Position numbers and translations under genes: made by a program. From assembly GCA_902515625.1 (NCBI GenBank), contig CABXVD010000004.1, positions 1 through 55,177 of the forward strand: 55,177 nucleotides of DNA. The letters are read 5' to 3'. Positions 1 to 55,177 of the stretch are shown in pieces; position 1 is the stretch's first letter, and the number at the start of each line of letters is the position of its first letter. The stretch is from an uncultured Pelagibacteraceae bacterium. GTDB taxonomy: Bacteria > Pseudomonadota > Alphaproteobacteria > Pelagibacterales > Pelagibacteraceae. The notes under the pieces are model-generated. The model made no database searches. It was not told the origin of the DNA and worked only from the letters and a program-made list of their open reading frames with translations.

Positions 1-1416
1 TAATAAGTCGTTTTCAATTTTAATTGGTGCAATATTGTCTCCTCCAGGACTAATTATAATATCTTTTTTTCTATCTGTAATTTTTAGATATTTATTTTCG
101 AAATGGCCAATATCACCAGTATATAACCATCCATCTTTTAAAACTTTTCTGGTTTCTTGATCGTTATTCCAATAACCCAACATTACATTTTCACCTTTGA
201 CCAAAATCTCACCATCATCTGCTATTTTAACCTCATTTGAGGCAAAAGCAGGTCCTACAGTATCAATTCTTATATCGTCTTTTGGGTTACAACTAACAAC
301 TGGAGAAGTCTCCGTTAAACCATATCCTTGTAAAGTAGGTAATCCTATGGCATTTAAAAATACTCCTACTTCTTTATCCAGTGCACCACCTCCAGAAATA
401 AATAATTTTAGAGAACCACCAAATTGTGCTTTTATTTTTTTTCTAACTAGTTTTTCACAAATAATATCTTGTACTTTTTCTAAATTAGATAATTTATTTT
501 TGAATAGAACTTTCTCTCCAAGAGAGAGCATTTTATTAATTAGATATTTTTTTAGGCCTTTTGTTTTATTAAAGGATGCATTTATTTTTTGATATAAATT
601 CTGATAAAATCTTGGAACAGCGGTCATAATATCAGGATTACATTCGCCCATATTTTTTATCAGCTTATCTATGCTTTCAGCATAGAAGACTCTAGCGCCG
701 AGTGCTATCTGAACAAATTGAACAGTATGCTCGTATGAGTGTGACAAGGGTAACCATGTTAAAAACTTAGCTTTTTTTGAAATAAACTCTTTGAGTAAAA
801 ATAAAGCACCTTCACAATTACTTAAAATTCCTCCATGACTTAACATTACACCCTTGGGGTTTCCTTGTGTACCTGAAGTATAAATTATGCAAGCAAGATC
901 TTTTCTAGAAATATCTAAATCTAGAAAATTTTTTTCTTGGTATTTTTCTTTTTTAAAAATATTTTTTATGCAAATAACATCACTTGCATCTATAATTTCC
1001 TCAAAAGATAATATTTTTTTTATGAAAGATTTGGATTTAACTATATTTTTAATTTTATTATATTGTAAAGAGTCTGAAACAATTACAACTGATGGATTAC
1101 AATCATTAATTAAATATTCGTAATCTCTTTCTACATAGGTCGTATAAGCTGGAACAGTAATACCTTTTGATAACATTATTGCTAAATCAGAGATCATCCA
1201 TTCAGGTCTATTTTCTGAAATTAACAAACAACGATCTTTATTCTCTATAAATGAACTTAACTCTTCAGATAGTTTTAAAATATTTAAATAGGTTTCTTTC
1301 CATGTAAATTTATTTTCTAAATTTTTTAATGATTTTAAAAAAATTTGATCAGGCTTTTCTTTTAAGTACTGTTGATAAAAAAGTTCTAAAAGATTATTTT
1401 GTTTGTTTATTTCCAT
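1..1416 (-). CDS. AMP-dependent acyl-CoA synthetase/ligase (long-chain fatty acid-CoA ligase-like), C-terminus cut by window edge
   Basis: Reverse-strand reading starts MEINKQNNLLELFYQQYLKEKPDQIFLKSL... and contains ENRPEWMISDLAIMLSKGITVPAYTTY and, near the window edge, IIISPGGDNIAPIKIENDLL, typical of the AMP-binding family. Confidence 0.85.
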   Translation of the reverse strand, partial: MEINKQNNLLELFYQQYLKEKPDQIFLKSLKNLENKFTWKETYLNILKLSEELSSFIENKDRCLLISENRPEWMISDLAIMLSKGITVPAYTTYVERDYEYLINDCNPSVVIVSDSLQYNKIKNIVKSKSFIKKILSFEEIIDASDVICIKNIFKKEKYQEKNFLDLDISRKDLACIIYTSGTQGNPKGVMLSHGGILSNCEGALFLLKEFISKKAKFLTWLPLSHSYEHTVQFVQIALGARVFYAESIDKLIKNMGECNPDIMTAVPRFYQNLYQKINASFNKTKGLKKYLINKMLSLGEKVLFKNKLSNLEKVQDIICEKLVRKKIKAQFGGSLKLFISGGGALDKEVGVFLNAIGLPTLQGYGLTETSPVVSCNPKDDIRIDTVGPAFASNEVKIADDGEILVKGENVMLGYWNNDQETRKVLKDGWLYTGDIGHFENKYLKITDRKKDIIISPGGDNIAPIKIENDLL

Positions 1417-1422
1417 ATCTTT

Positions 1423-1507
1423 TGGTGGGCGAAGAGAGAATCGAACTCTCACTTCTTGCGAAACACGATTTTGAGTCGTGCGCGTCTACCAGTTCCGCCA
1501 TTCGCCC
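1423..1507 (-). tRNA. tRNA-Leu (anticodon CAA)
   Basis: Reverse complement GGGCGAATGGCGGAACTGGTAGACGCGCACGACTCAAAATCGTG...GAGAGTTCGATTCTCTCTTCGCCCACCA: 7-bp acceptor stem, CACGA-CTCAAAA-TCGTG anticodon arm, long variable arm, encoded CCA. Confidence 0.95.
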
Positions 1508-1569
1508 GCTAATTTGAATTAAATTATATTTAAATAGTATAAGAACTAAAATTATATTAAAACCAAAAA

Positions 1570-2175
1570 ATGTTTCAAACTCTTTACAGGAAATGTTTAG
1601 ATTTAGCATCACATAAGAGCTCAAACTTTTATTTGGGTTTAGTTTCGTTTATTGAAAGTTCTTTTTTTCCCATACCACCAGACGTAATGATTGTGCCTAT
1701 GGTCATTGCAAAGAAAAAAAATTACATAAAAATATTTTTGATAGCATCCATTTTTTCAGTTTTAGGAGGTGTTTTTGGATACTTCCTGGGATCATTTTTT
1801 TATGATCTATCTTTAAGTGTGATCGAATTTTATGGATATGAAAATAAAGTTGAAAAATTAAAATATAATCTATCTATTGGAGAGGGGTTTCTAGCATGGC
1901 TAAGTATACTTTTTTTAGCAGGTTTTACTCCTTTGCCTTATAAAGCTTTCACAATTGCTAGTGGATTAATTGGTTTTAATCTGTTCATATTTATCCTTGT
2001 AAGTCTTATCTCTAGAAGTCTTAGGTTTTTTATTATTTCTTACTTGTCGTATAAATTTGGACATTTATTTACTGATTTTATGAACAGACATGGATCAAAA
2101 TGGTTTACCATTTTGGGGATATTACTTGTTATTATATTTTTAATAATATTTTTATTTTATAAATTTAATGTTTAA
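1570..2175 (+). CDS. DedA/YqaA-family (SNARE-associated) inner membrane protein
   Basis: ORF with FIESSFFPIPPDVMIVPMVIA and hydrophobic segments typical of YqaA/DedA proteins. Confidence 0.8.
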   Translation: MFQTLYRKCLDLASHKSSNFYLGLVSFIESSFFPIPPDVMIVPMVIAKKKNYIKIFLIASIFSVLGGVFGYFLGSFFYDLSLSVIEFYGYENKVEKLKYNLSIGEGFLAWLSILFLAGFTPLPYKAFTIASGLIGFNLFIFILVSLISRSLRFFIISYLSYKFGHLFTDFMNRHGSKWFTILGILLVIIFLIIFLFYKFNV

Positions 2176-2653
2176 CCTCAGCAAAAAAAATTTATTCACA
2201 GGTATATTTTTAATAAGCTTTATTGCATTAATATCTGCATATTTCATAGAATACATTCTTGATCACCAACCTTGTAATCTTTGTGTATATGAAAGGATCC
2301 CATATTTTTTAGCAATCTTAATTGTATTAATAAATTATAAATACAATAAACTAGAAAAGTATCTTATTCTCTCATTGGCTATAATTTTTTTAATAGCAAC
2401 GATATTGTCTTTATATCACTTAGGAATTGAACAAGGTTTTATACAAGAGTCTTTACTTTGCGATCTTGAAAAGGGAGCAAATATTGTTGATAAAGATGAA
2501 ATATTAAAGCAATTACAACAAAAAAGTATAAGTTGCAAAGATGTAACATTCAAAATTTTTGGATTATCACTTACAAACTACAATATTATAATATCTTTAT
2601 TACTAACTATTGGCTTAACAAAAATTTACTTTGGACATGAAAAGAACAGATAA
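2168..2653 (+). CDS. dsbB: Disulfide bond formation protein B family
   Basis: Four hydrophobic segments, CNLCVYERIPY (CxxC-x-x-ER) motif and a second cysteine pair region. Confidence 0.85.
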   Translation: MFNLSKKNLFTGIFLISFIALISAYFIEYILDHQPCNLCVYERIPYFLAILIVLINYKYNKLEKYLILSLAIIFLIATILSLYHLGIEQGFIQESLLCDLEKGANIVDKDEILKQLQQKSISCKDVTFKIFGLSLTNYNIIISLLLTIGLTKIYFGHEKNR

Positions 2654-3170
2654 AAAAAAAATTGAGGAATTTATAAGAGTGGATCACGCTGGTGAAAGAG
2701 GTGCTGTAAAAATTTATGAAGGTCAATTACTTGCTTTAAATACATTTGTAAAAAATGATAAATTAAAAGAAACTATTGAAGAAATGAAAATTCATGAAAA
2801 AGAACATCGTGATTTTTTTGAAAAGGAAATAAAAAAGAGAAATATAGCTCCTACGAAATTTTTACCTCTTTGGGATTTGTTAGGTGTAGGTTTAGGTTTT
2901 GGATCTACTTTATTGGGTAAAAAAGCTGCAATGCTTTGTACTGCCTCTGTTGAAGAAGTTATTGATGAACATTATTTAAATCAGATTAACCAACTTGACG
3001 ATAGTGAAAAAACGTTAAAGAAAAAAATTATCAAATTCAGAGAAGATGAGCTAAATCATAAAGATATAGCTTATGAAAAAGGTGCAACCAAAAAAGGACC
3101 TTACTTAATTTTAGATAAATTAATAAAAACTGGATCTAAAATTGCAATAAATATATCTGAAAAAATTTAA
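2637..3170 (+). CDS. coq7: COQ7-type demethoxyubiquinone hydroxylase
   Basis: RVDHAGERGAVKIYEGQL, EKEHRDFFE, ASVEEVIDEHY, EDELNHKD di-iron motifs; internal ATG at 2637 preferred over 2631. Confidence 0.9.
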   Translation: MKRTDKKKIEEFIRVDHAGERGAVKIYEGQLLALNTFVKNDKLKETIEEMKIHEKEHRDFFEKEIKKRNIAPTKFLPLWDLLGVGLGFGSTLLGKKAAMLCTASVEEVIDEHYLNQINQLDDSEKTLKKKIIKFREDELNHKDIAYEKGATKKGPYLILDKLIKTGSKIAINISEKI

Positions 3171-3736
3171 GCTTCTAGTTCTACGTCCCAATATAGATAA
3201 TCCATCCAACTTTTATGAAGAAAGTTTGGAGGAAAATGTTTTCCATTTTTGTGTAAATCTTCTGTTGAAGGTCTATATGGGTGCTGATGTAATTTCATTC
3301 CTGAGTTTTTTAATAATTTTCCACCTTTTTTTACATTGCATGCAGAACACGCAGTAACTACGTTATCCCAGTTAGTCTCACCACCTTTTGATCTTGGAAG
3401 CAAATGATCAAAAGTAAGTTCCTCGTCACTGCCACAATACTGACAAGAAAATTTATCCCTTAAGAATACATTAAATCTTGTAAAGCTTGGTTTTGATTGT
3501 GGAATAATATAATCTTTGAGTGCAATAACGCTTGGTAATTGCATATTAAAAGAAGGGCTTCGAATAATTCTATCATAATTACTAACTATGATCACTCTAT
3601 CTAAAAAAACTGATTTGACTGTGTCTTGCCACGACCATAATGATAAAGGATAATAACTTAACGGTCTGTAATCAGCATTTAAAACTAATGCTGGACATTT
3701 TTCTAATGAAACATTTTGTTCAATAAAATTATTCAT
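3167..3736 (-). CDS. HNH endonuclease family protein
   Basis: CQYCGSDEELTFDHLLPRSKGGETNWDNVVTACSACNVKKGGK: canonical HNH with CxxC pairs. Confidence 0.9.
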   Translation of the reverse strand: MNNFIEQNVSLEKCPALVLNADYRPLSYYPLSLWSWQDTVKSVFLDRVIIVSNYDRIIRSPSFNMQLPSVIALKDYIIPQSKPSFTRFNVFLRDKFSCQYCGSDEELTFDHLLPRSKGGETNWDNVVTACSACNVKKGGKLLKNSGMKLHQHPYRPSTEDLHKNGKHFPPNFLHKSWMDYLYWDVELEA

Positions 3737-3783
3737 AGTTTAATTTTAACTTAGTTGATCTACTTAATCAACATTAAGAGATA

Positions 3784-4434
3784 TTAAAGTTTCTTTAAGA
3801 TATAATTCAATGCTGTGCTAGATGCTTGTATAGGAATGTGATGATCACAATTTTTAATTAAAAGAGTGTCAACTTTTACATTATTTCTTATCAAAAAGTC
3901 TTTTGTCTCTAGTAAGTTGATTGATGGGACAATTTGATCAGTATCACCGTGGATAAGTAAAGTTTCAGTTTTGTTTTTAATTCTAATTTTTAAGTTATCC
4001 TTATCAATAATTTTTCCAGAAAAACCAACTATACAAGAAAATTTTTCATCTGATGTTAAGCCAACATTTAAAGACATCATACAACCTTGGCTAAAACCAG
4101 ATAAACATATTTGCTTATTTGATAAATTGAATTCTAATTTAACCTCTTCTATAAATTTTTTAATAACATTCTCAGCCTTAATTGATTGCTCCAATATATA
4201 AGATGGTTCTTCTTTGCTAAGATCAAACCATTGATATCCTGAAGGGTTCATAGCACATGTCTCAAGTCCATTTGGACATATAAAAACTGTATTTGGCATA
4301 TGTCTTTTCCAATTTAATGAAAGCATACTAATGTCTTTTCCATCACCACCGTATCCATGTAATAAAATAATTGCATTTTTTATTTCACTTAAATTTTCAG
4401 GTTTAATAATTACAGAGTTAAGGCAAAATGTCAT
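3784..4434 (-). CDS. Phospholipase/carboxylesterase family alpha/beta hydrolase
   Basis: ILLHGYGGDGKD, GFSQGCMM nucleophile elbow, HGDTDQIVP, NCDHHIP. Confidence 0.88.
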   Translation of the reverse strand: MTFCLNSVIIKPENLSEIKNAIILLHGYGGDGKDISMLSLNWKRHMPNTVFICPNGLETCAMNPSGYQWFDLSKEEPSYILEQSIKAENVIKKFIEEVKLEFNLSNKQICLSGFSQGCMMSLNVGLTSDEKFSCIVGFSGKIIDKDNLKIRIKNKTETLLIHGDTDQIVPSINLLETKDFLIRNNVKVDTLLIKNCDHHIPIQASSTALNYILKKL

Positions 4435-4483
4435 AGTTAATTAATTAAGTGTTTTATTTCTAAAAACAATCTACAATACAAAA

Positions 4484-4687
4484 ATGTTATCAGGAATAAT
4501 AGTTAAAGTTCTATCTATTGCACTTTTAATAGCAGTGGGTGTAGTCTTAATATTGGGTATAGGAACTCTTTTCAAAGGTGGCGAGACGAGTAAAAAATAT
4601 TCAAATAAGTTAATGCAGATGAGAGTAATATTGCAGTTTATTGCTATAATTGCTTTGGTCGTTTTTGCTTATTTTTTTAAAGATTAA
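4484..4687 (+). CDS. Small HIG1-domain twin-transmembrane protein
   Basis: 67 aa with two TM segments and NKLMQMRVILQFIAI, matching the HIG1 domain pattern. Confidence 0.75.
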   Translation: MLSGIIVKVLSIALLIAVGVVLILGIGTLFKGGETSKKYSNKLMQMRVILQFIAIIALVVFAYFFKD

Positions 4688-5193
4688 CTCAAATTTTGCA
4701 GCCAGTTAATAAAATTTTCATCATCAAAATTTATTGAACCAATAATTCTTGCAAATTCTTCTCCATTAGAATTTAAAAATATGGTAGTTGGAACTCCTCT
4801 TAAAGAAAAAGTTTTTGCTAGGGTTGATGGATTATCAAAATAGGGCTCTAAATTATCTATACCTAACTCAGCAAAAAAACTTTTAACTTTATTTAGATTT
4901 TCTTTACCAATATTAATTGGATAAATTTTTAAGTTCTTTAGCTTTGGGTTTGCTTGTAGCCTGTTTAAAGAAGGCATTTCCTCTTTACATGGTTCGCACC
5001 AAGTTGCCCAAAAATTTAGTATTATTAGCTGACTCTCTAAATTTTGAATATTAATTTCTTCATCTGTACTATCTAAAAAAATAACATTATCGTATATTTT
5101 TGGGATTTTATGGACTACAAGATTTTTTAAATCTGTTAATTCATTTGCAAAAGCATTTGTGATTAAAAAGGAAAATAATATTAAAATTCTCAT
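4684..5193 (-). CDS. TlpA-like thiol:disulfide oxidoreductase
   Basis: N-terminal signal peptide, LIILNFWATWCEPCKEEMPSL (WCxxC), GVPTTIFLNSNGE. Confidence 0.88.
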   Translation of the reverse strand: MRILILFSFLITNAFANELTDLKNLVVHKIPKIYDNVIFLDSTDEEINIQNLESQLIILNFWATWCEPCKEEMPSLNRLQANPKLKNLKIYPINIGKENLNKVKSFFAELGIDNLEPYFDNPSTLAKTFSLRGVPTTIFLNSNGEEFARIIGSINFDDENFINWLQNLS

Positions 5194-5217
5194 GTTAAAT
5201 AGGTATAATTAATTATC

Positions 5218-6603
5218 ATGGCAAAAAATAAAAACAACCAGGCAATATGGAACACACGTATAAAAAAAAAATCATCAAGTTTGTTTCAGAAAGTTGGCAA
5301 TTCTTTAGATATTGATAAAAGACTCTACAGAGAAGATATCATGGGATCAATTGCCCATGTTGAGATGCTTTTTAAACAAAAAATAATATCATTTAAAATA
5401 AAAAATAAGATTATTTATGGACTCAATAAAATAGAAAGAGAGATTTCCGGTAAAAAGTTTGAGTTCAACAAGAAATATGAAGACATTCATATGAATATCG
5501 AAAAAAGACTTTTTCAAATTATTGGTGAAGAGGCTGGGTATGTGCATACAGCTAGATCAAGAAATGACCAGGTGATTACTGATTTTAAGTTATGGTTAAA
5601 ATCTGCGACTAAGGAAATAAATATCAATCTTGATAAAGTAATTAAGAGTTCTATAAAATTAGCTGAAAAAAATATTCAAACTATTATGCCTGGTTTTACG
5701 CATTTAAAAAATGCTCAGGCAATTTCATTCGCACATTATCTGATGTCTTATGTTGAAATTTTTAACCGAGATAAAAAAAGATTTTCTAATAATATAGAAA
5801 GTTTAAATGAAAATCCTCTTGGTGTTGCTGCTTTATCAGGTACATCATTTAATATAGACAGAAATTACACAACTAAAAAACTTGGTTTTAAAAAGCCTAC
5901 AAACAATTCTATTGATACAGTATCAGATAGAGACTTTGTTCTTGATTTTCTTTACAGTGTATCAGTATGCTCAATGCATATTTCAAGGATTTCAGAAGAG
6001 TTGATTATATGGAATTCAGATGGATTTAATTTAATTAACTTGTCTGATAAAGTTGTAACTGGATCTTCTATAATGCCTCAAAAAAAAAATCCTGATCTTT
6101 TAGAATATTTAAGAGGTAAATCTGGAAGCACCTATGGAAATTTATTTTCTATGCTAACTATTTTAAAAGGATTACCATTATCTTACTTTAAAGATTTGCA
6201 AGATGATAAAGAAATAGTGTTTAATTCAAACGATACACTTGTGAGCTGTCTAAAAATTTTTGATGAAGTGATAAAAAATTGTAATCCTAATAAAAAAAAA
6301 ATGATTGAGCTTGCAAACAGTGGATATATTACTGCAACAGATTTAGCCGACTATCTTGTTAAAAATCATTCAATGTCTTTTAGAAAGGCTTACCAAAAAA
6401 CTTCAGCTATAGTTAATTTAGCAGAAAAAAGAAAAAAAAATTTAAACGAACTATCTTTAGATCAACTTAAAAAAGTTGAACCCAAACTTACCGAAGATGT
6501 TTTAAAAGTGTTTGATTTAAACAATTCTGTCAATTCCAAAAAATCATTTGGGGGAACATCTTTTGATAATATTAAAAAGATGATAATGAAATATAAAAAA
6601 TAG
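5218..6603 (+). CDS. argH: Argininosuccinate lyase
   Basis: HTARSRNDQVITD, PGFTHLKNAQAISFAHY, GSSIMPQKKNPD signature. Confidence 0.96.
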   Translation: MAKNKNNQAIWNTRIKKKSSSLFQKVGNSLDIDKRLYREDIMGSIAHVEMLFKQKIISFKIKNKIIYGLNKIEREISGKKFEFNKKYEDIHMNIEKRLFQIIGEEAGYVHTARSRNDQVITDFKLWLKSATKEININLDKVIKSSIKLAEKNIQTIMPGFTHLKNAQAISFAHYLMSYVEIFNRDKKRFSNNIESLNENPLGVAALSGTSFNIDRNYTTKKLGFKKPTNNSIDTVSDRDFVLDFLYSVSVCSMHISRISEELIIWNSDGFNLINLSDKVVTGSSIMPQKKNPDLLEYLRGKSGSTYGNLFSMLTILKGLPLSYFKDLQDDKEIVFNSNDTLVSCLKIFDEVIKNCNPNKKKMIELANSGYITATDLADYLVKNHSMSFRKAYQKTSAIVNLAEKRKKNLNELSLDQLKKVEPKLTEDVLKVFDLNNSVNSKKSFGGTSFDNIKKMIMKYKK

Positions 6604-6605
6604 AT

Positions 6606-6737
6606 ATGTTCAGAAACTTTTCACTAGCCTTGATTTTATGCTGCTTATTAATCTCTTGTGGGAAAAAAGGTGATCCTGAATATAAAGAGCCTGAAAAAAA
6701 ATTAAAAGTGCAATTACTTTTAATTAACAAAGCTTAA
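6606..6737 (+). CDS. Small lipoprotein, LptM (YifL)-like, between argH and lysA
   Basis: Not in ORF track. 43 aa: MFRNFSLALILCCLLISCGKKGDPEYKEPEKKLKVQLLLINKA; lipobox LIS-C followed by GKKGDPEYK, and its stop overlaps the lysA ATG (TAATG). Position upstream of lysA matches known LptM-type lipoproteins. Confidence 0.8.
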   Translation: MFRNFSLALILCCLLISCGKKGDPEYKEPEKKLKVQLLLINKA

Positions 6738-7951
6738 TGAAATATAATAATAAAAAATTAACAATAGAAAATATCAATTTTCAAGTTTTAGCGAAAAAAT
6801 TTGGCACACCGGCTTACTGTTATTCTTACTCAAAACTTAGTGATAATATAAATAGTTTTAAAGAAAATTTTAAATCTTTTTCCCCATTAATCTGCTTTTC
6901 AATAAAATCTAATACTAATGTTAATATAATTAGAGAAATTAAAAAATTTGGTCTAGGAGCTGATGTTGTTTCAAAGGGAGAGCTTATGTTAGCTTTAAAA
7001 GCAGGGGTTAATCCAAACAAAATAGTATTTTCAGGAGTGGGCAAAACTAATGAAGAAATCAATTTTGCTATAAAAAAAAAAATACTTCTTATTAATGCTG
7101 AATCAAAAAGTGAAATTCAAGAGATTAATAACATTGCAAAACGAAAAAAAAAAATAGTACAAGTTGGTATAAGACTAAATCCAAATACTGACGCAAAAAC
7201 TCTTAAACAAATTTCTACGGGTAAAAGTGAAAATAAATTTGGTGTAAACAGTAAAACGTTTTATGAGCTTGTAAAGTACTGCAAAAACTCAAAAAATGTC
7301 AGTCTACAATGTTTAAGCGTTCATATAGGTAGTCAAATATTAGATCATAAACCATATGAAAGAATGCTAAAAGCTGTAAGTAATATAATGAGTAAAACAA
7401 AACACAAATTTAAATTTGTTGATTTAGGTGGAGGTATGGGGATTTCTTACAGTAATAAAAATAAAAAGCTTAATTATAAAAAGTATAACTCAGCGATTAA
7501 AAATTTTTTAAAAAAACATAACACAAAAATTATTTTTGAACCAGGTAGATCAATAATCGGTAATACAGGAACTTTGATAACTAAAATAATTTATATAAAA
7601 GATGGTGGTACTAAACAATTTATTATCTTAGACTCTGCGATGAACGATCTTATGAGACCAGCACTATACGGAGCAGTACATAAAATTTTACCAGTTATTA
7701 AATCGAACAATATCTCTAGAAATACTTATGAATTTGTAGGTCCTATTTGTGAAAGTACAGATAAGTTTGTAACTTTAAAAAAGTTTCAAAAACTTAAAGA
7801 AAAAGATTTTCTAGCTATATGTGATGTAGGAGCCTATGGAATGTCTTTAAGCTCTAATTATAATCTTAGACCAAAACCTGTTGAATTACTTGTAAAAGGA
7901 AGAAAGATTAAAATAATTAAAAATAGACAAAAGCTTACAGAGTTAATTTAA
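6737..7951 (+). CDS. lysA: Diaminopimelate decarboxylase
   Basis: CFSIKSNTN, SVHIGSQI, FVDLGGGMGI, FEPGRSIIGNTG, GPICESTDKF, DVGAYGMSLSSNYN. Confidence 0.96.
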   Translation: MKYNNKKLTIENINFQVLAKKFGTPAYCYSYSKLSDNINSFKENFKSFSPLICFSIKSNTNVNIIREIKKFGLGADVVSKGELMLALKAGVNPNKIVFSGVGKTNEEINFAIKKKILLINAESKSEIQEINNIAKRKKKIVQVGIRLNPNTDAKTLKQISTGKSENKFGVNSKTFYELVKYCKNSKNVSLQCLSVHIGSQILDHKPYERMLKAVSNIMSKTKHKFKFVDLGGGMGISYSNKNKKLNYKKYNSAIKNFLKKHNTKIIFEPGRSIIGNTGTLITKIIYIKDGGTKQFIILDSAMNDLMRPALYGAVHKILPVIKSNNISRNTYEFVGPICESTDKFVTLKKFQKLKEKDFLAICDVGAYGMSLSSNYNLRPKPVELLVKGRKIKIIKNRQKLTELI

Positions 7952-7963
7952 TTTTTGATAAAA

Positions 7964-8665
7964 ATGATCAGAAATTTTTTATTTTCGATATTTTTTTTTC
8001 TAGGAATAGTTATTATTTCAATAATATTTTTACCTGCATTACTTTTACCAAGAAAAATTACTTTGGTTGGTGGAAAATTAATGGGTTATTGGGCTGAGTT
8101 TTGTCTTAAAGTTTTTCTATCAGTAAAAATTATAATTAAAGGTAAAGAAAATATTATAAATGATCAAAAGTTTTTCATTGCTGCATCCCATCAATCTATG
8201 TTTGAAACATTCTATCTACAAACCATTTTTAATTCACCAGTATTTATTTTAAAAAAAGAGTTACTCCAAATTCCAATTTTTGGATGGTATTTAAAAAAAA
8301 TTGGATCTATCTCAATAAATAGAAACAAAATAAGTAAAGATAATTTAGGATTTTTTGAGGATATTTTAAAAACAGTAAACGATAGTGATAGACCATTGAT
8401 AATTTTTCCTCAAGGAACTAGAGTTATGCCTGATGAACGTCCTCCTTTTAAAAAAGGTGCTACTAGAATTTATCAGGAGCTAAATATAGCCTGCCAACCA
8501 GTTGCTATTAATTCTGGGTACGTATGGCCTAAAAAAGGTACAAAAAATACTCATAAAACAATAACAGTTTCCATTTTAAATCCTATAAATGCTGGAATGA
8601 ATAAAGAAAGTTTTCTAAATAATTTAGAGAGTAAAATTTATAACGAGCTAAAATTGTTAAATTAG
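7964..8665 (+). CDS. plsC: 1-acyl-sn-glycerol-3-phosphate acyltransferase
   Basis: AASHQSMFET (HX4E-type variant), IFPQGTRVMPDE motif; ATG at 7964 preferred over TTG at 7955. Confidence 0.88.
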   Translation: MIRNFLFSIFFFLGIVIISIIFLPALLLPRKITLVGGKLMGYWAEFCLKVFLSVKIIIKGKENIINDQKFFIAASHQSMFETFYLQTIFNSPVFILKKELLQIPIFGWYLKKIGSISINRNKISKDNLGFFEDILKTVNDSDRPLIIFPQGTRVMPDERPPFKKGATRIYQELNIACQPVAINSGYVWPKKGTKNTHKTITVSILNPINAGMNKESFLNNLESKIYNELKLLN

Positions 8666-9774
8666 CCTTTCATAGGCATAACAACATATATACTGTCAAA
8701 ATCACCTGGATCTTTTATTAAAGCTGGAGAACCTGTATCGTTAAAAAATATTTCAACTTTTTCTCCATCTAATTGGGAAGCCACATCTATTAAATATCTA
8801 GAGTTAAAACTAATTTCTAAATCCTCATCGAATTTAGCACTAATGGTCTCCTTACCATCACCACTGTTAGCGTTATTTACTGATAAGTTCAAAGTATCTT
8901 TAGATAAACTAAATTTTACTCCATCTTTTTTGTCTAATGATACAGATGCAACTCTATCAACAGAATTAAGAAATAATTTTAGATCTATCTCTAATTTTTT
9001 TTGGTTATTTTTAGGAATCACTTGAATATAATTAGGAAATTTACCATCTATAAGCTTTGATATTAATATGCTATTGTTAAGTTCAAATTTAATTTTAGAT
9101 TTAATATTTGAAACTTTTACATCACCGTCATAACTATCCAAAAGAGAACATAGTTGAAAAATTGTTTTTTTTGGCAATATTATTGGATCAAAATCAATTT
9201 TTTCATCTAATCTAATTTTAGAAATAGACATTCTATGACTGTCGGTAGCCACAGCTGTAAGATAATTTTTATCTTCTACTTCTGTTTGATGAAAATAAAT
9301 TCCACTCAAGTAATGTCTGGTTTCATCATTAGAAACCGAAAATTTACATTTATTTAGTAATTTAAGGAGTTGTTTAGATTTTATTACAAATTCATTTTGG
9401 TTAAAATTTTCATCTGTAAGTGGAAACTCTGATGGACTAAGGCAGTTTAAATTGAAAATAGATTTTTCTGATTCTAAATGAAGTTTACTTGAGTCATTAA
9501 GAGTTAAATTAATTTTTTTTCCAGATGATAATTTTCTTACTATATCATATATAGTCGAAGATACTGTTGTAGTTTTTCCTTCCTCCAATACTTCCACATT
9601 ATTTATCTTATGAATGAAAATTAAATCTAAGTCTGTTGCTGTTATAATTAAATTTGAACTATTTGCATCAATTAAAATATTCGACAAAATTGGCAAAGTG
9701 CTTCTCTTTTCTATAACTCCCTGACAATAATTAAGTGCTTGCTGAAGATCCTGTTGATTAACGTTAAATTTCAT
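8662..9774 (-). CDS. dnaN: DNA polymerase III subunit beta (sliding clamp)
   Basis: MKFNVNQQDLQQALNYCQGVIEKRSTLPILSNILI...; C-terminal YVVMPMKG; adjacent to dnaA. Confidence 0.96.
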   Translation of the reverse strand: MKFNVNQQDLQQALNYCQGVIEKRSTLPILSNILIDANSSNLIITATDLDLIFIHKINNVEVLEEGKTTTVSSTIYDIVRKLSSGKKINLTLNDSSKLHLESEKSIFNLNCLSPSEFPLTDENFNQNEFVIKSKQLLKLLNKCKFSVSNDETRHYLSGIYFHQTEVEDKNYLTAVATDSHRMSISKIRLDEKIDFDPIILPKKTIFQLCSLLDSYDGDVKVSNIKSKIKFELNNSILISKLIDGKFPNYIQVIPKNNQKKLEIDLKLFLNSVDRVASVSLDKKDGVKFSLSKDTLNLSVNNANSGDGKETISAKFDEDLEISFNSRYLIDVASQLDGEKVEIFFNDTGSPALIKDPGDFDSIYVVMPMKG

Positions 9775-11182
9775 TATTTTTGTTGTTATATAATATTTGA
9801 TTTTTTAATTTTTTAATATTATCAACCATCTCTGGGTCTTTTTCTTTAATCTTTTCAATAGTTTTAACTGAATGAATTATTGTAGTATGGTCTCTATTTG
9901 AAAACTCTCTTCCAATTTCAGGTAATGATTTTGAAGTAAGAATTTTGGTTAAATATATTGCTGTTTGTCTAGGTCTAACTAAATACCTTGATCTTCTTGA
10001 AGATAACATCTCATTTTTACTAATTTTAAAAAATTTACATACTGCTGTTTGAATTAAATCTATAGTTACCTTGTTTTCAGATAGATTTAATAAATCTTTC
10101 AGAATTACTTTTGTTTCAGATAAATTTGGAACTTTTTCATATATTCTTGAGAAAGAAACCACTCTATTAATTGCTCCAACTAACTCTCTTATACTGCCTT
10201 TAATTTCAGTGCTGATAAAATCTTGAATGTCTTTTGAAATCTGAAATTGGTCAGAATATATACTGTTTACTTCTTCAGTTTTTTTTTGAACTATTTTTTT
10301 TCTTAATTCTAAATCTGGTTTTTGTATATCGACTACTAATCCACCTAAAAATCTAGATTTAATTCTTTCTTGAATTCTTGCTAATTTATTGGGGGGTCTA
10401 TCTGAAGAGACTATTATTTGAGAACCTTTATCTAATAAAGTATTAAAGGTATGAAAAAATTCTTCTTGCATGGCCTCTTTACCGCTTATGAATTGGATAT
10501 CGTCAATTAATAGTATGTCTGTGTTTCTAAAATATTCTTTAAACTTTACCATGTCATTTGATTTAATTGATTTTACAAATTGATACATAAAACGTTCGGC
10601 TGAAATAAACATAACCTTAATATTTTTTTTTAACTCAAAACCAATAGAATTTAACAAGTGTGTTTTGCCCATTCCAACACCACCATAAATATAAAGTGGG
10701 TTGTAATGCGAAATATTTTCTGAAACCTTTAATGATGCCTCATAAGCCAACTTATTACTTGATCCTGTGATAAAATTATCAAATCGTTTATTAGGATCAA
10801 TCCGATTATATTGTAAATAAGAGTCTTTAATAAAAGAAACATTCTCTTTTAAGTTACCTACTTCTAGTGGCTCACTATTTTGAGCAGCACTATCTGGTTC
10901 AACTATTCTAAATTCAATTCTTATAATATCTTTTTTATAATTTTTTATAATTTGTAAGATTTGATCTAAATATCTTGATGTTATCCAGTCTCTAATAAAT
11001 CTAGTTGGTACAGATAACAGTATATAATTATTAAATTCTTCTATAAATGAAATTCTTTTTAACCAACTTTCATAAACTTCAGATCCTAACTTATCTCTCA
11101 TATCAGCTTGAACCAATCTCCATTCAAAGCTGTTAGACTTATTAAAATTGTCTATATTTTGATTATTCGTAAGTTTACTCAT
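9764..11182 (-). CDS. dnaA: Chromosomal replication initiator DnaA
   Basis: YGGVGMGKTHLLNSIG Walker A, LLIDDIQFI Walker B, RPRQTAIYLTKILTSKSLPEIGREFSNRDHTTIIHSVKTI DnaA-box-binding signature. Confidence 0.97.
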   Translation of the reverse strand: MSKLTNNQNIDNFNKSNSFEWRLVQADMRDKLGSEVYESWLKRISFIEEFNNYILLSVPTRFIRDWITSRYLDQILQIIKNYKKDIIRIEFRIVEPDSAAQNSEPLEVGNLKENVSFIKDSYLQYNRIDPNKRFDNFITGSSNKLAYEASLKVSENISHYNPLYIYGGVGMGKTHLLNSIGFELKKNIKVMFISAERFMYQFVKSIKSNDMVKFKEYFRNTDILLIDDIQFISGKEAMQEEFFHTFNTLLDKGSQIIVSSDRPPNKLARIQERIKSRFLGGLVVDIQKPDLELRKKIVQKKTEEVNSIYSDQFQISKDIQDFISTEIKGSIRELVGAINRVVSFSRIYEKVPNLSETKVILKDLLNLSENKVTIDLIQTAVCKFFKISKNEMLSSRRSRYLVRPRQTAIYLTKILTSKSLPEIGREFSNRDHTTIIHSVKTIEKIKEKDPEMVDNIKKLKNQILYNNKNNEI

Positions 11183-11340
11183 AAGCTTGGAAGAAACTTA
11201 GTTAGAACCGATTTAAAATAATTTGCAACAAGTTAATAAAAAATTTTAAAAAAAAATAAAATCTAGGATTGTGGATTTAAACGTCACAGAGTTAAAGTTG
11301 AATTTTGTTTTTTTCAAAGAATTAGAAATTAAAATTCTAA

Positions 11341-11388
11341 ATTGAATCAAACCATGATTGAATCAAATGTAGATTGAATTTATATAAG
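11341..11388. repeat. Three direct repeats (ATTGAAT...) at exact 16-bp period upstream of dnaA
   Basis: attgaatcaaaccatg / attgaatcaaatgtag / attgaatttatataag beginning at 11341, 11357, 11373. Confidence 0.7.
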
Positions 11389-11488
11389 GTAAAAATTTAC
11401 TAAGTCTAAATATAGTAAAACAAGATGATATTTAAATAGATAATGTACTTACTAAGAGTTGTTTAATTAAATAAGTTTTTTTTAACGC

Positions 11489-11749
11489 TTAGATTGTAGA
11501 AATCTTCTTTGTGATCCTAGAAACATTTCTAGAAGCGTTTTGTTTCTTGATAATTCCCGTCTTAGCAATCTTCATTAGCTCTGAATTGAGCTTAGGCAAA
11601 AATTTTAAAGCTTCGTCTTTCTTTTTTTCTTCAATCAGAAGATTCATTTTTTTTAAAGCGTTACGAAATCTACTTTTTCTAGCCTTGTTAACTACAGTTT
11701 GTTTAGAAATTCTTCGAATTCTCTTAATTGCTGATTTTGTGTTTGCCAT
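11489..11749 (-). CDS. rpsT: 30S ribosomal protein S20
   Basis: MANTKSAIKRIRRISKQTVVNKARKSRFRNALKK; internal ATG (11749) is the natural start, the track ORF is over-extended. Confidence 0.95.
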   Translation of the reverse strand: MANTKSAIKRIRRISKQTVVNKARKSRFRNALKKMNLLIEEKKKDEALKFLPKLNSELMKIAKTGIIKKQNASRNVSRITKKISTI

Positions 11750-11799
11750 CTTGGCAGGGGTATAACTTGAGAATTTATAGTGGTCAACATAATATTTTA

Positions 11800-12663
11800 C
11801 TATTTTTGGCAAGAATCACAAAAAAAAGTTGATCTATTTGATACAATTTTTTTTTTTATAATACCTAAACATTCAGTAGATTTACATCTGTTTCCTTCTT
11901 GCTGGTAAACCTTAAACTCTTTTTGATAACCACCTAGTGTTCCAGATATATCTTGAAAATTTCTAATACTGGATCCTCCTTTAATTATTGCTCTATATAA
12001 AATTTTTTTAGAATTCAAAATAATTTTTTTACATTCGTTTTTAGTTAATAATTTTGCCTGTTTAAATGGATCAATTTTGGATAAAAATAATATTTCACTG
12101 GCATATATGTTGCCAATTCCTGAAACAAATCTTTGATCCAATAAAAAGCTTTTAATATCTTTACTTTTATTTTTAAAGAAACCTAACACATAATTTATAT
12201 TAAATTTTTTATCGAAAGGTTCAGGACCCAAATATTTAAATCTTTCTTTTAAAGCATTTTTATTTTCAATTAATTGAAAAAAACCAAAACGTCTTGGGTC
12301 ATTATAAATTACTTTAAAATTATCAAATTCAAACACAATATGATTATGTTTTTTAGGAAGTATTGGTGAGTGATAAAAACTTGTGTTTGTAAATTTGGAT
12401 AATTTGAGCTTATCAACAATATGGATTGTGCCTGACATACCTAGATGAATCAAACAATAATCCCCTTCCCAAAAATGTATGATTAAATATTTTGAAAATC
12501 TATCTACTTTAAATATTTTTTTATTTTTAATATAACTTTTAAAATTATTTGGTATTAAAAATCGTAGATTTCTATTTCTTATTATTACTTTTTTTACCCT
12601 TTTTTGATTAATTTTTTTATTTAAGGATTGTCTAACAATTTCTACTTCTGGTAATTCTGGCAT
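11800..12663 (-). CDS. mutM: Formamidopyrimidine-DNA glycosylase
   Basis: MPELPEVEIVRQSL start, LGMSGT, DPRRFGFF, QRFVSGIGNIYASEILF, C-terminal zinc finger. Confidence 0.96.
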   Translation of the reverse strand: MPELPEVEIVRQSLNKKINQKRVKKVIIRNRNLRFLIPNNFKSYIKNKKIFKVDRFSKYLIIHFWEGDYCLIHLGMSGTIHIVDKLKLSKFTNTSFYHSPILPKKHNHIVFEFDNFKVIYNDPRRFGFFQLIENKNALKERFKYLGPEPFDKKFNINYVLGFFKNKSKDIKSFLLDQRFVSGIGNIYASEILFLSKIDPFKQAKLLTKNECKKIILNSKKILYRAIIKGGSSIRNFQDISGTLGGYQKEFKVYQQEGNRCKSTECLGIIKKKIVSNRSTFFCDSCQK

Positions 12664-12692
12664 TTCACACTATATTCAATATATAATTTTTT

Positions 12693-13397
12693 ATGCAACA
12701 ATATCTTCAAAATAAAAAAGGACTAGTAGAAGGTGTATTTGATCAAGTCTATGACCGTTATGATTTGATGAATGACTTTATGTCGCTAGGTATACATAGA
12801 CTTTGGAAAAAAAGTCTAATTAATATGATGGGCCCATCTGTTAATAAAAAATTGGTTGATGTTGCTTGTGGAACCGGTGATATTGGTAAACTTTTTTTAG
12901 ACAAAACTGATAATAAATCTAACGTTACATCTATTGATCCCAATAAAAAAATGATTAGCCAAGGTAAAAATAAATTATCAAAGTATAAAAGTATTGAATG
13001 GATTACTGCCCCAGCCGAAAAATTGCCATTAACTGATAACTCTTTTGACTACTATACAATCAGTTTTGGTTTGAGAAATACAAAAAATTTGGATCTGGCA
13101 CTTTCTGAAGCTTATAGGGTTTTAAAGCCTGGTGGTCGTTATCTGTGCTTAGAATTCTCTAAAATACAAAACACAAATATAAATTCAATTTACAAAAATT
13201 ACTCGAAATTGATCCCCATAATTGGCCAATTTATAGTAGGGGAAAAAGAACCCTATGAATATTTGGTAAAAAGTATTGAGCAATTCATTAATCAAGAAGA
13301 GTTAATTGATTTAATGCAAAAACATAAATTTCAAAAATGCTCTTATAGAAATTTTTCTAATGGTATTGTTTCAATTCATAGTGGTTGGAAAATTTAA
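12693..13397 (+). CDS. ubiE: Ubiquinone/menaquinone biosynthesis C-methyltransferase
   Basis: YDLMNDFMSLGIHRLWK, VDVACGTGDIG, SFGLRNTKN, VLKPGGRYLCLEFSK. Confidence 0.95.
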   Translation: MQQYLQNKKGLVEGVFDQVYDRYDLMNDFMSLGIHRLWKKSLINMMGPSVNKKLVDVACGTGDIGKLFLDKTDNKSNVTSIDPNKKMISQGKNKLSKYKSIEWITAPAEKLPLTDNSFDYYTISFGLRNTKNLDLALSEAYRVLKPGGRYLCLEFSKIQNTNINSIYKNYSKLIPIIGQFIVGEKEPYEYLVKSIEQFINQEELIDLMQKHKFQKCSYRNFSNGIVSIHSGWKI

Positions 13398-14965
13398 TGA
13401 TAAGAAAGTTCATTACCTTATTTAAGTTAGGAAGAAAAATAGCAAAATCAGATATACTTTCAATTGCATCAAAGTTTAAAAAACCTCCACTAGCTTTAAC
13501 TATTTTATTTAAAATATTATCTTTTTCATTTCAAAACAAAGAAAGTTATGATTTGGATAAAGATGAAGGAGAAAGACTTTCTAGATCACTAGAGTCAATG
13601 GGTACTACTTTTATAAAGTTAGGACAATTTCTAGCCACTAGACCTGATATTATTAGTGAAGAATTATCTAAAAAACTTGAAAATCTTCAAGATCGTTTAC
13701 CACCGTTTTCAATATATCAGGCAAAACAAATCATTAAAAGTGATCTTGGAGAAGAATCTTTCAATTCTATAATAGATTTAAGTGAACCTGTAGCTGCAGC
13801 GTCTATAGCTCAAGTACACAAAGCAAAAATTAACGACAATGGAACAATTAAAGATGTTGCTATAAAGATTTTAAGACCAGATATAAAAAAAATATTTAAT
13901 GAGGAAATTGATGCAATGATGTTGTTTGCATTTTTAGTAGAGTCTTTAGTAAAAAAAACAAAAAGATTAAAACTAATAGAGGTTGTTTTTCTATTAAAAG
14001 AGATAACAAATCTTGAGATGGATTTGAGGTTTGAGGCAGCGGCTGCTAATGAATACGCAGAGAATACAAAGAATGATGCTGGATTTAAAGTTCCAGTAAT
14101 TTATTGGAATTTTACTAGTGAAAATGTAATGACTCTAGATTGGATCGATGGTGTTTCAATTAGAGAAACAGAAGAATTAAAAAATAGAAATTTAGATACT
14201 AATAAAATAGCAGAAGATATTATTCAACATTTTTTGAGGCACGCGGTAAGAGATGGCTTTTTTCATGCAGATATGCACCAAGGTAATATTTTCATTGATA
14301 ATAGTGGTCAAATTGCACCAATAGATTTTGGTATAATGGGTAGATTAGATAAAGTTAGTAAGAGATTTCTGGCAGAAATTTTATTTGGATTTATTCAAAG
14401 AGACTACCGTAAGGTTGCTGAAGTGCACTTAATGGCTGGATTAGTTCCAAAAGATGTTCCTATAGATGACTTGGCTCAAGCTTTAAGATCAATAGGAGAG
14501 CCAATTTTTGGCCAAGAAGTAAAAGATATCTCAGGTGGAAAATTGTTAAAACAACTCTTTGATGTCACAGAAAAATTTAACATGCAAACTCAACCGCAGT
14601 TACTAATGCTACAAAAAACAATGGTTGTAGTTGAGGGTGTTGCAAGAAAATTAAATCCAAGTACAAATATATGGACGACTTCTAAACCTGTGCTTGAAAC
14701 TTGGTTGAGAGAAACAAAAGATCCAATAACAAATTTAAATGAGACATTAAAGAGTACTTCTGAGGTAATTAAGAGATTACCGGAATTTCCAGAGATTATG
14801 GATAAAGCTAATCAAGCTTTAACGTTTTTAGCTAGTGGACAAATTCCTCAGAATTCAAACTCATATACTGCTTTAAATGATAAAAAAGCAGAAATGAATG
14901 CTTTTAGAAATCAGTCTATTATTGGTTTATTACTACTTGTAATTTTTGGACTTATAGTATTTTAA
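13397..14965 (+). CDS. ubiB: UbiB/ABC1-ADCK family ubiquinone biosynthesis protein
   Basis: ESMGTTFIKLGQFLATRPDII, AAASIAQVHKA, RDGFFHADMHQGNIFIDNSGQIAPIDFGIMGRLD; start taken at ATG 13397. Confidence 0.94.
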   Translation: MIRKFITLFKLGRKIAKSDILSIASKFKKPPLALTILFKILSFSFQNKESYDLDKDEGERLSRSLESMGTTFIKLGQFLATRPDIISEELSKKLENLQDRLPPFSIYQAKQIIKSDLGEESFNSIIDLSEPVAAASIAQVHKAKINDNGTIKDVAIKILRPDIKKIFNEEIDAMMLFAFLVESLVKKTKRLKLIEVVFLLKEITNLEMDLRFEAAAANEYAENTKNDAGFKVPVIYWNFTSENVMTLDWIDGVSIRETEELKNRNLDTNKIAEDIIQHFLRHAVRDGFFHADMHQGNIFIDNSGQIAPIDFGIMGRLDKVSKRFLAEILFGFIQRDYRKVAEVHLMAGLVPKDVPIDDLAQALRSIGEPIFGQEVKDISGGKLLKQLFDVTEKFNMQTQPQLLMLQKTMVVVEGVARKLNPSTNIWTTSKPVLETWLRETKDPITNLNETLKSTSEVIKRLPEFPEIMDKANQALTFLASGQIPQNSNSYTALNDKKAEMNAFRNQSIIGLLLLVIFGLIVF

Positions 14966-14973
14966 TTCTCGAA

Positions 14974-16179
14974 ATGGAAAATCTGATAAACAAAAAAATT
15001 TTATTTATCATATGTGGTGGTATTTCTGCATACAAAAGTCTTGAAACAATTAGGCTTTTCAAAAAAGGTGGTGCTGAAATCAAAACCATACTTACTGCAA
15101 GTGCTAAAGAATTTGTAACACCTCTTTCAATTACTGCGCTGTCACAAGGCAAAGTTTATAGTGAATTATTCAGTGTCGAAAATGAAACTGAAATGGACCA
15201 TATTTCACTTTCTAGATGGGCTGATGTAATTGTTATTGCTCCTGCAACAGCAAATACTGTTTCAAAACTGGCTCACGGTACTACTGACGATCTTGCTTCA
15301 ACTGTTGTTCTGGCTTCAGATAAAAATATTTATTTAGCACCAGCAATGAACGTGAGGATGTGGGAACATAAAACTACCAAAGCAAATTTAAAAAAATTGC
15401 ATGATTATGGTTATAAATTAATTGGACCTGAAATTGGCGATATGGCTTGTGGAGAATACGGTGAGGGTAAAATGTCTGATCCAAAAAAAATTGCTGAAGA
15501 GATAGACCAGTTTTTTTTAAATAAAAAAAGAAATAAAAATTTAAAAGCTCTGGTTACAGCAGGACCTACTAATGAATACATTGATCCTGTAAGATTTATA
15601 ACTAACAAGTCTAGTGGCAAACAAGGCTATGAGATAGCAAAATCTCTTTCTAAAAAGGGATTTGATACAACACTTATTTCAGGTCCAACTAACTTGCAAA
15701 TTGATGATGATATTAATCTAATTAAGGTTGAAACAGCAGAAGAAATGTTTCTTGCAACTCAAAAAAGTTTACCAACTGATGTAGCAATTTTTGCAGCAGC
15801 AGTAGCTGATTTTAAGCTACAAAAAAAATATACAAATAAAATTAAAAAACAGGAGACATTAAATTTGAATCTTGAAAAAAACGTCGATATTTTAAATTAT
15901 GTTTCTAATCATAATTCAATGAGGCCAAGTCTTGTTATTGGTTTTGCAGCTGAAACTATTAACCACGAAATAAATGCAGAAGAAAAGTTAAATAAAAAAA
16001 ATTGTGACTGGATAATTGCAAATAATGTTGCAAATAAAAATATAGGATTTAATTCTGATTTTAATGAAGTAACTATTCACTACAAAAATAAAAAAATAAA
16101 TAACGAAAAACTCTTTTATAAAAAAAAGTCTGAAATATCTGATGAAATAGTTGATAGAATTATTGATCAATTAAATTAA
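14974..16179 (+). CDS. coaBC: Bifunctional phosphopantothenoylcysteine decarboxylase/phosphopantothenate-cysteine ligase
   Basis: ICGGISAYKSLETIRLFKK, APAMNVRMWEH, ALVTAGPTNEYIDPVRFITNKSSGKQGYEIA, VIGFAAET. Confidence 0.95.
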   Translation: MENLINKKILFIICGGISAYKSLETIRLFKKGGAEIKTILTASAKEFVTPLSITALSQGKVYSELFSVENETEMDHISLSRWADVIVIAPATANTVSKLAHGTTDDLASTVVLASDKNIYLAPAMNVRMWEHKTTKANLKKLHDYGYKLIGPEIGDMACGEYGEGKMSDPKKIAEEIDQFFLNKKRNKNLKALVTAGPTNEYIDPVRFITNKSSGKQGYEIAKSLSKKGFDTTLISGPTNLQIDDDINLIKVETAEEMFLATQKSLPTDVAIFAAAVADFKLQKKYTNKIKKQETLNLNLEKNVDILNYVSNHNSMRPSLVIGFAAETINHEINAEEKLNKKNCDWIIANNVANKNIGFNSDFNEVTIHYKNKKINNEKLFYKKKSEISDEIVDRIIDQLN

Positions 16180-16616
16180 TGGCAAAAGTTCTAATCAAAA
16201 AATTAGCTTCATCTGTTCAATTACCTACTTATAAAACTAGCGGAGCTTCTGGAATGGATTTAATGGCTTTTATTTCTGAACCAATAATTCTTAAACCTCA
16301 ATCTTCTTGTTTATTACCAACTGGTATTTCTGTTGCATTTTCAGAGGAATTCGAAATACAAATAAGACCAAGATCTGGTTTGGCAGCTAAAAAGAATATT
16401 AGTGTATTAAATACTCCTGGCACAATTGATAGTGATTATAGGGGTGAAATAAAAGTTATTCTTTTTAACCATGGAAATAAAGAATTTATAATCAATAATA
16501 AAGATAGAATAGCACAAATGATTTTGACACCAGTTGTTAAAATGGAATTAGAAGAGACAGAAACTTTGCCAGAAACAATTCGAGGAGATGGTGGATTTGG
16601 CTCAACAGGAAAATGA
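16179..16616 (+). CDS. dut: Deoxyuridine 5'-triphosphate nucleotidohydrolase
   Basis: SGASGMDLMA, IRPRSGLAAK, NTPGTIDSDYRGEIKVI, GDGGFGSTGK motif 5. Confidence 0.96.
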   Translation: MAKVLIKKLASSVQLPTYKTSGASGMDLMAFISEPIILKPQSSCLLPTGISVAFSEEFEIQIRPRSGLAAKKNISVLNTPGTIDSDYRGEIKVILFNHGNKEFIINNKDRIAQMILTPVVKMELEETETLPETIRGDGGFGSTGK

Positions 16617-17353
16617 GCACAAAATTTAATAAAAGAGACATAGAAAAGTTTTCTCGTCAAATTATTTTAAAAAATATCGGTTCATTAGGTCAAAGAAAAA
16701 TACGAGATGCAAAAGTTCTAATTATTGGAATGGGTGGTTTGGGCTGCCCTGCTGCTGAATTTTTAACACGCTCAGGAATTGGAACACTAGGTATTGTAGA
16801 CAATGATAAGGTTAGTTTGTCAAATATCCATAGACAAACTTTGTATTCTGAGAAAGATATTAATAAATCAAAAGTTAAAATTGCAAAAAAAAAATTAAAT
16901 GAAATTAATCCAAAAACCAAAATAAATATCTTTAATTATAAGTTAAATAAAATCAAATTTAATAAAATTATTAAAAATTATGATTACATTATAGATGGTA
17001 CAGACAACTTTGAGAGTAAATTTTTAATTAATGATATAAGTTTAGATTATAAAAAATTTCTTGTAGTTGGTGCTATAAGTAAGTTTGATGGTCATATTTT
17101 TAGCTTTGATTTTAAAAATAAAAATAATCCTAGTTTAAGAGATTTTTATCAAGAAGAAGTTGTTACTGATGATATTTTAAATTGTGAGTATGATGGTGTT
17201 TTAGGAACTGTGGCAGGAATTGTTGGCACAATACAAGCAAACGAAATTTTAAAAAAAATTGTTAATATTGGTGAAAATTTGCATGGATTTATTTTAATTC
17301 TAAATTTATTAGATTTAAATATAAGAAAAGTAAAATTAAAAAAAAGAAAATAG
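16613..17353 (+). CDS. HesA/MoeB/ThiF family adenylyltransferase
   Basis: RQIILKNIGSLGQRKIRDAKVLIIGMGGLGCPAAEFLTRSGIGTLGIVDNDKVSLSNIHRQ; DGTDNFESK. Confidence 0.92.
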   Translation: MSTKFNKRDIEKFSRQIILKNIGSLGQRKIRDAKVLIIGMGGLGCPAAEFLTRSGIGTLGIVDNDKVSLSNIHRQTLYSEKDINKSKVKIAKKKLNEINPKTKINIFNYKLNKIKFNKIIKNYDYIIDGTDNFESKFLINDISLDYKKFLVVGAISKFDGHIFSFDFKNKNNPSLRDFYQEEVVTDDILNCEYDGVLGTVAGIVGTIQANEILKKIVNIGENLHGFILILNLLDLNIRKVKLKKRK

Positions 17354-17811
17354 TGCTCTTCAAAATAAAAATTAAAGAAATTTCTATATTGTTTTATTTA
17401 TTATTTTTTTTCACAATAAGTTCTGCAAATGAAATTTTTGTCTCTTTGAAAAAAAATAAAGTTAATGTACGTTATGGCCCAAGTTTCGACTCTGATATCA
17501 AGTATGTTTATAAAAAAATAAATCTTCCAATAAAACAAATAGATAAAAAAGAGAACTTTAGACGAATAATTGATCTAAAAAATAATAGTGGATGGATACA
17601 TGTTTCACAATTAAAGAAAAATAATTCAGTAATTGCTACTGAAGATAAAGTTTTATTTAAAAAACCAACATCATTTGCTCAACCTATTGCATTAATTAAA
17701 AAAGGTAGATTGCTCATTGTTGAAAAATGTGAAAAACAATGGTGTGAAATAGAAACTGATAATTTAAGTGGGTGGATAAAAACTGGAAATCTTTGGGGCT
17801 CTATTAACTAA
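17353..17811 (+). CDS. SH3-domain secreted protein
   Basis: GTG start overlapping upstream stop; signal peptide; two SH3-type repeats (NVRYGPSFDSDIKYVYKK..., WCEIETDNLSGWIKTGNLWG). Confidence 0.75.
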   Translation: MLFKIKIKEISILFYLLFFFTISSANEIFVSLKKNKVNVRYGPSFDSDIKYVYKKINLPIKQIDKKENFRRIIDLKNNSGWIHVSQLKKNNSVIATEDKVLFKKPTSFAQPIALIKKGRLLIVEKCEKQWCEIETDNLSGWIKTGNLWGSIN

Positions 17812-18403
17812 AATCTGCCGATAAAGAAGCTATATTTTCATTACTTAGTTTTGTAGTATGTGAATACTCTTTGTGATTCATTCCCAATTCAATATCAATC
17901 TCGTTTGATTTAAATTTCTGAATTTGTTCGTCCGTAAAATTAAAATGCACAAATTGAACTGAGGAAGCTTTACCTTCAGTAGATGTTCTATCAACATCTT
18001 CCTCCGGCACAGCTTTGATAGTTTCACCATCTAATTTCATAAAAACCATTTGTTCAATTCCACCAACTTTACCTAAAAATGCTGCTCTGGATACTGGATT
18101 GTCTATTTCAAACATTAAAGTAGCGGTTAATTCTTTTCCATTTGGGATTAGCGGGTTGTACGCTACTAGTTCATCTTTTAATTGTTCATCTCCACCCTTC
18201 TCAATGTAAAGCATTTCTTGAACTTGAGCTAACATAGTTTCATAACTTTCAAAATAGAATGTTGCGTAAGGTCCTAGTGCAATTCTTCTGTCTTTCTTAA
18301 AACTTACAATATTTTTTCTTAAGTCTTTTCTATTTTTAATATAAACCTCTAATGGCATTATATCAGATTTTTGTATCTCTCTTTTTTCTTTAGGCATAAT
18401 CAT
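17804..18403 (-). CDS. DUF3501-family protein
   Basis: Gene in operon with GlpC-like Fe-S protein and rubrerythrin; RRIALGPYATFYFESYETMLAQVQEMLYIEKGG as in DUF3501 proteins. Confidence 0.75.
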   Translation of the reverse strand: MIMPKEKREIQKSDIMPLEVYIKNRKDLRKNIVSFKKDRRIALGPYATFYFESYETMLAQVQEMLYIEKGGDEQLKDELVAYNPLIPNGKELTATLMFEIDNPVSRAAFLGKVGGIEQMVFMKLDGETIKAVPEEDVDRTSTEGKASSVQFVHFNFTDEQIQKFKSNEIDIELGMNHKEYSHTTKLSNENIASLSADFS

Positions 18404-19731
18404 AGCTTATAACTTTTTGCTATTAATTCTATAGGGTGTAGTGCCTCATCATTAGAAATATTTGTATCCACTTCTAATTGTTTTAAGTGCTTGCCAGCAA
18501 GTGGACAGTCAGAAGCCATGTATTTATTATTTTTATTTTTTATTTGTCTTGCCGTAGGTCTCCCAACTTTATTAGCTAAATCATGAGTTTCCTTCATAAC
18601 ACCAAAGGTTCCGCCATGTCCTGCACATCTTTCGACAACATCAATTTTAACGTTTGGAATATTTTTTAACATGTCTCTAGCTTTTATTCCCATATTCTGA
18701 GCTCTTGCATGACATGCATGGTGAACAGTTACTCCGCCATCAATTTCTTCTAGACCTTCAGCTAATCCCTCATTATTAGCTATGTCAACAACATACTCAT
18801 CAATATCCATAACGTTTGAAGATAATTTTTTTATATTTTCATCTGCAGGTAATAATAATGGCCATTCAAATTTTAACATCAGCCCACAACTAGCTGTTAA
18901 GGTTATCACTTTGTAACCTTTATCAATCCACTTAATCAAATCACCTGACACTTTTTTAGCTTGTTCAACCACTTTTGGAAGATCTGCCTGTTCTAAGAAT
19001 GGCATACCACAACAACCTGGATAAGCCTCTTGGACTTCAACACCATTTTTTTTTAAAACTTTTAAAGCTGCTACACCTGTATTTTTTTTATTAAAATTTA
19101 CAAAACATGTAGAATATATTACAACTTTTCTATCTTTGTTGATTACATCATAAATAAATTTATCATTATTTTTTTTAAAAAAATTTGAAAACGTCTCTGA
19201 GTTATATTTTGGTAACTGCACTCTTTTGTCTATCCCGGATATGAATTCTAAAATTTTTCTTATAAATTTATTTTTAATATTTGATGCCCAATTTACAAGT
19301 TTAGAGAACATAACCCCAATTTTTGCGTTCCTATCAATTTTAGCTAATTGAGTTGGTACACTTGGTAATTTTCCTAACTTCTTTTGCGCAGTTCTATATC
19401 TCAGCATTAAATGAGGGAAATCTAAATCAAAGTCGTGAGGAGGGACATATGGGCACTTAGTCATAAAACACATGTCACATAAAGTACAAGCATCTACAAC
19501 AGGAGCAAATTGATCACTAGATAAACTCTCAACGTCTTCATCTTTAGACTCATCAATCATATCAAATAATTTTGGAAAAGAGTCACAAAGATTAAAACAT
19601 CTTCTGCAACCATGACAAATATCGAATACTCTTCGCATTTCTGAGTCTAATTTTTCAGGATTTAAAAAATCAGGGTGCTCAAAATCAATTGGATGTCTAG
19701 TTGGTGCATCTAAGCTACCTTCTTTACTCAT
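18400..19731 (-). CDS. GlpC/heterodisulfide-reductase-like Fe-S protein
   Basis: CHGCRRCFNLCDSFP and CTLCDMCFMTKCPYVPP ferredoxin-type clusters; CCG-domain motifs GCCGMPF and ERCAGHGG. Confidence 0.85.
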   Translation of the reverse strand: MSKEGSLDAPTRHPIDFEHPDFLNPEKLDSEMRRVFDICHGCRRCFNLCDSFPKLFDMIDESKDEDVESLSSDQFAPVVDACTLCDMCFMTKCPYVPPHDFDLDFPHLMLRYRTAQKKLGKLPSVPTQLAKIDRNAKIGVMFSKLVNWASNIKNKFIRKILEFISGIDKRVQLPKYNSETFSNFFKKNNDKFIYDVINKDRKVVIYSTCFVNFNKKNTGVAALKVLKKNGVEVQEAYPGCCGMPFLEQADLPKVVEQAKKVSGDLIKWIDKGYKVITLTASCGLMLKFEWPLLLPADENIKKLSSNVMDIDEYVVDIANNEGLAEGLEEIDGGVTVHHACHARAQNMGIKARDMLKNIPNVKIDVVERCAGHGGTFGVMKETHDLANKVGRPTARQIKNKNNKYMASDCPLAGKHLKQLEVDTNISNDEALHPIELIAKSYKL

Positions 19732-19790
19732 ATTTTTCGAATTTTAATTTGGATTTTAGTGGACAAATTAATGTCCACTAAACGAATTAA

Positions 19791-20207
19791 TTAGCTAATA
19801 GACTCTAAAGTTTTTTGGAATTTACCAGCATGAGATTTTTCAGCTTTCGCTAAAGTTTCAAACCAGTCAGCAATTTCTTCAAAACCTTCTTCTCTAGCTG
19901 TTTTGGCCATACCTGGGTACATATCAGTGTACTCATGTGTTTCACCTTGAACAGCTGATGCTAAATTTGCTTTAGTTTCACCAATCGGCATACCAGTTCC
20001 AGGATCTCCAACTTCTTCTAAATACTCAAGGTGACCATGCGCGTGGCCTGTCTCACCTTCGGCAGTTGATCTAAAAACTGTAGCTACATCATTGTATCCT
20101 TCGATGTCAGCCTTTTGTGCGAAGTAAAGATATCTTCTGTTTGCTTGACTTTCGCCAGCAAAAGCTTCTTTTAAATTTTCTTCTGTTTTACTTCCTTTTA
20201 ACGACAT
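19791..20207 (-). CDS. Rubrerythrin
   Basis: [70 protein letters not shown] di-iron helices. Confidence 0.92.
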
Positions 20208-20237
20208 TTTATTCTCCTTAATTTAATGATTGTTAAG

Positions 20238-20254
20238 GATATAATACTTCTAAA
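20238..20254. promoter_or_regulatory. Second, weaker ICE-like half-conserved site upstream of rubrerythrin
   Basis: GATATAATACTTCTAAA: perfect right half TTCTAAA, 4 of 7 in the left half. Confidence 0.35.
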
Positions 20255-20268
20255 GTGATTGTCAACAG

Positions 20269-20285
20269 TTTAGAATAATTATAAT
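20269..20285. promoter_or_regulatory. Putative ICE-like site upstream of rubrerythrin
   Basis: TTTAGAATAATTATAAT vs TTTAGAA-N3-TTCTAAA: 12 of 14 defined positions match. Confidence 0.5.
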
Positions 20286-20314
20286 TTATAATTTAAGTAA
20301 TTGATTTTATTGAG

Positions 20315-20743
20315 TTAATTTTGATTTTGATTATCACTCGCAACTCTAACCAGAACTTCAACTGAGTTAATTTTTTTTCCAGTGATATTATTTTTAACAT
20401 TCACATTTTCTATTTCATTTTCATCACAGTCTATTAATTGATGGGTATCTTCATCATAAAAATGGTGATGAACAGTTGTGTTAGTATCAAAATAGCTTTT
20501 GTCTGAGTTTATTGATATCTCCTTTAAATATCCCTTTTTTTGTAATGCATGAACAGTGTTATAAACTGTTGCAAGAGATATTTTTTCATTTAGCTCTTCA
20601 GATATTTTTTTAACAAGATCGTTTATTGTAAAGTGAAAAGTTTTATCTCTGTTGAATAAAACCTCACAAATTTTAACCCTTTGCTTTGTAGGTCTTAGTC
20701 CAGTTTCTCTTAATTTTTCAATAAAATTGAAGTTTTTTGTCAT
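20315..20743 (-). CDS. irr: Fur-family transcriptional regulator, Irr-like
   Basis: LRETGLRPTKQRVKICEVLF, ISLATVYNTVHALQKKGYLKEI, TVHHHFYDEDTHQLIDCDENEI; located divergent to fabA-fabB-fabI as in many alphaproteobacteria. Confidence 0.8.
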   Translation of the reverse strand: MTKNFNFIEKLRETGLRPTKQRVKICEVLFNRDKTFHFTINDLVKKISEELNEKISLATVYNTVHALQKKGYLKEISINSDKSYFDTNTTVHHHFYDEDTHQLIDCDENEIENVNVKNNITGKKINSVEVLVRVASDNQNQN

Positions 20744-20748
20744 ATTTC

Positions 20749-20765
20749 TTTATAATAATTCTAAA
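20749..20765. promoter_or_regulatory. Putative Irr iron-control element (ICE) in the irr-fabA intergenic region
   Basis: TTTATAATAATTCTAAA vs ICE palindrome TTTAGAA-N3-TTCTAAA: 13 of 14 defined positions match. Confidence 0.55.
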
Positions 20766-20836
20766 CTAAGAATAAATTGTATTGTTTTATTATATTATAT
20801 TATCATTAAATCAAGTAATAAGGGAACTCAATTTTT

Positions 20837-21337
20837 ATGAAAAAAAACTCCTATAGCTACGATGACCTGATTACTTGCGGAAATGGTGATCTTTTTGGTC
20901 CCGGTAATGCTAAATTACCCCTTCCTCCAATGCTTATGTTTGATAGAATAACAGAGATTAACGACAATAATGGGGCTTATAACAAGGGATCTTTAAAGGC
21001 TGAGCTGGATATTAAAGATGATCTTTGGTTCTTTGATTGTCATTTTAAGTCTGACCCCGTTATGCCTGGTTGCTTAGGGTTAGACGCTATGTGGCAGCTG
21101 GTAGGTTTTTACCTAGGTTGGTTAGGAAATCCAGGCAAGGGTAGAGCGTTAGGTGTTGGAACAGTAAAATTTACTGGTGAAGTTTTACAAGGTATTAAAA
21201 ATGTAAGGTATGAGATAGATATGAAAAAAATAATGTCACCTGGAGGCACAACTGTGGGTCTTGCTAATGGGGTAGTTTTTGCAGATGATAAAAAAATATA
21301 TTCAGCAGATAGTTTAAAAGTAGGATTGTTTAAATAA
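20837..21337 (+). CDS. fabA: 3-hydroxydecanoyl-ACP dehydratase/isomerase
   Basis: [42 protein letters not shown]. Confidence 0.96.
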
Positions 21338-22548
21338 TGAGAAGAGTAGTAATTACAGGTTTGGGTGTTGTTTCATGCTTGGGTAACAATCAAGAAGAAG
21401 TACATCAGTCATTATTGAAAACAAAGTCTGGAATATCTTTTAGTGAAGAATACAAAGAACATAATTTAAAAAGTCATGTACACGGTAAGCCAAACATAAA
21501 ACTTGAAGATCATATTGATAGAAAAACAATAAGATTCATGGGTTCAGGTTCTGCTTACAACTACATAGCAATGAAAGAAGCAATCGACGACTCTGGATTA
21601 GAGGAAAGTGAAGTTAGTAACTTTAAAACAGGAATAGTTATGGGTTCGGGTGGACCCTCAATTGAAAATGTTATTTTAGCAGCAGATAAAACTAGAGCTA
21701 AAACTCCAAAATTAATGGGACCATTCATCGTTCCAAGAACAATGGCCAGTACAGCATCAGCAACACTTGCTGTTCCGTTTAAAATTAAAGGGACGAATTA
21801 CACAATGAGTTCTGCTTGTGCAACAAGTGGCCACTGTATTGGAAACTCAATGGAATTAATTCAAATGGGAAAACAAGATGTTGTTTTTGCAGGCGGTAGT
21901 GAAGAGATACACTGGGCGATGACTGCAATGTTTGATGCCATGACAGCTTTATCTTCGAAATATAATGATACACCAGAAACGGCATCAAGAGCATATGATA
22001 AAACTAGAGATGGATTTGTAATTGCTGGTGGTGGTGGAGTGCTAGTGCTAGAAGAATACGAACATGCTAAAGCAAGAGGAGCTAAAATATACGCGGAATT
22101 AACTGGTTATGGGGCAACTTCAGATGGATACGATATGGTAGCTCCATCAGGAGAAGGTGCTGTGAGATGTATGAAGATGGCTATGGCAACATCAAAAAAT
22201 AAAATTGATTATATCAATACCCATGGAACATCTACTCCAGTTGGAGACATTACAGAATTAAATGCAGTAAAACAAGCTTTTGGAAATGAAATTCCAAAAA
22301 TAAGTTCTACAAAATCCTTGTCAGGTCATCCTTTAGGAGCCGCATCCGTTCATGAGGCGATCTATTGTTTAATTATGATGAAAAATAATTTTATAGCAGG
22401 ATCTGCTAATATTAATGAAATGGATGAGGAGGCTAAAAAATTTCCAATAGTTGCTAAAACTGAGACAGGAGCAACTTTAAATACAGTAATGTCTAATAGT
22501 TTTGGTTTTGGAGGAACCAATGCTGCTTTAATTTTTGAGAAAATATAA
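21337..22548 (+). CDS. fabB: Beta-ketoacyl-ACP synthase I
   Basis: [31 protein letters not shown] active site, [25 protein letters not shown]. Confidence 0.95.
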
Positions 22549-22550
22549 TT

Positions 22551-23336
22551 ATGAGCTTGATGAAAGGTAAAAAAGGATTGGTAATGGGTGTCGCCAATGA
22601 AAGATCTATTGCTTGGGGTATTTCACAAAAACTTTCTGAAGCTGGCGCTGAGCTGGCGTTTACATATTTAGGGGATGCTTTAAAAAAAAGAGTAATTCCT
22701 TTAGCAGAAAAATTAAATTCAAAAACTACATTTAGCTGTGACGTAGAAAAAAAAGAAGATGTAACAAAGTTATTTGAAGATGTTAAATCACAATGGGGCG
22801 AAATAGATTTTGTTGTTCATGCAATAGCTTTTTCTGATAAGTCAGAATTATCAGGAGAATATTTAAATACAACTAGAGAAAATTTTGTAAGGAGTATGTT
22901 AATTTCTTGTTTTTCATTTACGGAAGTTGCAAAAGAGGCATCTAAAGTAATGAAGGAGGGTGGAAGCTTAATCACATTAAGTTATGAAGCAAATAAAGCT
23001 ATTCCAAATTATAATGTAATGGGTGTTTGCAAAGCTGCACTAGAATCTAGTGTTAAGTATTTAGCAAGAGATTTAGGTGCTAAAGGCATGAGGGTAAACG
23101 CCATAAGTGCTGGACCTATTAAAACGCTGGCAGCATCTGCAATCGGGGATGCAAAATTCCTTTATAAATGGAATGAAGACCATTCTTTACTCAAAAGAAA
23201 CGTTGATATCCATGATGTTGGGAATTCAGCATTATACCTATTAAGTGACCTTGCAAACGGTGTTACTGGTGAAATTCACTACGTAGATGCTGGATATAAT
23301 AAGGTTGGAATGCCAGATCCTAAGAATATAACTTAA
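22551..23336 (+). CDS. fabI: Enoyl-ACP reductase (NADH)
   Basis: GVANERSIAWGISQKLSEAGAELAFTYLGD, LSYEANKAIPNYNVMGVCKAALESSVKYLARDLG. Confidence 0.95.
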   Translation: MSLMKGKKGLVMGVANERSIAWGISQKLSEAGAELAFTYLGDALKKRVIPLAEKLNSKTTFSCDVEKKEDVTKLFEDVKSQWGEIDFVVHAIAFSDKSELSGEYLNTTRENFVRSMLISCFSFTEVAKEASKVMKEGGSLITLSYEANKAIPNYNVMGVCKAALESSVKYLARDLGAKGMRVNAISAGPIKTLAASAIGDAKFLYKWNEDHSLLKRNVDIHDVGNSALYLLSDLANGVTGEIHYVDAGYNKVGMPDPKNIT

Positions 23337-23367
23337 TGAAGCGGCAGGATTCGAACCTGCCACCCCC
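23337..23367 (-). other. tRNA-like T-arm plus acceptor fragment (partial tRNA relic or mimic)
   Basis: Reverse complement reads AGGGGGTGGCAGGTTCGAATCCTGCCGCTTCA: perfect T stem-loop GCAGG-TTCGAAT-CCTGC, but the pnp stop codon lies only about 11 nt upstream, so no room for D/anticodon arms; no CCA. Confidence 0.55.
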
Positions 23368-23376
23368 TAATTTTGA

Positions 23377-25449
23377 TTATTCAGCAGCTTGTTTCATAGA
23401 AAGTTTAACTTTACCTCTATCGAAACCAATCACTTTAACTTTTACTTCATCACCTTCTTTGACAACATCAGTAACTTTAGCAACTCTTTTATCTGCTAGC
23501 TCTGATATATGAACAAGTCCATCTTGTTTTCCTAAGAAATTAACAAATGCACCAAACTCCATAATTTTCATCACCTTACCTGAATAGATTTTATTCATCT
23601 CAGCTTTTGCAGTGATGTCTTTGATCATTTGCATAGCAATGTTTCTAGACTCTTCATCTGGAGCAGCAACTGTTACAACTCCTTCATCATTTACATCTAC
23701 TTTTGCACCTGATTTTTCAACAATCTCTCTGATTGTTGCTCCACCTTTTCCAATAACGGCAGCAATATCTTTTTTATCAACAGTTACTTGTTCCATTTTT
23801 GGAGTGTGTTTTCCAACATCAGATCTGGATTCGCCTAAAGCTTTATTCATTTCACCTAAAATATGAATTCTGCCATCTTTAGCCTGCTTCAAAGCCTGCT
23901 CCATGATTTCAAAAGTGATACCAGTAATTTTGATATCCATTTGAAGTGAAGTAATTCCGTCTTTTGTGCCAGCAACTTTAAAGTCCATATCTCCTAAGTG
24001 ATCTTCGTCACCTAAGATATCTGATAGAACACTAAAATCATCACCTTCTTTAATTAAACCCATTGCAATACCTGCAACCGGTTCTTTAATTGGAACACCC
24101 GCATCCATTAGTGCTAAAGATGCTCCACAAACAGTAGCCATAGAGGAAGATCCATTAGACTCTGTAATCTCTGATACTATTCTAAAAGTATATGGAAACG
24201 CCTCTTTTGAAGGTAATGACGAGTTAATTGCTCTCCAAGCTAATTTACCATGACCAATTTCACGTCTACCAGTTCCAATTCTTCCAGTTTCACCGACTGA
24301 AAAAGGAGGGAAATTGTAGTGAAGCATAAATCGTTCTCTTTGAAGACCGTCTAGACTTTCAATTCTTTGTTCATCATCAGATGTACCTAAGGTAGTTACA
24401 ACAATTGCTTGTGTTTCTCCTCTAGTAAACAAAGCAGAACCATGAGTTCTTGGTAAAACACCAACTTCACATGAGATAGGTCTTACATCAGATAATCCTC
24501 TACCATCAATTCTGTTTTTATTTTTAAGAATATCAGTTCTAACAATTTTCTTCTCTAGATTTTTAAGCTGTGAGTTAACATCAAGATCAGAATAATTTTC
24601 ATCCTCTTCAAAAAGCTTTTTAGCCTTATCAGTAATTTCTGAAATTTGATTTGATCTATCTTGTTTATCTCTTGTTGCAAAAGCTTTTTTGAGATCTTCT
24701 GTGAAAGTTTCCTCAAGTTTTTGTTTAACTTCAGATAAATCTTTCTTCTCAACAGTCCACTCGGGTTTTCTGCATTCATTTGCAAGTTCCTCAATCATTT
24801 CGATTACTGGAACAAATCCTTCATGACCAAATTTAACTGCTGCTAACATTACTTCTTCAGATAAACCTGATGTTTCAGACTCAACCATAAGCACTGCATC
24901 TTTAGTACCTGCTACAACTAAATCTAAACTTGAGTTTTCTAACTCTTCTTTTGAAGGATTAAGAATATACTTGCCATCAACATAACCCACCCTTGAAGCT
25001 CCTACAGGACCCATAAAAGGCATTCCTGAAATTGCTAACGCTGCTGAAGAAGCAGTGATTGCTAGAATATCTGGTTGGTTTTCTTTGTCATATGAAATTA
25101 CTGTTGGTAATAACTGTACTTCATTTTTAAATTCATCAGGGAACAAAGGTCTGATAGGTCTATCAATTAATCTTGAGATTAATGTTTCACTTTCAGTTGG
25201 TCTTGCTTCTCTTTTAAAATATCCACCTGGGATTTTTCCACCTGCATAGTATTTTTCTTGATAGTTAACTGATAAAGGAAAATAATCCATATCTGGATTT
25301 ACTTTTTTTGCTCCAACGACTGTTGCTAGAATAACTGTTTCACCACATGTTGCGATGATTGCTCCGTCTGCTTGTCTTGCTACTTTACCTGTTTCTAAAC
25401 TTATTTTCTTTCCCGCTACTTCTATTTCCTTCTTGTGTACTTTAAACAT
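23377..25449 (-). CDS. pnp: Polyribonucleotide nucleotidyltransferase
   Basis: [32 protein letters not shown] and S1 domains ([44 protein letters not shown]). Confidence 0.97.
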
Positions 25450-25450
25450 T

Positions 25451-25495
25451 TCATTTCCATTTCGTTTCGTTCGTTTCGTTCCATTCCGTTCTATC
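25451..25495 (-). repeat. Degenerate purine-rich AACGA/GGAAT simple-sequence tract in the rpsO-pnp spacer
   Basis: Minus strand: GAACGGAATGGAACGAAACGAACGAAACGAAATGGAAATGA, immediately 5' of pnp ATG. Confidence 0.8.
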
Positions 25496-25506
25496 TATCT
25501 TGACTT

Positions 25507-25755
25507 CTATTTTCTTAAATTCAATTTCGACAGTACATTCTTGTAAGAATCCATTTTTGTTTTTTTTAAGTATTCTAACAATTTCTTTCTTCTATTGACC
25601 GCTCTCAACAATCCAACAGACGAATGTTTGTCTTTTTTGAATTGCTTAATATGTTTAGAGAGAGTTTCAATTTTCTCTGTTAACAAAGCAATCTGTATCT
25701 CAGAAGATCCAGTGTCTTTATCATGCATTGCTAATTCTTGTGCCTTTTTGCTCAT
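25507..25755 (-). CDS. rpsO: 30S ribosomal protein S15
   Basis: DTGSSEIQIALLTEKIETLSKHIKQFKKDKHSSVGLLRAVNRRKKLLEYLKK. Confidence 0.96.
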   Translation of the reverse strand: MSKKAQELAMHDKDTGSSEIQIALLTEKIETLSKHIKQFKKDKHSSVGLLRAVNRRKKLLEYLKKTKMDSYKNVLSKLNLRK

Positions 25756-25767
25756 GCCTCGTTTTTC

Positions 25768-26136
25768 CTATTTATTTGTTTGTTTTATTAAGTTTTCTAT
25801 TTTTTCCGCATACTCAAAAGACTCATCTTTTCTAAAAAGTAATTTTGGTAAAAATTTCATTACCACTTTCTGTGATAAATTTTTTCTTATTAAATATGAG
25901 TACTCTTTTAAAGTATTTATCGTTTCCTCTGCATCTTTTCCTCCTAATGGAAGCACATATGCTTTAGCGATTTTTAAATCTGGACTCATTCTAACCTCAG
26001 TAACTGTTATCGTGTTCGTTTCTAAATTTGGGACCTTAGCCTCATTCCTTATAAAAATCATGCTTAAAGACTGTTTGATCATCTCTCCAACTCTAAGCTG
26101 TCTTTGTGAAATTGGTTTTCCTATTCTATCTGCCAT
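25768..26136 (-). CDS. rbfA: 30S ribosome-binding factor A
   Basis: RQLRVGEMIKQSLSMIF, TVTEVRMSPDLKIAKAYVLP; directly downstream of infB. Confidence 0.9.
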   Translation of the reverse strand: MADRIGKPISQRQLRVGEMIKQSLSMIFIRNEAKVPNLETNTITVTEVRMSPDLKIAKAYVLPLGGKDAEETINTLKEYSYLIRKNLSQKVVMKFLPKLLFRKDESFEYAEKIENLIKQTNK

Positions 26137-28355
26137 TAAATTGACCTTTCAGTAGATTTAACACTAAAAGCTTCTATTGTGTCGTTTTTTTGAAAATCCA
26201 TATAATCTTTAACTGTTATTCCACACTCTTGTCCATCAATAACCAGTTTTACCTGGTTTTTTTCTCTAAAAATAGTTCCAACTTTTCCTGTATAAATTAT
26301 AGCTCCATCTCTGATGATTCTAACATCTGATGTACTAGTAATTTCTCCTTCAATAATTTTTGACCCTGCAACTTTACCAGCTCCAGAGACTTTGAAAATT
26401 TCTAAGATTTGAGCTGATCCAGTTATAGTTTCTTGAACATCTGGAGTTAATAGTCCCGACATTTTTTGTTTAATATAATCAAGAACTTCATAGATAATAT
26501 TATATGAAGAAATTTTTATTTTTTCATTTTCAGCAAGTTTTTTTGCCTCTTTGCTTGGCTTAACATTGAAAGCGATTAACACAGCGTTCGATGCTTTTGC
26601 TAAAGTTACGTCAGTTTCTGTAACCATTCCAATATCAGCTAAAATAATTTTAGGTTTAACTTCATCATGTTTAATTTGACTAATCGCATTTTTAATTGCT
26701 TCCGAAGATCCATGTACATCAGATTTAATAATTAAATTTAATTCCTCTGAAGATTTATCTGAGAATGCAGATTCTTGTGTCGCAAATGTTAAAGGATTTT
26801 TTCCATCCTTTGTCTCTTCTGCTCTGCTTTCACTTAATGTTTTTGCTTCTTTTTCACTCTCAAGAACAATGAAATCATCTCCTGCTTTTGCTGCACCATT
26901 AATACCTAAAATTTCAACTGGAGTAGATGGTAAAGCTTCATTAATATTTTTACCTTTATCATTTATTATTGCTCTAACTTTCCCCCACTTCAATCCACTT
27001 ACAAAAAAATCTCCTTTTTTAAGAGTTCCTGTGGTAACAATAATTGTTGCAACTGGTCCTCGACCTACATCAATTTTAGATTCTAATACTATTCCTGTAG
27101 CTTTAGACTCATAATCAGTTTTCAAATCTAAAATTTCAGCTTGAAGAATTATTGATTCAACTAGTTTATCTAAATTTAATTTTGTCTTTGCTGAAATTTC
27201 TACCATTAAAGTATCCCCTGATAGATCTTCAGCAATCAACTCATGTTCTAACAATTGATTTTTAATTTTTTGTGGATCTGCATCTGGAAGATCACACTTA
27301 TTAATTGCAACGACAATTGGAACATTTGCTGCTTTTGCATGTTTGATTGACTCGATTGTTTGTGGTTTTACACCATCGTCTGCTGCAACTACTAACACAA
27401 CTACATCAGTTAATTTTGATCCTCTTGCTCTCATTTCTGTGAAAGCTGCATGACCTGGAGTATCAATAAATGTTAGTTTATTATCTTGGCTTTCAATTTG
27501 ATAGGCCCCTATGTGTTGAGTTATTCCACCAAATTCTCCCGACACAACATTTGCACTTCTCAAAACATCAAGAACAGACGTTTTACCATGATCAACATGC
27601 CCCATCACTGTAACAATTGGTGGTCTATTTTTTAAATTTTCAACTCTTGTTGCTTTTATTTTCTGAATTATTTCCTCCGCTTTTTCTTCTCTAATAGGAT
27701 TATGTCCAAACTCCTTAACTAAAAACTCAGCTGTATCTGCTGCAAGAGTTTGATTAATTGTAACTGTCACCCCCATACCAAATAAATATTTAATGACATT
27801 ACTGGATTGCTCAGCCATTCTGTTGGCTAACTCTCTAACAGTAATAGCTTCTGGAATATTAATATCTCTTTTAACTGGTTTGAGACTTTCTTGATTTTGA
27901 TCTTTAGATAAATTTTTATTCTCTTTTAGTCTTGCTCTTTTAACTGAGGCTAAACTTCTTTCTCTTGCCTCTATTTCATCACTTAGAGCTCTTGAAACTG
28001 TTAATTTTAATTCTCTTTTTTTTGTTCCAGACTTTAAAGTTTTTTTATCTTTTCCATCTCCATCACCTTTAAGTCTCTTTGTGGCTCTTTGCTCTGCAAG
28101 CTTACGTCTTTCAAAATCATTTGTTATAGGAGGTGATTTTGGTGCAAAAGATGGTTTAATTCCAGTACCTCTACTAAAAGAAGAGGTTGGTTTTGGTTTA
28201 CCTGAGTTGGGTCTAAAAGATCCTCCTCTATTTGGAAATTTTCCAGTTTGCTTTTCTATGACAACTGCGTTTTTACTTTGAGTTTTAGCAATCTCGATAT
28301 TTTTGATCGATTTTTTGGCTGTGCCAGATATTGTTAATTTTGTTTTTTTTTCCAT
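26136..28355 (-). CDS. infB: Translation initiation factor IF-2
   Basis: [60 protein letters not shown]. Confidence 0.97.
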
Positions 28356-28365
28356 AGCTCATCAC

Positions 28366-29919
28366 TCAATCTTTGTAAACAATGTTTCTAGCAGACATAA
28401 TTAGCTCATCTGCCTCTTCTTTTGATAAAGCAAAATCTTCTAGGTATCCATGAATTTTTACTCTCTCGCCTTTTACCACATCAAAACCACCAGTTAATTC
28501 ATCAGATGCTAGATCAGCAAAATCTTCTAAGGTTAAAATTTTTTGTTCTCCTAAGGTAACCAACATTCCTGGAGTAAGTCCTTTTAAATTAATTAAAGTA
28601 TCCTCAAGACCCAATTCTTTAATTCTTGTTGATATATCTTCTTGATCCTTTTGATGAAATTCTTGAGCTCTTTCTATAAGTGCTTTTGCAGTATCCTCTT
28701 CGATACCTTCTATCTTCATTAAATTTTCTGCTGAACTATCTTTGATGTCATCAATTGTTGAAAAGCCTTCTGCAACCAATAACTGACCAAGCGTCTCGTC
28801 TAATTCTAAATTTTTTACAAAGTTTTCAGTTTTCTCTTTAAATTCTAACTGTCTTCTCTCAGAGTCTTCAGCATCTGTCATTATATTAATTTCATAATTT
28901 AATAACTTTGTTGCAAGTCTTACATTTTGACCCCTTCTACCAATGGCTTTACTTAAATTTTCATCTGTAAGTATTACATCAAGTTTTTTTCTTTCTGCAT
29001 CAACATTTACTCTTTGAACTTCTGCTGGAGATAAAGCATTTGATACTAAAATAGCTGGATCCTCGGACCAATTAACAATGTCAATTTTTTCACCCTGTAA
29101 TTCATTCACAACTGCCTGAACTCTTGATCCTCTCATACCCACACAGGCTCCAACTGGATCCAACGAAGTATCAACAGCTTTAACACATATTTTTGCTCTA
29201 CTTCCAGGATCTCTTGAAGAAGACTTAATTTCTATTAATCCATCATAAATTTCTGGCACTTCTTGGACAAAAAGTTTTTCCATAAATTTAGGATGAGCTC
29301 TTGATAAAAAGATTTGTTGTCCTCTTGTCTCTCTTCTCACATCATAACAATAAGCTTTAATACGATCTCCAGCCTTAATATTCTCTCTTGGTATTAATTC
29401 ATTTTTTTGAATAATTGCTTCAGTTCTTCCTAGATCAGCAATTACATTTCCAAATTCTAAACGTTTTACAATTCCACTTAAAATTGAATCTTTTTTATCT
29501 ATAAAGTCATTAAATTGTCTTTCTCTTTCTGCCTCTCTAACATTGAAGCTGATAACTTGTTTTGCAGTCTGCGCAGCTATTCTTCCAAAATCAAAAGATG
29601 GTAAAGGCTGAAGAACCTCATCACCAATCGTCTTGTCTTTATTAGTTTCATTTAAATTAATTGCATCCTCTAATTTTATTTCTGTATTTGCATTTTCTGG
29701 ATTTTCAGCAATTATTAATTTTCTAAAAAGTTCAATATCTCCACTATCTCTGTTGATTGAAACTTTAATTTCATTTTCTTGACCAAATTTAGATTTAGCC
29801 GCTTTTGCGATACCTGTTTCCATTGAACTAATAATTAGCTCTTTATCGATTGATTTCTCTAAGGCTACAGCTTCTGCAATTCTTAGTAATTCTAGTTTAT
29901 CTGCTCTTTTATTTAACAT
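28366..29919 (-). CDS. nusA: Transcription termination/antitermination protein NusA
   Basis: S1/KH modules: DPVGACVGMRGSRVQAVVNELQGEKIDIVNWSED, NLSKAIGRRGQNVRLATKLL; helix-hairpin-helix C-terminus. Confidence 0.95.
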   Translation of the reverse strand: MLNKRADKLELLRIAEAVALEKSIDKELIISSMETGIAKAAKSKFGQENEIKVSINRDSGDIELFRKLIIAENPENANTEIKLEDAINLNETNKDKTIGDEVLQPLPSFDFGRIAAQTAKQVISFNVREAERERQFNDFIDKKDSILSGIVKRLEFGNVIADLGRTEAIIQKNELIPRENIKAGDRIKAYCYDVRRETRGQQIFLSRAHPKFMEKLFVQEVPEIYDGLIEIKSSSRDPGSRAKICVKAVDTSLDPVGACVGMRGSRVQAVVNELQGEKIDIVNWSEDPAILVSNALSPAEVQRVNVDAERKKLDVILTDENLSKAIGRRGQNVRLATKLLNYEINIMTDAEDSERRQLEFKEKTENFVKNLELDETLGQLLVAEGFSTIDDIKDSSAENLMKIEGIEEDTAKALIERAQEFHQKDQEDISTRIKELGLEDTLINLKGLTPGMLVTLGEQKILTLEDFADLASDELTGGFDVVKGERVKIHGYLEDFALSKEEADELIMSARNIVYKD

Positions 29920-29934
29920 TTATTTATTTTTTCC

Positions 29935-29961
29935 AAAAAAAAATGGGCTAAAGCCCATTTT
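29935..29961 (-). terminator. Rho-independent terminator downstream of metK
   Basis: Perfect inverted repeat AAAATGGGCT-aa-AGCCCATTTT (29940-29961); on minus strand the stem runs into a T tract (A run 29935-29943 on plus). Confidence 0.75.
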
Positions 29962-30017
29962 GTAACTTCAATAATGTAAGGGCAATATAGTAAAGTTTTT
30001 TTTTAATTCAACAGAAA

Positions 30018-31187
30018 CTATTTTAAAAAGGCTTTTATTTTATCTGTTTTTTCCCAAGAAAAAGAGCCATTTTCTTCTGGGCTTCTTCCAAAATGACCGT
30101 ATGCTGCTGTTTTTTCATATATAGGTTTATTTAGATTTAACATTTCCCTTATTCCTCTAGGGCTTAAATTAAAATTATCATTAATTTTTTCTACAACAAA
30201 TTTATTTTTTTCAACATCGTTATCAAATAAATCAACATAAATTGATAACGGTTTAGATACACCTATTGCATAGGCTAATTGAATTAAACATTTGTTGGCG
30301 ATTTTTGAGGCAACTACATTTTTTGCAATATACCTTGCTGCATAAGCTGCTGACCTATCAACTTTGGTTGGATCCTTTCCTGAAAATGCTCCCCCACCAT
30401 GAGGTGCGGCACCTCCATAAGTATCAACTATAATTTTTCTTCCTGTAAGCCCACAATCACCATCAGGGCCTCCAATAACAAAATTACCTGTGGGATTTAC
30501 ATAAAATTCCTCTTCACTGAAACCATCTAAAAAATTTTTTGGAATAGAGTTTATCATATAAGGTCTTAATAACTCTCTAACCTGCATTTGATTTACATCT
30601 GTAGAATGTTGTGATGAAATAACTACAGATTTAACTTTTGTTGGTTTTCCATCAACATACTCAAAAGTAACTTGGCTTTTTGAGTCTGGTTCGATATTTT
30701 TAAGTTTACCAGACTTTCTATCCTGAGCCATTAGTCTTAAAATTTTGTGTGAGTAATGAATAGGTGCTGGCATTAGCTCTTCTGTTTCATTGCATGCATA
30801 ACCAAACATTATTCCTTGATCTCCAGCTCCTTCGTCTTTATTGCCTGAAGAGTCTACACCCATTGCTATATCAGATGATTGGGAATGAAGATGGCTTTCT
30901 ATTTTTGTAGCTTCTTTCCATGTGAAACCGTCTTGATCATAACCAATATCTTTTATGCAGTGTCTTACTTTTTCAATCAAATCATTTTCTTTAATTTCTG
31001 GACCTCTTACTTCACCAGCTAAAACAACTTTATTTGTTGTTGTAAGTGTTTCACAAGCTACTCTTGAAAAAGGATCTCCTGAAATATAACTATCAACTAC
31101 CATATCAGAAATTCTATCTGAAACTTTATCCGGGTGTCCTTCTGAAACTGACTCGCTAGTGAAAAGAAAATTTTTTAAATTACTCAT
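30018..31187 (-). CDS. metK: S-adenosylmethionine synthetase
   Basis: [59 protein letters not shown]. Confidence 0.97.
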
Positions 31188-32724
31188 TGTTAATTCTATT
31201 AAATGAAAAAAATAAAAAAATATACAATAAAATTATCAAACCAAAAATTTTATTTCCATATTTAGAAAATACTGTTGGTTGAATTTTTTTAATTTGACTA
31301 AAGTCTATATAGCCTGTTTCATTAAAGCTAACTTCTTGTTCAATATCACCAATTGGATTTATTATAGCTGATATTCCATTATTTGAAGAACGCAAAACAT
31401 ATTTACCACTCTCGATAGCTCTATATATACTGTGAATAAAATGTTGTTTGGGTCCACTGGATTGACCAAACCACCCGTCCTCTGAAATATTTATTATAAA
31501 ATCAAAATCTGGATCATTAAAAATTCTTCCAGAATAAATTATTTCATAACAAATTAGGGGTAAAAATTTTAAGGAGGTATTGCTTTTTTTAATTTTAATT
31601 ATATTTCTCTCACTTCCTTCTGAATAAGACTCATAATTATTAGTTAAAGTTTTTAAGCCAATATTTTTAAGTATATGTTCAAGTGGTAAAAATTCTCCAA
31701 ACGGCACAAGTTTATTTTTATTATATGAATTTAATAAATTTAAACTGTGATCATATACAGAGAGAGAATTAAAATATTTAACAGTACCTCTTTCAACAGA
31801 TTTACTATTTATACCAAGGACTAATAAATGATTTTCATTAAAATGATTTTCAAATAACCATTTGTAATCAAATATTTTTTCTTGAGATATACCCGGCAAT
31901 ATTCCCTCTGGCCACACAAAAATAATTTTTTCATTTTTATCAGGTTCACTGAGTTCAATTAAATCCTCAATAGCTGTTATTGGATCAATATTAGAATAAA
32001 ATCTATCTAATTTAATGTTGGAGCCAATAACTCTAAACTTATGATCAATAGAATTTATTTCAGCTTCAGTAAAAACCTTTTTGGACTGTGATCCATAAAA
32101 ATAAAAAATAATTGTGATTAAAAGAAAAAATATGCAGACCCATATATCAACTCTTGAATCTCTTAAAATAAATACCGCTGGACTTATAAATAGTGAAATA
32201 CAAAATAGATTAAATCCATAGGTACCTATAACAGAGGTGATATTTAAAATTTCTAAATGATTTGAGAAACTATAGGCAATTAAATTCCATGGAAATCCTG
32301 TTAAGATAGAACCTCTAACATACTCTGATAATCCAAAAATTAGAGAAAACAGAAAGAAAGATGAAATTACTTTTTTAGTTTTAAAAATAAAAAATAAAAA
32401 AGAAATAAGTCCATAAAATAAGGCTAAAAAAGCTGGAATAAGAATTAATGTTACTGGTATCAAAAACTTAAAACTTTCATCAAAAGTTAATGAAATTGAT
32501 ATCCAATAAAGATTTGTAATGAAATAACCAAAACCAAAAAGCCATCCATAAAAAAAGAATATTTTTTTGTTTTTGGTTTCTTCTGACCTCTTTATTAAAA
32601 AAGCAAATAATAAACTTAGGGTAATAAAGTTAATAATTATATAGTTAAAAGGTGGTAAGCTTAGGGATGTTGCGGCCCCCAAAAATATTAAAAATATGAA
32701 TTCAATATATAATTTTTTAATCAA
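31180..32724 (-). CDS. lnt: Apolipoprotein N-acyltransferase
   Basis: Multiple TM segments; [48 protein letters not shown] nitrilase-domain motifs. Confidence 0.93.
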
Positions 32725-32725
32725 T

Positions 32726-33187
32726 TTATTTTGTTTTAGTAATTACGGACCTATATATATGTCCCTCTTCTTTTAACATTTTTATATAATCTTTATTATT
32801 TTTATGATCAAAACCTAATAGATGAAGGAAGCCATGAATAAATATTTTGATCACTTTCTCCTTAAAAAGTTTCGTATTTAACGATTTAGGTTTGTTTATA
32901 AAGTTATAACTAATTATTATGTCTCCTAAATAAGCTTGTTTAGAAACTCTAACTTTTTTACTTAACGGAAATGATAAAATATCTGTGGGCTTATTTTTTT
33001 TTCTAAAAAGTTTATTTAACTTTTGAATATTCTTATTATTAGAGAGCAATAAAGTAAAACTTACTTTTTTATGTAAAAACTTATATTTTTTTGGGAAAGC
33101 ATTACAGATTTTTTGAAAAAAAAGATCTTTCTTTTTAAGCCTTTTTGACCAAGCCTTCTCTTCTGAGAAGACATTAATATTAATCAT
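32726..33187 (-). CDS. ybeY: Endoribonuclease YbeY
   Basis: KPTDILSFPL and HGFLHLLGFDH zinc motif. Confidence 0.93.
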   Translation of the reverse strand: MININVFSEEKAWSKRLKKKDLFFQKICNAFPKKYKFLHKKVSFTLLLSNNKNIQKLNKLFRKKNKPTDILSFPLSKKVRVSKQAYLGDIIISYNFINKPKSLNTKLFKEKVIKIFIHGFLHLLGFDHKNNKDYIKMLKEEGHIYRSVITKTK

Positions 33188-34175
33188 TATTTGAGTAGGC
33201 TTTTACAATTTTAGAAACGAGTGGGTGCCTTACAACATCAGAGTGATCAAAATCTACAATCGATATCTCATTCAAATGTCCTAATAATTGTTTTGAACGC
33301 AATAATCCTGACATGCTTTTGTTTGGTAAATCTATTTGGGTAGGATCACCGTTTACTACAATTTTAGAATTTTCGCCAATACGTGTTAAAAACATTTTGA
33401 TTTGAGTATCTGTAGCATTCTGGGCCTCGTCCAAAATCGCAAATGAATTTTTTAGTGTTCTTCCTCTCATAAAAGCTAATGGAGCAATTTCTATATCACC
33501 TATTTCAATCATCCTTTGAATTTTTTCAAAATCAAAAAGGTCATAAAGGGAATCGTATAGGGGCCTCAAGTACGGATCTACTTTCTCTTTCATATCTCCA
33601 GGTAAAAATCCTAAACGCTCACCTGCCTCAACTGCTGGTCTTGATAAAATAATTCTCTCAATTTTTTTTTCTAATAACATGGTCAATCCTACAGCAACTG
33701 CTAAAAAAGTTTTTCCAGTTCCTGCAGGGCCAGCTGAAATTACAATATCACTTTGTCTTAGTGCTCTTACATAATCCTTTTGTTTTTCAGATCTTGGAAT
33801 TATGGATTTTTTTGGAGTTTTAATTATATCGGTAACGTTATTATTTTTAACTTTTTCATTAATCATAAATTTATCTACTGAAGAAACTATATCTTTGTTC
33901 TCGATGTTTCCATTATTAATGAACTGATTAGCTAAAAACTGAATAGCATTTTTTAATAATTCATTCTTTTCTGGATTTGATTTAATTAATATTGAGTTTC
34001 CTCTGGAGTACAAACTACAGTTTGTTACTTTCTCTAACTGTTGTAAATTTTTATTAAATTCACCCACAACACCCATCAACAAATCATTATCATGAAATAT
34101 GACACTTAAAGAATTCTTGTCTGAGTAAACAAACTTTAAAGATGGATCGATATTTTTATTTGTTATGCTGCTCAA
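33180..34175 (-). CDS. PhoH-like ATPase (YbeZ)
   Basis: SAGPAGTGKTFLAVAVG, RPAVEAGERLGFLPGDM, ILDEAQNAT, VNGDPTQIDLP. Confidence 0.94.
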   Translation of the reverse strand: MSSITNKNIDPSLKFVYSDKNSLSVIFHDNDLLMGVVGEFNKNLQQLEKVTNCSLYSRGNSILIKSNPEKNELLKNAIQFLANQFINNGNIENKDIVSSVDKFMINEKVKNNNVTDIIKTPKKSIIPRSEKQKDYVRALRQSDIVISAGPAGTGKTFLAVAVGLTMLLEKKIERIILSRPAVEAGERLGFLPGDMKEKVDPYLRPLYDSLYDLFDFEKIQRMIEIGDIEIAPLAFMRGRTLKNSFAILDEAQNATDTQIKMFLTRIGENSKIVVNGDPTQIDLPNKSMSGLLRSKQLLGHLNEISIVDFDHSDVVRHPLVSKIVKAYSNND

Positions 34176-34178
34176 CTA

Positions 34179-35507
34179 TTATGCTACCTTTTTGTCCAAA
34201 TCTTCAACAATTTCACCAAATAAGGTGGTTCTGTTAAATTTATTAATTTTTACTGGAACAATTTTTCCAATATGTTCTTTGTTACCATTGAATACTACTG
34301 ATGTCATGTACTCAGATTTACCAAAAGTTTGAGTTTTGTCATCAGTTAAATTTTCAACCAAAACGTTGATTGTTTGATTTTTAAATTGTTTATTTCTATT
34401 CATTTGATTTTCATACAATTTATTTTGTATTGTTTCTAATCTTTGTGTTGAAATTTTTTTGTCAGTGAGTTCTAAATCATAAGCGACTGTTCCTGGTCTT
34501 GAACTAAAAATAAAAGAATATGAATTAATAAAATTAACTTTTTCAATTAATTTTAATGTATTTTCAAAATCTTCATCCTTTTCTCCTGGATAACCAATGA
34601 TAAAATCACTTGAAAATTCTATTTTGCTATTAATCTTTTTTAATTTTTCAAAAATATACAAATAGTCTTTAATTGTGTGTTTTCTATTCATAGATTCTAA
34701 AATTTTATCAGATCCACTTTGTACTGGTAAATGTACAAGTGGCATTAATTTTTGAGAATTTTTATAAACATTAATCAAATCTTCAGTCATATCTTTTGGG
34801 TGAGAAGTGGTATATCTAATTCTTTTAATATCTTGTATTTTTTCTATTTCCATAATTAAGTTGGATAATCTATTTTTTCCATCATTATAGGCATTAACAT
34901 TTTGACCAAGAAGTATTATCTCTTTAGTCCCTTTTTCAGATAAGTATTTAGCCTCATCTATAATTTGTTTAAATGGTCTTGAATACTCAGGTCCCCTTGT
35001 ATAAGGCACTACACAGAAATGACAAAATTTATCACAACCTTCTTGAATTGTTAAGAATGAAGAAATTTTTCCAGACTCATTTTTTATTTTACTGAAGTAT
35101 TTAAATTTAGAAATAGCATCAAATTCTGTTTCTTCATTTTTTTTCTTTTTTTGAATGTAATTCAATATGGTATTATTAATTTTGTGGTAAGATTGAGGAC
35201 CAATTACTAAATCAATGTAAGGCTCACGTCTTAACATTTCATGATTTTCAGCTTGAGCAACACATCCTACGATAATTACCAATGGCTTTTGCTTTGATCT
35301 GAAAATTTTTTTTACTCTACCTATTTCATGGTAAACTTTTTCTTTAGCTTTATCCCTTATATGACATGTGTTGAGAAGATAACAATTTGCATCTTCATAA
35401 TTTTCTGTTTTTTCGAAACCTATTTTTTTTACTGAGTCATATATTCTATTTGAGTCATACTCATTCATTTGACAACCAAATGTTTTGATAAATATTTTTT
35501 GTGACAT
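34179..35507 (-). CDS. miaB: tRNA-2-methylthio-N6-dimethylallyladenosine synthase
   Basis: KIFIKTFGCQMNEYDS, QEGCDKFCHFCVVPYTRG radical-SAM CxxxCxxC, LPVQSGSDKIL; start moved to internal ATG MSQKIF. Confidence 0.93.
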   Translation of the reverse strand: MSQKIFIKTFGCQMNEYDSNRIYDSVKKIGFEKTENYEDANCYLLNTCHIRDKAKEKVYHEIGRVKKIFRSKQKPLVIIVGCVAQAENHEMLRREPYIDLVIGPQSYHKINNTILNYIQKKKKNEETEFDAISKFKYFSKIKNESGKISSFLTIQEGCDKFCHFCVVPYTRGPEYSRPFKQIIDEAKYLSEKGTKEIILLGQNVNAYNDGKNRLSNLIMEIEKIQDIKRIRYTTSHPKDMTEDLINVYKNSQKLMPLVHLPVQSGSDKILESMNRKHTIKDYLYIFEKLKKINSKIEFSSDFIIGYPGEKDEDFENTLKLIEKVNFINSYSFIFSSRPGTVAYDLELTDKKISTQRLETIQNKLYENQMNRNKQFKNQTINVLVENLTDDKTQTFGKSEYMTSVVFNGNKEHIGKIVPVKINKFNRTTLFGEIVEDLDKKVA

Positions 35508-35511
35508 TTCG

Positions 35512-35922
35512 TTAGGATTTCTTCTTAATCCCATAAAGTTCTAGCTTATGATCTACCAATGTATATCCATATTTTTCTGCAACTTTTTTTTGAAGTTTCT
35601 CAATTTCTTCATCTACAAACTCTATGATCTCTCCAGATTTTACATCAATTAAATGATCATGATGTCCTTCATTCAACTCTTCGTATCTAGCTTTTCCACC
35701 CTTAAACTCATGCTTTGTTAAAATCCCAGACTCTTCAAATAATTTTACTGTTCTATAAACTGTAGCAATACTAATTTTTGAATCAATTTTAGAAACTCTG
35801 TTATATAATTCATCCACATCTGGGTGGTCAGAAGACTCAGACATAACTTGGGCAATTATTTTTCTTTGATCTGTTAATTTAACACCTTTTAACAAACATT
35901 TTTGCTCGATTGTTTCTGACAT
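35512..35922 (-). CDS. Fur-family metalloregulator
   Basis: LTDQRKIIAQVM, SIATVYRTVKLFEESGIL, GHHDHLIDVKSGEIIEF. Confidence 0.9.
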   Translation of the reverse strand: MSETIEQKCLLKGVKLTDQRKIIAQVMSESSDHPDVDELYNRVSKIDSKISIATVYRTVKLFEESGILTKHEFKGGKARYEELNEGHHDHLIDVKSGEIIEFVDEEIEKLQKKVAEKYGYTLVDHKLELYGIKKKS

Positions 35923-35931
35923 AATTCAATT

Positions 35932-36318
35932 CTAACTTAAGTAAATAGGTTTAATCAAATTTTTTTTAATTTTAAATTTGTCACACAAATTAGGTATATC
36001 CTCATATTTTATGTCTTTTTGGTCTTTAAAGTCTTTAAGACTATAGCAATAATAATCAATTCTTCTCGAAACATTCCATGCTTTAACTAATGATAAAGAG
36101 TTCCTTATGCCTGCAAAGCTACCTGGGCCTCGATTTACATATATTTTGCCAATATCTTCTATTTTTAAATTATTTGAATATAAAAAATCCTTAACAATTA
36201 AAGTCAATTTCTCATAATTAATTTTAGTATTCTCTTTAGTAATATTATAAATATCATCTTTAGTGATGATCATTAAAAACATTTTTTCACTTGCAATATC
36301 AATTAGTAGCTTATTCAT
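35932..36318 (-). CDS. tsaB: TsaB-like protein (t6A biosynthesis), unusually short (128 aa)
   Basis: MNKLLIDIASEKMFLMI..., YVNRGPGSFAGIRNSLSLVKAW is the TsaB N-terminal signature; ends IKPIYLS, resembling the canonical C-terminal P-x-YLR, but the middle is missing. Confidence 0.75.
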   Translation of the reverse strand: MNKLLIDIASEKMFLMIITKDDIYNITKENTKINYEKLTLIVKDFLYSNNLKIEDIGKIYVNRGPGSFAGIRNSLSLVKAWNVSRRIDYYCYSLKDFKDQKDIKYEDIPNLCDKFKIKKNLIKPIYLS

Positions 36319-37327
36319 AATTATTTTATACTCTAATATTGGTCCTAAAGCAGATGAAAATAATATCAAATACTACTCAAATGATGAAGGTATTTTATCA
36401 ATTATGTACCATCGTTTTAATGAATCTAAATATCCATCAACAAATATTCAAATGGATATTTTTAAAGAACATATTCAGATAATTAAAAATTCAGATTACA
36501 CATTTCATAATCCTAATAAGTTTAAAGAACAATTTAATACCATAAAACTAAAAAAAGAAATTTTAATTACTATTGATGATGCATTTGAATCATTTTATTT
36601 TGAGGCATGGCCGTACTTAAGAAAAAATAAAATTCCATTTATCTTGTTTGTTTCAACTGAACCAGTAGGTAAAAATGGCTATATGACATGGGATCAAATA
36701 AGAGAAATTGAAAAAGAAAATTTTGTTTTAATTGGCCATCACTCACATAGCCATGATTATCTTATTGATGAAACCAACGATAGATTTATATCAGATATTG
36801 AAAAGGCAAATAAAGTTTTTTTAAAAGAACTAGACTATATTCCAAAATTATTTTCTTACCCATTCGGTGAATATTCAAAATTTATGAGGGATTATATTTC
36901 TAAAAATTTTGAATTTGCTTTTGGTCAACACTCTGGTGTTATTGATATAAACAAGGATAAATTTGAATTACCAAGATTTCCAATTAATGAAAAATATGGT
37001 GAATTAAAAAGGTTTAGTTCAATCATAAATTATTTTCCACTTGAATATAAAAAATTATTACCTTTAGAAAAGCAATTAACAAAATCTTCAAACCCTCCCA
37101 AGTTCATAGTTGAATTTTTTCAAGAACAAAAAAATTTAAATAATATTAATTGTTATTCAAATGAAGCCAACAAATGGGAAAAATCAAAAACTATTTTTTC
37201 AGGTACTAAACTATCAATTGAATTTAGAGCACCATTTGAGCCAAGAAGAGGAAGAGTAAATTGTTCTCTTAATGATGATGGTAAGTGGAGATGGTTAGGG
37301 ATTCAATTTCCAATTAAATCAAATTAG
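36263..37327 (+). CDS. Polysaccharide deacetylase family protein, exported
   Basis: Signal peptide; ILSIMYHRF, ILITIDDAFESFYFEAWPYL, IGHHSHSHDYL, FSYPFGEYSKFMRDYI (NodB homology motifs). Confidence 0.88.
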   Translation: MMIIKNIFSLAISISSLFIIILYSNIGPKADENNIKYYSNDEGILSIMYHRFNESKYPSTNIQMDIFKEHIQIIKNSDYTFHNPNKFKEQFNTIKLKKEILITIDDAFESFYFEAWPYLRKNKIPFILFVSTEPVGKNGYMTWDQIREIEKENFVLIGHHSHSHDYLIDETNDRFISDIEKANKVFLKELDYIPKLFSYPFGEYSKFMRDYISKNFEFAFGQHSGVIDINKDKFELPRFPINEKYGELKRFSSIINYFPLEYKKLLPLEKQLTKSSNPPKFIVEFFQEQKNLNNINCYSNEANKWEKSKTIFSGTKLSIEFRAPFEPRRGRVNCSLNDDGKWRWLGIQFPIKSN

Positions 37328-38397
37328 ATTAAACTTTCTAGATCCTTGCTAGATGGTAACAGTTTAGCTTCATCAAAATCTTTTAGATTGTTCTGCATTA
37401 TTATTTTTTGAAGCACCTCTATATATTCATTCCCTGTTTCTGCATACTTATCAAGATGATTTGATAAAACTATACTATCCAGAGGTCTATTTCGATTTCT
37501 AAGGTTTGTTCTTGCCTTTCTTAAATTTTTATAAGACGGGTGTGTATTAAGATTTCTTAAATAAGCTCTTACTGAAAGCTGTAAACTATGAAATTTCATC
37601 ACCTTATGTTCTTCTCCTTTTTCAGCATTTTTTGGCTTGAGTCCCTCTCCAGACCATGTCCATTGTCCAAATAAAGCATTGCCTTTTAAAGCGAATCTAG
37701 AAGTCCCCCATCCTGTTTCTTTAGCTGCCTGAGCTATTGCTAGTGAAACTGGAATCTCATCCATTCTAATTTTTAAAGTTGAAAGATCATTTTGTCTAAC
37801 CCCATATTGTTTATACTTTTTTTCTAACCACTTCTTTTCTATGTCTGTATTACTATTTTTACTTAAAATCGTAAAAAGTCTTTTTCTATCTAATCTAATT
37901 TTATTATTTTCTTTAATAATTAAAGGCAAAACAATTTTGATAAACATTTCTTTTTTTTCATTTGCATTACCTATATTTTTAATCTCATTAGGAAGTAAAC
38001 CAATATCAATTGGTTTAACTAACTTATTATCTCTTACATCTTCCAAATTATATTTTACTTCCTTAAATAGAGCATTAATCTCTGAAGTTGTATACCTCAC
38101 GAGATTTATTTCTGATTTGTTTTCCTCCAAAATATCATAAAGAAGATCTATTTCGTCGCTTTGAACCCATGGGTCATCATCTTCAGATGATTTACGATTA
38201 TTCAAAGTCCTATTTAAAATATCTTTAGAATTATTTGTAAATTCCTCATTATGAAAATTTTTGTCTGCAAAATTTATTAAAATTGGTACAGTATAAAAAA
38301 ATGATGCAACAACAAAAGCACTTAAAGAAAATCTCGTAAATGTATTCAAGATCTTGTTTTTTACTCTTTTGTGTTTTATTTTTACTTTTAAATTCAT
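37324..38397 (-). CDS. Bax-like glucosaminidase-domain protein
   Basis: SLAIAQAAKETGWGTSRFALKGNALFGQWTW, HSLQLSVRAYLRNLNTHPSYKNLRKAR; start moved to ATG 38397. Confidence 0.82.
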   Translation of the reverse strand: MNLKVKIKHKRVKNKILNTFTRFSLSAFVVASFFYTVPILINFADKNFHNEEFTNNSKDILNRTLNNRKSSEDDDPWVQSDEIDLLYDILEENKSEINLVRYTTSEINALFKEVKYNLEDVRDNKLVKPIDIGLLPNEIKNIGNANEKKEMFIKIVLPLIIKENNKIRLDRKRLFTILSKNSNTDIEKKWLEKKYKQYGVRQNDLSTLKIRMDEIPVSLAIAQAAKETGWGTSRFALKGNALFGQWTWSGEGLKPKNAEKGEEHKVMKFHSLQLSVRAYLRNLNTHPSYKNLRKARTNLRNRNRPLDSIVLSNHLDKYAETGNEYIEVLQKIIMQNNLKDFDEAKLLPSSKDLESLI

Positions 38398-38401
38398 AAT
38401 T

Positions 38402-38941
38402 TTAAATAGCAATTACCTCTTTAACCTCAGGTAAATAATGGCATAGTAAATTTTGAACTCCCTTTTTTAATGTCATAGTTGAACTAGGACATCCTGAGCA
38501 ACTACCTTGTAATTGTACTTTAACAACACCATCTTTATATTCTTTAAACTTAATATCCCCACCATCTCTAGCAACAGCTGGCCTTATTTTTTGATCTAAG
38601 ATTTTGACTATTTTTTGTTCAATTTCATCTAATTCAGATTCTTCCTGTTTTATATTTTCATCAATAACAAACTCTTTTCCATCAGAATAAAAATCATTTA
38701 TAAAAGAAATCACAATGTGTTTTATTTCATCCCATTTCGTTTGATCGCTTTTATTAACTGATAAAAAGTCTTGACCTAAGAAAACGCCTTCTACTCCGTT
38801 TACTGATAAAATATTTTTAACTAACTCATTTTTAATTTGATCCTTATTAGTAATTTCATAAGGACCACTATTAGAAACTTTCTTCCCAGGAAGAAATTTC
38901 AATGAATTTGGATTTGGAGTTACTTCAGTTTGCACAAACAT
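38402..38941 (-). CDS. NifU-family Fe-S scaffold (Nfu)
   Basis: FVQTEVTPNPNSLKFLPG N-domain, RPAVARDGGDIKF...GSCSGCPSSTMTLKKGV CxxC domain. Confidence 0.92.
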   Translation of the reverse strand: MFVQTEVTPNPNSLKFLPGKKVSNSGPYEITNKDQIKNELVKNILSVNGVEGVFLGQDFLSVNKSDQTKWDEIKHIVISFINDFYSDGKEFVIDENIKQEESELDEIEQKIVKILDQKIRPAVARDGGDIKFKEYKDGVVKVQLQGSCSGCPSSTMTLKKGVQNLLCHYLPEVKEVIAI

Positions 38942-38993
38942 AAATTATATATAGTTTATATTTTAGAAATTAAAACTTGATATTAATTTTTTG

Positions 38994-39995
38994 TTAAAAA
39001 CCTACTATTTCTTTTATTTTTTTGATCTTTTTTGACGAAATTTTGTCAGCATGTTCAATTCCATCTAGAAGAATAGAATCAAGATATGATTGCTCGTTGA
39101 GTAATTGATTTATCTCTTTAGATATTGGCATAATTTTATTGACTACTAACTCTGATAGTTCATCTTTAAATTCTGAAAAATTTTTGCCTGCAAATTTTTC
39201 TATAGAAGATTCCAAAGTTGAGTTACTTAAACTAGCAAAAATGCCCAGTAGATTTTTCGCCTCCAGTCTCTTTTCAAGTTCTTTTATATCTTTTGGCATT
39301 GGTAAAGGATCTGTTTTAGCTTTTTTAATTTTATTAATTATTTGATCCTTATCATCAGTTAAGTTTATTCTACTTAGATCTGATAACTCAGATTTACTCA
39401 TTTTTTTTGATCCATCCTTTAAGCTCATAATTCTAGAAAACTCTTTTTGAATTAGAGGCTCTGGAACTTTTAAAAAACCCTCTACACCAAAATCATTATT
39501 GAATTTTTGAGCTATATCTCTGCATAACTCTAAGTGCTGCTTTTGATCGTCTCCTACAGGTACGTGGGTAGCATCATATAACAATATGTCAGCTGCCATG
39601 AGAACAGGATAAGAATACAATCCAATACTGGCTTTTTCCTTATCCTTTCCAGCTTTTTCTTTAAATTGGGTCATTCTATTTAGCCACCCCATACGAGCTA
39701 TACAACTTAAAATCCAGGCACCTTCACAATGAGCTGGTACACCAGATTGGTTAAAAATAATACTTTTTTTTGGATCTATCCCGCTTGCAATAAATGTTGC
39801 TACTGTTTCTCTAATATTTTTTTTTAATTCTTTAGGATCTTGTTTAATTGTTATTGCATGTAAATCCACAACACAAAAAATACATTGATTTGCGTCGTCA
39901 TTATTAAGTTCAACAAAATTCTTAATCGCACCTAGATAGTTACCAAGATGAAGATTACCTGTAGGCTGAACACCTGAAAATATTTTTTTGCTCAT
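38994..39995 (-). CDS. trpS: Tryptophanyl-tRNA synthetase
   Basis: [21 protein letters not shown] (HIGH), KKMSKSE (KMSKS). Confidence 0.96.
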
Positions 39996-39999
39996 AAAG

Positions 40000-41529
40000 T
40001 TAATACTTTAATTTAATATCACTGATTTTAAAAGCTTTGATAAAATAACAAATTACAAGGTAAGAAGCTAAGCCTAATAATACTGATAATATTAGATAAA
40101 AAGATTTTGCTTTTTGTTCAAATGCAAGTTCATTTTGAAAAAAATTTAACAAAAATTGAAATATAAAACCCATTATTATTGAAGCAATAACTATTTTAAT
40201 AAATTTTATTAAAAATATTTTATTGAAAGAAAAAAGATTTTTGTTTTTTAAAAATACAAATAATAATATCCCATTAAACCAAGATGAAATAGTTGTTGCA
40301 ATAGGAATTATTATAAATCCAAATTCATTAAAGTAATAAACGCTTATTAAAATATTTAAAAAGACAGAAATTAACGAAATATAAAAAGGAGTCTTGGTAT
40401 TATGGTTTGCAAAAAAGAAGCTAGAAAACACTTTTATCAAAGCAAATGCAGGCAAACCTAAAGCAAAATAATATAGAGCTAGACTTGAATTTAAAACTGC
40501 AGTTTCATCAAATGATCCATAACCAAAGAGTGCAGAAATTATTTGTTCAGATCCAAGGATTAATGCAATAGATGCTGGCAAACTCAATAACAAACTTAAC
40601 TCAAGAGCTTTGTTTTGAATTAAAGTAATCTTGCTCTTTTTCTTAGATTCTACGTGTTTTGATAATTGTGGAAGTACAACTACTCCAATTGCAATCCCTG
40701 CAATTGCTAAATTGATTTGGTATATTCTATCCGCATAATAAAGGTAGGAAACCGCGCTTGCTTGAAATGAAGCAATAATTGTTCCAACTAATATATTTAT
40801 TTGCGTGACACCTGAAGAAAAAATACTGGGTAATAATTTTTTAAAAAAGATCTTAACTTTGTCAGATATTTTAATTTTAATATTAATATTAAGTGAATAA
40901 TGTTTTTTCACAAATTTATATAAAAATAATAATTGCAATAAGCCTGCTAAGGAAACTCCATATGATAAATAATATACCAAGTTATCCCCTAGAGAATTTG
41001 AAAATAATAAAATCAAAACTAAAATAATATTTAGTATTATTGGAGCTCCTGATGCGGCTGCGAATTTATTATGCGAATTCAAGATTGCTGCAAAAAATGA
41101 TGCCAAACAAATAAATAATAAAAAAGGAAAAGTAATGCGTGTCAAGGTTATTGATATTTCCATTTTATCAATGTCCCCTGTGAAGCCAGGAGCAATAACA
41201 GACACAAATGCAGGCATAAACAATTGAATAAGCAGCGTTATTAAAAGCAAACCTAGAAATAAAAGATTAAAAATATCATTTGCAAACTTGTTGGCTTGCT
41301 TTTTACTTTTAAGCATTTCTGATGCATAGCTCGGAACAAAAGCGGCATTAAAAGTTCCCTCTGAAAATAATCTTCTAAATGTATTTGGAATTCTAAATGC
41401 AACAAAAAAAGCGTCTGCTAATAATCCTGTCCCAAGAAATATTGCAATTAAAATATCTCTTAAATATCCAAGTAATCTACTTATGATAGTATAAAAACCA
41501 AATGTGCCTGTTGACTTAAGTAAGTTCAT
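40000..41529 (-). CDS. murJ: Lipid II flippase MurJ
   Basis: [59 protein letters not shown]. Confidence 0.95.
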
Positions 41530-41579
41530 AAATCATATTAGTCTTAAATTTACCCCAATTGTACACATAATTATAATAA

Positions 41580-43865
41580 ATGAAAAAAACAAAGATTGAT
41601 CATTACACCGATAAAGAAGCCTTAGCTTTTCATAAAGATAAAAAACCTGGCAAGATTGAGATCATTTCTTCAAAAAATATGATAACTAAAAGAGATCTTG
41701 CACTTGCATATTCTCCTGGTGTTGCAGCTCCAGTTAAAGAAATTAGTGAAAATCCAGAGGCAGCTTATGATTATACAAGTAAAGGAAATTTAGTAGCTGT
41801 TATAAGTAATGGTTCAGCAATTTTAGGAATGGGAAATCTAGGCGCACTAGCTTCTAAGCCAGTGATGGAGGGTAAAGCCGTATTATTTAAGAGATTTGCA
41901 GACATAGACTCAATTGATCTTGAGATAGATAGTAAAAACTCTGAAGAGATCATCAACTCAATTAAAAATTTTGCTCCTAGTTTTGGTGGAATTAATTTAG
42001 AAGATATAGCAGCACCAGATTGCTTTATAATAGAGCAAAAATTAAAAGAAATTTTAGACATACCAGTTTTTCATGATGATCAGCATGGTACTGCAATAAT
42101 TACAACAGCTGCATTAATAAACGCGCTCGATATAAGTGGTAAATCAATAAAAGAAATTAGAGTTGTCGTTAATGGTGCAGGAGCATCAGCCCAAGCCTGT
42201 ACAGAATTATTTAAAAATTCAGGAGTTCCATCTGAAAATGTAATTATGCTTGATAGAAAAGGTGTAATCTATAAAGGAAGAACTGAAGGTATTGACCAAT
42301 GGAAATCAAAATATGCGGTTGAAACCAAACTAAGGACCCTTAATGATGCAATTAAAGGTGCAGATGTTTTTTTAGGATTGTCAGCAAAAGGCGTACTTAA
42401 AAAAGAGATGGTAAAAAATATGGCAAAAAAACCCATTATATTTGCATGTGCTAATCCTGACCCTGAAATTTTACCAGAAGAAATTAATGAAATAAGAAAT
42501 GATGCAATAGTTGCGACTGGAAGGTCTGATTATCCAAATCAGGTAAATAATTTAATAGGATTTCCCTATATTTTTAGAGGTGCTTTAGATGTTAGATCCA
42601 AAACAATTAACGAAGAGATGAAAGTTGCCGCATCACAAGCAATCGCCAAACTTGCAAGAGAAGATGTTCCGGATGAAGTAGTTGCTGCTATGGGTGGTGA
42701 AAGACCTCATTATGGAAAAGATTATATTATCCCATCGACATTTGATCCAAGATTAATAAGTGTTATCCCAGCAGCTGTTGCAAAAGCTGCTATGGAAAGT
42801 GGTGTAGCTAGAAAAAACATTGAAGATTTTGAAATTTACAAAGACCAATTAAAACAACGACTAGATCCAACAGTAACGATTATGCAAGGTATAAATTCAT
42901 TCATTAAAAAGAATCAAAAAAGGATTGTATTTGCTGACGGAGAAGACGAAAATACTTTGAAAGCTGCAATAGCATTTAAAAATTCAAAGTTGGGAATTCC
43001 TATTTTGATTGGTAAAGAAAGTAAAATTAAAGAACAAATTAAAAATATTGGATACAGCGAAAACTTTGATATTGAAATTGTAAATTCAAAAGATGAAGAG
43101 AAAAGAAACAGATATGTTAAATATTTATTTGAAAAATTACAGAGAGAGCAAGGTTTACTGAAAAGAGATTGTGATAGATTAGTCAGAAATGATAGAGTTA
43201 TATGGGCAACGAGTATGGTTGCATGTGGTGATGCTGACGGTGCTGTAACTGGTAATACTAGACGCTTCGGTGCCTCTTTGGAAAAGATTAAACAAGTAGT
43301 TAGTGTTAGAAAAGGAGAAATAATGTTTGGCCTAAATATGGTTGTGCATAAAGGTAAAACAATATTTATAGGAGATACCAGCGTTCACGAATACCCAACA
43401 TCAGAACAATTGGCAGAAATTGCTGTATCAACCGCAAGAGTAGTAAGGCTTTTCGGTTTTGATCCTAAAGTTGCATTTGTTTCTCATTCGACTTTTGGTC
43501 AACCTCTAACAAGTCGAACTAAACATATAAGAGATGCTGTTGAAATTTTAAAAGAAAAAAATGTAGATTTTGAATTTGATGGCGACATGCAACCAGACGT
43601 TGCTTTAAACCAGGAGTACGAAGAACTATATCCATTTGCAAAAATTGTTGGCAAGGCAAACATATTGATTATGCCGGGTCAACATAGTGCTGCGATATCA
43701 TACAAATTAATGAAAACAATTGGGGACTCAAAAGTAATTGGTCCTTTACTCATTGGGCTAGGACTTCCAATTGAGATTGCTCCTTTAAGATCTTCAACTT
43801 CAGAAATTATTAATTTAGCGTCTATTGCTGCATACTCATCTCAAGTTATAGATTATAAAAAATAA
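41580..43865 (+). CDS. maeB: NADP-dependent malic enzyme with C-terminal phosphotransacetylase-like domain
   Basis: LALAYSPGVAAPVKEI, FHDDQHGTAIITTAALINAL, VNGAGASAQAC; C-terminal ~330 aa PTA-like domain (IVFADGEDENTLKAA...). Confidence 0.95.
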   Translation: MKKTKIDHYTDKEALAFHKDKKPGKIEIISSKNMITKRDLALAYSPGVAAPVKEISENPEAAYDYTSKGNLVAVISNGSAILGMGNLGALASKPVMEGKAVLFKRFADIDSIDLEIDSKNSEEIINSIKNFAPSFGGINLEDIAAPDCFIIEQKLKEILDIPVFHDDQHGTAIITTAALINALDISGKSIKEIRVVVNGAGASAQACTELFKNSGVPSENVIMLDRKGVIYKGRTEGIDQWKSKYAVETKLRTLNDAIKGADVFLGLSAKGVLKKEMVKNMAKKPIIFACANPDPEILPEEINEIRNDAIVATGRSDYPNQVNNLIGFPYIFRGALDVRSKTINEEMKVAASQAIAKLAREDVPDEVVAAMGGERPHYGKDYIIPSTFDPRLISVIPAAVAKAAMESGVARKNIEDFEIYKDQLKQRLDPTVTIMQGINSFIKKNQKRIVFADGEDENTLKAAIAFKNSKLGIPILIGKESKIKEQIKNIGYSENFDIEIVNSKDEEKRNRYVKYLFEKLQREQGLLKRDCDRLVRNDRVIWATSMVACGDADGAVTGNTRRFGASLEKIKQVVSVRKGEIMFGLNMVVHKGKTIFIGDTSVHEYPTSEQLAEIAVSTARVVRLFGFDPKVAFVSHSTFGQPLTSRTKHIRDAVEILKEKNVDFEFDGDMQPDVALNQEYEELYPFAKIVGKANILIMPGQHSAAISYKLMKTIGDSKVIGPLLIGLGLPIEIAPLRSSTSEIINLASIAAYSSQVIDYKK

Positions 43866-44459
43866 TTATTCTTTTTGAATTCTTAAGTCTTCGACTAATA
43901 TTATACTGGCAATTACATCCTCAACATCTAAAATTTCTTTAGCTTCACTGATTACCAAATCTTTTTCCTCTGAGGTTAATGCAATTCCATAAACGTAAAT
44001 TATCTTTTTATATGTATCAATTTGATAATTTGTTGCTTTTATATTTTTATTTACAATTAACGCTGTTCTAAATTGAGTGGTAATTAAAAGATCTTTAGCA
44101 GATTGTTTAAAGTTAAACTCTTTTTTTATTTTTATATCATTTCGAACTGATCTTGCACCCTTTGTTTCCCATGCAATTTTTGTTATTTGTAATTTTTCCT
44201 CAGGATTATCCACCTTTCCTGTTATAAAGATTCTTCCATCAAGAACTTTTGATTTGACTAACAAAAAATATTTTTTATCTTTTGCTAAAATTCTAGCAGA
44301 CAAACTTTTTTGCATTATTGAGTCATCTATCTGAGTTCCTAAAGTTCTGGGATCTAATGCAACACTAACACCAGTTCCAAATAATCCTTTAGAACTAACG
44401 CCCACACATCCTGTCAAAATAATTCCCAAACAGATTATAATTAATAGTTTAATTTTCAT
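43866..44459 (-). CDS. BON-domain lipoprotein
   Basis: Lipobox GIILTGC; two BON repeats (ARILAKDKKYFLLVKSKVLDGRIFITGKVDNPEEK; RTALIVNKNIKATNYQIDTYKKIIYVYGIALT). Confidence 0.82.
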   Translation of the reverse strand: MKIKLLIIICLGIILTGCVGVSSKGLFGTGVSVALDPRTLGTQIDDSIMQKSLSARILAKDKKYFLLVKSKVLDGRIFITGKVDNPEEKLQITKIAWETKGARSVRNDIKIKKEFNFKQSAKDLLITTQFRTALIVNKNIKATNYQIDTYKKIIYVYGIALTSEEKDLVISEAKEILDVEDVIASIILVEDLRIQKE

Positions 44460-45312
44460 TTTTTAATTTTAAACAGTATCTATAAATATCTTTTTTAGAT
44501 ACTTTACTATTATGACTTATAAAATCTGTTATTTCTTTTGTTGTAAGTTTATTGATCATTTTATTTATAATATTCATATCTGATTCACTTAAATTTTTAG
44601 AATTATTAATGTCGTTTTTTTTCTCTGATATAACAACTGTAATCTCACCTTTTGGTTCTTTTTGAAATACTTCTAATTCATTTACACTTACCCTTAAAAA
44701 TTCTTCAAATAACTTGGTAATTTCCCTGCAAATGACAATTTTTCTCTCACTAAAATGTTTTTTAATTTCTGGTATAATTTTATTAATTTTTTTAGGAGAT
44801 ACAAAAAAAACAAGACTTGAACCAAATTCGGAAAGTCTTTTTAACTCATTTGTTACCTGCTGTTTTTTCTCTGGAAGAAAACCATTAAAGTAAAACTGAT
44901 CAGAAAATCCACTGATTGATATAGCAGTCGCAACTGCTGATGGCCCAGGTATTGGGATAATATTAATATTATTTTTAACGCACTCATTTACCAAAAGTGA
45001 GCCAGGATCAGAAATAGCAGGTGTCCCTGCATCAGATATTAATGAAATTGTTTTACCAGATTTTAAATATTCAATAATTTTTAAAATATTTTTTTTTTCA
45101 TTAAATTTATGGTTTGAAATTAATTTTGATTTTATTTCATATTTATTTAACAAGTTTTTTGAAATTCGTGTGTCTTCGCATAGTATAAATTCAGATTGTT
45201 CTAATATTTCTAATGCTCTTATGGTAATATCTTTCAAATTTCCTATCGGCGTTGAAACTATATATAGTCCATTTTCATTATCTTTTATTTTAGATTGTGG
45301 TTTAATAATCAT
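44449..45312 (-). CDS. rsmI: 16S rRNA (cytidine1402-2'-O)-methyltransferase
   Basis: LYIVSTPIGNLKDITIRALEIL, CEDTRISKNLL, LISDAGTPAISDPG, PIPGPSAVATAISISGF. Confidence 0.95.
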   Translation of the reverse strand: MIIKPQSKIKDNENGLYIVSTPIGNLKDITIRALEILEQSEFILCEDTRISKNLLNKYEIKSKLISNHKFNEKKNILKIIEYLKSGKTISLISDAGTPAISDPGSLLVNECVKNNINIIPIPGPSAVATAISISGFSDQFYFNGFLPEKKQQVTNELKRLSEFGSSLVFFVSPKKINKIIPEIKKHFSERKIVICREITKLFEEFLRVSVNELEVFQKEPKGEITVVISEKKNDINNSKNLSESDMNIINKMINKLTTKEITDFISHNSKVSKKDIYRYCLKLKNEN

Positions 45313-45346
45313 AATTTAGATAAAAGAACATTATATTAACATCAAA

Positions 45347-46501
45347 ATGATTAAATTAATCAAAATTCTTTTTATTTTAAAATTTGGAGTATTTTTATTA
45401 TTTCTTCAAACAGCCAGCGCTAACGAAAAACTTAAAATTGGTTTGTTGATCCCAATGACTGGATCAAATAAAGAAATTGGTCAATCAATTATCAAAGCAG
45501 TAAGTTTAGCTGTCAAAGATATTGATAATAATTCAATTGAAATTTACCCTAAAGATACAGCTTCTAGACCAAATCAAACTCTTAAATCAGCATTTGAATT
45601 AAAACAAATGGGTATAAAATTAGTTATAGGCCCCGTCTTCTATGAAAGTTTAACTTACCTAGATGAATTGAAAGATTTAATGTTTTTATCTTTAACAAAC
45701 AAAACTTTAGATCTACCTAAAAATGTCATTTCGGCAGGTATAAATTCTACTTCCCAATTCAATACTATTAAAAAATTTTTAGAAAATAATAATGTCGAAA
45801 GAACTATTTTTTTAACCCCCATTCGAGAGTATGAATTTGAGATTAAAAAAGGAATAAAAGACTCAAAAATAAAAGCTTTTAAAGATTATAGTTATAATAC
45901 TGACCCAACAAAACTAACAAAGCAAATAGAGGAAATTACAAAATATAAAATAAGAAAACAAAACCTAGAAAATGAAATTACAAGAATTAAAAATTCAAAT
46001 GAACCTAATAAAGAAAAGAAAATAAAAAGATTAGAAAAAAAATATACTATTGGAAATCTAAATTTTGATGCGGTTGTTATCGCTGATTTTGATGAAAGTC
46101 TAAAAAGTGTGACCACATCTCTTTTATATACTGATGTTCAGCCTAAAAATAAATATTTTATAACTCTTAATCAGTGGTTTGACGAAAGTTTACTAAAAGA
46201 AACGGATGTTCAGCCAATATATTATCCCTCAATTAATAAAGAAAATTTTGATGATTATAAAATCAAATACTTTAACGCTTTTAATGAAGATCCTTCTCAT
46301 TTGTCACTATTAAGTTATGATTTGGTAGGTCTAGTGTATTATCTATCACTAGAGTCTGACCTTTCTAATTTAAATAAATTATTTAAAAAACAAAACTCGT
46401 TTAAAGGAAAAATAGGAATATTTGATGTAAAAAATAATAAGATTAATCATATTTTAAATTTTTATAAAATTGAAGATAAGGAACTTATAAAAATTTTCTG
46501 A
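45347..46501 (+). CDS. LppC/LpoA-like penicillin-binding protein activator (periplasmic-binding fold)
   Basis: Signal peptide; KIGLLIPMTGSNKEIGQSIIKAVSLAVKDID; divergent to rsmI, a common alphaproteobacterial arrangement. Confidence 0.75.
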   Translation: MIKLIKILFILKFGVFLLFLQTASANEKLKIGLLIPMTGSNKEIGQSIIKAVSLAVKDIDNNSIEIYPKDTASRPNQTLKSAFELKQMGIKLVIGPVFYESLTYLDELKDLMFLSLTNKTLDLPKNVISAGINSTSQFNTIKKFLENNNVERTIFLTPIREYEFEIKKGIKDSKIKAFKDYSYNTDPTKLTKQIEEITKYKIRKQNLENEITRIKNSNEPNKEKKIKRLEKKYTIGNLNFDAVVIADFDESLKSVTTSLLYTDVQPKNKYFITLNQWFDESLLKETDVQPIYYPSINKENFDDYKIKYFNAFNEDPSHLSLLSYDLVGLVYYLSLESDLSNLNKLFKKQNSFKGKIGIFDVKNNKINHILNFYKIEDKELIKIF

Positions 46502-47087
46502 GTTTTTTGAAAGCAAAATATCTATGATCTATTTTATATTTTTTTACAGGCTTCATCTCTCCAAATGTTTTTCTTTTACCTTTGGGAACAAAAATAGGAT
46601 CATAACCAAAACCATTTTTTCCCTTGGGTTCAATTGAAATATAGCCCTCAATTTTACCTTGAACACAGGCAATTATTTTATCTAAAAATGAAATTGATAA
46701 AGCACATACAAACCTTGCTCTAATTTTTTTATGTTTCCAATTTTTATCTTTTTTATTTAGCTCACTATAAACTCTTTTAATAGCCTTTTTAAAATCTCCG
46801 TGTTTTCCACCCCATCTTGCAGAATAAATACCAGGATTTTTATTTAAAAAATCTATTTCTAAACCAGAGTCATCAGCTAAACATATAAGACCTGTTTTTT
46901 TTGAAAAATATTTGGATTTTATTAGGGAGTTTTCTCTAAATGTTTTTCCATTTTCTATTGGACTTTTAAGATTAAATTCAGATGTGGAGTGAATTTCAAC
47001 GTTTTTTGGCAGTAAACTCTTAATTTCACTTAGTTTACCTTTGTTGTTTGTTCCAATAAGTAATTTGTTTATTTTTTGTATAGACAT
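46485..47087 (-). CDS. rdgB: XTP/dITP diphosphatase
   Basis: LLIGTNNKGKLSEIKSLL, ADDSGLEIDFLNKNPGIYSARWGG, GKNGFGYDPIFVPKG. Confidence 0.94.
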   Translation of the reverse strand: MSIQKINKLLIGTNNKGKLSEIKSLLPKNVEIHSTSEFNLKSPIENGKTFRENSLIKSKYFSKKTGLICLADDSGLEIDFLNKNPGIYSARWGGKHGDFKKAIKRVYSELNKKDKNWKHKKIRARFVCALSISFLDKIIACVQGKIEGYISIEPKGKNGFGYDPIFVPKGKRKTFGEMKPVKKYKIDHRYFAFKKLRKFL

Positions 47088-47123
47088 CTAGAAATTATCA
47101 AAATCCTTACCATATAAGGCTAT

Positions 47124-47774
47124 ATGGAAAAAGAAGAAAACCAAAATACCACCACTAAAAATCATCAGGAACCAGAAAAAGGAAATGCTAAACCTGAGGA
47201 AAATTTAGACAGTGAAAATAAAGAGGAAACAGCTCAAGAAACTAAAGAAGAAATTAAAGAGGTTACTCCAGAAGAAAAAATTGCTGAACTCGAAGACAAA
47301 GTAGCAAGAACTTTTGCTGAAATGGAAAATCAAAGAAGAAGATTTGAAAAAGAAAAAGAAGAAGCATTTGAATATGGTGGCTATAACTTTGCTAAAGAAG
47401 CACTAAATTTAATTGATAATTTGGAACGTTCAAAACAAGTTTTAGAAACCGATGAGAACTTAAAAGATTCAGAAGCTCTTAAAAAATCCTTGGATCATTT
47501 GGATATTATTAAAAAAGATACCATTTCAATTTTTGAGAAAAATAATATTAAACCAATTGAAAGTTTAAATAAAAAATTAGATCCTAATTTTCATCAAGCA
47601 ATGATGGAAATAGAGGATGAAACAAAAGAACCGGGAACAATTATTCAGGAAATTCAAAAAGGATTTACCATTAAAGATAGACTTCTTAGACCTTCATTAG
47701 TTGGTGTTTCTAAGAAAGTTTCTAAAAAAGACGAAAAAACTGAGGAAAATAAAGAAAATACAGAGGATAAATAA
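47124..47774 (+). CDS. grpE: Nucleotide exchange factor GrpE
   Basis: Acidic N-terminus; AEMENQRRRFEKEKEEA, LDPNFHQAMMEIEDE...GTIIQEIQKGFTIKDRLLRPSLVGVSK. Confidence 0.95.
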   Translation: MEKEENQNTTTKNHQEPEKGNAKPEENLDSENKEETAQETKEEIKEVTPEEKIAELEDKVARTFAEMENQRRRFEKEKEEAFEYGGYNFAKEALNLIDNLERSKQVLETDENLKDSEALKKSLDHLDIIKKDTISIFEKNNIKPIESLNKKLDPNFHQAMMEIEDETKEPGTIIQEIQKGFTIKDRLLRPSLVGVSKKVSKKDEKTEENKENTEDK

Positions 47775-47786
47775 TTCTTTGATCAA

Positions 47787-47814
47787 CTTGTAGATTAGAA
47801 TTTAAACCTTATAT
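47787..47814 (+). promoter_or_regulatory. Putative RpoH (sigma-32)-type promoter for dnaK
   Basis: CTTG-N17-CTTATAT located ~20 bp upstream of dnaK ATG; resembles alphaproteobacterial heat-shock promoter CTTG-N17/18-CyTATnT. Confidence 0.5.
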
Positions 47815-47834
47815 GACGATTAGGATAAAACATT

Positions 47835-49760
47835 ATGAGTAAAATTATTGGAATAGACTTAGGTACAACAAATTCATGCGTTGCTATAATGGAAGGAACG
47901 CAAGCCAAAGTATTGGAAAATGCAGAAGGTGCAAGAACAACTCCTTCAGTTGTAGCCTTTACTGATGAAAGTGAAAAACTAATTGGACAGCCAGCAAAAA
48001 GACAAGCTGTAACAAATCCAGAAAATACAATTTTTGCAGTTAAGAGATTGATAGGTCGAAACTTTGATGATCCTACAGTCAAAAAGGATGTCGAAGCTGC
48101 ACCTTTTAAAATAGTAAATTCTGAAAAAGGAGATGCTTGGATTGAAGCTAAAGGAGAAAAATATTCTCCATCTCAAATATCCGCATTCATTTTACAAAAA
48201 ATGAAGGAAACTGCCGAAAAATATCTAGGTCAAGCGGTAACTAAAGCTGTAATCACAGTGCCAGCATATTTTAATGATGCTCAAAGACAAGCGACTAAAG
48301 ATGCTGGAAAAATTGCTGGATTAGAAGTTTTAAGAATTATAAATGAACCAACTGCTGCATCACTTGCTTATGGTTTAGATAAAAAACAAAATAAAAAAAT
48401 TGCTGTTTACGATTTGGGTGGAGGAACATTTGATGTTTCTATTTTAGAATTGGGTGATGGCGTGTTTGAAGTTAAATCTACTAATGGTGATACATTTTTA
48501 GGTGGAGAAGATTTCGATAATGCAGTTGTTGATTATTTAGTTTCCGAATTTAAAAAAGACAACGGTATTGATCTTAAATCTGATAAACTTGCTTTACAGA
48601 GATTAAAAGAATCTGCAGAAAAAGCAAAAATTGAACTATCCTCTGCTGAACAAACAGATATTAATTTACCGTTTATCACTGCAGATAAAACGGGTCCTAA
48701 GCATATTAACTTAAAAATGACTAGAGCAAAACTTGAAGCCCTAGTAGAAGATTTAATTGCCAGAACAATTCCACCTTGCAAAACTGCTTTAAAAGATGCT
48801 GGTGTTAACGCTAGTGAAATTGATGAGGTTGTTATGGTTGGTGGTATGACTAGAATGCCAAAGGTTCTGGAAGAAGTTAAAAACTTTTTTGGTAAAGATC
48901 CAAATAAAAGTGTAAACCCAGATGAAGTGGTAGCAATGGGAGCTGCAATCCAAGCTGGTGTATTACAAGGTGATGTTAAAGATGTTCTTCTGCTAGATGT
49001 TACCCCTTTATCACTTGGCATTGAAACACTAGGTGGTGTTTCTACAAAACTAATTGATAAAAACACAACAATACCAACCAAAAAAAGCCAAGTATTTTCA
49101 ACTGCAGAAGATAATCAGCCAGCTGTGTCCATTAGAGTTTTACAAGGTGAAAGAGAAATGGCTAGTGACAATAAAGCTTTAGGTAATTTTGAATTAGTGG
49201 GTATTGCACCTGCGCCTAGAGGTGTTCCGCAAATCGAGGTAACTTTTGATATTGATGCAAACGGTATTGTAAATGTTTCTGCTAAAGACAAAGGCACAGG
49301 CAAAGAGCAAAAAATTCAAATCCAGGCTTCAGGTGGGTTAAGTGATGAGGAAATTGAGAAAATGGTTAAAGATGCCGAATCTAACAAAGAAGCTGACAAG
49401 AAAAAAAGAGAGTCGGTTGATGTTAGAAATCAAGCAGATACTCTAATCCACTCTACTGAAAAAAACTTAAAAGAACATGGAACAAAAGTTTCTGACGCAG
49501 AAAAGAAAGCTATCGAAGATGCATCAACAGATGTAAAGGAAGCTTTAAAAGGTGAGGATATTGAAGATATCAAGAAAAAAACAGAAGCTTTAGTTCAAGC
49601 ATCTATGAAACTTGGAGAGGCAATTTACAAATCACAAGAAACTGCTAAACCAGAGTCAGGAAAAGATGATGGTGGAGATGATGCAGGTAAAAAAGACGAA
49701 AATGTAGTTGATGCTGATTTCGAAGAAGTAAAAGACGAGAGCAAAGAAAAAAGCGCGTAA
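47835..49760 (+). CDS. dnaK: Chaperone DnaK (Hsp70)
   Basis: [49 protein letters not shown]. Confidence 0.98.
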
Positions 49761-49789
49761 ACTGATATTTAAATGTCTGGGGTAATTAA

Positions 49790-50917
49790 ATGGCTAAAAG
49801 AGACTATTATGATGTCCTGGGTGTTAATAAGAACGCTAGTCCTGAAGATTTAAAATCTGCATATCGAAAATTAGCCGTCAAATATCATCCAGATAAAAAT
49901 CCTGGCAATACTAAAGCTGAGGATAAATTTAAAGAAGCTAGTGAGGCTTATGGGATACTCTCTGATAAAGAGAAAAAACAAAACTATGATAACTTTGGTC
50001 ATGCAGCTTTTGAAAATGGGGGTGGAAGACCTGGTGGTGGTTTTGGAGGATTTAGTGGAGCAGATTTTTCAGATATTTTTGAAGATTTTTTTGGAGATTT
50101 TGGTGGTGGTGGAAGATCAAGAAATAGAAGAACTAATAATAGAGGATCAGATTTAAGATATGATTTATCTATTTCTCTTGAAGAGGCCTATCATGGAAAA
50201 AAACAAGACATAAAATTTTCAACCACTGAAAAATGTGGAACTTGTAAAGGAAATGGTTCAAGACAAGGTTTTTCACCTGAAACATGCTCTTATTGTGGTG
50301 GTAATGGAAAAATAAGGTCTAATCAAGGATTTTTTACTGTTCAACAAACATGTCCTCAATGTAACGGTAATGGAGAAGAAATCACAAACCCATGCACAGA
50401 TTGTAATGGTCAGGGAAAAACACAAGCCTCAAAAAAAATTGCTGTAACAATTCCAAGAGGAGTTGATGATGGCACAAGAATTAGATTAGCTGGCAAAGGA
50501 GAGGCTGGAAGCAGAGGTGGTTCAACTGGAGATTTATACTTATTTGTTAATGTTAACTCACACAACTTATTTAAAAGGTCAGATGAAAATTTATTTTTTG
50601 AATTTCCCATTTCTCTTGCTGACGCTGCTCTTGGAACAACAATTGAAATTCCAACTATAGATGGCGGCAAAGCAAAAATAAAGATACCTGATGGGACTCA
50701 AAACGGTAAACAATTTAGATTAAAGGGTAAAGGAATGCCTTTCATGAGAAGAGGTGATTATGGTGATTTGTACGTTCAGGTTAAAACAGAAGTACCTGTT
50801 TATTTAAACAAAAAGCAGAAAGAATTATTAGAACAATTCAGAGAAATAGAAAATGATAAATCGAATCCAAGTATTAAAAAATTCTTTCAAAAAGCAAAAG
50901 ATTTCTGGAAAAATTAA
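49790..50917 (+). CDS. dnaJ: Chaperone DnaJ (Hsp40)
   Basis: J domain with HPDKNPG, G/F region, four CxxCxGxG repeats. Confidence 0.98.
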
Positions 50918-50953
50918 AAGACTAATTAATTAAAAAGAGTTAGTATTTTAATA

Positions 50954-51730
50954 ATGAAAAAAATTAATTTAGGTATTTCAGGATGTATGGGAAGAATGGG
51001 TCAACAGCTAATTACATCGTCAAAAAAAAACAAAAGTTTCAATTTAAAAATACTCACAGAAAATAGAACTATAAATAAAAAAATTAATGGAATTAAACCT
51101 GAATTTAATACGGAAAATGCATTTAAAAAAACAGATATAATTATAGATTTTACAATTCCTAAATGTACACTTGAGATACTTAAAATAGCATCAAAGCTTA
51201 AAAAAAAAGTTGTAATTGGAACAACCGGATTTAGTAGATCTCAAGAAAACTTGATTAAAAAATATTCAAAAAAAATTCCTATATTAAAGGCTGGTAACAT
51301 GAGTTTAGGTGTGAATTTGTTAATGTATTTAACTGAAATTGCATCAAAATCTCTAAATGAAAATTATTTGAGTAAAATACTAGAAGTGCATCACAAACAT
51401 AAGAAAGATTATCCTTCAGGCACAGCCTTAATGTTAGGTAAAGGTATTGCATATGGTAAAGGTAAAAATCTTTATAGTTTAATTGGTAAAAAGTTTTTAA
51501 ATAAAAAATCTTTTCCTTACGGAAAAAAAATTAATTTTAGCTCGTTGAGAAAAGGTGAAATTATAGGCGAACATGAAGTAAAATTCTCAAGTGGTAAAGA
51601 GATTATTACTTTAAACCATGAGGCTTTTGATAGAGCATTATATTCCGATGGAGCCTTAACAGCTGCAAAATGGCTTATGAAAAAAAAACCAGGTTTATAT
51701 TCAATGAGAGATATGCTTAATTTTTCATAA
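50954..51730 (+). CDS. dapB: 4-hydroxy-tetrahydrodipicolinate reductase
   Basis: LGISGCMGRMGQQLI, VIGTTGFS, EVHHKHKKDYPSGTAL. Confidence 0.94.
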   Translation: MKKINLGISGCMGRMGQQLITSSKKNKSFNLKILTENRTINKKINGIKPEFNTENAFKKTDIIIDFTIPKCTLEILKIASKLKKKVVIGTTGFSRSQENLIKKYSKKIPILKAGNMSLGVNLLMYLTEIASKSLNENYLSKILEVHHKHKKDYPSGTALMLGKGIAYGKGKNLYSLIGKKFLNKKSFPYGKKINFSSLRKGEIIGEHEVKFSSGKEIITLNHEAFDRALYSDGALTAAKWLMKKKPGLYSMRDMLNFS

Positions 51731-52383
51731 TGAATGAAAAAGAAAAAGCAAAACAAATAATTAAAATTTTAAATAAGATTTATCCTTCAGCTCCAGTTCC
51801 ATTAAAACATAAAAATACTTTTACGTTATTGGTCTCTGTTCTTTTATCTGCACAGTGTACAGATGTAAATGTGAATAATGTTACTAAAGATATTTATCCT
51901 AAATACAATAAACCTGAACACTTTGTAAAATTAGGAAGAAAAAAAATTGAAAAATTAATTAAAAGCATTGGAATTTTTAGAATTAAAGCAAAAAGCATTT
52001 ATTTAATGTCAAAACAAATTTTAGAAATACATAATGGAAAAGTTCCAAAAACTTTTGAAGAACTAGAAAAACTACCTGGTGTAGGCCATAAGACAGCTAG
52101 TGTTGTGATGTCTCAAGGCTTTGGATATCCAGCATTTGCTGTAGATACACATATACATAGACTCGCACAAAGATGGGGCCTTACAAATGGAAAAAACGTT
52201 GTTCAGACAGAAAATGATTTAAAAAGGATTTTTTCTAAAAAAATATGGTCAAAACTTCATCTGCAGATAATTTTTTATGGAAGAGAATATTGCAAAGCTC
52301 GAGATTGTTATGGATTAACTTGTAAAATATGTACTACTTGTTATCCTAATAGAAAAAAATCCGTAATTACAAAAAAAGCATAA
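51730..52383 (+). CDS. nth: Endonuclease III
   Basis: LLSAQCTDVNVNNVT, LPGVGHKTASVVMSQGFGYPAFAVDTHIHRLAQRWGL; Fe-S C-x6-C-x2-C-x5-C at C-terminus. Confidence 0.95.
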   Translation: MNEKEKAKQIIKILNKIYPSAPVPLKHKNTFTLLVSVLLSAQCTDVNVNNVTKDIYPKYNKPEHFVKLGRKKIEKLIKSIGIFRIKAKSIYLMSKQILEIHNGKVPKTFEELEKLPGVGHKTASVVMSQGFGYPAFAVDTHIHRLAQRWGLTNGKNVVQTENDLKRIFSKKIWSKLHLQIIFYGREYCKARDCYGLTCKICTTCYPNRKKSVITKKA

Positions 52384-52384
52384 A

Positions 52385-53311
52385 ATGAAAATTTTAGGTA
52401 TTGGAAACGCAATTGTTGATGTGCTTTGTAAAGTTGATGATGAATTTTTAATTAAAAATTCTCTAACTAAAAGTACTATGAAACTAATAGATAAGACAGA
52501 GTTTAAAAACCTACTTTCAGGTTTATCTATTGAGGATACTATTTCTGGTGGTTCAGTTGCAAATTCTATTGTTGGGTTGTCACAACTAGGCAATAATGTT
52601 GGTTTTATTGGAAAAGTTAATAATGACGAACTGGGTCAAAAATATGAAGACGGATTACAAAAGGAAAAAGTAAACTTTTTATACTCCAAAAAAAATGAGC
52701 CTACTCCTACAGGAACTTGTTTAATTTTAATTACTCCAGATTCCGAGAGGACTATGTGTACTTTTCTTGGTATTGCAGGAAAAGTAAGTGATGAAGATGT
52801 AAACGCAGATCTAATCAAGAAAGCAGAAATAACTTTTTTAGAAGGTTATTTATGGGATGAGGGAGAACCAAAAAAAGCTTTTGATAAAGCTATTTTAAAC
52901 TCAAATAAAGTTGCTATGTCATTATCTGATCTTTTTTGTGTTGAGAGGCATAAAGCTCAATTTTTAGAACTGGTAAAAAATAAACTTGATATTATTTTTG
53001 CTAATGAACAAGAAATATTATCATTAACTGAAAGTAAATCATTTTATGAGGCAGTAACTTTTGTAAAAAATTTAAATAAAGATGTTGTAATTACTAGAGG
53101 TAAAAAAGGTGCAATGGCAGTAAGTAAAAATGAGGTAGTAGAATGTGCTGCAGCAAAAAATCTTAACATAACTGATCTAACTGGTGCAGGGGATCTATTT
53201 GCTGCTGGGTATTTGCATGGAGTTATAAATCATAAAAGTGTCAAAGAAAGTTTGGGGATAGGTACTGAATTATCAGCTAAAATTATTCAGAAAATTGGTG
53301 CAAGAATTTAA
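52385..53311 (+). CDS. PfkB-family sugar/adenosine kinase
   Basis: SGGSVANSIVGLSQLG, VITRGKKGAMAV, NITDLTGAGDLFAAGYLHG (PfkB signature 2). Confidence 0.88.
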   Translation: MKILGIGNAIVDVLCKVDDEFLIKNSLTKSTMKLIDKTEFKNLLSGLSIEDTISGGSVANSIVGLSQLGNNVGFIGKVNNDELGQKYEDGLQKEKVNFLYSKKNEPTPTGTCLILITPDSERTMCTFLGIAGKVSDEDVNADLIKKAEITFLEGYLWDEGEPKKAFDKAILNSNKVAMSLSDLFCVERHKAQFLELVKNKLDIIFANEQEILSLTESKSFYEAVTFVKNLNKDVVITRGKKGAMAVSKNEVVECAAAKNLNITDLTGAGDLFAAGYLHGVINHKSVKESLGIGTELSAKIIQKIGARI

Positions 53312-53445
53312 TATTTTTTAGGCTTTGGGTTTTTTAAGCGTTTAAAACTACCTTTGCCTTTTTTTGCTTTAACTATTTTTGGTTTGAATTTATTTGTATA
53401 TAAATCTTTGATAATAGGATTTTTCTTATTTAATTTTATAACCAT
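53308..53445 (-). CDS. ArfA-like alternative ribosome-rescue factor (45 aa)
   Basis: Not in ORF track. MVIKLNKKNPIIKDLYTNKFKPKIVKAKKGKGSFKRLKNPKPKKY; KAKKGKGSFKR aligns with E. coli ArfA [11 protein letters not shown] with conserved flanks. Confidence 0.72.
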   Translation of the reverse strand: MVIKLNKKNPIIKDLYTNKFKPKIVKAKKGKGSFKRLKNPKPKKY

Positions 53446-53989
53446 TTTTTTCACTTATAATAAAATCATTATCGTTAAAAAAATTTAAGAATTTTTTTCT
53501 AAGTCTATATATATGGGTTTCAACAGTATGTGTTTCTAACTCTTTTTGATAACCCCATACTTTTGACTGCAATTCATCACTACTGGTTGGTTTAGCATTA
53601 TTTGATAAATAAATAATAGTTTGAATTTCTTTTTCAGTTAATTTTAACTTTTTTTCATCTTTAAAAATTTCCCTAGAATTTAAATCAATTTTATAATTAT
53701 TAATTAATATTTGTGATTGATCATTAAATTTTTGTTTTAATAGCTGTATATTTATTTTTTCAATTAATTTAGAGATTTTTATAGGCTCTGACTTTATAAT
53801 TAGATAATTTTTAATTTTTGGAATTTCTTTTTTTGTAATGATTAAATGATTTGAAATTGACTTCATTTGTTTGTCCAAGCTTTCTTGGTTTGAGATTTCA
53901 ATAACCTCAAAATTTAAATAGTCATCTAATTCACTCATAATTTCACATAAATATGGTAACTGATAGATTAATAAATTTTGATTATTCAT
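53426..53989 (-). CDS. Winged-helix (OmpR/PhoB-type) transcriptional regulator with degenerate receiver-like N-terminus
   Basis: C-terminus LTEKEIQTIIYLSNNAKPTSSDELQSKVWGYQKELETHTVETHIYRLRKKF...ISEKNGYKI is a trans_reg_C domain; N-terminus lacks recognisable phospho-acceptor motifs. Start at internal ATG (MNNQNLL). Confidence 0.78.
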   Translation of the reverse strand: MNNQNLLIYQLPYLCEIMSELDDYLNFEVIEISNQESLDKQMKSISNHLIITKKEIPKIKNYLIIKSEPIKISKLIEKINIQLLKQKFNDQSQILINNYKIDLNSREIFKDEKKLKLTEKEIQTIIYLSNNAKPTSSDELQSKVWGYQKELETHTVETHIYRLRKKFLNFFNDNDFIISEKNGYKIK

Positions 53990-54002
53990 ATATATTAAGA
54001 AT

Positions 54003-54497
54003 ATGTTAATTATTCTCAAAAATAAACATACTCTTCAGGTTGATGAGTTTAGTTTTAAATGCTGTATTGGAAAAAACGGTTCATCTCTCGTAAAAAAAGA
54101 AGGTGATAAAAAAACTCCTAAAGGCATTTTTAAGATTGAAAATTTATATTATAGAAAAGATAAAGTAAAAAAGCCTCTTACCACTCTAAAGTGCATAAAA
54201 ATTAAGAATAATATGGGATGGTGTGATGACGTTTATCACCCAAAAAAATACAATAAATTAATAAAAACTAGTTTTGAAATTAAACACGAAAAACTTAAAA
54301 GAACAGACGACAAATATAATCTGTTAATACCTATAAAATATAATTTTGATAAGCCTGTAATTGGACTAGGTAGTTGTATTTTTATTCATCTTACAAAAGA
54401 TTATAAACCAACTGCAGGATGCATAGGACTGAAAGAAAAAGATTTTTTAATAATGTTAAAATTAATTGATAGAAATACAAAAATTAAAATTCTCTAA
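54003..54497 (+). CDS. L,D-transpeptidase (YkuD) catalytic-domain protein
   Basis: KTPKGIFKI, GSCIFIHLTKDYKPTAGCIGLKEKDF (H...GC catalytic motif). Confidence 0.82.
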   Translation: MLIILKNKHTLQVDEFSFKCCIGKNGSSLVKKEGDKKTPKGIFKIENLYYRKDKVKKPLTTLKCIKIKNNMGWCDDVYHPKKYNKLIKTSFEIKHEKLKRTDDKYNLLIPIKYNFDKPVIGLGSCIFIHLTKDYKPTAGCIGLKEKDFLIMLKLIDRNTKIKIL

Positions 54498-55153
54498 TAA
54501 CGCTCTCCAAAAATACTAGAACCTACTCTCAAATATGAAGCATTATTAATTGCTGCTTTCATATAGTCAGATGACATTCCCATACTTAGCTCAGGTAAAT
54601 TATTTTCTTTGTTTAACTTTTTCATTTTTTCGAAGTAAATTGTAGAATCTTCATTCATAGGTGGAATACACATTAAGCCCAATATATCTAAATTAATTTC
54701 TCTACAATAAGAAATCAATGAATTTAACTCGCTTAAATTCACTCCAGATTTTTGATCTTCTTGCCCTATGTTAACCTGAATAAAAATTTTAATTTTTTTA
54801 TCTATTTTAATTTGTTCTTCTGAAATTTTTTTGGCTAACTTTTCACTATCGACAGAATGAATATAATCAAAAATTTTTACAGCAAATTTTACTTTATTGG
54901 TTTGTAATTTTCCTATCAAATGTAACTGAATATTAGGATTTGATAATTTGATTTCAGTCCATTTATCAACAGCCTCTTGCACTTTATTTTCTCCAAAATC
55001 TTTATGGCCATGATCAATTAGGGGTAAGATTTTTTCAATTTTAAAAGTCTTGGATACTGCTATTATTTTTGGTATTTTATCAATTTTATGTTCATCTAAA
55101 TAAGAATTTAATTTATTTTGAATATCAACTAAATTTTGAACAGTTTTATGCAT
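54494..55153 (-). CDS. YggS-family pyridoxal-phosphate homeostasis protein
   Basis: IIAVSKTFKIEKI, FGENKVQEAVDKW, LHLIGKLQTNKVK, GLMCIPP, LSMGMSSDYMKAAINNASYLRVGSSIFGER. Confidence 0.93.
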   Translation of the reverse strand: MHKTVQNLVDIQNKLNSYLDEHKIDKIPKIIAVSKTFKIEKILPLIDHGHKDFGENKVQEAVDKWTEIKLSNPNIQLHLIGKLQTNKVKFAVKIFDYIHSVDSEKLAKKISEEQIKIDKKIKIFIQVNIGQEDQKSGVNLSELNSLISYCREINLDILGLMCIPPMNEDSTIYFEKMKKLNKENNLPELSMGMSSDYMKAAINNASYLRVGSSIFGERY

Positions 55154-55177
55154 AAAAATTTGATCAATAAATATTAC

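Follow-up and report, generated by a model that had tools for sequence, protein, structure and literature searches.

The window, by which we mean the whole 55,177-nucleotide stretch of Pelagibacteraceae DNA analysed here, contains a 45-aa open reading frame that is absent from the list of predicted genes. It runs on the minus strand from an ATG at 53443-53445 to a TAA at 53308-53310 (Table 1). A sequence-only reading of the window had reported this frame, and we recovered it with exactly the protein sequence given there, together with the 114-bp gap between the two listed neighbour genes and the interlocking of its stop codon with that of the pfkB-family gene (53309-53311), the two sharing a TTAA. 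That reading was silent on the opposite end of the frame, where the first 20 nt, start codon included, overlap the 3' end of the upstream gene on the same strand. Because of this overlap, the 45-aa gene and the upstream response-regulator-like gene are probably translationally coupled. The same frame stays open upstream to a GTG at 53454, a possible alternative start that would yield a protein of 48 aa.

Table 1. Coordinates of the arfA-like gene of the window, its parts and its neighbours.
Feature	Positions	Strand	Basis
arfA-like CDS, 45 aa	53308..53445	-	ORF; Pfam PF03889 (26.1 bits vs 25.5); conserved frame; pN/pS 0.25
28-residue ArfA core N9-R36, gapless to E. coli ArfA N14-R41	53338..53421	-	alignment; PDB profile search
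KKGKGSF motif; E. coli ArfA counterpart occupies the empty mRNA channel	53344..53364	-	sequence; channel location PMC5378476
TTAA, interlocked stops of arfA (-) and pfkB (+)	53308..53311	.	sequence
Conserved upstream neighbour, a winged-helix response-regulator-like gene with a 20-nt overlap onto the start of arfA	53426..54019	-	
Convergent pfkB-family kinase gene, conserved neighbour	52385..53311	+	

The 3' end of the gene (53310-53370) also holds an imperfect inverted repeat, AGGCTTTGGGTTTTTTAAGCG...CCTTTGCCTTTTTTT on the plus strand, followed by a T run toward pfkB, and this repeat might serve as a pfkB terminator. Its structure is not conserved among relatives and its score is under the threshold of the terminator scan, which found no terminator at the arfA/pfkB junction; an Rfam search likewise gave no match.

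The encoded protein scores 26.1 bits against the Pfam ArfA profile, which is above the curated cut-off (PF03889; cut-off 25.5, E = 5.7e-6). ArfA helps to release ribosomes that have stalled on damaged mRNAs. We built a profile (A1) from 45 SAR11 copies of the gene and searched it against all PDB chains (177,635 sequences); at E values up to 10 it returned six matches, all of them ArfA chains of distinct sequence from ribosome complexes (E ~4e-7). Lysine-rich composition does not explain these ArfA-only matches, because the PDB is rich in lysine-rich ribosomal proteins. Comparison of the SAR11 form with canonical ArfA by hhalign gave a probability of 97.6% over 34 columns, and the half of the protein that precedes KKGKGS matches the E. 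coli protein better than it matches permutations of that protein (P = 0.0004 for the family and 0.0024 for the window copy). The window protein had no match in NCBIfam, none to DUF7230 (PF23876) in the Pfam search and none in PHROGs, where two relatives match unnamed families only. On sequence grounds this is a real, overlooked gene that belongs to the ArfA family, as a variant in a lineage where it was not expected.

The gapless 28-residue alignment to E. coli ArfA proposed in the sequence-only reading is correct, with 12 of the 28 residues identical. Kept in E. coli numbering are N14, I16, L20, an aromatic residue at F25, R/K28, V/I29, K31 and KKGKGS[FY].R, the motif KKGKGSFKR being residues 28-36 of the window protein. 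The accompanying claim that the aliphatic positions are kept stands for I16, L20, F25 and V29 (as I) and fails for A18, L19 and L24, which are K, D and K. Across 130 SAR11 copies, the equivalents of N14, L20, KKG.GS and R41 are invariant, that of F25 is always aromatic (F or Y), and those of A18, L19 and L24 are rarely aliphatic. The hydrophobic patch that binds RF2 (L19, L24, F25) is kept in part only: F25 stays as F or Y, with D for L19 and K for L24 in the window copy; canonical ArfAs also vary at L19 (Q in some), and the change of L24 to K is not seen among them. The basic tail of the window copy reaches the equivalent of E. coli residue 50, and the shortest relatives, many SAR11 copies among them, end at about the equivalent of residue 44; the reported length limit of E. 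coli ArfA is Asn47 (PMC5378476).

The gene is widespread in the order. The Pfam ArfA search matched 119 of 197 order genomes, at one place each, with 63 over the cut-off, while among 14 control genomes only E. coli matched. With the A1 profile, 132 of 194 order genomes matched, 16 of them weakly (2 in genus g6 and 14 in family f2), and strong matches occurred in 112 of the 149 near-complete order genomes, all from the window's own family. The named relatives (n = 80) belong to Pelagibacteraceae and Candidatus Pelagibacter; the pattern used to find them fixes part of KKGKG, so that some of the motif conservation in this set follows from the search itself. The gene keeps a fixed place, in the order nth, pfkB, convergent arfA, response-regulator-like gene, YkuD-like gene and PLPBP-like gene, the names of the neighbours resting on sequence resemblance. 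Genus g5 (L246:3574-3784) has arfA in this neighbourhood too, separated from pfkB by inserted genes. Close pairs give a pN/pS of 0.25 over the 28 codons, compared with 0.76 in a shifted frame (the pairs are not independent), and variability, as entropy, is concentrated at third codon positions. The frame is kept at one locus in most Pelagibacteraceae, and the pattern of substitution, which is of the coding type, indicates that SAR11 arfA is under purifying selection.

About a quarter of the near-complete order genomes have no strong match, several complete same-genus genomes among them, and arfA is therefore dispensable in some lineages. In eight same-genus genomes without arfA (L247-L254, several of them complete or near-complete), the gene is absent from the junction of pfkB and the regulator, and in most of these the pfkB and regulator stops lie within ~10 bases of each other.

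In Alphaproteobacteria the usual backup rescue factor is ArfB. No ArfB-sized gene was found in near-complete Pelagibacteraceae genomes, each of which has two RF-1-domain genes of ~350 aa, matching RF1 and RF2. tmRNA was detected in 56 of 58 order genomes, including this draft, and SmpB in all 39 near-complete genomes; SmpB was not found in this draft (G000; 66% complete), most likely as a result of assembly incompleteness. The residues of E. coli RF2 that contact ArfA are Trp319, Phe217 and Val198 (PMC5378476), and the RF2 of the window's own genome (on C18) keeps them, with Ile in place of Val198.

Canonical arfA mRNA carries a hairpin that gives rise to a non-stop message and hence to repression by tmRNA (PMC8012679), a trait which is typical of canonical arfA rather than universal or defining, and which concerns regulation and not the activity of the protein. 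Our folding test gave a mean z of -4.11 for 18 canonical arfA genes, with 16 below -2, whereas 129 SAR11 copies gave a mean z of +0.36, with 3 below -2, and a smaller run of 49 SAR11 copies a mean of 0.16. We thus rejected an RNase III hairpin at the 3' end of SAR11 arfA, the canonical genes serving as positive control. From the start of KKGKGS to the end of the protein the median distance is 12 residues in the SAR11 gene, compared with 34.5 in canonical arfA. The lack of a 3' hairpin, together with an ordinary stop codon, makes it probable that SAR11 arfA escapes the known repression by tmRNA, in agreement with the earlier remark that non-stop autoregulation is not evident here.

We consider it highly probable that the gene encodes a compact ArfA, which would replace ArfB as the backup to tmRNA-SmpB and would be made without tmRNA repression. 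The proposal draws on the ArfA homology, the purifying selection, the fixed locus, the presence of tmRNA, SmpB and RF2, and the absence of ArfB and of the hairpin; translation, ribosome binding, RF2 recruitment, the backup role and unrepressed expression are predicted from these. The sequence-only reading of the gene as a compact ArfA is borne out by the conserved frame, the Pfam score and the agreement of the PDB profile search with hhalign, its rescue activity being a prediction. If the protein works as its E. coli counterpart does (PMC5378476), its KKGKGS tail would sense the empty mRNA channel, with the N-terminal part recruiting and opening RF2, so that the compact protein could back up tmRNA-SmpB where ArfB is missing. 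ArfB (YaeJ) has the backup role proposed for SAR11 ArfA, but brings its own GGQ. The SAR11 gene directly encodes roughly what remains of the E. coli protein after processing and ends in an ordinary stop codon; its expression would be free of tmRNA-dependent repression and may depend on translational coupling to the regulator gene upstream. With ArfA of E. coli and other Gamma- and Betaproteobacteria (YhdL, PF03889) the SAR11 form shares the gapless 28-residue core, the basic tail and a host that has RF2 and tmRNA-SmpB; it differs in its length of 45 aa rather than ~72, in the lack of a hydrophobic C-terminal tail, in the replacement of A18, L19 and L24, and in ending at an ordinary stop codon without a 3' hairpin.

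Recruitment of RF2 is likely, and dependence on RF2 is a prediction, because two of the three leucines of the RF2 patch (L19 and L24) are not kept. The same replacements favour an alternative in which the ArfA descendant still occupies the empty mRNA channel and has changed its partner, recruiting RF1 or, like Francisella ArfT, either factor. The leucines that contact RF2 are replaced, and the window copy has K, D and K at the equivalents of A18, L19 and L24, positions that are rarely aliphatic in the 130 copies. However, all 130 copies have an aromatic residue at F25 and retain L20, and the contact residues of RF2 (Trp, Phe and V/I) are conserved in SAR11, so we regard a change of partner as improbable. 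The altered RF2 patch, together with the short length of many relatives, would also suit an ArfA-derived basic peptide that acts on stalled or idle ribosomes without peptide release, for example as a stress or hibernation factor. Such a role is very unlikely given the strong constraint on KKGKGS, the end arginine and the aromatic F25, and given that these genomes lack ArfB.

Lysine-rich frames are common in AT-rich genomes, and the NCBIfam search left the window protein without a match, as would be expected of a chance frame that has no product. A chance origin is nevertheless scarcely credible when frame and locus are conserved, pN/pS is 0.25 and the profile matches ArfA only, and we rejected a chance ORF on its conservation in many genomes.

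Relatives of the compact ArfA also occur in viruses. At least 221 viral contig stretches encode ArfA-like relatives, and all six of six viral representatives pass the ArfA cut-off. The viral ORFs (L141-L220, and L346:2989-3165, which is gp30 of HTVC027P) often carry an N-terminal KWDG.SR...-IF extension. The possibility that these contigs are contaminating host DNA was rejected, as host neighbour genes are present on 0 of 80 loci. A tblastn search of phages with the 45-aa protein gave no match, probably due to masking of its lysine-rich sequence, and a phage-type query found relatives. PHROG 20887 and PHROG 37108, both of unknown function, match SAR11 ArfA-like proteins. An ArfA domain has been named in pelagiphage HTVC027P (PMC12753301), whose own record annotates gp30 as a hypothetical protein, and ArfA has been named in a Citromicrobium phage (PMC8953757). 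The HTVC027P protein and similar phage ORFs share the core motif of the SAR11 gene, and HTVC027P infects a SAR11 host; they differ in often having an N-terminal KWDG.SR... extension and a longer C-terminus, and in being borne by viruses, whereas the SAR11 gene has a fixed chromosomal locus.

Among the SAR11 relatives, genus g6 and family f2 lack the KKGKGS form and have a gene of 35-47 aa (L240-L245, for example L243:1660-1783 and L244:1842-1983), which starts with N[PI][VI]A[KR].LRT.[FY] as SAR11 arfA does but carries KKKY.RK or a similar stretch at the position of KKGKGS. One of these small genes reaches the cut-off of DUF7230 (PF23876), a family of unknown function that shares the N[PI][VI]A[KR].LR...[FY] core and the basic tail with the SAR11 form, but has KKKY.RK where the latter has KKGKGS. 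By hhalign, the DUF7230-like form scores 96.4% against the SAR11 form and 29.9% against canonical ArfA. It is possible that the DUF7230-like gene is a second ArfA-like form, and we offer this as a lead.

A 2024 survey of 15,259 genomes, conducted with nucleotide profiles, found arfA in 0 of 2,376 Alphaproteobacteria and described it as restricted to Gammaproteobacteria, some Betaproteobacteria and ten Bacillus species (PMC11633108; similarly PMC8012679). Nucleotide profiles could well miss short AT-rich genes. Among 385 genomes across Alphaproteobacteria, 10 match ArfA, three of them Pelagibacteraceae, and we found no report of ArfA in SAR11 cells in the open-access literature searched. A broader proposition, that SAR11 swapped ArfB for a minimal, tmRNA-unrepressed ArfA and that a wider ArfA-like superfamily extends through marine phages and DUF7230-like genes, is one that we put forward tentatively, judging it somewhat less probable than not. 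If true, release-factor-dependent rescue would be far more widespread than surveys show.

An ArfA at a fixed locus in most Pelagibacteraceae, which rank with the ocean's most abundant cells, alters the known distribution of this factor and points to a candidate backup for tmRNA in genomes that lack ArfB. As the SAR11 form ends approximately where the E. coli protein is cut, rescue activity would here be separated from the tmRNA feedback loop, and the phage relatives make ribosome rescue during infection a testable question.
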